42,630 bases of DNA, from positions 1-42,630 of the forward strand of contig PFJC01000054.1 in the NCBI GenBank assembly GCA_002782865.1. Direction: 5' to 3'. This document shows, one piece after another, positions 1 through 42,630 of the stretch. The stretch is from Candidatus Uhrbacteria bacterium CG_4_10_14_3_um_filter_41_21 (GTDB taxonomy: Bacteria > Patescibacteriota > Patescibacteriia > UBA9934). Position 1 is the first letter of the stretch, and every line of letters begins with the position of its first letter. The position numbers and the translations under genes are program-made. Below the pieces are notes generated by a model. It was given only the letters and a program-made list of their open reading frames with translations. It was not told the DNA's origin and did not search any database.

Positions 1-2
1 GT

Positions 3-71
3 CACCTCACCCGTCATGAACAGAGCAAACGACTCTACAAGCTTCTAACGGAATTTGGTGGCAGAAGTTAG
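3..71 (+). CDS. C-terminal fragment of a CDS running in from outside the window (HLTRHEQSKRLYKLLTEFGGRS*)
   Basis: Open frame from window start to TAG at 69-71; no start in window. Confidence 0.35.
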   Translation, partial: HLTRHEQSKRLYKLLTEFGGRS

Positions 72-259
72 ACATTCCCTAAAAAATAACCGGGGGACTA
101 CAAATAAATAATTTTTAAGAAAAATTTCGGCAACATTTTTTTATCATATATAAGGTATACATATATATATAAATTAGGTTATTATTTGTAAAAAGCCCAG
201 CAAACAGATAACTATCTAGCAGTGTAAATGATACCCTGTATCACCCCAAAACAGCTGTG

Positions 260-287
260 GCGTCGTATAAGGTATATTGTGCGACGC
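260..287. terminator. Stem-loop between convergent genes (GCGTCG...CGACGC), T-rich on the + side
   Basis: 6-bp perfect inverted repeat extendable by wobble pairs, followed by ttatgttttt. Confidence 0.35.
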
Positions 288-361
288 TTATGTTTTTAAA
301 AAATATGAAGGTGTTTCGCCTCCCCACTTAGCTATTTTAAAACTTCAAATCCAGGCTGTTA

Positions 362-1249
362 TCACTTAATATAAACCCTATTGTCAAATCTCAAATCTAT
401 ATATTCAACATCAGCCAGTTGACCTTGGTATTCGTCTAAAATCACACCCAAGTTCCTAACTTGATCTTCTGGGTCCCCTGCCCCGTTTATATAAATATTA
501 AAACCATGCTTAATTTCAAGCGTTAACCAGCTTGTCATTCTTTTTTCTATTAAATAGTCAGCGGGTTCTATGTCTAGTGTCGTAATTTTCTCTTTAAGGT
601 CGGCCAGATTGTTGACAACATCAGGAGCAAGTACCTGGTCATTGATATTAATTTCTTCTCGTTTCTCGTCAAAAATTAGAAAAACATCGGATTGAATAAA
701 ATTAGTTGATTCAATTCCGGAGTAAACTCTTTCTTGGACATCGAGCATTTCATCTAAAGTTAGCTCACGGACAATCAAACCTTCTGAATCAATGAAATAT
801 AGCTTATCATTTGTGACCCAGATGCCTCTTGAAATGCGCTCAGAGGCGTTTATAGCAAGAGTTCGGCCGTATCTGGTAATCTCTACGTTTTTAAGCTGAA
901 ATTGGCTCTCTAATCGTTCTTTTAGCTTATTGTCGTTAGTCAGCCAAATGTGGCTTTGTGGCAGTATATTAGCTCTTTTTCCAGATAAAAACTCCCAGGT
1001 AGCATTTTCAATTTGAGCGGGTTGAATTGTGATAAGCCCGGTTACCTCTATTTTTTTGATTTTAAAAATACTAAGGGTTAATACTAAATATATAATACCG
1101 ATTGTAAATGCCAGCGACATTAAACTAACGAGTATTTTTTTGAGCAAAGTCCCTCTGTTTGTCTTTTTTTCAAAATAGGGATTTTTAAAACGATCAGCTT
1201 TTTTATGGCTGTTTTTATGTTGGGATTTTAGAAAATTACGGCGTTTCAT
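362..1249 (-). CDS. ftsQ: FtsQ/DivIB-like cell division protein (basic N-terminus, one TM, POTRA-like region)
   Basis: Basic cytoplasmic tail, single TM, then FKIKKIEVTGLITIQPAQIENA...LKNVEITRYGRTLAINASERI. Confidence 0.55.
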   Translation of the reverse strand: MKRRNFLKSQHKNSHKKADRFKNPYFEKKTNRGTLLKKILVSLMSLAFTIGIIYLVLTLSIFKIKKIEVTGLITIQPAQIENATWEFLSGKRANILPQSHIWLTNDNKLKERLESQFQLKNVEITRYGRTLAINASERISRGIWVTNDKLYFIDSEGLIVRELTLDEMLDVQERVYSGIESTNFIQSDVFLIFDEKREEININDQVLAPDVVNNLADLKEKITTLDIEPADYLIEKRMTSWLTLEIKHGFNIYINGAGDPEDQVRNLGVILDEYQGQLADVEYIDLRFDNRVYIK

Positions 1250-1275
1250 TTGAGGTCATTGATGTCATTAATCAA

Positions 1276-2421
1276 CTAAATAACTTTTCTTGTTATAAAT
1301 GGATTTATCATAGTCGTGATTTCATAATTGATAGTCCCGCAATTTGTAGCCAAATCATCAGCTGTTATCTGATTCATTCCATCACGACCAATTAGCGTCA
1401 CTTCATCATCAGCCTTTGCTTGACCAACACTGGAAACATCTATAATCATCATATTCATACAGATGTTGCCTAATATTTTACATTTTTGACCGTGTAAAAG
1501 CACAAAACTATTGTTTAATGCGCGTCTATAGCCATCAAAATAACCAACCGGTAAAATAGCGATTCTCATTGGTCTATCACTTACAAACCTTTGAGAGTAA
1601 CCAACTGGAGTATTTGGTTCAATATCTTTTACCTGGGCTATTCTAGTTTTCCAAGACAAAACAGATTGAAGTTCAACATTTTTAGCACCCAACAGCATTT
1701 TTTTCTTTACATCTTCTGAAGACCACATTCCATATTGCGATAAGCCAAATCTTACCATTGTGTGATGAGTTTCTGGAAAAAGAAATCCAGAGGCTGAGCA
1801 CGAAATGTGAATATATTTTGGATTAAAACCAAAGCGACGAGTGATTTCGATTGCTTCATTGAATATTTTATTTTGATTTTTGGTAAATGCTTCCTTTTCT
1901 AACATTTCCGAAGAGGAAAAATGAGACGACAGTCCAACGCACTCAACCGTGCCATATTCCTTTTCGATAGTAGCCAGTAAAATTTTTAAATCTTTGATTT
2001 CAATTCCCTGTCTTTGCGTGCCGGTTTCTATTTTGATATTGATCAAAGCCTGTCTGTTTTGATTAGTCGCTTCCCTGCCAAGAATTTGAATTGTTTCGTT
2101 TTGATAAACAGTTTGAATAAAATTACCAGAAATAACATCTTTTAGTCTTTCCGGAACTGTGTAGCCTAAAATAAAGATTATCGCTTCCGGAACAAGTTGT
2201 CTCACTTGGATCGCCTCGTCAATATTGTCGACTGCAAAATGATCAACACCTTCATATTTTGCTATTCCTACAATTTCAGCCAAGCCATGGCCATAAGCGC
2301 CGGCTTTTACAACAGCACAAAAAGTCACTCCATGCTCAAGAAGTGACTTTAAAACATTCAGATTATTTTTATAAGCTGAAGCACTAATCTCAACCCAGGT
2401 TTTTGCGCCGTGTAGTTTCAT
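1276..2421 (-). CDS. alr: Alanine racemase
   Basis: PLP-Lys region CAVVKAGAYGHG; VRFGLSQYGMW; PVGYSQRF; GNICMNMMIIDV. Confidence 0.9.
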   Translation of the reverse strand: MKLHGAKTWVEISASAYKNNLNVLKSLLEHGVTFCAVVKAGAYGHGLAEIVGIAKYEGVDHFAVDNIDEAIQVRQLVPEAIIFILGYTVPERLKDVISGNFIQTVYQNETIQILGREATNQNRQALINIKIETGTQRQGIEIKDLKILLATIEKEYGTVECVGLSSHFSSSEMLEKEAFTKNQNKIFNEAIEITRRFGFNPKYIHISCSASGFLFPETHHTMVRFGLSQYGMWSSEDVKKKMLLGAKNVELQSVLSWKTRIAQVKDIEPNTPVGYSQRFVSDRPMRIAILPVGYFDGYRRALNNSFVLLHGQKCKILGNICMNMMIIDVSSVGQAKADDEVTLIGRDGMNQITADDLATNCGTINYEITTMINPFITRKVI

Positions 2422-2444
2422 GGAATTTAGTACTTTAACTTTGT

Positions 2445-3710
2445 TTATTTTACTTCGATTTTCTTTCTTCCACCCATGTACTTCTGTAGTATTTCTGGAA
2501 TGTTGACACTGCCATCCTCGTTTTGGTTATTTTCTAAAATCGCAATTATAGTTCTTCCCATTGCAAAAGCTGTGCCGTTTAGAGTGTGGACAAACTCTGG
2601 CTTACCTTCGCCTTTATATCGCGTATTAAGCCGTCTGGCCTGAAAATCAGTACAAGTACTAGTTGAGTGGGTTTCTCGGTATTTTTCTTGTGATGGGACC
2701 CAGGCCTCGATGTCGTATTTACGCGCTGCTGGTAATCCTAAATCCCCTGTTACCATTTTGATAACCTGGTAAGGAATATTGAGTCCTTGCATTAGCTCTT
2801 CTTCTATTCCTAAAATCATTTCGTGTTCCTTGTTTGATTCCTCGGGCTTAACAAAACTGAACATTTCAACTTTATCAAATTGGTGAACCCGTAAAATGCC
2901 TTTTGTGTCTTTACCGTACGATCCGGCTTCGCGTCTAAAACAAGCCGAATAACCGGCGTATCTAACTGGCAAATCAGACTCAGCAAAAGTTTCGTCCATG
3001 TGCATTGGCCCAATACTTTGCTCGGCAGTTCCAACTAAATACATATTATCTTTGGGAAGATAATAGATTTCGTCGTGTCCACCGTGTTCAAGATATCCCA
3101 TGGCTCGCATTGCTTTGGCATTAACCATGTTTGGTGGAATGACCGGCGTAAAACCATATTTTTGTACAGTTTCAAGCGCAAACTGTAAAAGCGCAAACTG
3201 TAAAAGTACACCGTCGCCTTTTAAGTATGTAAATCTGGCGGCTGTTGCTTTGGCAGCACGTTCGGTATCGATAATCCCGAGCATCTCACCGAGCTCCATA
3301 TGATCACGAACTTTGAAAGCAAGTTTTGGTTTTTCCCCAACGGTTTTAATAACTTCGTTCTCTGATTCATCGGCGGCAACGCGTACATCAGCAAGAGCCG
3401 GATTTGGAATTTGATACATCAAAACATCAAGTTCGTCGGCAAGCGGAGTTAGCTTTTCTTTAATTGCGTCAGCGTCAGCGTCGATTGACTTCATCTCTTT
3501 GATAATTTTGTCGCGATCTGTGTCTGATGCTTTTGGAATTTGTTTTGAAGCTTCGTTTTTCTTGCTTGATATTTCCTCCATCTCTTGTGTAAGGGCCCTA
3601 ACTTTTTTATCAAGTTCCAAAATTCTATCAAAATCAATTTTTACACCTTTGGCAAGAGCAGCGTCTTCGATCTTTTTTGGATTTTCACGAAGTAGTTTGA
3701 TGTCGATCAT
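2445..3710 (-). CDS. serS: Seryl-tRNA synthetase
   Basis: N-terminal coiled coil, class II motifs (CFRREAGSYGKDTKGILRVHQFDKVE; NGTAFAMGRTIIAILEN). Confidence 0.95.
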   Translation of the reverse strand: MIDIKLLRENPKKIEDAALAKGVKIDFDRILELDKKVRALTQEMEEISSKKNEASKQIPKASDTDRDKIIKEMKSIDADADAIKEKLTPLADELDVLMYQIPNPALADVRVAADESENEVIKTVGEKPKLAFKVRDHMELGEMLGIIDTERAAKATAARFTYLKGDGVLLQFALLQFALETVQKYGFTPVIPPNMVNAKAMRAMGYLEHGGHDEIYYLPKDNMYLVGTAEQSIGPMHMDETFAESDLPVRYAGYSACFRREAGSYGKDTKGILRVHQFDKVEMFSFVKPEESNKEHEMILGIEEELMQGLNIPYQVIKMVTGDLGLPAARKYDIEAWVPSQEKYRETHSTSTCTDFQARRLNTRYKGEGKPEFVHTLNGTAFAMGRTIIAILENNQNEDGSVNIPEILQKYMGGRKKIEVK

Positions 3711-3792
3711 ATTGTGAGGGTTATATTGGTAAAATGGGTGATATGGGTAAAAGATGTTTCTATTATTACTCTTATCACCCTTGTTGTCCTTA

Positions 3793-4209
3793 TTACTCTA
3801 CCGCTTTATTCAATAACGATGATTTGTATTTTTCAGGATGAAACGGTTCGATTTTTATTGTTGGAATTAGAATATTATATTGTTTCATCCAAATTTTTAA
3901 GCTGTCATTTAGTTGGATTTGATCATAGCCCAGGCAAATGATCTGAGGTTGAACCAACGAGACGCTTCTAAATGTTCCAATTTCGTGGTCGCCTTTTACT
4001 ACTCTATCAACCAAGCCGGTTTCTTCAAGTAGGGCTTTTCTGGTGTTAAAATCATACATTGGCTCAATTCCCTTCATCTCTAACACTATTTCATCACGGG
4101 CAAGTGAAATCATCAACTGATCTCCGTATTTCTTGGCATTTTCAAGGAAAAATAGGTGGCCAGGGTGAATACCGTCAAAAACTCCAAATGAAAGCGCGAT
4201 TTTTGCCAT
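3793..4209 (-). CDS. Cytidylyltransferase-like nucleotidyltransferase
   Basis: FGVFDGIHPGHLFFLENAKK with HxGH motif. Confidence 0.75.
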   Translation of the reverse strand: MAKIALSFGVFDGIHPGHLFFLENAKKYGDQLMISLARDEIVLEMKGIEPMYDFNTRKALLEETGLVDRVVKGDHEIGTFRSVSLVQPQIICLGYDQIQLNDSLKIWMKQYNILIPTIKIEPFHPEKYKSSLLNKAVE

Positions 4210-4214
4210 ACTGG

Positions 4215-5687
4215 TTATTCTGGAGATTCTTCAATTGGTTTTAGAGTTGGGAAAAGTATTACTTCTTTGAGATTGGTCGATCCAGTTAAAAGTGCTGCTA
4301 ATCTATCAATACCAATTCCATAGCCTGCTGCCGGTGGCATGCCGTGTTTTAAAGCTTCGATGTAGTCATTGTCTATTCGTTGTGAGTCTTCACTGCCCCT
4401 TACCCGTAGCTCCTCTTGTTCTTTAAATCTTTCTTCTTGCTCTAGTGGATCGTTAAGCTCGTTAAATCCATTGCACATTTCCATTCCTAGAATTACCAAT
4501 TGAACACTAGCGCTGTAGTGAGGATTACTGTCTCGGCGTTTTGCTAGTGGCTTCATGGCAGCCGGATAGTCAGTCACAAATACTGGTTGTTCAATTTTTG
4601 GCCTGGCTGCAGTTTTGTAAAGATGATCAACCAAATCGCCATAACCGACAACATTGGTTGTGTTTACTCCGCGCTCGGTCATGATTTGTTTTAATGTTTC
4701 TTCTTCGGTGACTTCATCTAGATCAATTTTTGTATTTTCTAAAATCACTTCACGGAATGTTTTGCGTGGGATATCAGCGAACGAAATAGTTTTTCCTTCA
4801 ATTTCTACTGAAGTTTGTCCGCCGGTTACAGCACGCACTGCTTCTAAAATTAATTTTTCTATATGGTCTGTTAATTGTTCAATATTGGCATATGCCCAGT
4901 AGGCCTCGATTTGTGTGAACTCTGGATTATGCTGAGGACTAATTCCCTCATTTCGAAAACAGCGGGCAAACTCATAAATTTTTTCAAATCCACCGACCAG
5001 CAATCGTTTTAAATAAAGTTCGGGAGCAATCCGCATGTAAAGATCGGCATGGAGCGTGTTGTGGTGAGTAACAAACGGTTGAGCATTGGCGCCGCCGGGG
5101 ATCGCTTGTAAAACAGGAGTTTCAACTTCTAAAAATCCCTCGTGAGCTAAAAAGTTACGCATTGCTGTTACCATTCGGGCGCGAGCTTTGGCTTTTTCCA
5201 TCACCTCTGGATTGGCAATTAAATCTAAATAGCGTTGCCGATATCTTTTTTCAACATCAGATAGCCCATGGAATTTTTCCGGTAATGGCAAAAGACTTTT
5301 TGATAAAATTCTAAGTGATGTTACTTTAAGTGATTTTTCTCCATTTTTTGTGACAAATGCTCGACCATGACATTCATAAAAATCACCAACATCGGTTTGA
5401 TCATGAAAGCGATTATAAACATCTTCCCCGACAGTATCTTTGTGCAGTACTATTTGGATTTTACCGGAGGCGTCTTGAAGATTAAAAAAAGAAATACCAC
5501 CATGCTTGCGTAGCGCAATTATTCGTCCACAAATTGTAATTTCTTCGTTTGCTGATTCTAGATCTTCAAACTGTGATATTACTTCTTCGATTAGCTTTGT
5601 TCTGTGCGACTCAGTCGGATATGGATTAGCTCCGGCGTCTCGAATGGCTTGCAGACGATTTCTGCGATCTTGTTCTTCTTGAATCAT
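4215..5687 (-). CDS. lysS: Lysyl-tRNA synthetase (class II)
   Basis: OB-fold plus class II core: FARCFRNEGISPQHNPEFTQIEAYWAY; GYGIGIDRLAALLTG. Confidence 0.95.
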   Translation of the reverse strand: MIQEEQDRRNRLQAIRDAGANPYPTESHRTKLIEEVISQFEDLESANEEITICGRIIALRKHGGISFFNLQDASGKIQIVLHKDTVGEDVYNRFHDQTDVGDFYECHGRAFVTKNGEKSLKVTSLRILSKSLLPLPEKFHGLSDVEKRYRQRYLDLIANPEVMEKAKARARMVTAMRNFLAHEGFLEVETPVLQAIPGGANAQPFVTHHNTLHADLYMRIAPELYLKRLLVGGFEKIYEFARCFRNEGISPQHNPEFTQIEAYWAYANIEQLTDHIEKLILEAVRAVTGGQTSVEIEGKTISFADIPRKTFREVILENTKIDLDEVTEEETLKQIMTERGVNTTNVVGYGDLVDHLYKTAARPKIEQPVFVTDYPAAMKPLAKRRDSNPHYSASVQLVILGMEMCNGFNELNDPLEQEERFKEQEELRVRGSEDSQRIDNDYIEALKHGMPPAAGYGIGIDRLAALLTGSTNLKEVILFPTLKPIEESPE

Positions 5688-5720
5688 AAAATTACTTATT
5701 TCAACCCTATTTTATCGCTT

Positions 5721-6188
5721 TTATTGAATACTCACAACTTTGTAAGTCACAGCGCCACCGGGGGTTTGGATTTCTGCCACTTCTCCAATTTTAAGACCTA
5801 GAAATTTATTTCCAAGTGGTGACTCATTGCTGATTTTTCCGTTCATTGGGTCAGCTTCTGAAGCACCAACAATCTCGAACTCTTTTACAGTTCCGTCCGC
5901 CAGCTCGGTTTTAAATTGCGAACCAACAGCGATTGTGTTAACGCCGGTTTGGCTATCAATAATGATTAAATTATGCATTAAGTTTTCAAGTTCGATTATT
6001 CGAGATTCATTTGCTCCTTGTTGATCCTTGGCGTCATGATATTCAAAGTTCTCACTTAAATCACCAAGTTCCTTAGCATCGCCAATCTTCTCAGCGATTT
6101 CTTTTCGTAAAACTGTTTTACGGTAGTTTAGCTCTTCCTTTAGTTTTTCTAGGCCTTCGGTCGAGACATATTGTTTTAAGTCGTTCAT
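5721..6188 (-). CDS. greA: Transcription elongation factor GreA
   Basis: GLEKLKEELNYRKTVLRKEIAEKIGDAKELGDLSENFEYHDAKDQQ. Confidence 0.93.
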   Translation of the reverse strand: MNDLKQYVSTEGLEKLKEELNYRKTVLRKEIAEKIGDAKELGDLSENFEYHDAKDQQGANESRIIELENLMHNLIIIDSQTGVNTIAVGSQFKTELADGTVKEFEIVGASEADPMNGKISNESPLGNKFLGLKIGEVAEIQTPGGAVTYKVVSIQ

Positions 6189-6297
6189 AGGTGTAATTGT
6201 CGCAGGGGTTAGGGTTTAGGTGTTAGGTATGGAAATTGAGATATATCTCATACATCCCTCATTTCCTATTTACTAATTCCTAATACCTTTTTTAATA

Positions 6298-6325
6298 AAA
6301 TGTACCGCTTTCGCGGTGGATATGA
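6298..6325 (-). terminator. Putative terminator (ACCGC-GAAA-GCGGT hairpin then T-rich tract on minus strand)
   Basis: taccgctttcgcggt with adjacent ccttttttaataaaatg. Confidence 0.4.
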
Positions 6326-6484
6326 GTATGATAGCGTGCTGGCGCAATCCGTCAAGGAAGGTTTATCATCAGCTGATGATAGGAGTATTATGTTGGTCTT
6401 GGGCATTCATTTTGGTCATTAAATAACGATCGTCATTTAATGGTACCGATGCCCCTTCCATATAGAAAATTTTGCGGAAAATAA

Positions 6485-8386
6485 TCACCGATCTGAAAAC
6501 CACCAATTCAAAATATCCTTTGCGACCGGCACGGCCAGGTAATCGTCACCCCCCTCTTCAATTAAAACAGTTAACACAATTTCCGGATCTTCAAATGGCG
6601 CAAAGCCGGTAAACCAACTATGAGGGATGCCAACGGTTGACCATTGGGCGGTTCCTGTTTTTCCAGCGACTTCCACTGGCACTGTTAACATCGACTGGGC
6701 GCTTCCGCCGGTTACTGTGTAGCGCATGGCGTCGCGGACAACTGTAGCTGTATTTTCATCAATAAGCTGCTGAATTTTTATTTCTTTTTCAGAATTTAAT
6801 CGAGGCTCAACTAAATATCCTTTATTGGCAAAAACCGCAGTCAGCCTGGCAATCTGCAGGGGTGTAGCTAAAAGATCGCCCTGCCCAATGGCTACATGGT
6901 AGGTGTCCCCAATATACCATTGCTCCCCTTTGGTTTCCCATTTCCATTCTGGGCTTGGTAAAAATCCATCAGCCTCACCTGGAATATCAAGTCCAGTTTG
7001 GTCACCAAATCCAAATTTAGCAGCCCACTCCATCATCTTTTCAATTCCCAGCCCATCAAAATCTTGATAGCCTCCGCCAATTATATAAAAGAAAGTGTTA
7101 ACAGAATCTGCTATTGCCCAGTAAACATTGGTTGTTCCGTGCCCGCCAGCTCGCCAGTCAGGAAAAAACCACAAGCTGACGCGAATTCCTCCGGTTGATA
7201 AAAACGAAGTTGTGGGAGTAATTATTCCTTCAATTAGAGCGGCGGCCGCATAAAGTGGTTTAATGGTAGAGCCTGATGGAAATTCACCGGCAACGGCGCG
7301 TGGATAAAGCGGTTGATCTTTGTCGGCCAGTAGGGCTGAGTAAGTTTTTGAGTCGATTCCATTTGTAAAATCATTGGAGTCATAAGCCGGCCAAGAAACA
7401 AGGGCAAGCACATCGCCATTGTTAGGATCAAGGGCAATAACTGAGGCTTTGGAAGCCATAGTGCCATCAAGCCGCGTTTGCAGGACTGACTCAATGTAGG
7501 CCTGAAGCGGAGCATCGATTGTTAAATTTAAGTCTTCCCCATCAACTGGATCGTGTTTGGAAATAATGCGCTCAACATTACCAAAAGCATCAACCTCGAT
7601 ACTTTCTTCGCCATATGTTCCGCGCAGTTTGGTTTCGTATTCAGATTCAAGCCCCTGCTTTCCTAAATAATCAAATCGTCTGTAACCTGTATCTTTTACT
7701 TCGTCATATTCTTCGGCGTTAATAATTCCAGTGTAGCCAAGAATGTGTGAGAGTGATGGAACGCCGTCGGTTATGTAACTGCGTCTTGCGCCTATTTCCA
7801 GTTCAATAAATGAATATTGTTTTTCGTTAGCGGCTAAATACATGGCGGTTTCATAATCAAGATCAGTTGCTAGTAAAATCTGTTCGTCACGAGTTTTAGC
7901 TTGTTCAATCGCGGTAAACAAATCAAAAGGATCGCGATTAATTGATTTTGCTAAATTTAAAATCGTTAATGCTAATTCTTTTGAATCGGCAGGTAGTTGA
8001 TTTTTAGAAGTTACGATTTGAAAAGTTGGAATGTTTTCAGCCAGCACAATACCATTGCGGTCATAAACGATTCCGCGCTCAGCTGGAAGTATTTTGTGGA
8101 AAATTCGATTTTCTTCAGCCTGTGTTCGGTACTCGGTTCCGTGAACAATCTGTAAAAATCCAGCTTTTAAAAAAAGTATTGAAAGAATAGAAATAGCAAT
8201 AGAAAATATGAAAGTAAATCTTTGGCGTTTAATCACAGACCCAACAAACGACCGATTTGGCTCAAGCGCTGATTGCGGGTGCGTGGCAAAAGCTTCTTCA
8301 AAAAATGGATCATCGGCTCGGTGTTTGTTTAAATCTAGCTCCTCCCCATTAAAATATGGAAATGGATTTTGATCAAGCCTGCTCAT
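6485..8386 (-). CDS. mrdA: Penicillin-binding protein 2 (peptidoglycan transpeptidase)
   Basis: RGIVYDRNGIVLAEN; SxxK as SGSTIKP; SVN; KTGTAQ. Confidence 0.92.
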   Translation of the reverse strand: MSRLDQNPFPYFNGEELDLNKHRADDPFFEEAFATHPQSALEPNRSFVGSVIKRQRFTFIFSIAISILSILFLKAGFLQIVHGTEYRTQAEENRIFHKILPAERGIVYDRNGIVLAENIPTFQIVTSKNQLPADSKELALTILNLAKSINRDPFDLFTAIEQAKTRDEQILLATDLDYETAMYLAANEKQYSFIELEIGARRSYITDGVPSLSHILGYTGIINAEEYDEVKDTGYRRFDYLGKQGLESEYETKLRGTYGEESIEVDAFGNVERIISKHDPVDGEDLNLTIDAPLQAYIESVLQTRLDGTMASKASVIALDPNNGDVLALVSWPAYDSNDFTNGIDSKTYSALLADKDQPLYPRAVAGEFPSGSTIKPLYAAAALIEGIITPTTSFLSTGGIRVSLWFFPDWRAGGHGTTNVYWAIADSVNTFFYIIGGGYQDFDGLGIEKMMEWAAKFGFGDQTGLDIPGEADGFLPSPEWKWETKGEQWYIGDTYHVAIGQGDLLATPLQIARLTAVFANKGYLVEPRLNSEKEIKIQQLIDENTATVVRDAMRYTVTGGSAQSMLTVPVEVAGKTGTAQWSTVGIPHSWFTGFAPFEDPEIVLTVLIEEGGDDYLAVPVAKDILNWWFSDR

Positions 8387-8886
8387 AACGCTTTTTTATT
8401 TCTGCGAGTAATCAAAATATTTTTGCTAAAGTTTTCAATGTAGTTGGCAATTATAAAAGCAAAGTAGATTCCAATTATTAATTCTACGACACCAAATAAA
8501 AAGTTCAGCGATATCTCGCTAATTGTTTCGTCGAAATTTGCCAATGAGTTGATAAAAAAGAAAATTATATACATGCTAAGTGCCAGACCAGCCAAGCCGT
8601 AAACAGAATGTGATGTAAAAGCTTTTCTGGTTAAAACAAGGCCGGTGGCGCCAGCTAAAAAATAAGCTAGCCAAGTACCATCGGAAAATCCAACTAGATT
8701 TAAAATTAAGGCACTTGCTAAAAACCAAAGTGCTCCCTCTATATTCCCTACCCTTTGCAAAACTGTGACGCCGATTAAAAAATGCAGTGGGAAAAGCGCG
8801 AGTGGAGCTTGGAAAGCTTGAACAAAGCTCACCTGGGCCAAGGTGCTTAAAAGAAACAGAGCGACAATGAATATTCCGTTAATCAT
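8383..8886 (-). CDS. mreD: MreD-like membrane protein
   Basis: Multi-TM protein between mreC and mrdA; internal Met (MINGIF) gives a short overlap with mreC rather than the longer track ORF. Confidence 0.55.
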   Translation of the reverse strand: MINGIFIVALFLLSTLAQVSFVQAFQAPLALFPLHFLIGVTVLQRVGNIEGALWFLASALILNLVGFSDGTWLAYFLAGATGLVLTRKAFTSHSVYGLAGLALSMYIIFFFINSLANFDETISEISLNFLFGVVELIIGIYFAFIIANYIENFSKNILITRRNKKAL

Positions 8887-9697
8887 TTTGAAATGGATCC
8901 AGAATAAGAACATTTGTAAAATCACCTGGGTCGTAAATTGGCTCAATTAGCGCTTGCTGAAAAGGCGCAGATTCATCGGCGATGATTGAAGAAACTAGGC
9001 CAATGATCAGCCCACTTGGTACTGATCCATCAAGACCGGAGGTGGCAACAACATCACCTAAAAAAAGTTTTTCACTTTGCGGAATATAATTCATGGCTAG
9101 TAGGTAGCCGTCTTGACCTTCAATCAGTCCGATTGTTTTGGTTGAGCCTAAAATTGCTCCCGGCACTTTGCTTTCACTGTCGTGAATCAGAAGAACTACG
9201 GCGCTATTATTATAAACTTCAGTGACAGTCCCAATTATATTTCCGTTTTCGATTACCACAGCAAGGCCTAACCTAACTCCAGCATTTTTGCCCTTGTCTA
9301 TTAATACCGCTTGGTTGCCGCTAATTGAACGAGAGATAATTCGAGCTGGAAGAGTTGTGTATTCAATTGATTCTTGGTAGCTAATTAGACTTTGTAGCTC
9401 GGTTAAGTTTTGTTCTAATTCTTTTACATAAACTTCGTCATGAGCAAGCGTTCCTGTTAGATTTTGGTAGTAATCAAGTTTTTCTTGTAAATCAGCTCTG
9501 GACTCAAAAATATAATTGTAGGTTGATTTAACTCCGGTACCAAGGCCAGAAAACCCATATTGAAAACCGTGTATTATGCCAGAAAAAGGATTTATTTGAG
9601 TTGAAAAAGAAAAGATGATTATAACAATCAGAAAAATGAAAATGGTTTGCACCATTTTTTTTGTTTTTAAAGGAATTTTGCGTGGGAGTAGCGCCAC
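8879..9697 (-). CDS. mreC: Rod shape-determining protein MreC
   Basis: TM + coiled coil + beta domain (ARIISRSISGNQAVLIDKGKNAGVRLGLAVV); directly after mreB. Confidence 0.88.
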   Translation of the reverse strand: MALLPRKIPLKTKKMVQTIFIFLIVIIIFSFSTQINPFSGIIHGFQYGFSGLGTGVKSTYNYIFESRADLQEKLDYYQNLTGTLAHDEVYVKELEQNLTELQSLISYQESIEYTTLPARIISRSISGNQAVLIDKGKNAGVRLGLAVVIENGNIIGTVTEVYNNSAVVLLIHDSESKVPGAILGSTKTIGLIEGQDGYLLAMNYIPQSEKLFLGDVVATSGLDGSVPSGLIIGLVSSIIADESAPFQQALIEPIYDPGDFTNVLILDPFQND

Positions 9698-9701
9698 AGA
9701 A

Positions 9702-10751
9702 TTATGTTATTTCGTCCCCTGTTGATGGCAGGGTTACTTCGTCTAGTAATTTTTGATCATCAAGCAAAGCTCCGGTTCCACGAACAACAGTGGTAAGAGG
9801 ATCGGTCGCAATTCTAACCGGAACATCAGTTTCTTTGGTAATCATTTTATCCATTCCCTTAAGCAGTGCCCCGCCTCCACAAATTACAATTCCTCTTTCA
9901 TAAATATCAGCTACAAGCTCGGGTGGTGTTACCTCAAGCGTAGCCTTAATGTTATCAACAATAGCCTTGATTGATTTATGTAACGCCTCGCGGACCTGGC
10001 CGTCATTGATTAAAATCTGTCGTGGCAATCCTGTTATTAAATCTCTGCCTCGCATTTCCATTGTTTCTGGTTCCTCAAGGTCAATAGCACTACCAATTGT
10101 ACATTTTACATTTTCCGCAATTTTTTCACCAACTAAAAGATTGAAAACATCGCGAGTGTATTGAATGATATTTTTTGTCATTTCTTCGCCAGCGATTGTT
10201 AGTGATTTCCAAGTTACAACTCCACCAAGCGAAATCACGGCAATTTCAGTTGTGCCTCCGCCAATGTCTACTATCATACTACCAACTGATTCTGTAATTG
10301 GTAGTCGGGCGCCAATTGCTGCCGCCATTGGCTCTTCGACTAAAAATACCTCACGAGCGCCAGCGCTCACAACAGCGTCTTCAACAGCTTTGCGTTCTAC
10401 TTCGGTAACATCAAGTGGAACACCAATTACAACTCGAGGTCTTGGAACAATAGTAAAAGAATTTTCGTGAATTTTATCAATAAAATAACGGAGCATTTTT
10501 TCCGTGATTTCAAAATCTGAAATTACTCCTTTGAAAAGTGGACGAGTAGTAATAATATGCGGTGGGGTTTTTCCAAGCATGTCTTTGGCTGTGTGCCCTA
10601 CGGCCACAATTTGGTTGGTGCGAGTGTTAACCGCCACAATAGACGGCTCGTTCATTATAATTCCTTTTTCTTTAACAAAAACAAGGGTATTTGCAGTACC
10701 TAAATCAATACCTATATCCTCCGAGAATCGTCCAAAAAATTTGTTCAACAT
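9702..10751 (-). CDS. mreB: Rod shape-determining protein MreB
   Basis: DIGIDLGTANTLVFVKEKGIIMNEPSIVA; actin-like phosphate motifs. Confidence 0.97.
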   Translation of the reverse strand: MLNKFFGRFSEDIGIDLGTANTLVFVKEKGIIMNEPSIVAVNTRTNQIVAVGHTAKDMLGKTPPHIITTRPLFKGVISDFEITEKMLRYFIDKIHENSFTIVPRPRVVIGVPLDVTEVERKAVEDAVVSAGAREVFLVEEPMAAAIGARLPITESVGSMIVDIGGGTTEIAVISLGGVVTWKSLTIAGEEMTKNIIQYTRDVFNLLVGEKIAENVKCTIGSAIDLEEPETMEMRGRDLITGLPRQILINDGQVREALHKSIKAIVDNIKATLEVTPPELVADIYERGIVICGGGALLKGMDKMITKETDVPVRIATDPLTTVVRGTGALLDDQKLLDEVTLPSTGDEIT

Positions 10752-10816
10752 ATCCCACTTTGAGACCTTATCTTATCCAAAAATGGGAGATGTATCAAGC
10801 ATGGTTGGGGATGTGG

Positions 10817-11203
10817 CTAATCTTGGGAATCTTTTGAAAACGAAACAAAAACAAACTCTAAAATCCCCACACAGGCCACAATTAGCAAAAGCATCCACCA
10901 GGTCAATTTATTCTGACTTGATAAAATCAAGGCCCCTTCTATTAAAACCGCCAAAATAAAGCCTTGGCGCAAAGATATTTTCATTACTTTTTCAACTGCC
11001 TGTTTCGGTGACTTAATTGCGCGCACAAATGTCGCCACACAACTAAAAAGTCCGAGCAGTCCAAAAAACATAGAGGCGTAAAGAATAAAGAAAGCCAAGA
11101 CGCCAGCTGTGACCGGATCTATATTGATGATAATCACAACAAAAGCAAACCACGAGACAATCGTTCCAAAAGTTAAAAAAGCTAAGTATTGCTTTAAATT
11201 CAT
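10817..11203 (-). CDS. Hypothetical multi-TM membrane protein
   Basis: Long ORF with hydrophobic segments on the coding strand. Confidence 0.55.
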   Translation of the reverse strand: MNLKQYLAFLTFGTIVSWFAFVVIIINIDPVTAGVLAFFILYASMFFGLLGLFSCVATFVRAIKSPKQAVEKVMKISLRQGFILAVLIEGALILSSQNKLTWWMLLLIVACVGILEFVFVSFSKDSQD

Positions 11204-11322
11204 ATTTTATTAATTAGAAAAACTAAATTCTAAACAAATTCGAAAATCAAAATTCCAAATTTAGTGCTTCTAATTTCGGATTTGTTTCTAATTTCAGATT
11301 TCATGCTTAGAATTTTTAAATA

Positions 11323-11718
11323 TTATACCCCAATTTGGCTTTTGCTATCTAATCCGTAGGGGTCAACTTTGCAAAAAATATTAACAATATTTATATCTGG
11401 CAATTCACGCTCCAGTCTTTCTTGAAGTTGAGTTCTATAAGAATTTGCTAAATTGCTAGCCGGGGCGTGTCTGCAACTAAGCGTTAACTGGTCGCTTACA
11501 AAAGAAATAGCGCGAATATCATCACGCAGATTAGGTTCAATTAAATCATCCAGGATCTTGTTTGCAAACTTTACAGCCATGGCGGCTTTTATTTGCCAGC
11601 CAATTCCGTGACGACCAACGGCGTCGCTTAAAATTCCGCCAATTGGCGCTGCGTTTTTGCTAAACCGGCGCTGACGATTTTTATTAACTGGTTTTGTATT
11701 GTTATCAGACCAGGTCAT
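11323..11718 (-). CDS. DUF721/DciA-like small protein
   Basis: KILDDLIEPNLRDDIRAISFVSDQLTLSCRHAPASNLANSYRTQLQERLE resembles DUF721-type proteins; overlaps the helicase start. Confidence 0.4.
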   Translation of the reverse strand: MTWSDNNTKPVNKNRQRRFSKNAAPIGGILSDAVGRHGIGWQIKAAMAVKFANKILDDLIEPNLRDDIRAISFVSDQLTLSCRHAPASNLANSYRTQLQERLERELPDINIVNIFCKVDPYGLDSKSQIGV

Positions 11719-14630
11719 ACATCACTAAATTCGCAGATATCTTTAAAATCACAATAAGAACACATAAATCCGGGTTTGGCAGAAAAATCAGATTTTTTTA
11801 TGGCGTCTACAGTTTCTAGAATTTCATTTTCTAGTTTTTCTACATCTTTTTCTTTTGGCTCAAAACTAACACAAGAGTTGTCTTCTAAATAATGGTAAGT
11901 CAGTTTTTTTACTTTTATCGGTGGATTAAAACATTGTTCTACTGCTATGGCATAAAGCAAAAGTTGACGACGGTCTTGCCAGTCAAGTTTTATTTTTGCC
12001 TGGCCGGTTTTGTAATCAATAATTTCGTAACCGTCTTCAATCTTATCGATTCTGTCAATTCGACCTTTAATGGCAACGCCACGAATTTTTAGTGTAAAAC
12101 CTTTTTCTAAAAATGCTACTTCCGGTTTTTGCTTTTGTAGAATTTTATAATAATCAGTTATGGCTCGTTTTCCGTTTTCAAAATATTCCAGCTTGATTTC
12201 CTCGTTTGGATACCATTCATCTATCCAATTATCTTCGTAAATTTGCAGCATCTCGCTCAGGTCAATCAAGCTGGTAGTTCCCTCTTGGTCAAACAGAGTA
12301 GCTTGCTTACGAACTTGCGACTCCATAATTTTTTGCATGGAATTATGCATTGATTTTCCAAAACTCATTTGATGTTTGCCAAAAACAGGAATCTTTAAAA
12401 TGTGAGCAAATTTATATTGTAGTGGGCAGGTAGAAAAAGCTGCAATTTGGGTAAAAGAAAGCGTAGCCGGTAGCTTATAGCTGATAGCTTTTAGGTTGGG
12501 GTCGTTTGTTTTTATTTGTTCAGGCTGATTAAAAGCACCCGTTATGTTTATGGGTTTCGTCTCGATCTCAAGCTCTGCCAAAAACCGCGACGGTTTTCGT
12601 TTTCTGGTTCCTCCGTAGTCGTCAGCTGAAAATAGAAAAACTCCTTCTTTGGCTCTGGTGAGCGCCACATAAAATAGTCGTCTTTCTTCTTCAATATGAA
12701 AATCACCTTCCGAGTTTAATCTTTCTTTTATTAAGCCTTCCGGAATTTCAATTGGATCAGATCTTCTGGTTGAAGGAAATCTTTGTTCAACCAGGTTAAT
12801 TATGAACACATATTTAAATTCCAATCCTTTTGAGGCGTGAACGGTCATTACATTTATAACATCAGGCCCGGCCTCAATATCAGTTTTAAGTCCACCGGCT
12901 TCGCCTGCGTTTCGTTCGTGTTCAAACTCTTCTAAAAAGGCATGAAGTGATTTATCTTCGGCTCCAACTTCGAATTTTTTAATTCTGGCAAAAAATTGCT
13001 GAAGCAGATCATTTTGTTCCATTTGTTCCCTATCATCCAATTTCATCACCTCACCGAGTAGCCCTGATTGCTTAATAGTTTCAACAAAAACTTCGCCCGC
13101 AGATTTTCGTCTGGCAATTTCGCGTAAATTGTGGAGCAGTAAAAGTAAATCACGGATTTTTGTTTTGCCTTCATCACTAATGTTAAGTGCTGTTTTCATG
13201 GCGTCTAGCATCGAAATCCCTTTAAGCCGACAGTAAAGTGAAAGCTCGGCAATATCTGCACTTCTTATGCCAAGAATTGGATGGGAAAGAATTCGATACA
13301 TTGCCGGACTGGTGTGCGATTGATCTAAAACCCGCAGATATGCTAAAGCGTCAATAATAATCGGCTTTGTGTACAGTCCGGAAAGCGCCATAAAACGGTA
13401 TGGCAAGCGAATTGAGTCCATTGCTTCTAAAAACGGTTCAGCACTGTCATTGGCGCGAGTAAGAATACAAAAATCATGCCAGTTACAATCATCTTGCTTT
13501 TTTAATTCTATTATTTTTTCAATTACAGCTGATACTTCGTCGTCGATTGAGTCTGAATGGTAATGCTCAATTTTGCCTTCTTCCTGGCGGTGTGCTACTA
13601 ATTTTTTGTTTAAGTTCTCTTTAACCTCTAGGCGATTTGGATTATTTTTTTGGATTAAAGTGTAAGCCTTGTCTAAAATTTGAGCGCGACTGCGGTAGTT
13701 TTTATTTAAGACAATATTTTTTGCACTTGGAAAATCTTCACGGAAAAGCATGATGTTTGAAAGTGATGCTCCGCGAAATTTATAAATTGATTGGTCGTCG
13801 TCACCAACAACGGTGATGTTGTATGGTCCTTTTGTTAAAAGTTTGATTAGTTCGTATTGAGCAAAGTTTGTGTCTTGGAACTCATCAACTAAAATGTATT
13901 TAAATTGATCTTGATATTTTTTAAGGATTTTTGGTCGCTTACGAAACAATTCGATTGTATAGGAAACAAGATCGGCAAAGTCGAGCGCTTGATTTTCAAG
14001 TAAGATTTGTTGATAAAGATGATAAGCGCCGGCAATCTCGCTAATGCGTTCAATTTCAGAAAGATCGGCTGCTTGTTCTTCGGACGCCACCCCTTCAAAA
14101 CTGTCAGTATTCATTTTTAAGTTTTGAGCAAACTGCAAATATTCGTCCGGAGAAACTACCTCGTCTTTTATTCTAGAAAAATGTGATAGCATTGCTCGAA
14201 TAAATCTGGTTGGATTTCCGCGTGGTCGATAATAATCCAAATTAAATCTATCCAGATTTTTTCGCATTAAAAGAAAAGTATCTACATCATCCAGAAGATT
14301 GAACTGATCCGGCAGGCCAATTTCGAGCGCATTTTCATGGAGTACGCGCTCACAAAAAGCGTGAAAGGTTGAGATCCAGAGATCAATATAACCAATTGGT
14401 AAAAGCTGGTCCACTCGCTCTTCCATTTCAGTAGCAGATTTTTCAGTAAAAGTAAGCGCCAACACTTCATCTGGTTTGGCTTTTTGTTGTTCTATTAACC
14501 AAGCAATGCGCTGGGTGATTGCTGTGGTTTTTCCGGTTCCAGCACCGGCGATTATCATTAAAGGCCCCTCACCGTGGGTAACGGCGGCAAGTTGCTCTTC
14601 GTTTAGATTTTCAAGGAGATTATCGGGCAT
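11715..14630 (-). CDS. UvrD/PcrA-like superfamily 1 helicase fused to a C-terminal PD-(D/E)XK nuclease with AddB/Cas4-like cysteines
   Basis: Walker A AGAGTGKTTAIT; VDEFQDTNFAQYELI; GDDDQSIYKFRGA; VMTVHASKGLEFKYVFI; EIIDYKTG; CSYCDFKDIC. Confidence 0.9.
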   Translation of the reverse strand: MPDNLLENLNEEQLAAVTHGEGPLMIIAGAGTGKTTAITQRIAWLIEQQKAKPDEVLALTFTEKSATEMEERVDQLLPIGYIDLWISTFHAFCERVLHENALEIGLPDQFNLLDDVDTFLLMRKNLDRFNLDYYRPRGNPTRFIRAMLSHFSRIKDEVVSPDEYLQFAQNLKMNTDSFEGVASEEQAADLSEIERISEIAGAYHLYQQILLENQALDFADLVSYTIELFRKRPKILKKYQDQFKYILVDEFQDTNFAQYELIKLLTKGPYNITVVGDDDQSIYKFRGASLSNIMLFREDFPSAKNIVLNKNYRSRAQILDKAYTLIQKNNPNRLEVKENLNKKLVAHRQEEGKIEHYHSDSIDDEVSAVIEKIIELKKQDDCNWHDFCILTRANDSAEPFLEAMDSIRLPYRFMALSGLYTKPIIIDALAYLRVLDQSHTSPAMYRILSHPILGIRSADIAELSLYCRLKGISMLDAMKTALNISDEGKTKIRDLLLLLHNLREIARRKSAGEVFVETIKQSGLLGEVMKLDDREQMEQNDLLQQFFARIKKFEVGAEDKSLHAFLEEFEHERNAGEAGGLKTDIEAGPDVINVMTVHASKGLEFKYVFIINLVEQRFPSTRRSDPIEIPEGLIKERLNSEGDFHIEEERRLFYVALTRAKEGVFLFSADDYGGTRKRKPSRFLAELEIETKPINITGAFNQPEQIKTNDPNLKAISYKLPATLSFTQIAAFSTCPLQYKFAHILKIPVFGKHQMSFGKSMHNSMQKIMESQVRKQATLFDQEGTTSLIDLSEMLQIYEDNWIDEWYPNEEIKLEYFENGKRAITDYYKILQKQKPEVAFLEKGFTLKIRGVAIKGRIDRIDKIEDGYEIIDYKTGQAKIKLDWQDRRQLLLYAIAVEQCFNPPIKVKKLTYHYLEDNSCVSFEPKEKDVEKLENEILETVDAIKKSDFSAKPGFMCSYCDFKDICEFSDV

Positions 14631-14693
14631 AGGCGTATCTTATCAGAATATGCTTTTAATGGCACTATGATGATATTTCATCTCACTGATTAT

Positions 14694-16250
14694 TTACATA
14701 TCGTTTCCGGAATAACTTAGATTTAACGATTTATTGCAGAGCGGAAAATCGGGAACAATATTTCCTGGACCGATTTCACCAAATAATGGCCAATTGCAAA
14801 ATGATGGATCTCTTACCACGCAACGCTCAATAACACCATTTTTTATCTGAACGATAGTTATAATTTCACCGCGACAAGATTCAACAGCCGAGATTCCCAA
14901 GCCGTCATTATTTTTGTTTGTTGATGATATGTTATCTTTTTTGATTGTTTTAATAATTTGGTTGATCATGGCGGTACTGACTTTTAATTCACGATAACGC
15001 ATTTTGAATCGAGAATAAACATCACCGATTTCCAGCATTATTATCTTAGGCTTCAATTCCGCATAACTTGCATATGGATGATCGCGTCTGACATCAATAT
15101 CAATCCCCGATGCCCTGGCTGTTAAACCAACCGCACCATAAGCTAAGGCGGCTTCTTTTTTTAAAATTCCCGTTGTTTCCAATCGTTCTCTCAATCCATC
15201 ATTATCGTGACATATTTTAATCAAATTTTGCAGATCATCATTTGCTTTATTGATAGTCATTTGAATATTATCCAATTCCGTCGATGATAAATCCTGTGAT
15301 AGACCACCCGGAATAATGAGGCCTCGCCAAAAACGGTTTCCGCACACTTCTTGTGACAAGCGCATCAGTCTTTCTTTAATTTTAAATCCTTGTGAGGCTA
15401 TAACCGTAAATCCGGTACCCATTCCACAGATATTTGAAATATCAAAAATATGCATTGTAATGCGCTCAATTTCGTTTAATAGTGTCCGTAATTGACGAGC
15501 GCGAGGCGAAATTTTTATATCGGAAATACTCTCAATGGCTTGTGAAAAAGCCAAGGTGTGAGAAATGGCCATATCGCCGGAAATTTTTTCTATGAATGGC
15601 AAAGCTTCGATGGGACTTTTGTTTTCGAGGATTTTTTCAATACCTTTATGTGTAAAGAATAACTTACCTTCCAATGTAATTATTCGTTCGCCTATGACAT
15701 TGAAACGAAAATGACCTGGTTCGATTATACCGGCGTGAATCGGTCCAACCGGAATTTCATAAATTCCTTCTGCTCCGGTTACATGATGCATTGGATATAT
15801 GGTATTTGCGTGTTTGAGTTTTGTATTCCAGGCGAAATCTTTTCTTAATGGGAATGTGTTTAAGGGAATATTTTCATGGTGAACAAGGCGGCGAGGATCA
15901 GGGTGGCCGATCGCAACAATACCGAACATATCCATTGCGTATCTTTCATACCAGTGAGCTGACATAATTGTTTTCGTCAGAGACTCATAAGTAGGGTCAG
16001 ATTCGGGTAAAGCCGTTGATATTTGCAGCCATTCACCCGTTTCGTCTAGGCTGAATACGGCGTGCAGTCCGAAGGAATGATTTGATTGACGATTGTCGGT
16101 TGCGTAAAGCACAGCCATTCTTAAGGTAAATTCATTGCTCAATCGACTGCAAACGATTGTAAATATTTCGCGATTCAAACTGACGAATGTAGTTGATTTT
16201 TCAGTTTCACCGACAATACCAAGTTTTGTTAATATTTCTTGAACGAGCAT
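14694..16250 (-). CDS. Hydrogenase-4 component G-like large subunit (NuoC + NuoD-like fusion) lacking Ni-ligand cysteines
   Basis: YERYAMDMFGIVAIGHPDPRRL; VGPIHAGIIEPGHFRF; L1 position EKISGDMAISH; C-terminal RDPSFCNWP. Confidence 0.88.
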   Translation of the reverse strand: MLVQEILTKLGIVGETEKSTTFVSLNREIFTIVCSRLSNEFTLRMAVLYATDNRQSNHSFGLHAVFSLDETGEWLQISTALPESDPTYESLTKTIMSAHWYERYAMDMFGIVAIGHPDPRRLVHHENIPLNTFPLRKDFAWNTKLKHANTIYPMHHVTGAEGIYEIPVGPIHAGIIEPGHFRFNVIGERIITLEGKLFFTHKGIEKILENKSPIEALPFIEKISGDMAISHTLAFSQAIESISDIKISPRARQLRTLLNEIERITMHIFDISNICGMGTGFTVIASQGFKIKERLMRLSQEVCGNRFWRGLIIPGGLSQDLSSTELDNIQMTINKANDDLQNLIKICHDNDGLRERLETTGILKKEAALAYGAVGLTARASGIDIDVRRDHPYASYAELKPKIIMLEIGDVYSRFKMRYRELKVSTAMINQIIKTIKKDNISSTNKNNDGLGISAVESCRGEIITIVQIKNGVIERCVVRDPSFCNWPLFGEIGPGNIVPDFPLCNKSLNLSYSGNDM

Positions 16251-16254
16251 ATGA

Positions 16255-17715
16255 TTAAATAGATTTTGCTATATTATTCAGTACTTGCAGTGCTTGTGGT
16301 GTCGTAGCCAGTAAACCGGTAATTATTATTAATATAAGTTGAACAGACATTACGGAATGGGTAATGTTCCATTTTTCTTTTGGAAATACTTTACGGTCGT
16401 TTTCTTGGCCATACAACATTGTGATAACGCTGTGTAACATGCTGAATGTAGCTATTGATAATGAAATCAAAATCAGTGAAGACAACCAAGGATGTTGTTG
16501 CAAGCCCAAACCCAATGTCATGAATTCGCTCGTAAACAGAGCGGATGGCGGCACGGCTAAAATCATTAAAAGTCCAAGCGTGGTCAGCGTGCCGGTTATA
16601 GGTAATTTACGCATAACATTTCTTACACCTTCAATTTTTGTAGTTCGATATGACAATAATATTTCCCCGGCTCCAAAAAATAGCAATGGTTTTGTTAATG
16701 TATGAGCGATAGTGTGCAACAAGGCTGCAACCAATCCGATTGGCCCGAGACTGATTGCAAATGCCATAATACCCATATGTTCAATACTTGAATAAGCCAG
16801 CATGCGTTTATAATTGCGTTGTTGTAATAGAAATAAACTCGCGACTGTCACGGAAAGAACGCCAAAAGCTAAAAAGATGTGGTCAGTCCATTGTTCTGAG
16901 CTAAGTGATATGTCCACAATACTTTTAAAACGTAAAATTGAGTATAAGGCTATATTTAATAGTATCCCCGATAACAACGCGCTGATAGGTGATGGTGTTT
17001 TACTGTGTGCGTCCGGTAACCAAGTATGCATTGGAACAAAACCTACTTTTGTACCAAGTCCTATAAAAATGAAAATAAAACCATAACGAATTGTGTCGTG
17101 ATTAAGAAATTCAGCTTTATTTTGTAGAGACGAGAATGAAAGAGAAGTAAAGGAAAATAGACCGGCATCAGTCACACCGGTATATATAAAAATCATCATA
17201 CCCAGAAGACCTAAACTGATACCGATTGAACAAAGGATTATATATTTCCAAGCGGCTTCGATGGCGGCATCGCCACGATACATGGCAACAAGCAAGGTTG
17301 TGGCAAGAGTTGTACCTTCGAGACCAATCCAGAGGATACCTAAATTATCCGCCAATACCGTCATTAACATACTAAGGATGAATATCGGTAGGAGACAAAA
17401 ATACAATCTTACTTGGTTTAAAGATATGATTTTTTCACCATATTCAACATTTATGTAACGGTAACTGACTATGGTCGCGGTTAAATAACAAAAAGAAATC
17501 AAAATTACAAAGAGCAAACTGAACTCATCTGCCTTGAATAAACCGCCAATGGATAAAGTAATTTTATTTATTAAGGCTAATAAAGCGACGCCGATTATAC
17601 TGACAGCGGTTACAGTGGACATCAAAACAGAGAATCGTCGTATTTGTGACTCTGTTTGAGCGAAATAGACAACAACAGTAGTCAATAACAAAAGAGCTGA
17701 AAAAATAGACATCAT
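16255..17715 (-). CDS. Hydrogenase-4 component F-like antiporter-type membrane subunit
   Basis: GLGTKVGFVPMHTWLPDAHSKTPSPISALLSG; LWIGLEGTTLATTL; AHTLTKPLLFFGAG. Confidence 0.88.
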   Translation of the reverse strand: MMSIFSALLLLTTVVVYFAQTESQIRRFSVLMSTVTAVSIIGVALLALINKITLSIGGLFKADEFSLLFVILISFCYLTATIVSYRYINVEYGEKIISLNQVRLYFCLLPIFILSMLMTVLADNLGILWIGLEGTTLATTLLVAMYRGDAAIEAAWKYIILCSIGISLGLLGMMIFIYTGVTDAGLFSFTSLSFSSLQNKAEFLNHDTIRYGFIFIFIGLGTKVGFVPMHTWLPDAHSKTPSPISALLSGILLNIALYSILRFKSIVDISLSSEQWTDHIFLAFGVLSVTVASLFLLQQRNYKRMLAYSSIEHMGIMAFAISLGPIGLVAALLHTIAHTLTKPLLFFGAGEILLSYRTTKIEGVRNVMRKLPITGTLTTLGLLMILAVPPSALFTSEFMTLGLGLQQHPWLSSLILISLSIATFSMLHSVITMLYGQENDRKVFPKEKWNITHSVMSVQLILIIITGLLATTPQALQVLNNIAKSI

Positions 17716-17717
17716 AT

Positions 17718-18347
17718 TTATTCGGTAAGTTCGGTTAGACTTGAGGTGTCACCAGTTGCGTATTCTTCTTGAATTTGGCGACTTAAAATAGCCATAATGA
17801 TTACACCGGTTGTCAACGTTAATAATATTCCCGCTTCTATGGTTAATGGAATTCCAATCATTGAAAGTATTCCGAATGTCGCTATTCCATTTTCAATGGT
17901 CATAAATCCTATGATTTGAGAATATAAATCTTTGCGTATAATCATTAATATAAATCCGATAATTATTAAAGATGAGGAAACAAATGGTATTACCGGAAAG
18001 AGTTGGGTCATGTAAGCGATCCCCATTAACATAATTGCCAGTATGAAGTAGGTCGCCGTTGGTTTCAAATAAAATTTCAGTTGCATTGAAGCATGCACAC
18101 GACGAGCCGAATTAGTCATTATTATTGGTATCGCAATGACCTTAATAATTATTGTTCCTATGACAACATACATTTCATGTTCGTCACCGTGTATTAGCGA
18201 ATTAGTTAGGATTAATCCGGCCAAACACAGTGATGCAAAAACAAAATGGCGTATTAAAGCCGGTAGTCGATGCTTACTGATTAATATTAATGAAAACATC
18301 AGCAAGCCGGCTGTAAATAAATTGCTCCAAAGAGTCAATGACATCAT
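17718..18347 (-). CDS. Hydrogenase-4 component E-like membrane subunit
   Basis: 209-aa multi-TM protein in the conserved hyfE position; IGFMTIENGIATFGI. Confidence 0.75.
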   Translation of the reverse strand: MMSLTLWSNLFTAGLLMFSLILISKHRLPALIRHFVFASLCLAGLILTNSLIHGDEHEMYVVIGTIIIKVIAIPIIMTNSARRVHASMQLKFYLKPTATYFILAIMLMGIAYMTQLFPVIPFVSSSLIIIGFILMIIRKDLYSQIIGFMTIENGIATFGILSMIGIPLTIEAGILLTLTTGVIIMAILSRQIQEEYATGDTSSLTELTE

Positions 18348-19270
18348 AAGGTATTTGTAATTAAAGCTATTACCAAGCCGGCGAGACCAAGTAAAAATGC
18401 GCCAGTTAAATATTCTTGCATTCTATAGAGACGTATTTTTGTGATTATCGATTCAAAAAACGCAAGTAGCGCCATCGAAATTATCAGCTTGGCGATCGTC
18501 AGAATAATAATGGTTGCGATTGAAATAAAATCAACGCTCTCAAGCAAAAATAAAGATGGCCAAATGATATTTGAAAGTAGTAATGCAAAGATAGTGATTT
18601 TTATGTAACTTGCGAACTCCAACATTGCCAAATATGGACCGGAGTATTCAAGCACCATCGCTTCATGAATCATTGTGAGCTCCAAATGGGTAGATGGGTT
18701 ATCAATCGGATATCGTTTATTTTCAGACAAAGCAATCATAATCAAGGCGCCGATACTTAAGATTATGTGCGGAGTTTGTATAATAGTAATTTGCGCGGCA
18801 ACCATATCGCCGATATCCGATGTACCGGTGACAACTGCGAAACCTGCCAATGTGATAATTATCGTCGGTTCCAAAAGCGCGGAAATTGTCATCTCTCTGG
18901 AAGCACCCATTCCGCCAAAGGCACTGGCAGAATCAATTCCGCCAAAAACAAGGAAGATCGCGCCAATCATCAAAATGCCAGCAACCACAAACAAATTGCT
19001 TGAATAACCAAAAGTAATCAAGGGCAGAATGAAAGCCAAGACAACAGTGCTACCAAGAACGACATAAGGTACCAAACGAAAAACCCAAGTTGTATTGGTT
19101 GAAATTACCATTTGCTTGCGCATCAAAGTGGCAAGAGAAAAATAAGACAGAAACGGATTAGCTCCCCTCCTGCCTTGTAGTCGTGCTTTGAAAAATCGAA
19201 CCAAGCCGATGCAAAAAGGTGCAAGACTTAGGATTATAACCAACTGAATAAAGCCGAGAATTATTGTCAT
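18344..19270 (-). CDS. Hydrogenase-4 component C / NuoH-like membrane subunit
   Basis: RRGANPFLSYFSLATLMRK; YPIDNPSTHLELTMIHEAMVLEYSG. Confidence 0.9.
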   Translation of the reverse strand: MTIILGFIQLVIILSLAPFCIGLVRFFKARLQGRRGANPFLSYFSLATLMRKQMVISTNTTWVFRLVPYVVLGSTVVLAFILPLITFGYSSNLFVVAGILMIGAIFLVFGGIDSASAFGGMGASREMTISALLEPTIIITLAGFAVVTGTSDIGDMVAAQITIIQTPHIILSIGALIMIALSENKRYPIDNPSTHLELTMIHEAMVLEYSGPYLAMLEFASYIKITIFALLLSNIIWPSLFLLESVDFISIATIIILTIAKLIISMALLAFFESIITKIRLYRMQEYLTGAFLLGLAGLVIALITNTL

Positions 19271-21258
19271 ATTGATAGAAAAACAGTGCTAATCAAAGCT
19301 AGTACAATCAATGATATATAAAATTGGATTATTCCATTCTGTATCCGTCGTACAAGTGTGGATAAGAGAAGTGTAAGACGCGCTATCGGTCGGTAAAATA
19401 ATTCAAACCAAATGTGTTTTCTATTTAATTCGATATGACGTGAAATCATCCATTTATTGTTGGGGATTATGCGCGTGTCAATGATTTTTTTATTAAAACT
19501 GAACAGTATGTTGAAGAAAAAGCGAATAGGAGCGGAAAATGCCGTTGCGGTGTATTCCATTTGAGAGTTTATCGGTTGCCCACAGTCCCATGTGTGATAG
19601 GCTCGTTCAAATTTTCTTTTGCTGAAAATATACCGCAAAGAAAATACCAGTATGATAGAGCCAATTATCAAACTCCCGATCAGTAAAGGATTATAGTTAC
19701 CGTCTGTGAGAGCTAATGATGTTTTAAGACCGTTATTTATCGTTAGAGAACCTAATCCGATTATTTTTAGTATGGATGGCGCTCCGAGTCCAAGGATAAC
19801 GGATGCGATGACTGTCAGGGCGACAGACAATGAGAGCAAAAAATTCGGTTCTTTGGCGTGTGTGATTTCTTTACTGCGCGAGCCGGCTAGGAAGATTAGA
19901 GCAAACATTCTTACCATTGCAAAAATTGATAAACCACCGACAAAAGAGAAAGTCGCCAACACCGTAATCAATAAACCTTGATTGAGTTGGGAAATTGAAA
20001 TAATTGTGTTTATGATTTCTTGGAGGAATATCCATTCACCGATAAAACCGGAGAATGGTGGTAAGGCGACAGCAGTAAGGATTAAGAACAGTATCAATCC
20101 TGAAAATTTTGGCATATAGTGGGCAAGTCCCCCCATCACTTCCAAACTTCGGCTATGAGCTTGGCTCATAATCACCCCGGCTCCCATAAATAATCCTGAT
20201 TTAAAAAGTGCGTGTGCGAAAGTGTGAATTATCACTGCCGTGATCGCTGTTGTAAATAACAGCGGCTGATTGATTGATTGAGCAAATAATGCCACTCCAA
20301 CCATTGAAAAAAGTAAGCCTAAATTCTCCATTGATGAATAAGCCAGTATTTTTTTTAAATCATTTTCAACTACCGCATATAGAACGCCATAGACGGCGGT
20401 TATCAATCCTATGAAAATAATAATATATGTCCAACCTGTTGGGAGTGTCGGCCAAACAGATAACGCCAGTCGTAGAAATCCGTACAGTGCCACCTTCAAC
20501 ATTACACCGGACATCAAAGCCGAAATATTGCTTGGTGCTTGAGGATGAGCCTCCGGCAGCCAAACATGAAATGGCCATAAGCCTGCCTTTGATCCGAAAC
20601 CAAAGACAGCCAGAGCAAATGTTACCCCGAGCAACCCAATTGATAAATCTGAAGATATTATTGAAATTTCATCGAATGATGCAAAAAATAAACCCTTTGA
20701 TAAGATTGAAAAACTGGCGAGAATCGCACCGGCGCCAAGATGTGTCATTATCAAATAAAGCAAGCCGGCTTTAATAGATTCAGTCTGCTTATCGGTAAAA
20801 ACCAAAAATAAAGAAGTGAAGGACATTATTTCCCAGCCTGCTAAAAAACTGATTGGGGTCGTTGAAATTAAAACAAGTTGCATGCCAAAAATAAACAACG
20901 CCATTAAGAACGTGACTGACTGTAAATTATATGTTTTTGAGTATAGCGGTAAATATCCGATACTGAATAAAGCAACTATACAAATAACTGTATTTACTAT
21001 GAAGAAAAATAATGCGGACAAATAGTCAATTTCAAAGACTGATCCGAAAAGAATCGAGCTGCTGCCGATAATAATATTAGCTTGGGCACTAAGAAAAAAT
21101 AAAATACTGGAAATAGCGCCAACCAAAGCGGCTATACTCAGTATTGCTAAACTTATTTTTTGAATAATAAATCGGCGTCCGAGAAGCGCGATAATGGAGG
21201 CTGAAAATGAGCCAATCAAAGAAAACCAAATTAAAAATACAATCATTTGGGTGTTCAT
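19267..21258 (-). CDS. Hydrogenase-4 component B-like antiporter-type membrane subunit
   Basis: FGFGSKAGLWPFHVWLPEAHPQAPSNISALMSG; FLAGWEIMSFTSLFLV; FAHALFKSGLFMGAG; AYHTWDCGQP. Confidence 0.9.
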   Translation of the reverse strand: MNTQMIVFLIWFSLIGSFSASIIALLGRRFIIQKISLAILSIAALVGAISSILFFLSAQANIIIGSSSILFGSVFEIDYLSALFFFIVNTVICIVALFSIGYLPLYSKTYNLQSVTFLMALFIFGMQLVLISTTPISFLAGWEIMSFTSLFLVFTDKQTESIKAGLLYLIMTHLGAGAILASFSILSKGLFFASFDEISIISSDLSIGLLGVTFALAVFGFGSKAGLWPFHVWLPEAHPQAPSNISALMSGVMLKVALYGFLRLALSVWPTLPTGWTYIIIFIGLITAVYGVLYAVVENDLKKILAYSSMENLGLLFSMVGVALFAQSINQPLLFTTAITAVIIHTFAHALFKSGLFMGAGVIMSQAHSRSLEVMGGLAHYMPKFSGLILFLILTAVALPPFSGFIGEWIFLQEIINTIISISQLNQGLLITVLATFSFVGGLSIFAMVRMFALIFLAGSRSKEITHAKEPNFLLSLSVALTVIASVILGLGAPSILKIIGLGSLTINNGLKTSLALTDGNYNPLLIGSLIIGSIILVFSLRYIFSKRKFERAYHTWDCGQPINSQMEYTATAFSAPIRFFFNILFSFNKKIIDTRIIPNNKWMISRHIELNRKHIWFELFYRPIARLTLLLSTLVRRIQNGIIQFYISLIVLALISTVFLSI

Positions 21259-21265
21259 ATCAATA

Positions 21266-21793
21266 TTAATTTCTCAAGGATTGTAAAATAACACTAAGTA
21301 TTTGCTTTGGACTTGGTGGGTCGCCCGGAATCTTAATATGAACAGGGATTACCGATTCTACCGGTCCGACAACGGCATATGAATCCTTCCAGATTCCACC
21401 TGTACAAGCGCCATCACCGATCGCGACAACAATACACGGATGAGGCGCTGCCTCATAGGTGGTTTTTACGGCGCGCTCTAGATTTCTGGTCACCGGGCCA
21501 GTTACCCATAGCATGTCGGCGTGGCGCGGTGAAGCAACAAAGCTTAAGCCAAATCTTTCTATATCATAATAAGCATTTCCAAGTGCTATTAATTCCATTT
21601 CCTCGGCATTTGTTGACCCACCATCAACGGCTCTGATACGCAAAGAGCGACCATTATAAAGCTTTTTTATAATGGTCTTAAGTTCGGTACCTATAGTCTC
21701 AAGATCAACATCTTTATTTTTTTTGTAATTATTTTCCGGTTCAGTCAGATTAGAATTTAGAAAAAGATACTTCAGTAATTTGATTTTAGACAT
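21266..21793 (-). CDS. Hydrogenase-4 component I / NuoB-like small subunit lacking all four [4Fe-4S] ligand cysteines
   Basis: VASPRHADMLWVTGPVTRN fold signature; cluster motif positions read DGGSTNAEEMEL, GDGACTGG, PGDPPSP. Confidence 0.85.
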   Translation of the reverse strand: MSKIKLLKYLFLNSNLTEPENNYKKNKDVDLETIGTELKTIIKKLYNGRSLRIRAVDGGSTNAEEMELIALGNAYYDIERFGLSFVASPRHADMLWVTGPVTRNLERAVKTTYEAAPHPCIVVAIGDGACTGGIWKDSYAVVGPVESVIPVHIKIPGDPPSPKQILSVILQSLRN

Positions 21794-21901
21794 AAATTTT
21801 ATGACTTTATTTTGCTCTTATCACTTTGTAATGTCAAATTTCGTACTAAATATAAATTTATGATTACCAGTTTGTTTGCCACTCATCAATAAAAAATTGG
21901 A

Positions 21902-21928
21902 CCACCGCGCCGGAGAGGCTGGTGGTCG
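21902..21928 (-). terminator. Rho-independent terminator of the 135-aa gene
   Basis: gaccacc...ggtggtc 7-bp perfect stem followed on the minus strand by CAATTTTTT. Confidence 0.6.
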
Positions 21929-21946
21929 TGAATTGTAGCGCGAGGG

Positions 21947-22354
21947 CTACAGGGGGCGGTTTTTGGGGTCAGCGAAGAAGGATCGCTGACCTGGCGCACT
22001 GCCGCTCACTAGTCTGGCATTGGCATAGGCGCGCAGAGCCGGACCGATGATGATGCGGTCTTCTTCTTTCGAGCTTCTCAGTACGAGTGCGATGACATTT
22101 CTGTCTTGCATCAGCTTGAATAGTGCTACCCTTCGTTCAGGGCTGACGTGCGGATCCATGTACGAGAAAGCGACCACAGCCACGTTCGGACTATTGCGAG
22201 GCTGGTAGCTCATGACACCTTTGTCCATGGCCACAGGTGTCGTTGGCACGGCCGTAATTCCGAGCTTTTCGAACACGGTGGCGACATCTTTCATCGACAG
22301 GTGACCTGTGTCTTCTTCAGTCAGTGGGAAGCAGAAGATGAATGGTTCCGACAT
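21947..22354 (-). CDS. Orphan 135-aa protein of unknown function, GC-rich
   Basis: ORF preceded by an AGGAGG Shine-Dalgarno on the minus strand (CCAGGAGGTATTCATG) and flanked by terminators. Confidence 0.6.
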   Translation of the reverse strand: MSEPFIFCFPLTEEDTGHLSMKDVATVFEKLGITAVPTTPVAMDKGVMSYQPRNSPNVAVVAFSYMDPHVSPERRVALFKLMQDRNVIALVLRSSKEEDRIIIGPALRAYANARLVSGSAPGQRSFFADPKNRPL

Positions 22355-22397
22355 GAATACCTCCTGGGTTGCGCTGATAGTTTGTCAGAAAAGCATA

Positions 22398-22433
22398 AAA
22401 AAATCAACCCATTGCCAGGGTAGATTTTTTATA
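22398..22433 (-). terminator. Terminator of the ATP synthase operon
   Basis: aaaaaatcaaccc...gggtagatttttt, near-perfect stem with T-tract, just after atpC. Confidence 0.7.
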
Positions 22434-22463
22434 ATCTATAAGCTAATAGCTAAAAGCTTTTGT

Positions 22464-22898
22464 CTACTGCTTTCCAACATCCCTATACTTCCCTTTTCTG
22501 GCTACCTTGTAACGCGCCAATTCTCTTTCTAGGTGAACTAAGGCGTCGGCATAGACAACATCACCTTGATTTCTTGCTTCTTGCAAGCGCTTTTCGGCCA
22601 AGTCTTTAGCTTTTTCAATTTCTTCTAAGGTCAATTCTTCAGATCTTTCGGCAGAATCAGCCAAAACCACAACCGAATTTTCGTTCCTAACTTCAATTAG
22701 TCCGGTTGAAACAGCTAGAAGTGATTCATTTCCACCATCTTTTAATCTCATCTCACCGGAGCGCAAAAGCGAAACCAATGGGGCATGATTTGGTAAAATA
22801 GTAATCTCACCGATTTCTGTCATAACAGAAATCGAATCAACCGAGTCTTCGAAAACGGTTCTTTCTGGTGTTACGATTTTTAGGTTAATTTTCTGCAT
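22464..22898 (-). CDS. atpC: ATP synthase epsilon subunit
   Basis: LKIVTPERTVFEDSVDSISVMTEIGEITILPNHAPLVSLL. Confidence 0.93.
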   Translation of the reverse strand: MQKINLKIVTPERTVFEDSVDSISVMTEIGEITILPNHAPLVSLLRSGEMRLKDGGNESLLAVSTGLIEVRNENSVVVLADSAERSEELTLEEIEKAKDLAEKRLQEARNQGDVVYADALVHLERELARYKVARKGKYRDVGKQ

Positions 22899-22903
22899 AG
22901 GTC

Positions 22904-24289
<1,386 letters not shown>

Positions 24290-24327
24290 TTATCTTTTAA
24301 GTCGCATAGGGCCTATAAGACCTATAG

Positions 24328-25236
24328 TTAATTATTCATTGATTCAAGAGCCGCTTTTCCGGTTGAAATTTCGGCAATCTCTTGAGTAATTCCAGCCTGG
24401 CGGATTCTGTTATAGGTAAACTTTAATTCTTCAAGCATTTCGTTAGCGGCGTCGCTGGCGTTACGCATGGCCATCATGCGGGCAGAGTGTTCAGACGCAG
24501 TCGACTCCAGAAGCGCTTGGTAAAGCATTGTTTCAATCAGTCTTGGCAATGTTCTATTTAACACCTCTTGCGCGTTTGGCTCAAAAGTATATTCAGTTTT
24601 TCCGTTTCCATTTGTTCCATTTGTGGTTTTATCGACATTACCAAGTTTCTTGTCTGGAGTGCTGAATGGTAGCAGCTCTAGAAGTCTTGGTTTTTGCTCA
24701 AGCCCGGAAATATAGTCTGTGTACCCAAGTACAACTTTTTTGTACTCACCATTCATGTAACCGTCTAGGATAAGTTTTGAGATTGGTAAAATATCACCAA
24801 ACACCGGTTTGTTAGTCAGGCCTTCAAAAGTTGCTATAACATTAACTTTTTTCTTAGACAGCGCCATGTCCCCCTTTTTACCAACTGATATCAGATCAAA
24901 AGGCGTTTCTTTATTTTCTCGCAGTAACTCAATTGATTTTTTTACCATGTTTGAGTTATATCCTCCCGCCAGTCCACGGTCTGATGTAAATAAAACTAAA
25001 AGTATTTTTTCAGCTTCATCATTGCTTTGCAAAAGTGGATGAGAAACATTTGGAGCATAAATTCCCACTGAGGTAATTGTTTGCCAGGAAAGTTTTGCAA
25101 ATGGGCGAGTGTCTGTAGCTGCCGATGTTGCCCTACGCATTTTTGAAGCAGCCACAAGCTCCATCGCCTTGGTGATTTTCATCGTGTTGGCGATTGATTT
25201 GATTCTGCGTTTTACAACTTTTGCGTTAGCACTCAT
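24328..25236 (-). CDS. atpG: ATP synthase gamma subunit
   Basis: VKRRIKSIANTMKITKAMELVAASKMRRA; SDRGLAGGYN. Confidence 0.96.
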   Translation of the reverse strand: MSANAKVVKRRIKSIANTMKITKAMELVAASKMRRATSAATDTRPFAKLSWQTITSVGIYAPNVSHPLLQSNDEAEKILLVLFTSDRGLAGGYNSNMVKKSIELLRENKETPFDLISVGKKGDMALSKKKVNVIATFEGLTNKPVFGDILPISKLILDGYMNGEYKKVVLGYTDYISGLEQKPRLLELLPFSTPDKKLGNVDKTTNGTNGNGKTEYTFEPNAQEVLNRTLPRLIETMLYQALLESTASEHSARMMAMRNASDAANEMLEELKFTYNRIRQAGITQEIAEISTGKAALESMNN

Positions 25237-25307
25237 ATTTTAGCTCTTAGCTTATAGCTGTTAGCTATTAGTTTTCCCTAATAGCTAAGGGCTAATAGCT
25301 AATGGCT

Positions 25308-26810
25308 TTAGTTAAATGTCTTCTCAAATTCTTCTATGTAGTTTTTGATTTCTTTTTTTGAACTGTCTGAAATTTCCTTTTCGTCATGAATTGTTTTTAA
25401 CACACCAGAGGCACTAGACTCCATAAAGTGCAAAAACTTTTCTTCAAACTCCAATATTTTTCCAACTTCAACATCGTCTAGATAACCTTCGTTTAGTACA
25501 AAAATCATCACTGATTGTTTTTCAAAAGGAATCGGTGAATACTGTTTTTGCTTCATTAACTCCATTGAACGAGCTCCGCGATCCAGCTGTTTTTTTGTAG
25601 CTTCATCAAGGTCGGTAGCGAATTGGGCAAAAGCTTCAAGTTCACGATACTGAGCCAAATCAACTTTAAGTGTTTTTGAAACTGATTTCATGGCTTTGGT
25701 TTGAGCAGCTGATCCTACTCGAGAGACTGAAAGCCCAACATTAAGAGCCGGTCTTTGACCTTTGTAAAAAAGATCGCTTTCCAAGAAAATCTGACCGTCA
25801 GTAATTGAAATAACATTAGTTGGAATATAAGCGGACACATCGCCAGCTTGGGTTTCAATAATCGGCAAGGCTGTAATTGATCCACCACCAAATTCATCGC
25901 TTAGTCGGGCAGAACGCTCAAGTAGTCTTGAGTGCAGGTAAAACACATCTCCCGGATAAGCTTCGCGTCCTGGTGGACGACGAAGTAGAAGCGAGATTTC
26001 ACGATAAGCCCAGGCGTGTTTGGAAAGATCATCATAAATTACCAAAACATCTTCGCCTTTAGCCATAAAGTATTCAGCAATTGCACAACCTGCGTAAGGC
26101 GCAATGTAGGCCAAAGACGCTGGGTCACTGGCTCCGGCAAGCACAATAGTTGTGTATTCCATGGCCCCTGCTTTTTCCAGGCGAGCTGTGATAGCTGCAA
26201 TCTTTGATTCTTTTTGTCCAATTGCTACATAAATACACTTCATGTTTTCACCTTTTTGGTTGATGATAGTATCAATTGCAATTGCTGTTTTTCCAGTTTG
26301 ACGGTCGCCGATAATAAGTTCGCGTTGACCACGACCGATCGGGATTAAGGCGTCAATAGCTTTAAGTCCGGTGTGAACCGGGGTATCAACTGATTTTCGA
26401 GTAATAACACCTGGAGCGATCTTTTCGATAGCCTGCAAGTTGGTAGCTGTGATTTTTCCCTTTCCGTCCAGTTCGACACCGAGTGGATTGATAACACGAC
26501 CAACAACACTTTCGTCAACAGGAATTGAAAGAATTCGTCCGGTTGATTTTACAGTGTTTCCTTCTCTGATTTGACTTGGATCGCCAAGCACAATTGCACC
26601 AACTGATTCTTCCTCTACGTTAAGCGCAACTCCGAAAACGTTTTTTCCGAAATCAACAAGTTCCATTGATTTAGCATCAGCTAGTCCGCTGATGCGAACA
26701 ACTCCGTCGGCAACCGAAAGCACTGTTCCAACTGATTCAACCTTAGCGTCAGATTGAAAAGCTTGGACCTGCTTTTTTAATTCTTCAATTATTTCACTCT
26801 TGGTAGTCAT
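25308..26810 (-). CDS. atpA: ATP synthase alpha subunit
   Basis: [52 protein letters not shown]. Confidence 0.98.
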
Positions 26811-26837
26811 ATATAGGTCTTATTGGTCCTATGGGAC

Positions 26838-27221
26838 CTATTTCATTAATACTTGTTTCAAATTTTGTAATTTGCCTACGACCGAGCCGTCTATTCTAGT
26901 ATCATCAATTCTGATTACGGCACCACCGATTAGTTGCTCGTCAACTCTTTCTTTTAAATCAGCTCCTGGCGCGATGCTATTAATCATTTTTCTGGTTTCA
27001 TCATTTAGTGTGTGAGCAGAAAGTATTTTAATGCTTGAGGCGCCGTATTTTTCTTTCCAGATCGTATGGATTGCTCTTTCAATGTCTCGCCATTTATCAA
27101 GCATCTGTTTTTCTTTGAGAATATTTACAAACTCTTTGATAATTGCTGTTACATCTTCTGATTTTCGGCCTTCAACAGCTTCTATCAAAATCCGCGCAAA
27201 TTGTTTTGCGTCTATTTTCAT
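26838..27221 (-). CDS. atpH: ATP synthase delta subunit (OSCP-like, short)
   Basis: Position between atpF and atpA; LKERVDEQLIGGAVIRIDDTRIDGSVVGKLQNLKQVL. Confidence 0.85.
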   Translation of the reverse strand: MKIDAKQFARILIEAVEGRKSEDVTAIIKEFVNILKEKQMLDKWRDIERAIHTIWKEKYGASSIKILSAHTLNDETRKMINSIAPGADLKERVDEQLIGGAVIRIDDTRIDGSVVGKLQNLKQVLMK

Positions 27222-27222
27222 A

Positions 27223-27789
27223 CTAAATCATTTTACGAACCGCTTCTTCTGCAAGTGACTTTGATTTTGATTCATCGATTTGATCTTCTGCAATTCTGGT
27301 GGCTGCCTTCATGGCAATATCAATGATTTCTTTTTTTAGTTCTCGCATCATGGCTTCTTTTTCCGCGACTAACTGTTCTTTGCCTTTTACAATCACTCTT
27401 TCAACTTCCCGTTTGGCTGCGCCAATGATTTCCTCTCGTCTTTCTTCTCCTTGCTTGTGAGCTTTGTCAGCGATTTCTTGAGCTTCGCGTCTGGCAGTGT
27501 TCATTACTTCATCGCGTTCTTTTTCTATTTCTGAAACTCGTTTTTCAATCTCATCGGCTTGCTTAACGCTTTTTTCGATTTTTTCTTCGCGTTCATCTAG
27601 CATTCTTACAATTGGTCGGTATGCAAAGCGCCACAAGACAATTAAAACAAGTAAAAAGTTTATAAGTTGAGCGGTAAACATTTGACCGTTTAATCCAAAC
27701 TGACCGGCAACGGCCACAATTGGATTTTCTGATTCAGTTTGAGTTTCCTCATGTGTTTCCTGAATTGTTCCTGCTGTTTCTTCGTCCAT
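27223..27789 (-). CDS. atpF: ATP synthase b subunit
   Basis: One TM then long charged helix: LWRFAYRPIVRMLDEREEKIEKSVKQADEIEKR. Confidence 0.92.
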   Translation of the reverse strand: MDEETAGTIQETHEETQTESENPIVAVAGQFGLNGQMFTAQLINFLLVLIVLWRFAYRPIVRMLDEREEKIEKSVKQADEIEKRVSEIEKERDEVMNTARREAQEIADKAHKQGEERREEIIGAAKREVERVIVKGKEQLVAEKEAMMRELKKEIIDIAMKAATRIAEDQIDESKSKSLAEEAVRKMI

Positions 27790-27799
27790 AGATCTCGTC

Positions 27800-27827
27800 G
27801 TAGGAGCACGGCATGCCGTGCTCCTAC
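27800..27827. repeat. Perfect 28-bp palindrome GTAGGAGCACGGCATGCCGTGCTCCTAC (REP-like)
   Basis: 14-bp arms with no loop; preceded by ATCTCGTC shared with the second palindrome. Confidence 0.85.
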
Positions 27828-27867
27828 TTTGTAAATTCTTAATAAATTCATTCTCGATAATCTCGTC

Positions 27868-27896
27868 GTAGGGGCGAGGCGTCGCCTCGCCCCTAC
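27868..27896. repeat. Palindrome GTAGGGGCGAGGC-GTC-GCCTCGCCCCTAC (REP-like)
   Basis: 13-bp perfect arms, 3-nt loop; preceded by ATCTCGTC. Confidence 0.85.
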
Positions 27897-27918
27897 GGAC
27901 ATCATCAATGTCAATTTA

Positions 27919-28137
27919 TTAAAGCGTAAATGCAATAATAAGTGCATAAATAGCGATCGCTTCCGCGAAAGCCATTCCAAGAAGCATTGGAGTAAATAGT
28001 TTTCCGGATGCCTCTGGGTTTCGTCCGATTGATTCCATGGCTTTCATACCAATGAATCCAATCGCAAGAGCTGGTGCAATTGATCCAACTCCAATGGCAA
28101 GTGCTTTTGCCAAAAGTGTCATTGTCTCTGCGTCCAT
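27919..28137 (-). CDS. atpE: ATP synthase c subunit
   Basis: GVGSIAPALAIGFIGMKAMESIGRNPEASGKLFTPMLLGMAFAEAIAIYALIIAF. Confidence 0.95.
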   Translation of the reverse strand: MDAETMTLLAKALAIGVGSIAPALAIGFIGMKAMESIGRNPEASGKLFTPMLLGMAFAEAIAIYALIIAFTL

Positions 28138-28169
28138 AATATTAGTTATTTATGTTATTAACGGGACAA

Positions 28170-28199
28170 TCTGTTTCCACCAAGCTTGATGAAAACAGA
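28170..28199. repeat. Inverted repeat TCTGTTT...AAACAGA in the atpB-atpE spacer
   Basis: 7-bp perfect arms. Confidence 0.5.
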
Positions 28200-28207
28200 C
28201 AGTCGCA

Positions 28208-29086
28208 CTAAGCATGAGCTTCTGCTTGTTTGTGTGTTTCACTGTGTTCCTCTTCGTGGTTGCCGTGACTCATTGTTGCCACCACCATAAAAGCAAGGGT
28301 AAGCATGGCAAAAACCGTGGCCTGAATAATCCCAACTAAAAGTTCCAGAAAAATAAATGGAATTGGAATTATATAAGACATTAGGCTAAGCATTACTGTC
28401 ATTAGTACTTCACCGGCAAAAATGTTTCCAAAAAGTCGAAGTGAAAGTGAAAGTGTTTTAGCGAACTCACCGATGATTTCAATTAGTCCGATGAAAAATT
28501 CAACCACAGCTACGATTATTGCCATTGGTCCTTTTTTAAGTGACAGCCAAATACCTTTAAGGTTGAAGAATTTACTAAAGTGATTAAATATTCCCTGAGA
28601 CTTCATTCCTGCCAAGTGTGTTGATAAAATTGCAACAAAAGCAATAGCGAGGGTCATATTGAGATCTGCTGTTGCTGGACGAAGTAGTGGAATCAATTCT
28701 AATTCTTCATGCATATAGCCCCAAATTCCAATTGATCCAGTCCCTGGAATTTGTCCCATCCAATTACTTACGAGAACAAAAAAGAAAATTGTCGCAATGA
28801 GTGGTAGGAATTTTCTGGCATTTTTTTTGTCTTGAGTAACTTTTTCTATCTCAAGTAGAGCGAACTCAATAACAGTTTCTATAATATTATGAATTCCTTT
28901 TGGAACAAGTGATTTTCGACGCGAAGCGATTATGGCCACTAAAATAAAAAACCCAACCGCAATGTAGGCGTTGAGCATTGAATTTGTGACTGTAAAATGA
29001 CCGATTTCAAAAATCGGCTCAGCTGCGAGCGGTATGCTTACAAATGCGGTTTTAATCCCTCGGTCCTTGTTCATAAAGTTTCGCAT
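28208..29086 (-). CDS. atpB: ATP synthase a subunit
   Basis: FAKTLSLSLRLFGNIFAGEVLMTVML; PLIATIFFFVLVSNWMGQIPG. Confidence 0.96.
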   Translation of the reverse strand: MRNFMNKDRGIKTAFVSIPLAAEPIFEIGHFTVTNSMLNAYIAVGFFILVAIIASRRKSLVPKGIHNIIETVIEFALLEIEKVTQDKKNARKFLPLIATIFFFVLVSNWMGQIPGTGSIGIWGYMHEELELIPLLRPATADLNMTLAIAFVAILSTHLAGMKSQGIFNHFSKFFNLKGIWLSLKKGPMAIIVAVVEFFIGLIEIIGEFAKTLSLSLRLFGNIFAGEVLMTVMLSLMSYIIPIPFIFLELLVGIIQATVFAMLTLAFMVVATMSHGNHEEEHSETHKQAEAHA

Positions 29087-29501
29087 ATCTTTTTGCTTTC
29101 CGTACTGCGAAGATCGCTGTCAAAACAAAAGCGATAGTGAAGCCTAGTACCAACAGCCATGGCGATGTACCAAAGTGGATATCGAGCCTTTTGCCCAGAT
29201 ACGCCGCTATCAATGCTGGTATTGCTATTGTTACTCCAAAATCACCCGCCGCCTTAACTCCAAGCAGGTAGTAATACCTGTCAGAGGGCTGTTTTTTTGG
29301 TGTTTTTTGAATATCCACAGGTACGAAAAATGCGGCACAAGTATAGCCCGATACCTTCAAAAGGTCAATAGATGTTGAAAATGTAAAAAGTGTAACAAGT
29401 GTAAAAAGGGTGATATGGGTCAAGAAAATCGTCGATTGGCTAAAGTTGGCGTACTCATTAAATTTATTCAGTTTAATCAGCGATATGACTACTAAACCCA
29501 A
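29052..29501 (-). CDS. AtpI/AtpZ-like ATP synthase accessory membrane protein (start uncertain, probably internal)
   Basis: YLLGVKAAGDFGVTIAIPALIAAYLGKRLDIHFGTSPWLLVLGFTIAFVLTAIFAVRKAKRY, upstream of atpB. Confidence 0.65.
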   Translation of the reverse strand: MGLVVISLIKLNKFNEYANFSQSTIFLTHITLFTLVTLFTFSTSIDLLKVSGYTCAAFFVPVDIQKTPKKQPSDRYYYLLGVKAAGDFGVTIAIPALIAAYLGKRLDIHFGTSPWLLVLGFTIAFVLTAIFAVRKAKRYAKLYEQGPRD

Positions 29502-29559
29502 CTCCCTTTTCTTTTAGGATTTCCGGAATTTTATCGCGCACGAGTTTGTCGTATTTCAT
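29473..29559 (-). pseudogene. N-terminal remnant of a MazG-like NTP pyrophosphohydrolase gene (MKYDKLVRDKIPEILKEKGVGFSSHIAD*)
   Basis: 28 codons read directly; K(Y)xKLVRDKIPEI N-terminus is typical of that family, with the rest missing. Confidence 0.5.
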
Positions 29560-29560
29560 A

Positions 29561-30406
29561 CTACTTCAAATCAAAAAACCTAATCGCATTTTCGGTTGTG
29601 ACTTTTGCGACCTCATCAAAACTTAATCCTTTAATCTCGGCCAGTTTTTCAGCTACATGTTTAACATAAGCTGGTTCGTTTCTTTTTCCACGATGAGGCG
29701 TTGGCGCCAAATAGGGTGCGTCGGTTTCAACCATGATTGAGGAAAGCGGAAGCTCCTTGGCAACAGCTTGCAGTTCTTTTGAGAATGTTAAAATTCCTGT
29801 AAACGAGATCATAAATCCAAGCTCGATGTATTTTTGAGCCTCGTCATAGGTGCCGGTGAAACAATGAATTACTCCTCGTCGCACTAGCTTTCCTTCCTCT
29901 ATTGCCAGCTTAAGAATTTCATATTGATCGGCATGAGCGTCGCGAACATGAACAATGATTGGTTTATTTACTTCGCTTGCCAAATCAATATGAGCACGAG
30001 CTGTTCGTTTTTGATCTTCTTTCATCTGGGCCTGGTCCCCGTCTGGAAGTCTGTAGTAATCAAGTCCGTTTTCGCCAATAGCCACTACTTTTGGATGGTG
30101 AGCTAAACCTGCGTAATAAGCAAAATCAAATTTTTCTGATCTTGTTTTTACAAAAGCATTTGCCTTTAGTTCTTGCTCATCAATAAACTTTTGTTCATAT
30201 AAATGATTTGGGTGCAGGCCAATGGCTGCCCAAACTCCATCATACTTTTCTGCAAGCTCAATTGCTGTTTTACTAGTATCGGACTGGCTACCAACTGTAA
30301 TCATTGCGATTTCATCTTCCAAAGACCTAGCGATAACATCTTTAGCGTCATCTTTATAAGCCTGAAAGTTTACATGGCAGTGAGTGTCTATTAATTTGTG
30401 GGTCAT
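29561..30406 (-). CDS. tatD: TatD family hydrolase/DNase
   Basis: LIDTHCHVNFQAY; AIGENGLDYYR; VHVRDAHAD; HCFTGTYDEA; METDAPYLAPTPHRGKRNEP. Confidence 0.95.
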   Translation of the reverse strand: MTHKLIDTHCHVNFQAYKDDAKDVIARSLEDEIAMITVGSQSDTSKTAIELAEKYDGVWAAIGLHPNHLYEQKFIDEQELKANAFVKTRSEKFDFAYYAGLAHHPKVVAIGENGLDYYRLPDGDQAQMKEDQKRTARAHIDLASEVNKPIIVHVRDAHADQYEILKLAIEEGKLVRRGVIHCFTGTYDEAQKYIELGFMISFTGILTFSKELQAVAKELPLSSIMVETDAPYLAPTPHRGKRNEPAYVKHVAEKLAEIKGLSFDEVAKVTTENAIRFFDLK

Positions 30407-30438
30407 AGGCCTTATAAGCTTAATAGGTCAAATAGGAC

Positions 30439-30936
30439 CTATGCTTGATTTATGATCAATGGAAATAACCAACTGATAACCAATTGTGCCCAGCCTAGCC
30501 AACCCATTACAAATGATGTGTTAACGGCGTCTATTATTCCTTGATCTGAGATATAGTTTTGAACAAAGTATAAAACAGAGGACAGGATGATTACCGCCTC
30601 AATCAATCCCAAAATTCCACCAAGCAGTTTATTGATTGATTTTAAAAACGGAATGATTGAAAGGATTTTGAAAATCCTATCCAATAGTTCAAATGCGAGT
30701 CCAATTAGTTGCGAACAAATAAGCATTATTATTATAAAAATTGTAATTGTCCAAACCGGGCTTTCTGACAGATCACTAACATTTTGTGAAAACCAAGCCA
30801 GCCCAAATGAACCAGCCGCGATTCCGCCAATCATTCCGACAAGGCTTCCTAACGATCTGATAAATCCCTGGTGAAGACCAACCAAAATAAAGAATAATAC
30901 TATGGCAATTAGAAATATGTCAGCGAGTGTAAACAT
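30439..30936 (-). CDS. CvpA-family membrane protein
   Basis: DIFLIAIVLFFILVGLHQGFIRSLGSLVGMIGGIAAG, multi-TM. Confidence 0.7.
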   Translation of the reverse strand: MFTLADIFLIAIVLFFILVGLHQGFIRSLGSLVGMIGGIAAGSFGLAWFSQNVSDLSESPVWTITIFIIIMLICSQLIGLAFELLDRIFKILSIIPFLKSINKLLGGILGLIEAVIILSSVLYFVQNYISDQGIIDAVNTSFVMGWLGWAQLVISWLFPLIINQA

Positions 30937-30981
30937 ATGTGGTTATTCGCAGCTTATAGCTATTAGCTTATAGATAATAGA

Positions 30982-32430
30982 TCAGTCACGACGAGGAAAA
31001 AGTGGATTTCCGGTTAAAATTTTATCACCTGAATATCTTTTTAAAATCTCGCCGGCTGATTCTGGAATAATTGGCAAAAGCGCTTGGCTGATCCAGCGAA
31101 TCATTTCGGCAATGTCTGATAGTACTTCTTTAGCAGCTCGCTCATCTGTTTTAACAAGTTTGAATGGAGCTTGTTTGTCTATCATCTCGTTGGCCTCACT
31201 GACAACCTCAAATATAGCGTCAATGTATTTTTTAAAATCATAGTTTTCAATTTCTGAATTTAAAACCTGATTTTTTTCAGACCAATCGCGGGCGACCTTA
31301 TCCAGCTGACCATCAAAATATTTTTCGCTCATGGCCGCTACTCGAGAAACTAAATTTCCCAGTTGATTGGCAAGCTCGGCGTATCTTAATTCCATTCTTT
31401 CGCGCGAATAATCACCATCCCCGGCAGATGGAATTTCGCGCAGAAAATAATAGCGAACAGCGTCAGTTCCAAATTCATCAACTAATTCTTTGGGATGAAT
31501 GACATTGCCGATTGATTTGGAAATCTTTTCACCTTCAATAGTTACATAATCATGAACGAAAATTTCGGTTGGCAACTTCAGTCCGGCTGACATTAACATT
31601 GCAGGCCAATAAACAGCGTGGAATCTTAATATTCCCTTGCCAATCATGTGAACTTTTTTTGATTCGTCTGATTGCCAGTATTCTTGGTAAAGATCACCGT
31701 CATTTGCGTAATCAAGTGCTGTTATGTAATTGCTTAACGCATCAAACCAAACATACATTACTTGTGATTCGTCACCCGGAACCGAGACACCCCAATGTTT
31801 GGCTCGTTCTTGTGAACGCGAAATAGAAAAATCCTCAAGTCCCCCTTTTATAAAACTTAGAATTTCATTTTTTCGTGATTTTGGAAAAACTTTTAAATTG
31901 TCACTTTCGATTAGCTCCTCAATTCGCTTTTGGTAATTTGATAATTTAAAGAAATAATTTTCTTCTTCAATAACTTCTAACTCTTTTTTATGTTCGGGAC
32001 ACATTCCGTCTGAAATTTCCTTTTCAGTGTAAAATGCTTCGCAGCCAACGCAGTAAAGTCCTTTATATTCTTTTTTATAAATATCATCTGGGTTGCAAGC
32101 GCTCCAAAGTTTTTGAGCACCTTTGATATGACGGTCTTCCCGAGTTCTTATAAAATCGTCAAATGACAAATTTAATAAAGATTGTAGATTTTTAAATTCC
32201 TCAGCGTGTCGTTCTACAAATTCGGCAGTGTCTTCGCCCGCAACTTCCGCGGCTTGAACATTTTTTAAACTATTTTCGTCTGACCCGGTTAAGGCACGGA
32301 CACTGTCAGTACCTAATTTTTCGCGTGAGTAGCGCGCAACAACATCGGTTTGAATAACCTCAAGCGCAAAGCCAATGTGTGGTTTGGCATTTACATAAGG
32401 TATTGCAGTTGTAACAAAAAGTTTTTTCAT
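30982..32430 (-). CDS. metG: Methionyl-tRNA synthetase
   Basis: TTAIPYVNAKPHIGFALE; CVGCEAFY...CPEH; KISKSIGN. Confidence 0.96.
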   Translation of the reverse strand: MKKLFVTTAIPYVNAKPHIGFALEVIQTDVVARYSREKLGTDSVRALTGSDENSLKNVQAAEVAGEDTAEFVERHAEEFKNLQSLLNLSFDDFIRTREDRHIKGAQKLWSACNPDDIYKKEYKGLYCVGCEAFYTEKEISDGMCPEHKKELEVIEEENYFFKLSNYQKRIEELIESDNLKVFPKSRKNEILSFIKGGLEDFSISRSQERAKHWGVSVPGDESQVMYVWFDALSNYITALDYANDGDLYQEYWQSDESKKVHMIGKGILRFHAVYWPAMLMSAGLKLPTEIFVHDYVTIEGEKISKSIGNVIHPKELVDEFGTDAVRYYFLREIPSAGDGDYSRERMELRYAELANQLGNLVSRVAAMSEKYFDGQLDKVARDWSEKNQVLNSEIENYDFKKYIDAIFEVVSEANEMIDKQAPFKLVKTDERAAKEVLSDIAEMIRWISQALLPIIPESAGEILKRYSGDKILTGNPLFPRRD

Positions 32431-33116
32431 AATAGTTTATTTGATTGGGGCGCCAGTACAATTACAAATTCACCTTTGTCGCTAGATTCTTTAATTTGTT
32501 CGGCAATCTGCGAAGCATTACCGCGATAAATTGTTTCGTGCATTTTGGTTAGCTCTCTGCCAATCATAACATCACGATGTTGTGGAAGCTGTTCTAGAGT
32601 TTTTAAAATTCTATGTTTTGATTCATACATGACAACCGTATGTTCAATTCCAGCAATTTCTTCAAAAAATTTATTTCTTCCTTTTTTGTTTGGCGGAAAT
32701 CCTACAAATGTAAAACGGTTTGTTGGGAATCCGCAAATAGACAAGACTGTGGTAAAAGCGCTTACTCCTGGAATTGGAATAATATTAATTCCTGCGTCAA
32801 CTGCCATTTTTACAAATGGACTGCCAGGATCGGAAATTGCCGGTGTACCGGCGTCAGTTACAACTGCAACATTTAGGCCGGCGACTATTTCATTTATAAG
32901 TGATTCTTCTTTTGCACAAGATGTGTGCTGATGTAAAGAAGTAGTTTTTGCTTGAATATCAAAATGATCTAACAACTTGTGGGTAACGCGAGTGTCCTCA
33001 CAAGCTATTAGATCAACTGATCTTAATGTTTCAATAGCGCGAGCAGAAATATCCGACAAATTCCCTATCGGAGTTGCAACAACGAATAATGTTCCTTTGT
33101 TATTCTTCTGTTCCAT
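32427..33116 (-). CDS. rsmI: 16S rRNA (cytidine-2'-O)-methyltransferase RsmI
   Basis: LFVVATPIGNLSDISARAIETL; CEDTRVTHKLL; TDAGTPAISDPG; IPGVSA. Confidence 0.95.
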   Translation of the reverse strand: MEQKNNKGTLFVVATPIGNLSDISARAIETLRSVDLIACEDTRVTHKLLDHFDIQAKTTSLHQHTSCAKEESLINEIVAGLNVAVVTDAGTPAISDPGSPFVKMAVDAGINIIPIPGVSAFTTVLSICGFPTNRFTFVGFPPNKKGRNKFFEEIAGIEHTVVMYESKHRILKTLEQLPQHRDVMIGRELTKMHETIYRGNASQIAEQIKESSDKGEFVIVLAPQSNKLL

Positions 33117-34332
33117 CGCTTTCCTCCGTTTCTAAATTAGACCCCAATAACGAGCCACCAATTGAGTTATTTTTCAAAGTTTCAATTGCATTTCCATAAC
33201 TGCCAACAAAGCACATGGCAAACATTTGTTTATAGTCTGTCAGTTCAACCAACTGTGCTCCCGTAAGTTCGCCGGCCGTAGCAAATCCGTCAATTGACCA
33301 AGTGGATTTGGTTTGATCATCAACAAATTGATTGTTTTCGATATCAAATTCAAAAGTCAATCTTTGTTCGTTGTTGTCGGTCAGATAAACATGTGTAATT
33401 TTATTTTGTGTGTCATAGAACACTGAGATTCCTTTATTTGCCACTTCACCGTTCCAAGCCCAGGTGGTCGACATGATTACATCCGAAACCATAAACGGTT
33501 TATTGTCGATAAAAAATCCTTTTATGATTGCTTTATTTGCCAATTCATAACTGATATTATTAATTGGAAAATATGAAATTTTAGCAGTATCATAGCCTCC
33601 GAATGGATGAGATGTATAGTCGTAGTTATAGCCAGTTTGATCAGAGAGTGCAGTACCATTTGGATAAGTGTCTTTAAAATCTGACCAACTTGTCACATTA
33701 AAAGGATATTCAGTCAATTTTTCGCCGATCTTTTTTCCGGAAATGGCTGTTCCTAAAATTTGACTCCAAAGACTTTTAGTTTCGGTATCAGTAAATAACT
33801 CATTGTTGTTATAAACAAGACCGGCATTTTCAAAATCTAAATCTGTTTCGTAAACTGCCGAGCTATAACAAAGTACGCAATGCGTTACCGCTAAATTAAC
33901 TCCATTAAAATTATCATTTACAACTTCATGCCAGTTTAAAATTTGATAAGAATAAAAACGGTGGGCGCCATTAACTTCAATGTCTATTCCGTTTACATCA
34001 TCTGCTAAAAATGAATCTGCTTCTGAAATTGAAATAAATTTAGGGTCGTTGATGACCGGTAATATTTCGCCAGCATCGTGAATGTCAGTTGGCGGAACTA
34101 AATATTTTTCACCATCAAAAGATATCGGATTTTCAAGTAAGCCGGTTGAAAGTTTTCCGTCCTCAATTAATGATTCAATTTTATTAATTTTCCAGGCACG
34201 GACTCCAACAATTAATCCGATTGCTACAATAATGAAAGTGATTCCGTAAAGTAAGTTTTTTTGTTTTATAGTCATAATATATTGTTTCTTAACTGGATTT
34301 TTACAACATTTGCTCAGTTTTGGCAAATGCAA
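33100..34332 (-). CDS. DUF3179 domain-containing protein with N-terminal TM
   Basis: GVNLAVTHCVLCYSSAVYETDLDFENAGLVYNNNELFTDTETKSLWSQILG. Confidence 0.8.
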   Translation of the reverse strand: MHLPKLSKCCKNPVKKQYIMTIKQKNLLYGITFIIVAIGLIVGVRAWKINKIESLIEDGKLSTGLLENPISFDGEKYLVPPTDIHDAGEILPVINDPKFISISEADSFLADDVNGIDIEVNGAHRFYSYQILNWHEVVNDNFNGVNLAVTHCVLCYSSAVYETDLDFENAGLVYNNNELFTDTETKSLWSQILGTAISGKKIGEKLTEYPFNVTSWSDFKDTYPNGTALSDQTGYNYDYTSHPFGGYDTAKISYFPINNISYELANKAIIKGFFIDNKPFMVSDVIMSTTWAWNGEVANKGISVFYDTQNKITHVYLTDNNEQRLTFEFDIENNQFVDDQTKSTWSIDGFATAGELTGAQLVELTDYKQMFAMCFVGSYGNAIETLKNNSIGGSLLGSNLETEESDGTEE

Positions 34333-34352
34333 AGTAAGTGTAGTATACTACA
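34320..34352 (+). promoter_or_regulatory. Predicted promoter of the SOD gene (TTGGCA-N18-TATACT) overlapping the 14-bp palindrome TGTAGTATACTACA
   Basis: Direct reading; palindrome at 34339-34352 lies between divergent genes. Confidence 0.5.
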
Positions 34353-34382
34353 TTCTTGCCTAATTATTAAAAAAACGAACAT

Positions 34383-34997
34383 ATGGGAAACGATCCTACA
34401 AATGAGGTAAAACCGTTGCCATTTAATAAAGCCCTGTCAGGCATATCGGAAAAAACAATTGAAATTCATCATGACAAGCTTTATGCCGGTTATGTAGCCA
34501 AGGCCAACGAAATTGGTGAGAAACTTTCAGAGTTTGCGCTTGGTAAAAAAGAAATTAATGGAAACCAAACATATTCAGAATTTCGAAGTTTAAGAATGGG
34601 AGAAACTTTTGCCAAAAACGGTGCTTACTTGCACGAATATTATTTCAACACATTGGGTGGTGATGGAGTTGTACCGGAGAATCTCTTAACAAAAGAGATT
34701 GCAGAGAAATGGGGGTCAGTCGAGCAATTCATAAAATATTTTTCAGAAAGCGGAATGGCAATGCGCGGTTGGGTGGTTCTTTGTTGGGACACTCAAGCTG
34801 CGCGTCTAAAAGTTTATGGATGTGATTCTCATAATCAAGGTGCGGTTTGGGGATGTATGCCGATAATCGTACTTGATGTTTATGAACATGCTTACTTTAT
34901 TGATTACGGATCTGACCGTAAATCATATATTGAAGCGTTTTGGAAAAATTTAAATTGGGAGGCGGCCAACGAGATTTTTGAAAGAGTGATGTCTTAA
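34383..34997 (+). CDS. Fe/Mn superoxide dismutase family protein
   Basis: Candidate metal ligands in IEIHHDKLYAGYV, NGAYLHEYYFNTLGG, LDVYEHAYFIDYG. Confidence 0.88.
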   Translation: MGNDPTNEVKPLPFNKALSGISEKTIEIHHDKLYAGYVAKANEIGEKLSEFALGKKEINGNQTYSEFRSLRMGETFAKNGAYLHEYYFNTLGGDGVVPENLLTKEIAEKWGSVEQFIKYFSESGMAMRGWVVLCWDTQAARLKVYGCDSHNQGAVWGCMPIIVLDVYEHAYFIDYGSDRKSYIEAFWKNLNWEAANEIFERVMS

Positions 34998-35050
34998 CTC
35001 GATTCCCCTAATAACCTAAAAACTATAAGCTAAAAGCTAACCACAAACAT

Positions 35051-35575
35051 ATGATTCAATTAGGAAAAATAGCGCCGGACTTTAACAATGTCGTGGCATA
35101 TCAAAACGGCGACTTTAAAAAAATTAGTTTATCTGATTATAAAGGCAAATGGCTTGTGTTCTTTATGTATCCAAGAGATTTTACCTTTGTGTGTCCGACC
35201 GAGATAAGGGCTTTTGCAAAACATGAAAAAGAGTTTAATGATTTAGGAGCTGAAGTTCTGGGGTGTTCTACAGATTCAGAGTGGTCGCACAAGGCTTGGT
35301 TTGAAAAAGATTTGTCAGAAGTTAAATATCCAATTCTTGCTGATACTAGGCACGAGGTGGCTCGAGATTATCAGGTATTAAACGACGAGGACCATTCTGC
35401 CGAGCGTGGATTGTTTATCATTGATCCAGACGGTGCGATTAAATATATTCTAGTCTCAGCTGGAAATGTTGGCCGATCAGTTACTGAAACATTACGAGTT
35501 TTAAAGGCCGTTCAAAGTGGTGACCTGTGCCCTGTTGAGTGGGAGCCAGGCCAGGAGACTTTGGGAAAGGCGTAA
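35051..35575 (+). CDS. Peroxiredoxin (AhpC/typical 2-Cys type)
   Basis: MYPRDFTFVCPTEIRAF; resolving-Cys region DLCPVEWEPG. Confidence 0.95.
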   Translation: MIQLGKIAPDFNNVVAYQNGDFKKISLSDYKGKWLVFFMYPRDFTFVCPTEIRAFAKHEKEFNDLGAEVLGCSTDSEWSHKAWFEKDLSEVKYPILADTRHEVARDYQVLNDEDHSAERGLFIIDPDGAIKYILVSAGNVGRSVTETLRVLKAVQSGDLCPVEWEPGQETLGKA

Positions 35576-35587
35576 TCGAGTTTGAAC

Positions 35588-35625
35588 AAAAACCCCCGCC
35601 GGCGCGATCGCAGGCGGGGGTTTTT
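35588..35625. terminator. Bidirectional rho-independent terminator
   Basis: AAAAACCCCCGCC ... GGCGGGGGTTTTT, perfect 13-bp arms between convergent genes. Confidence 0.92.
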
Positions 35626-35635
35626 CAAAATCAAT

Positions 35636-36835
35636 TTAGAATACCAATGTATTTCCGGTTAGTGGTAATCCATTTACATCATCACCATCTAACATATTTC
35701 CAGCTTCGTCGTACCACACAACAGCGTCAAGCGCAGATGTGAATGAAGAAACAACAGACTGTGGAGGAATCTCAATCTGAATATTGTCGTCATCAACTGC
35801 ACTTGGACCGGTTGCGTTCATATAGAGCGCGTATGTGTATGATGTACCGGCTGGAATGGTTTCCATTGTTGTTAAATCCATTTTGACATACTGAGCTTGC
35901 ACAGTACTACTTGTGCAAAGATTTCCGGAGCCATCATAGAGTGTGTTGCTGGCGCCGAGGGTCCAAGAACTACCGGTGCTTAGATTGTAAAGAGTGAAGT
36001 CAGCGGCGTCCAAATATTTTGAATAACTTCCACCGCACTTGTTCCAGTTAGATGATGCATTATCAGTTGTGAATACTTCGAACAAAATTTTATCCAAATA
36101 GTCGTCGCCGGAAGAATCAGCAGTAACATTAAATCTGTAGACCTCAATGTCACCTGGAATGGCTGCGCCACTTGGTGAAGAAGAAGAAAGGCTGAAAGTT
36201 ATTTTTCCTTTTTCAAGAATTGTGGCTGATGTTTGTTTGCCCTTCATGTTTACACCGCGATTAAGTGTGCCAAGCTGAGTCTTATTAGCTGGAATTATCG
36301 TACTAGAGGAGTCTGTATATGTGACCCAAGTTCTTTTTGATATGCGAGCGGCATAGATATCGTCGTCGCCACTGGTTACATTATTAGCTGATTGACATTC
36401 AATATAGGCGTTTACGGAAGTTCCAGCTAAAATACTGAAATCGTCAGTAAAAACAAGCATGTTTGATCCGTCAGGAGCGATTGGCCCACCAATCACCGTC
36501 TCTGTTCCTGTTTCTTTAAGTGTACAGTTATCAAACATGTCAATTGCTCTGGCATCATTTTCGATTGTAGAAAAACTGGCGTCATCATCACCAATGACTT
36601 CGAATTGATAATCTGTAATATTTAAATCGATTTTTCTAGCATGAAAATCCATGGTAGTGAGAACAACATTGTCGTTACCTTGAACATATTCTTGGTTACC
36701 TGATCGTGTCTCTAAAATTGTTAAACCTGGTCCGGTTGGAATCGCTGCCATAACAGAGCCGGCGGCTGCTAGCCCAAGAGCACCAATTGCCAAGGCTACT
36801 TTAGTTTTTGTGGACACTTTTGTTTTTGTACGCAT
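35636..36835 (-). CDS. Secreted/surface protein of unknown function with signal peptide
   Basis: KTKVALAIGALGLAAAGSVMAAIP signal peptide; Thr/Ser/Asp-rich beta-type sequence. Confidence 0.65.
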   Translation of the reverse strand: MRTKTKVSTKTKVALAIGALGLAAAGSVMAAIPTGPGLTILETRSGNQEYVQGNDNVVLTTMDFHARKIDLNITDYQFEVIGDDDASFSTIENDARAIDMFDNCTLKETGTETVIGGPIAPDGSNMLVFTDDFSILAGTSVNAYIECQSANNVTSGDDDIYAARISKRTWVTYTDSSSTIIPANKTQLGTLNRGVNMKGKQTSATILEKGKITFSLSSSSPSGAAIPGDIEVYRFNVTADSSGDDYLDKILFEVFTTDNASSNWNKCGGSYSKYLDAADFTLYNLSTGSSWTLGASNTLYDGSGNLCTSSTVQAQYVKMDLTTMETIPAGTSYTYALYMNATGPSAVDDDNIQIEIPPQSVVSSFTSALDAVVWYDEAGNMLDGDDVNGLPLTGNTLVF

Positions 36836-36838
36836 AAG

Positions 36839-37825
36839 CTATTTTTTACGCGCGTCACGCCGCGCGTCCTCTTTATTATGAATTAGCCATTGATCAATGA
36901 CGACTTGAATGTCATCAACATCAACGGTGTTTTTAGATTGTTTAGAGGCGGTGTGTACTACACCCAGTGGAACCATGTGGGCATTTTCCGCGTCAATTGC
37001 TGCCTTAGCACAAGCTTCGTCAATTAAATCAAGTGCTTTGTCTGGCAAGTAGCGGTGATTGATTTTTTTGTCAGAAAGTTTTACTGCCGCTTCGATTGCT
37101 TTGTCTGTAATTTTTACTTTGTGATAAGTTTCGTAAAGCGACTTTAAACCTTTCAGCATTGCGATTGCAGTTTTTTGATCCGGCTCATCCACAAACACCG
37201 GTTGCATTCTTCTGTCAAAAGCTTCGTCTGGCTTAATGTATTCATTATACTCTTTCCAAGTGGTTGCGCCAATAATTTGCAGTTTTCCGTTGGCTAAAAT
37301 TGGTTTTATAACATCGCTGATACTCATTGCGCCTTCTGATTTTCCAAGCTGTTGCAATAAATGAATTTCATCAATAAACAAAATGACATTACTTTTTTCA
37401 TTTTGAATTTGCGTTAAAACATTTTGTAATCTATTTTCAAGCTCGCCTCTGAATTGAGTTCCGGCCATTAACTTATTTAAATCAAGCGCTAAAATAGTTT
37501 TATTTTTTAAAGCACCGGGAATCTTTTCGTTTATTATATTCTGAGCCAGACCTTCAATTATTGCTGTTTTTCCTACACCAGGCTCACCTAGCAAAATTGG
37601 ATTATTCTTTTTCCTGCGAAGAAGGATGTGGATAATTCTTTCTACCTCTTTATCGCGACCAATAATTTTATCGAGCTTTCCAAGCTTGGCTTCGGCTGTT
37701 AGATCATTTGTAAATGATCCAGCCATTCCTTTTGAAGAAACGCCAGTTTTCCTTTTTATAAAAGCAAAAATCACGATTGCTAAAAAAACTAATGCAACCG
37801 CGATTTTAATGATTACCTCCTCCAT
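36839..37825 (-). CDS. Membrane-anchored single-module Clp-type (ClpA/ClpB D1-like) AAA+ ATPase
   Basis: N-terminal [61 protein letters not shown]. Confidence 0.88.
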
Positions 37826-37827
37826 AA

Positions 37828-38058
37828 TTATAAACTCAATAGTTCTTTAAGCTTCTTTTCGTCAAACCCAACTAGAATTTCTCCATCAATATCTATTACA
37901 GGCACGCCCATTTGATTTGATTTTTCTATCATCAGTTGAGCTTTTTCCGTGTCTACTGAAACATCAATATCTTCAAACTCAACATTATAATTATCCAGAA
38001 ACTTTTTTGCTTGTTTGCAAAACGGACAAGTTGGAGTTGAATATACTGTAACTTTCAT
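37828..38058 (-). CDS. Glutaredoxin-like protein
   Basis: [36 protein letters not shown]. Confidence 0.92.
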
Positions 38059-38143
38059 ACAAATGGGCGATATGGATTAAATGTGAAACAATAGTTATAT
38101 TTATTTTACCCCCGTTACCTCTGTAGCTCTTATTGCCCTCATT

Positions 38144-39649
38144 CTACAATGTTTCCAGCCATCTAACCAGTGTACGAACTCCGTAACCTGTTCCACCTTT
38201 GGAGATATAACTTCCAAATTCCCTTTCGGCATAAGCAGGACCGGCAATATCAATATGTGCCCAGGCTTGGCCATCTTCGATAAAGTTTTGTAAAAACAGC
38301 CCGGCTGTTAACGATCCACCGTAACGAACAGACGAAATATTTTTGACATCTGCTAAGTCTGACTTAATTAATTTTGCGTAGTTTTGAAATAGTGGCAATT
38401 CCCACATATTTTCTGACATATAAGACGCCGACGATAATAGTTGATTTGTGAGCTCAGGATTGTTGCTCATGATTCCGGAAATCTCTTCACCAAGCGCTAC
38501 CACGCAAGCGCCAGTTAAGGTTGCCAAATCAATGATAGTGTCGGGATTTAGCTTTCCAGCGTAAGACAAAGCGTCAGCTAATGTTACTCGGCCTTCGGCA
38601 TCGGTGTTGGTAATTTCGATTGTTTTTTTATTCATTGCGCGCACAACATCTCCCGGACGAATCGCTTTTCCTGATGGCATGTTTTCTGTTGCTGCAATAA
38701 TTCCGTGAATTTCAAATTTTGGTTGAGTCCGAGTAAAAGTTGCAAAAACGCCAAGTACAGCGGCAGCTCCGGCCATATCACATTTCATGGTCATCATGTA
38801 ATCAGCTGGTTTTATGGATAGTCCACCTGAATCAAAGGTCACGCCTTTACCAACCAGGGCAATCACTTTTTTGGCTTTACCGTCCGGCTTGTAAGTTAAG
38901 TGAATAAATTTTGGTTCTTCTTCTGATCCTTGAGCTATGGAGAGAAAAGCGTTCATGCCTTTTTTCTCGCATTGTTCACGATCATAAATTTTAACCTTTA
39001 CAGATCCGTTTGACATCTTTGCAATATTTTCCGCAGTCTCAGCTAGTCGAGTTGGTGTCATATCGCGAGCAGGTGTATTTACCAAATCTCGGGCCACGGT
39101 AACTCCATCAATCACTGTGTGGGCTAGTTCGATTCCCTTTTCAGCTTTGCGAGCATCGCGACCGTCTTCCGCGATAATCGTTACAGCGGTAATTTTGTCG
39201 TCAATTGTTTCATTTTTATAAGAGTCAAATTTGTAATCCGCTGTTAATAACGCTTCGGTTATTGCTCTGCCAAATTCAGCAGCATCAAAAGTTTCATCAT
39301 CTTCACCAAAAAATTCCATTGCTAAAGTTCTGCAACCAAGTCGTTTAGCAGTTTGAACAGCAACGCCTGAGGCTTCCCTGACTGACGATTTTGGATCCGT
39401 TGTTTTATCGCCTAAGCCAACCACTAAAACATATTCAGATAATATTTCTTCGGGTGCGGCTAAAATTAAACTTTGTCCAGGCAATCCTTTAAAATCCTGG
39501 CTTTTGGCCAATTTTGACATTCTACCTTTAAAAATCTCGTTTACGTGCGTTAAAAATTCATTTCCCCAGTCTTCATCTTTGTAAACTCCAATTACGACAA
39601 GATCAGCTTTGCTTTGCAGAATATCCCCTTTTATACATGTAATTTCCAT
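38144..39649 (-). CDS. pepA: Leucyl aminopeptidase (M17)
   Basis: VGKGVTFDSGGLSIKP; NTDAEGRVTLADAL. Confidence 0.96.
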   Translation of the reverse strand: MEITCIKGDILQSKADLVVIGVYKDEDWGNEFLTHVNEIFKGRMSKLAKSQDFKGLPGQSLILAAPEEILSEYVLVVGLGDKTTDPKSSVREASGVAVQTAKRLGCRTLAMEFFGEDDETFDAAEFGRAITEALLTADYKFDSYKNETIDDKITAVTIIAEDGRDARKAEKGIELAHTVIDGVTVARDLVNTPARDMTPTRLAETAENIAKMSNGSVKVKIYDREQCEKKGMNAFLSIAQGSEEEPKFIHLTYKPDGKAKKVIALVGKGVTFDSGGLSIKPADYMMTMKCDMAGAAAVLGVFATFTRTQPKFEIHGIIAATENMPSGKAIRPGDVVRAMNKKTIEITNTDAEGRVTLADALSYAGKLNPDTIIDLATLTGACVVALGEEISGIMSNNPELTNQLLSSASYMSENMWELPLFQNYAKLIKSDLADVKNISSVRYGGSLTAGLFLQNFIEDGQAWAHIDIAGPAYAEREFGSYISKGGTGYGVRTLVRWLETL

Positions 39650-39719
39650 ATTTTAGATGATAAATAATAGATGTGATAGATAATGGTAGATTACACTTGA
39701 TTGATATTTTGTCTAGTTA

Positions 39720-39748
39720 TTGACTCGTTTGCAAAAATAAGCTATCCT
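39720..39748 (+). promoter_or_regulatory. Predicted sigma70-type promoter TTGACT-N17-TATCCT
   Basis: Direct reading, 29 nt upstream of the 42-aa CDS. Confidence 0.55.
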
Positions 39749-39777
39749 GCTATCACTTCCATTATCTATAATCTACT

Positions 39778-39906
39778 ATGCCACATAGAACAAAAAAGAA
39801 AAGAAAGAAAGCTTTTGAAACCGAACAGGTTGCAAGAGTTGCATCTGCCAGAAAAAGACGAAAAGCAAAAGCAGTTCGACTTTCAAAAACAGAGTCGGAG
39901 AAATAA
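39778..39906 (+). CDS. 42-aa highly basic microprotein MPHRTKKKRKKAFETEQVARVASARKRRKAKAVRLSKTESEK
   Basis: ATG..TAA open frame bracketed by a promoter and a terminator; absent from the ORF track. Confidence 0.6.
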   Translation: MPHRTKKKRKKAFETEQVARVASARKRRKAKAVRLSKTESEK

Positions 39907-39938
39907 AAAAAACCGCGAGTATTCTCGCGATTTTTTAT
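39905..39938 (+). terminator. Rho-independent terminator
   Basis: aaaaaacCGCGAGtattCTCGCGatttttt. Confidence 0.8.
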
Positions 39939-39942
39939 TTAT

Positions 39943-40134
39943 CTAAAGTTGCATTAGGTATCCAATCACGATACAAGCTATGCCGGCCATACCGACTATT
40001 TGTTCGAGTTGGATATCATGTGTTACTCGTCTGTCGATTTTTTTTTCGTGCAGTAGTTGTCTATGAACCCTGAGTACTGTAAACGCTATTAGTAATTCTC
40101 CAATTATCTGAATTGTAAATCCCCAAAAATCCAT
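39943..40134 (-). CDS. Small hypothetical membrane protein (63 aa from MDFWGF)
   Basis: Two hydrophobic segments; internal Met avoids overlap with the upstream methyltransferase gene. Confidence 0.5.
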   Translation of the reverse strand: MDFWGFTIQIIGELLIAFTVLRVHRQLLHEKKIDRRVTHDIQLEQIVGMAGIACIVIGYLMQL

Positions 40135-40135
40135 A

Positions 40136-40807
40136 TTATTTTTTATGTAATGAGTATAACAAAATTGCGACTGCGCTGGCCACATTTAATGACTCAAGCT
40201 GTGGATTATGTTCAATGGCAATTGATGCACCTTTTGCCAATATTTTAATTCCGGAGCCTTCGGATCCAATAATCATCAATTTTTTATCGCTTGTTTCAAC
40301 AGAGCTAATATCTTTTGATCCATCTCGCTTTTCTAGCAAATATACATTTCGTCCAAGTTCTGCTATTTGATTTTCAATTTCTGATCTTGGTGTTTGAATC
40401 CACGCTACTTTAAACATTGCGCCAGCCGATGAGCGAATTACTTTTGAACTGGTCGGATCAGCCGATTCAACAAAAATTAAACCGGCGTCAAAACCTAAAC
40501 ACAGTCTTAGGATTGTTCCAACATTTCCCGGGTCTTGCACGCCGTCTAAAACTAAAATTGTTTTTTCTTTTTTAACATCTTCCAAAGTCCATTCTGGGAT
40601 TTTTGCAATTGCCGCTATATCTTGGGGAGTTTCGGTTGTTACTAAATCATCAAAAATTTCTGTTTCAGTGCGTTTAAAAATCAACTCAACGAAATCCCCA
40701 GCTTCGGAAATTACCTTTTGGCCTTCCACTAAACAACATTTATGTTTTTCTCTTCCCTTTTTAGTTCGAAGAGCGGTAATCTTTTTTTCTTGAGCTTTAC
40801 TTAGCAT
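40136..40807 (-). CDS. SpoU/TrmH family RNA 2'-O-methyltransferase
   Basis: VLDGVQDPGNVGTILRLCLGF; IIGSEGSGI; LESLNVASAVAILLY. Confidence 0.93.
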   Translation of the reverse strand: MLSKAQEKKITALRTKKGREKHKCCLVEGQKVISEAGDFVELIFKRTETEIFDDLVTTETPQDIAAIAKIPEWTLEDVKKEKTILVLDGVQDPGNVGTILRLCLGFDAGLIFVESADPTSSKVIRSSAGAMFKVAWIQTPRSEIENQIAELGRNVYLLEKRDGSKDISSVETSDKKLMIIGSEGSGIKILAKGASIAIEHNPQLESLNVASAVAILLYSLHKK

Positions 40808-40827
40808 AATAAATAAATAGTATCACA

Positions 40828-40854
40828 AAACCAGTCCTTTGGCAGGGCTGGTTT
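40828..40854 (-). terminator. Terminator downstream of the bactofilin-like gene
   Basis: AAACCAGTCC...GGGCTGGTTT stem with one G-U pair. Confidence 0.65.
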
Positions 40855-40863
40855 GCAAATTTG

Positions 40864-41997
40864 CTATTTTAATTTTTTCATCAAGTCGTAGACTAATCCG
40901 AGTATAGCTCCTAAAACGCCCAAGTACAACAATCCAATTATCAGCCAACCAACGAATGGAATGAATACTATAAGTGTTGCGACTACAACTCCGATTAGAA
41001 TTGAATACCAAGTAACTCTGTAACTCTCTTCTTTTTTAATCACTTTTACAATCAAGCTACCGGCCACCACCCCAACATAAACCGAGGAAGCGATAGTTAG
41101 CAATATTGCAGCTGGAATTAAGACAACCGCAAATGGCCAGCCAATCAGCGTCACTACCAAAAGGATTGTAACAATTGGTGTGGCAACAACTGCAATTAAT
41201 CCAACAAATAAACTAACAGCAAACTTACCTGTCATTCTTTCGGTAACTGCCGCAGCAGTTTTTGGCCATGCTAGTCCCAAGATCATCCCAGCAATTAGTA
41301 ATCCAATAATTTTTACAATTATTCCAAATGACATCAGTGCTTTAAAAGGAGTTTCAAAATCAGTATCTATTTCATGTTGGGGACCAGTATATTTTTCAAA
41401 AATTATTCCACCAATAATTGCCCCTTCAAAATCCATTTCAGATTCTGAATAATAAGTTAAAACCCCATCGATTTGTGCATTTGGTCCAATGCTAATTTCG
41501 TCAGCATAGGCTGTTACATTTCCAAGTATGTGACCGTTTATAATGGCACTACCGGAGCCAAGTAACAAATCGCCATGAACAGTTCCATTAATTATTGTTG
41601 CGGCCCCGGCGGTATGAGCGTCTCCAAAAACATCTGAAGTAATTTGAACAAGACTTCCAGCGGCAAATAAATCATCAGCAACAGTTCCGCTAATTACAAC
41701 ACTGCTTCCTGCCACTCTAAGATCGTCGCCAACATCTCCCGTTATAATGACAGAAGAACCGGCTGCAAAAAGATCTTGCGAAACATTATTTGTTACATTA
41801 ATGCTAGCCCCGGCTATAAATGCATCACCCGAAACTTGTGCAGCAACCGTTACCATTCCGCCTGCCACATAAATATCATCATTTATAGACTGATTAAGAG
41901 ATACTTGATCCCCTGATTGGAAATACGCAGCTGATGCTGACATCGGTACAATCAGTACCGCTAATATCAGCAAAAATGCCTTAATTGTATTTTTCAT
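40864..41997 (-). CDS. Polymer-forming (bactofilin-like) domain protein with signal peptide and C-terminal TM helices
   Basis: Repeating VSGDAFIAGASINVTNNVSQDLFAAGSSVIITGDVGDDLRVAGSSVVISG; then several TM segments. Confidence 0.75.
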   Translation of the reverse strand: MKNTIKAFLLILAVLIVPMSASAAYFQSGDQVSLNQSINDDIYVAGGMVTVAAQVSGDAFIAGASINVTNNVSQDLFAAGSSVIITGDVGDDLRVAGSSVVISGTVADDLFAAGSLVQITSDVFGDAHTAGAATIINGTVHGDLLLGSGSAIINGHILGNVTAYADEISIGPNAQIDGVLTYYSESEMDFEGAIIGGIIFEKYTGPQHEIDTDFETPFKALMSFGIIVKIIGLLIAGMILGLAWPKTAAAVTERMTGKFAVSLFVGLIAVVATPIVTILLVVTLIGWPFAVVLIPAAILLTIASSVYVGVVAGSLIVKVIKKEESYRVTWYSILIGVVVATLIVFIPFVGWLIIGLLYLGVLGAILGLVYDLMKKLK

Positions 41998-42002
41998 ATG
42001 AT

Positions 42003-42630
42003 TTATTTAATTAATTCTTCGTATTTTGTAAAATGTAAGTAAATTATTGAGCTAAGAATGGCTGAAAAGAAACACCAAACCGAGGTCAACGCATGACTAT
42101 AGGATAACAGTGTTAGAATTAAAAATACAAGTGTTAGGATCCCAAATATTTGCAACATCTTAAAACTAGAAACCATGGCACTTCCCGATGTTGCTATCAC
42201 ATAAATTAATAATCCGGAAAGTCCAACCGGAATATTTACGCCATAGGCAATGCTATTTTGAACTTCGTGAATATTGAGAGGATTTATTAGTAGTGTTGCA
42301 AATAAAAATAATGAACACGCCGCTCCCGCTACTGCAAACAATTTTAAAATCTTTTTTCTTTTTACATTTGGCTCAATTAAGTAAAATGCTAGCGGAACAT
42401 AAAACGGCCAGAGCAAAAAAGCAAAAAATAAAAATGAGTACCCGGCTATATCGCTACAAACGCTTGGTTTGTCTAGCAACCACTGAGTACCTTCGATTAA
42501 TTGCTGAATTGCAAACAAGATTGGAATAAACGCTAAAAGATATTCTTCTTTCTTTTTAGCTTTCTTGACTGTACCAATGCCAACTGTCCCGATCGCTGCA
42601 CTGGCTATAAAACTTGCGGGTGCTGAAAAA
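42003..42630 (-). CDS. DUF6629-like membrane protein, 5' end outside the window
   Basis: Frame stays open to the window edge: FSAPASFIASAAIGTVGIGTVKKAKKKEEYLLAFIPILFAIQQLIEGTQWLL. Confidence 0.65.
   Translation of the reverse strand, partial: FSAPASFIASAAIGTVGIGTVKKAKKKEEYLLAFIPILFAIQQLIEGTQWLLDKPSVCSDIAGYSFLFFAFLLWPFYVPLAFYLIEPNVKRKKILKLFAVAGAACSLFLFATLLINPLNIHEVQNSIAYGVNIPVGLSGLLIYVIATSGSAMVSSFKMLQIFGILTLVFLILTLLSYSHALTSVWCFFSAILSSIIYLHFTKYEELIK

Follow-up and report, generated by a model that had tools for sequence, protein, structure and literature searches.

What can a complex of the hydrogenase-4 type do once its large subunit has no place left for nickel? This question is raised by a gene at positions 14694-16250 of a 42,630-nucleotide contig (PFJC01000054.1, referred to as a whole as the window) of Candidatus Uhrbacteria bacterium CG_4_10_14_3_um_filter_41_21. 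A preliminary description, made from the letters of the DNA, had read it as a hydrogenase-4-like large subunit of the energy-converting hydrogenase-related (Ehr) group in which all four Ni-ligand cysteines are replaced.

A large subunit without nickel ligands

The gene is a single intact frame of 518 amino acids, with a NuoC-like domain (PF00329, E 2e-20) and a NuoD/hydrogenase-like one (PF00346, E 8e-44; PF00374, E 3e-9). Its best solved relative is HycE of the E. coli formate hydrogenlyase (FHL; 7z0s_E, phmmer E 2e-58), which is also ranked first by Foldseek (E 1e-30), and the proteins closest to it, 57-63% identical, belong to CPR bacteria and for the most part to Uhrbacteria. The following features are relevant.

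14694..16250, minus strand: EhrL/HyfG-like large subunit, fused NuoC- and NuoD-like domains, without Ni ligands (domain profiles, phmmer, Foldseek)
15570..15581, minus strand: S224-G225-D226-M227, counterpart of the Ni-ligand motif C-G-x-C (alignment)
14706..14723, minus strand: N510-L-S512-Y-S-G515, actual counterpart of DPCYSC, without cysteine (alignment)
14793..14810, minus strand: DPSFCN, paired with HycE RAATYANW (alignment)

In the HMMER alignment, EKI-S-GD-M of the window lies opposite DRV-C-GI-C of HycE, the first two Ni-ligand positions being Ser224 (15579-15581) and Met227 (15570-15572), and SLNLSYSG lies opposite SLDPCYSC, the last two being Ser512 (14715-14717) and Gly515 (14706-14708). 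The preliminary description was therefore right that no Ni ligand is left and that the N-terminal pair has become Ser and Met (SGDM opposite CGIC), but not in its second motif alignment, since DPSFCN, which it had equated with DPCYSC, is placed about 30 residues off by the alignment with HycE. The intact NuoC-like domain and overall fold that it reported are borne out by the profile matches and by Foldseek. Neither of the two observations that it had named as contradicting it was made: no cysteine aligns with a ligand site, and an assembly error or frameshift as the cause of the cysteine loss is ruled out by the open frame together with some 30 agreeing relatives. Among aligned CPR relatives, position 224 is Ser in 31/32, position 227 is Met, Ser, Thr or Ala in 31/31, position 512 is Ser in 30/30 and position 515 is Gly in 29/30 (Ala in the other one), while five Cys-bearing relatives (L015, L016, L047, L048 and L049) have cysteine in all four of these columns. 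The large subunit is thus without a standard NiFe site and lacks the four Ni-ligand cysteines by which a group 4 [NiFe] hydrogenase is recognized. An AlphaFold model of the subunit alone has a pLDDT of 72.8 and is unreliable at residues 119-201 and 486-518, the cavity region.

Loss of the Ni ligands in CPR large subunits is already published. The main text of Jaffe et al. 2020 (PMC7304191) describes the group-4-related large subunits of CPR as a monophyletic Ehr clade without metal-binding cysteines that 'likely cannot interact with H2', and by that description the window protein belongs to the same clade. Ehr of Nitrospira and of relatives of Cyanobacteria have been characterized likewise, without Ni-binding cysteines. 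The locus has what defines Ehr, namely a large subunit of the group-4/complex-I family, no Ni cysteines, and antiporter-like and NuoH-like subunits in the operon, so that the placement in Ehr holds on the grounds of the HycE alignment, the tree (see below) and agreement with the published work (PMC7304191). An N2-capable small subunit, which is assumed in redox models of Ehr but is not part of the published, large-subunit-based definition, was not found in the window. The main text of PMC7304191 is silent on the loss of N2 in the small subunit, the missing ferredoxin and the kept membrane channels, and also on the ATP synthase locus, the new Asp and the carbonic-anhydrase-like neighbours, all of which are discussed below.

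Operon and membrane arm

The six genes of the operon are all on the minus strand, in the order NuoB-like, HyfB, HyfC, HyfE, HyfF and HyfG-like (the large subunit).

21266..21793, minus strand: small subunit of the NuoB/HycG kind, N2 cluster ligands missing (alignment)
19267..21258, minus strand: HyfB/NuoL-like antiporter-type subunit, E143/K224/K255/K353/E408 kept (profiles, alignment)
18344..19270, minus strand: HyfC/NuoH-like subunit with conserved RYPIDNPSTHLELTMIHEAMVLEYSG loop (profiles, alignment)
17718..18347, minus strand: HyfE-like subunit, C-terminal part NuoK-like, E152 and E171 kept (profiles, alignment)
16255..17715, minus strand: antiporter-type membrane subunit resembling HyfF, channel residues E133/K223/K341/E397 retained (profiles, alignment)

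Together these genes encode a complete minimal complex of the complex-I/group-4-hydrogenase type, with four membrane subunits (HyfB, C, E and F) and a connecting module made up of the NuoB-like and the fused NuoC/D-like subunit. The half-channel Glu and Lys residues of HyfB and HyfF are retained in the window and nearly throughout its relatives; the same holds for the acidic HyfC loop and for both NuoK-type glutamates in HyfE. Fold and subunit set (large, small and membrane subunits) are those of E. coli FHL (7z0s) and Hyd-4, from which the window complex differs in having no NiFe site, no N2 ligands and no HycF/HyfH ferredoxin subunit. Ehr of Nitrospira, Geobacter and Margulisbacteria are hydrogenase-4-type complexes without Ni ligands as well; however, the formate-dehydrogenase partners that a passage of PMC6349859 proposes for Margulisbacteria Ehr have no counterpart seen at the window. 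Downstream of the operon, a UvrD/PcrA-type helicase is fused to a C-terminal PD-(D/E)XK nuclease domain (11715-14630), a fusion gene that occupies this place in many Uhrbacteria loci.

The small subunit and the supply of electrons

An alignment of the NuoB-like subunit with MbhJ and HycG spans their cluster-N2 motifs and shows the N2 cysteine positions to be taken by T61 (21611-21613), E64 (21602-21604), G128 (21410-21412) and D158 (21320-21322). In the 27-28 CPR Ehr rows examined, position 61 is T, S, D or N, position 64 E, C or A, position 128 G, D or T, and position 158 D or N. The full [4Fe-4S] N2 ligand set is absent in every one of these relatives; a second CPR Ehr subclade often retains a single N2 cysteine (C64), and in L039 and L041 the aligned region of the subunit contains no cysteine. 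This loss of N2 ligands is apparently new, no earlier account having been found in the main texts of the literature. A new metal site shared between the subunits and formed by type-A cysteines (C485 and C505 in the large, C120 and C130 in the small) was considered and dropped as not general, L009 and L012 lacking some of them.

As internal controls, the true group-4 hydrogenases of three CPR genomes (L047-L049) keep all cysteines in both subunits. The Ni and N2 sites are both kept in Desulfosporosinus (L015/L016), and the Nitrospirae Ehr L013, unlike the window, has lost the Ni ligands while retaining all four N2 cysteines. The tree places the window large subunit with the CPR rows and with L013 and L015/16, at a distance from NuoD. 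The 30 CPR rows with 'dead' large subunits form one group (support 84/95, an open fork) that excludes L013 and L015/16; some branches are long, and the placement of L046 is unsure. Since these two lineages lie outside the dead CPR clade, the simple reading of the outgroup pattern would be a stepwise loss, of the Ni site first and of N2 later. It may be added that the group-4 complex of L015 and L016, although its Ni and N2 cysteines are complete, has no adjoining ferredoxin subunit.

There is no HyfH/NuoI-type ferredoxin subunit in the operon. Across the window genome (883 kb, 98.6% complete) no match was found to Fer4_7, the single ferredoxin family searched for, which was positive in 14/14 control genomes, and the HypD maturation protein, also expected of a group 4 [NiFe] hydrogenase, was not found either. 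Among genomes whose dead Ehr has not decayed, 16/27 likewise gave no Fer4_7 match, as against 4, 5 and 14 matches in the three CPR genomes that retain intact hydrogenase sites. The preliminary description, correct in seeing a maintained Ehr without a NiFe site, had missed both the loss of Fe-S ligands in the small subunit and the absence of ferredoxin. With these missing too, the question shifts from which redox substrate is used to whether there is any redox at all.

Selection on an emptied module

Purifying selection acts on each of the six genes: pairwise dN/dS between four Uhrbacteria loci is 0.04-0.12, NuoB being lowest (finite-dS pairs only, and rough figures, with dS near saturation). 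These values, the intact frame and the agreement between relatives uphold the earlier view of a maintained protein rather than a decayed gene. Mean identity over both subclades is 0.58 for NuoB and 0.47 for HyfG, versus 0.30-0.46 for the membrane subunits. The large subunit is itself most conserved at residues 161-180 (0.95) and 501-518 (0.88), segments that align with the stretches around the NiFe site of HycE, and Asp226, between the former N-terminal ligands, is invariant in 31/31 dead CPR rows and found in no outgroup row. A conservation peak at the emptied site and an invariant Asp226 argue that the emptied cavity is not neutral space.

The ATP synthase locus and its carbonic-anhydrase-like genes

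The operon lies immediately behind the genes for ATP synthase.

22464..29086, minus strand: ATP synthase gene cluster (atpC, D, G, A, H, F, E, B), directly upstream of the operon (profiles)
27919-28137: ATP synthase c subunit, H+-type site AFAEAIAIYAL (motif)
21947..22354, minus strand: 135-aa ORF separating atpC from the NuoB-like gene, without resemblance to carbonic anhydrase (profile comparison)

Dead-Ehr operons are found directly behind atpDC in many loci. The assignment of c subunits to Na+ or H+ follows established c-ring motifs. An H+-type c subunit is present in 24/25 dead-Ehr genomes versus 16/26 Ehr-less relatives (Fisher p 0.005, kinship uncorrected), the remaining c subunits having the Na+-type E...EST site. 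The two types (EAI and E...EST) switch within one CPR class and even within the window's own family, and one genome (G582) has both. Dead Ehr is patchily distributed, in 12/381 sampled genomes of the phylum (three true hydrogenases subtracted) and in 19/287 genomes of the class, one of these being a pseudogene (L084). In the latter (genome G587) the large subunit has decayed into two fragments with an internal stop, evidence that loss of the system is possible. L011, a contig assigned to Acidobacteria, encodes a dead Ehr large subunit of CPR type (54% identity), owing to either misbinning or transfer.

In both subclades, about a dozen loci in all, carbonic-anhydrase (CA)-like genes are neighbours of the dead-Ehr operon, mostly on the same strand. 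One family, CA1 (L007, L009, L010, L038, L080 and L169), has a profile that matches CsoSCA (2fgy, E 6e-14) and an invariant C-D-R/H/C, and is, across the class, modestly more frequent in genomes with Ehr (5/18 versus 16/269 others, p 0.006). A second, CA2 (L004, L005, L006, L017, L037 and L040), has invariant C39, D41, H114 and C117 (CxD and HxPC motifs); beta-CAs are its best, but weak, fold neighbours, no Foldseek match reaching E 0.001 with a model of pLDDT 65. L079 has a third CA-like protein (CxDGR...HxxC). A CA2 paralogue without the Cys/His motifs lies directly behind the large subunit in three loci (L005:11087-11737, L006:11694-12290, L017:11607-12251). A search of the window genome for CA1, CA2 and Pro_CA found none of them, and its ORF at 21947-22354 was rejected as a diverged CA for want of a profile match. 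In several Ehr-less CPR genomes, the ATP synthase operon is directly followed by CsoSCA-like genes, which come after atpC and in places before uvrD; the one at L164 scores above the Pfam CsoSCA_cat cut-off.

L164:7936-9018, L171:4379-5401, L173:4724-5659, L176:4911-5963: CsoSCA-like genes, Ehr-less genomes
L179:5046-6047, L180:4798-5820, L181:4666-5688, L183:4790-5596: CsoSCA-like genes, Ehr-less genomes

A carbonic-anhydrase link is suggestive but confounded by the shared ATP synthase locus.

Proposed function and rival explanations

Two dismantled metal sites, the lack of an Fe-S wire in the operon, the kept channels and purifying selection lead us to infer a redox-silent ion machine. That the complex carries no electrons is very probable, although some members of one subclade keep one N2 cysteine (C64). 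The best explanation of the genes as a whole, with a probability of about 0.5, is that the complex, moving no electrons, has become an ion-gradient-coupled, non-redox machine beside an H+-type ATP synthase. The old active-site cavity would have been rebuilt with Asp226 of the large and Asp158 of the small subunit into a gate, proton relay or binding site that drives conformational coupling along the NuoH-like subunit, and ion transport might be linked to chemistry in this cavity. At about even odds, this would be a natural member of the complex-I superfamily that works without any redox centre, its module being rebuilt around conserved aspartates so that ions move through the intact membrane arm in response to a non-redox event (binding of a ligand, uptake of protons, or CO2/bicarbonate chemistry). 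In the Mrp cation/H+ antiporter, antiporter-type subunits work without redox. By analogy, the most likely mechanism, at roughly even odds, would be a proton-coupled secondary transporter with Mrp-like cation/H+ exchange, the ion specificity being taken solely from the c-ring correlation; Mrp shares the antiporter-type subunits with the window complex but has no NuoH-, NuoB- or NuoD-like subunits.

Three other explanations have to be weighed, each of them unlikely. Complex I and MBS are redox pumps that have no Ni ligands but do have cluster N2 and a NuoI subunit of ferredoxin type. They show that a pump can do without Ni ligands, and Ehr complexes are generally thought, according to a passage of PMC6349859, to couple redox chemistry to ion pumping; the electrons of some carrier might still reach a flavin, a quinone or a substrate in the large-subunit cavity. 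A flavin, a quinone or an Asp/Glu-bound metal, none of them ligated by the lost cysteines, may indeed be a cofactor, and docking of an external electron carrier on the complex is conceivable in principle. However, the window complex lacks precisely the N2 ligands and NuoI-type subunit that complex I and MBS keep, and its genome is without Fer4_7, which makes a redox pump doubtful. It is just as doubtful that the connecting module is an evolutionary remnant, a structural plug without specific function on membrane subunits engaged in ordinary Na+/H+ exchange. Patchy occurrence in the phylum and the decayed copy at L084 would fit, but the module is the most conserved part of the complex, and its conservation peaks at the emptied site with a clade-specific invariant Asp226.

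Slightly less improbable, if still unlikely, is a DAB-like supply of bicarbonate, in which proton flow through HyfB and HyfF, driven by the proton-motive force, would activate a carbonic-anhydrase partner for CO2 hydration. DAB2 offers a precedent (PMC13144422), combining without any redox a NuoL-like proton channel (DabB) and a beta-carbonic-anhydrase-like protein (DabA), and both the CA-like genes adjoining dead-Ehr operons and the enrichment of CA1 in Ehr genomes are in line with it. DAB2, however, has two subunits and no NuoB/NuoD-like module, no beta-CA-like partner of the CA1, CA2 or Pro_CA type was found in the window genome, and the CA2 model is of low confidence. A CA partner was downgraded from main explanation to rival by the occurrence of CA1 behind atpC in Ehr-less CPR genomes, since adjacency may then reflect only a shared ATP synthase locus.

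Implications

How electron transfer is coupled to proton pumping in complex I is a long-standing question. A relative without known redox centres, in which connecting module and channels are nevertheless under strong selection, amounts to a natural experiment in which conformational change and ion movement are uncoupled from the redox trigger. It suggests that complex-I-type modules can be driven by something other than redox, and it also bears on how CPR bacteria, with their tiny genomes, handle membrane gradients.

Follow-up and report, generated by a model that had tools for sequence, protein, structure and literature searches.

What does a relative of complex I and the group 4 hydrogenases do when no recognisable redox site is left in it? 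The question is raised by a six-gene cassette of Candidatus Uhrbacteria, located in the 42,630-nucleotide stretch of DNA analysed here (hereafter the window) and headed by the gene for a NuoB-like small subunit, EhrS. The genome from which the window comes measures 883 kb, is 98.6% complete and contains one NuoB gene and one NuoD gene.

The small subunit has lost every ligand of the N2 cluster

In the ORF list, the EhrS reading frame extends from 21793 to 21266 on the minus strand and begins with ATG; the plus strand across 21266-21793 is riddled with stops. The gene and its former cluster ligands map as follows.

21266..21793, minus strand: EhrS-like small subunit (NuoB/HycG/MbhJ family) without N2 ligands, 175 aa, PF01058 2e-24
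21602..21613, minus strand: old CxxC ligand pair, now T61-N-A-E64, aligned to HyfI C44 and C47
21410..21415, minus strand: old third ligand, now D127-G128, aligned to HyfI A110-C111
21320..21322, minus strand: old fourth ligand, now D158 in PGDPP, aligned to HyfI C141

The best EhrS relatives of solved structure are MbhJ (6cfw_J, 3e-27) and HycG (7z0s_G, 5e-24), and the motif region aligns without gaps. In the alignment with E. coli HyfI (MG1655 record), C44 is replaced by T61, C47 by E64, C111 by G128 and C141 by D158; EhrS lacks all four ligands of the proximal (N2) [4Fe-4S] cluster. A preliminary description of this gene had claimed exactly this loss, reading the CxxC pair as Thr and Glu, YGACGNSGG as IGDGACTGG (Cys to Gly) and PGCPP as PGDPP (Cys to Asp). 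All three readings held, and the coordinates were right, with the gene itself lying on the minus strand.

The altered motifs are not peculiar to this protein. Across 81 homologues, position 61 is Asp, Thr or Ser, position 64 is Glu, Cys, Thr or Ala with Pro and Val also seen, and position 158 is Asp in 56 and Asn in 23 (Asp or Asn in 79/81). D127 is 98% conserved, G59 and E65 100%, and S60 and N62 98%. The number of ligand cysteines is bimodal: 104 of 124 aligned homologues have none or one of the four, and the 20 with three or four are hydrogenases, complex I and N2-type Ehr. This pattern is far beyond chance, although 124 is an upper count because some loci yielded the same gene twice.

Two ways of rescuing a cluster were considered and rejected. 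Another alignment register cannot supply the ligands, since neither C120 nor the shifted C130 is conserved (position 130 is Cys in 39/81 and Ile in 38/81, position 120 Cys in 21/81). A cluster held by a single surviving cysteine together with Asp or Thr is likewise ruled out; position 64 is Cys in 25/81 homologues, but its variation to Ala, Thr, Pro and Val shows that it is not a ligand.

The dN/dS ratio of EhrS between close pairs from Patescibacteria and Methanosarcina is 0.04-0.12, similar to or below that of neighbouring genes, and the protein is under strong purifying selection. Its AlphaFold2 model has a pLDDT of 91.4 and matches MbhJ in Foldseek (TMt 0.84). The preliminary description had named two outcomes that would refute it, cysteines supplied from a different register and a pseudogene whose close homologues keep them; the first is excluded by the unconserved C120 and C130, the second by the conserved changes and the low dN/dS.

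A conserved polar pocket replaces the NiFe site

The preliminary description had also stated that the NiFe site was gone. This held for the large subunit, EhrL, in which CGIC has become SGDM and CYSC has become SYSG, so that all four NiFe cysteines are missing.

14694..16250, minus strand: EhrL-like large subunit (fused NuoC/NuoD, HycE type) without NiFe ligands, 518 aa, PF00346 8e-44, PF00329 2e-20
15573..15581, minus strand: old N-terminal NiFe motif (CGIC), now S224-G225-D226 (S 96%, G 98%, D 100% in the family)
14706..14735, minus strand: old C-terminal NiFe motif (CxxC), now N506-K507-S-L-N-L-S512-Y-S-G515 (N, K, S512 and G 97-98%)

The quinone-headgroup ligands are changed as well, with I176 at the position of E. 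coli NuoCD H224 and G225 at that of Y273. The AlphaFold2 model of EhrL (pLDDT 89.7) matches HycE (7z0s_E) in Foldseek with a TMq of 0.93. Its sole poorly predicted stretch, residues 169-185, is nevertheless among its most conserved, a pattern that in the model would fit a loop facing a partner. Ehr complexes with and without N2 agree, with few exceptions, at S224, G225, D226, N506, K507, S512 and G515, and all of these positions except G225 differ from hydrogenases, in which the position of K507 is Gly. A near-invariant polar pocket stands where the NiFe site once was.

The membrane arm is intact and adjoins an ATP synthase operon

The six genes lie on one strand in the order EhrS, NuoL-like, NuoH-like, HyfE-like, NuoN-like and EhrL, with the ATP synthase operon directly upstream on the same strand.

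19267..21258, minus strand: NuoL/HyfB-like antiporter subunit (EhrA type), 663 aa, PF00361 1e-48
18344..19270, minus strand: NuoH/HycD-like subunit, 308 aa, PF00146 5e-28
17718..18347, minus strand: HyfE (NuoK)-like subunit, 209 aa, NF008556 4.9e-15
16255..17715, minus strand: NuoN/HyfF-like antiporter subunit, 486 aa, PF00361 4.5e-53
22464..29086, minus strand: F-type ATP synthase operon atpB-E-F-H-A-G-D-C
27919..28137, minus strand: AtpE (c subunit), without Na+-type ligand residues

Charged residues of the proton path in the four membrane subunits are about 94-100% identical. In the family, E143, K224, K353 and E408 of the NuoL-like subunit are 98-100% conserved, and E134, E183, D190, E197 and E273 of the NuoH-like subunit, K69, E152 and N153 of the HyfE-like subunit, and E133, K157, K223 and K342 of the NuoN-like subunit are invariant (100%). 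No FeS carrier or flavin subunit is encoded in the six-gene cassette; NuoEFG and NuoI are also absent from it, a statement that covers the cassette only and not the rest of the genome. In nearly all loci the gene order is B-L-H-K-N-CD or L-H-K-N-CD-B, without NuoI, HyfA or NuoEFG. A loop of the NuoH-like subunit (residues 190-200, DNPSTHLELTM, 98-100% conserved in the family) contains two extra residues and a His in place of the Glu of E. coli HyfC and NuoH.

Certain residues are known to mark Na+-type c rings. AtpE lacks them, and the window's ATP synthase is therefore likely to be proton-coupled, an inference from its sequence alone. In 20/80 loci, atp genes are found no more than 5 kb from the cassette, which mostly follows atpC directly, and this same-strand arrangement is common to many Uhr- and Moranbacteria. 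Most of the 80 loci, including all archaeal and Dehalococcoidia ones, are not beside ATP synthase genes. In an Azambacteria MAG (L084, 10001-17438), the cassette interrupts the atp operon between atpG and atpD.

A 135-aa ORF in the gap between atpC and EhrS (21947..22354, same strand) was rejected as a seventh subunit, since it belongs to no Pfam family and matches nothing in the related loci. Downstream of the cassette, a UvrD-like helicase gene occurs in the window (11715-14630) and in several Uhrbacteria loci (L037-L044) as a conserved neighbourhood.

The complex belongs to the Ehr family

The window complex is a member of the energy-converting-hydrogenase-related (Ehr) family, relatives of complex I and group 4 hydrogenases. 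Three features expected of the family are all present. The NiFe cysteines of group 4 kin are missing in the window and in the family (CGIC to SGD, CxxC to SYSG); NuoL-, NuoH-, HyfE- and NuoN/HyfF-type subunits occur with EhrL and EhrS in one cluster; and the tree places the family apart from hydrogenases, 60 Ehr rows, N2-type cassettes among them, separating from Hyf/Hyc/FHL with 100% support. What is missing is N2, a cluster carried by the N2-type members compared here but not necessarily part of the family definition; of its ligands the window EhrS has 0/4. Ehr was described from Geobacter and in a 2013 survey (Marreiros et al.), with function unknown, and members have been reported from Geobacter, Nitrospira, Sulfobacillus, ammonia-oxidising archaea and the M. 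tuberculosis complex. In 2020, Jaffe et al. had already reported Ehr from CPR that lack the NiFe cysteines (PMC7304191). The preliminary description had recognised neither the membership in this described family, nor the published NiFe loss in CPR Ehr, nor that the form also occurs in other genomes. Small subunits without N2 ligands are not mentioned in the literature searched, which did not include the 2013 survey's own text. It is therefore likely that the widespread cluster-free small subunit is undescribed, although Ehr itself and the NiFe loss in CPR are already known.

Known Ehr complexes (Geobacter GSU0739-0745, M. tuberculosis Rv0082-Rv0087, Nitrospira, CPR) have the same complex I-like set with two antiporter-like subunits and no NiFe cysteines. 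Formate hydrogenlyase and hydrogenase-4 (HycB-G, HyfA-I) provide the closest solved fold for EhrL and a near-closest one for EhrS, and share the membrane subunits; compared with them, the window cassette lacks the NiFe site, the proximal cluster, the HycB/HycF/HyfA/HyfH carriers, the HyfD-like third antiporter and maturation genes. The requirements for a group 4 [NiFe] hydrogenase, namely four NiFe cysteines, HypD-type maturation and a proximal [4Fe-4S] cluster, are unmet. Pyrococcus MBH (6cfw), a hydrogenase head on an Mrp-type arm, supplies the top sequence match to EhrS in MbhJ, whereas the window complex has no redox site and no separate Mrp subunits. Respiratory complex I has the homologous NuoB, C, D, H, K, L and N core; unlike it, the cassette lacks the NADH module, N2, the quinone His/Tyr and NuoI. 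The Mrp Na+/H+ antiporter moves ions without electrons through two antiporter-like subunits. Its likeness to the window complex is a proposal, and it lacks the conserved NuoB/CD/H homologues of the latter.

Cluster-free relatives are sparse but scattered

A NuoB homologue is present in 4/23 genomes of the window's GTDB family and in 112/381 of its class, many of the 112 being a different, longer protein; the changed motifs are common to the window and 17 aligned class members. At least 518 encoded relatives turned up when genome contigs were scanned, and the comparison was confined to the 80 best loci. The cluster is absent from 80/81 small subunits of these 80 named-genome loci, the exception being a second copy in L073. 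The bacterial loci come from Uhr-, Moran-, Kaiser-, Magasanik-, Azam-, Staskawicz-, Levy- and Nomurabacteria, Dehalococcoidia, Cryobacterium and others, and the archaeal ones from Methanosarcina, Methanomicrobiales, Altiarchaeales and Bathyarchaeota. MAG names are given as deposited, and some labels (Lentisphaerae, Dadabacteria) may reflect binning errors. Of 380 genomes sampled evenly across the phylum, 14 carry the cluster-free form, which is thus sparse but scattered.

Two loci show individual peculiarities. A Patescibacteria small subunit (L152, G686:C6:61748-62266) contains one in-frame TGA, and its organism may possibly read TGA as an amino acid. The Lentisphaerae-labelled MAG GWF2_38_69 (L073, 17163-17927 and 9932-10468) has two Ehr-like operons side by side; one EhrS is cluster-free and the other has all N2 cysteines and is fused to a two-[4Fe-4S] ferredoxin-like domain.

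N2 was lost inside the Ehr family

The same six-gene cassette with the same EhrL signature and all four N2 cysteines is found on plasmids of Rhizobium, Bradyrhizobium, Azospirillum, Methylovirgula and Methylocalor, and further such plasmid cassettes occur in Cupriavidus, Variovorax, Burkholderia and Paraburkholderia. The Ehr of Rhizobium, Azospirillum, Cupriavidus, Variovorax, Burkholderia and other proteobacteria thus keep the N2 ligands that the window EhrS lacks, while their EhrL pocket (SGD; NKSxNxSYxG) is identical to that of the window and the cluster-free form. This identity indicates that N2 was lost inside Ehr, and the NiFe loss and pocket remodelling either preceded N2 loss or are common to the family. 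It also suggests that the function shared by both forms is probably independent of N2. Intermediates exist: a second Cryobacterium copy (L127) has three N2 cysteines with the fourth changed to Ser, and a Streptomyces plasmid copy (L148) has three with the first changed to Arg.

A concatenated four-subunit tree places the window's clade beside N2-type Ehr (support 94/94). In this tree the cluster-free form is paraphyletic to N2-type Ehr and falls on one side in 0/200 bootstrap trees. Its occurrence in several places suggests that N2 may have been lost repeatedly, but this remains only a possibility, as an AU test did not reject a single cluster-free clade (p 0.147).

A gated ion translocator as a candidate function

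With no NiFe, N2 or quinone-headgroup ligands and no FeS or flavin subunit in the cassette, the complex is without recognisable redox sites. Its folds are predicted by modelling to be intact, and the ion-path residues of its membrane arm are kept. HypD, a UbiA-type prenyltransferase (found in 14/14 control genomes) and heme-copper oxidase (COX1) were not found in the window genome; among 20 related cassette-bearing Patescibacteria, HypD was present in 0/20 and UbiA over cut-off in 3/20. The preliminary description had concluded that neither hydrogenase nor standard electron-transfer chemistry takes place in the peripheral arm any longer. All the tests are consistent with this: the missing NiFe cysteines, the changed quinone positions, the lack of an FeS carrier in the cassette and of HypD, UbiA and heme-copper oxidase in the genome.

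We propose that the window complex is a non-redox, Mrp-like secondary ion translocator gated by a ligand or by conformation, a reading that we consider as likely to be wrong as right, the function being inferred without transport data. In this proposal, the neighbouring ATP synthase, running in hydrolysis, would keep up the membrane proton gradient, and the two antiporter-like subunits with the NuoH/HyfE part would exchange H+ against another cation (Na+ or K+). The EhrS/EhrL head would carry no electrons and act as a gate; the protonation state of the NuoH channel would be set from the S224/D226/K507/S512 pocket, through a conformational change there or the binding of a small ligand or ion. 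N2 may have been lost because such a function needs no electrons. In favor of the proposal are the loss of ligands in both subunits, the near-universal absence of NuoI/HyfA/NuoEFG from the loci, the retained charged residues of the membrane arm, the pocket that is the same with and without N2, the missing HypD, UbiA and COX1, the absence of HypD and rarity of UbiA in relatives, the proximity of atp genes in a quarter of the loci (20/80) and the low dN/dS of EhrS. Against it, the literature searched contains neither a structure nor a transport assay for any Ehr, and most loci, all archaeal ones included, are away from ATP synthase genes. If antiport were all that is required, doing without the gating head, as Mrp does, would be simpler; the conservation of the head suggests some specific role for it. 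The pocket might still bind an unknown cofactor, and because the genome was searched only for HypD, UbiA and COX1, quinone uptake from a host and other reductases are not ruled out.

Other explanations fit less well. The pocket could be a new active site whose non-redox chemistry, for example hydrolysis or metabolite binding and release, powers outward ion translocation. The near-invariance of S224, D226, N506, K507, S512 and G515 across archaea and bacteria, unlike in hydrogenases, goes beyond what a passive scaffold would need, but there is no substrate and no conserved partner enzyme beside the cassette, and the pocket could equally be structural; we regard this alternative as unlikely. Equally improbable is that the complex is still redox-active through another cofactor or electron entry, such as a mononuclear metal on Asp/Ser/Glu, a flavin, or a partner whose gene lies elsewhere. 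In its favor, old Cys sites hold the conserved D127 and D/N158, some homologues have the position-64 Cys, an Ehr of Geobacter is upregulated with formate (PMC7894505), and an earlier paper proposed FDH-Ehr pairs (PMC6349859); yet position 64 also accepts Ala, Thr, Pro and Val, the cassette has no electron carrier, the quinone-site His/Tyr are missing, and the genome has no detected UbiA or heme-copper oxidase. That the complex is an accessory or regulatory part of the Patescibacteria ATP synthase without transport of its own appears very unlikely. It would account for the many Uhr- and Moranbacteria in which the cassette follows atpC on the same strand, and for the cassette within the L084 atp operon, but archaeal, Dehalococcoidia and most other loci are not near atp genes and the full antiporter machinery is kept. 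A decaying hydrogenase remnant or an alignment artefact found no support and is all but excluded by the dN/dS of 0.04-0.12, the wide conservation and the intact predicted folds.

Beyond the gated translocator, a bolder reading would be that of a widespread complex I relative that pumps or exchanges ions without redox chemistry, driven or gated by a new site, specific to a ligand or a reaction, in the old NiFe pocket. Our confidence in it falls a little short of even; if it is true, electrons are not the only possible driver of complex I's long-range coupling machinery. The role of Ehr has been open since its naming, and the cofactor-free form removes most redox hypotheses for that form and, by the shared pocket, perhaps weakens them for Ehr in general. 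The same form can serve as a natural experiment on how ions in the membrane arm are moved by the complex I head; should the arm here work without electrons, its coupling would be conformational or ligand-driven. In Patescibacteria, the form is relevant to the question of why an ATP synthase is retained in genomes that have no respiratory chain. The presence of the cassette in Methanosarcina makes the question testable in a methanogen open to genetic study. About 19/31 genomes of this genus have the cluster-free form (E < 1e-60), and one locus (L169) contains a full six-gene cluster-free cassette at about 5,385,306-5,392,629 in the order L-H-K-N-CD-B.
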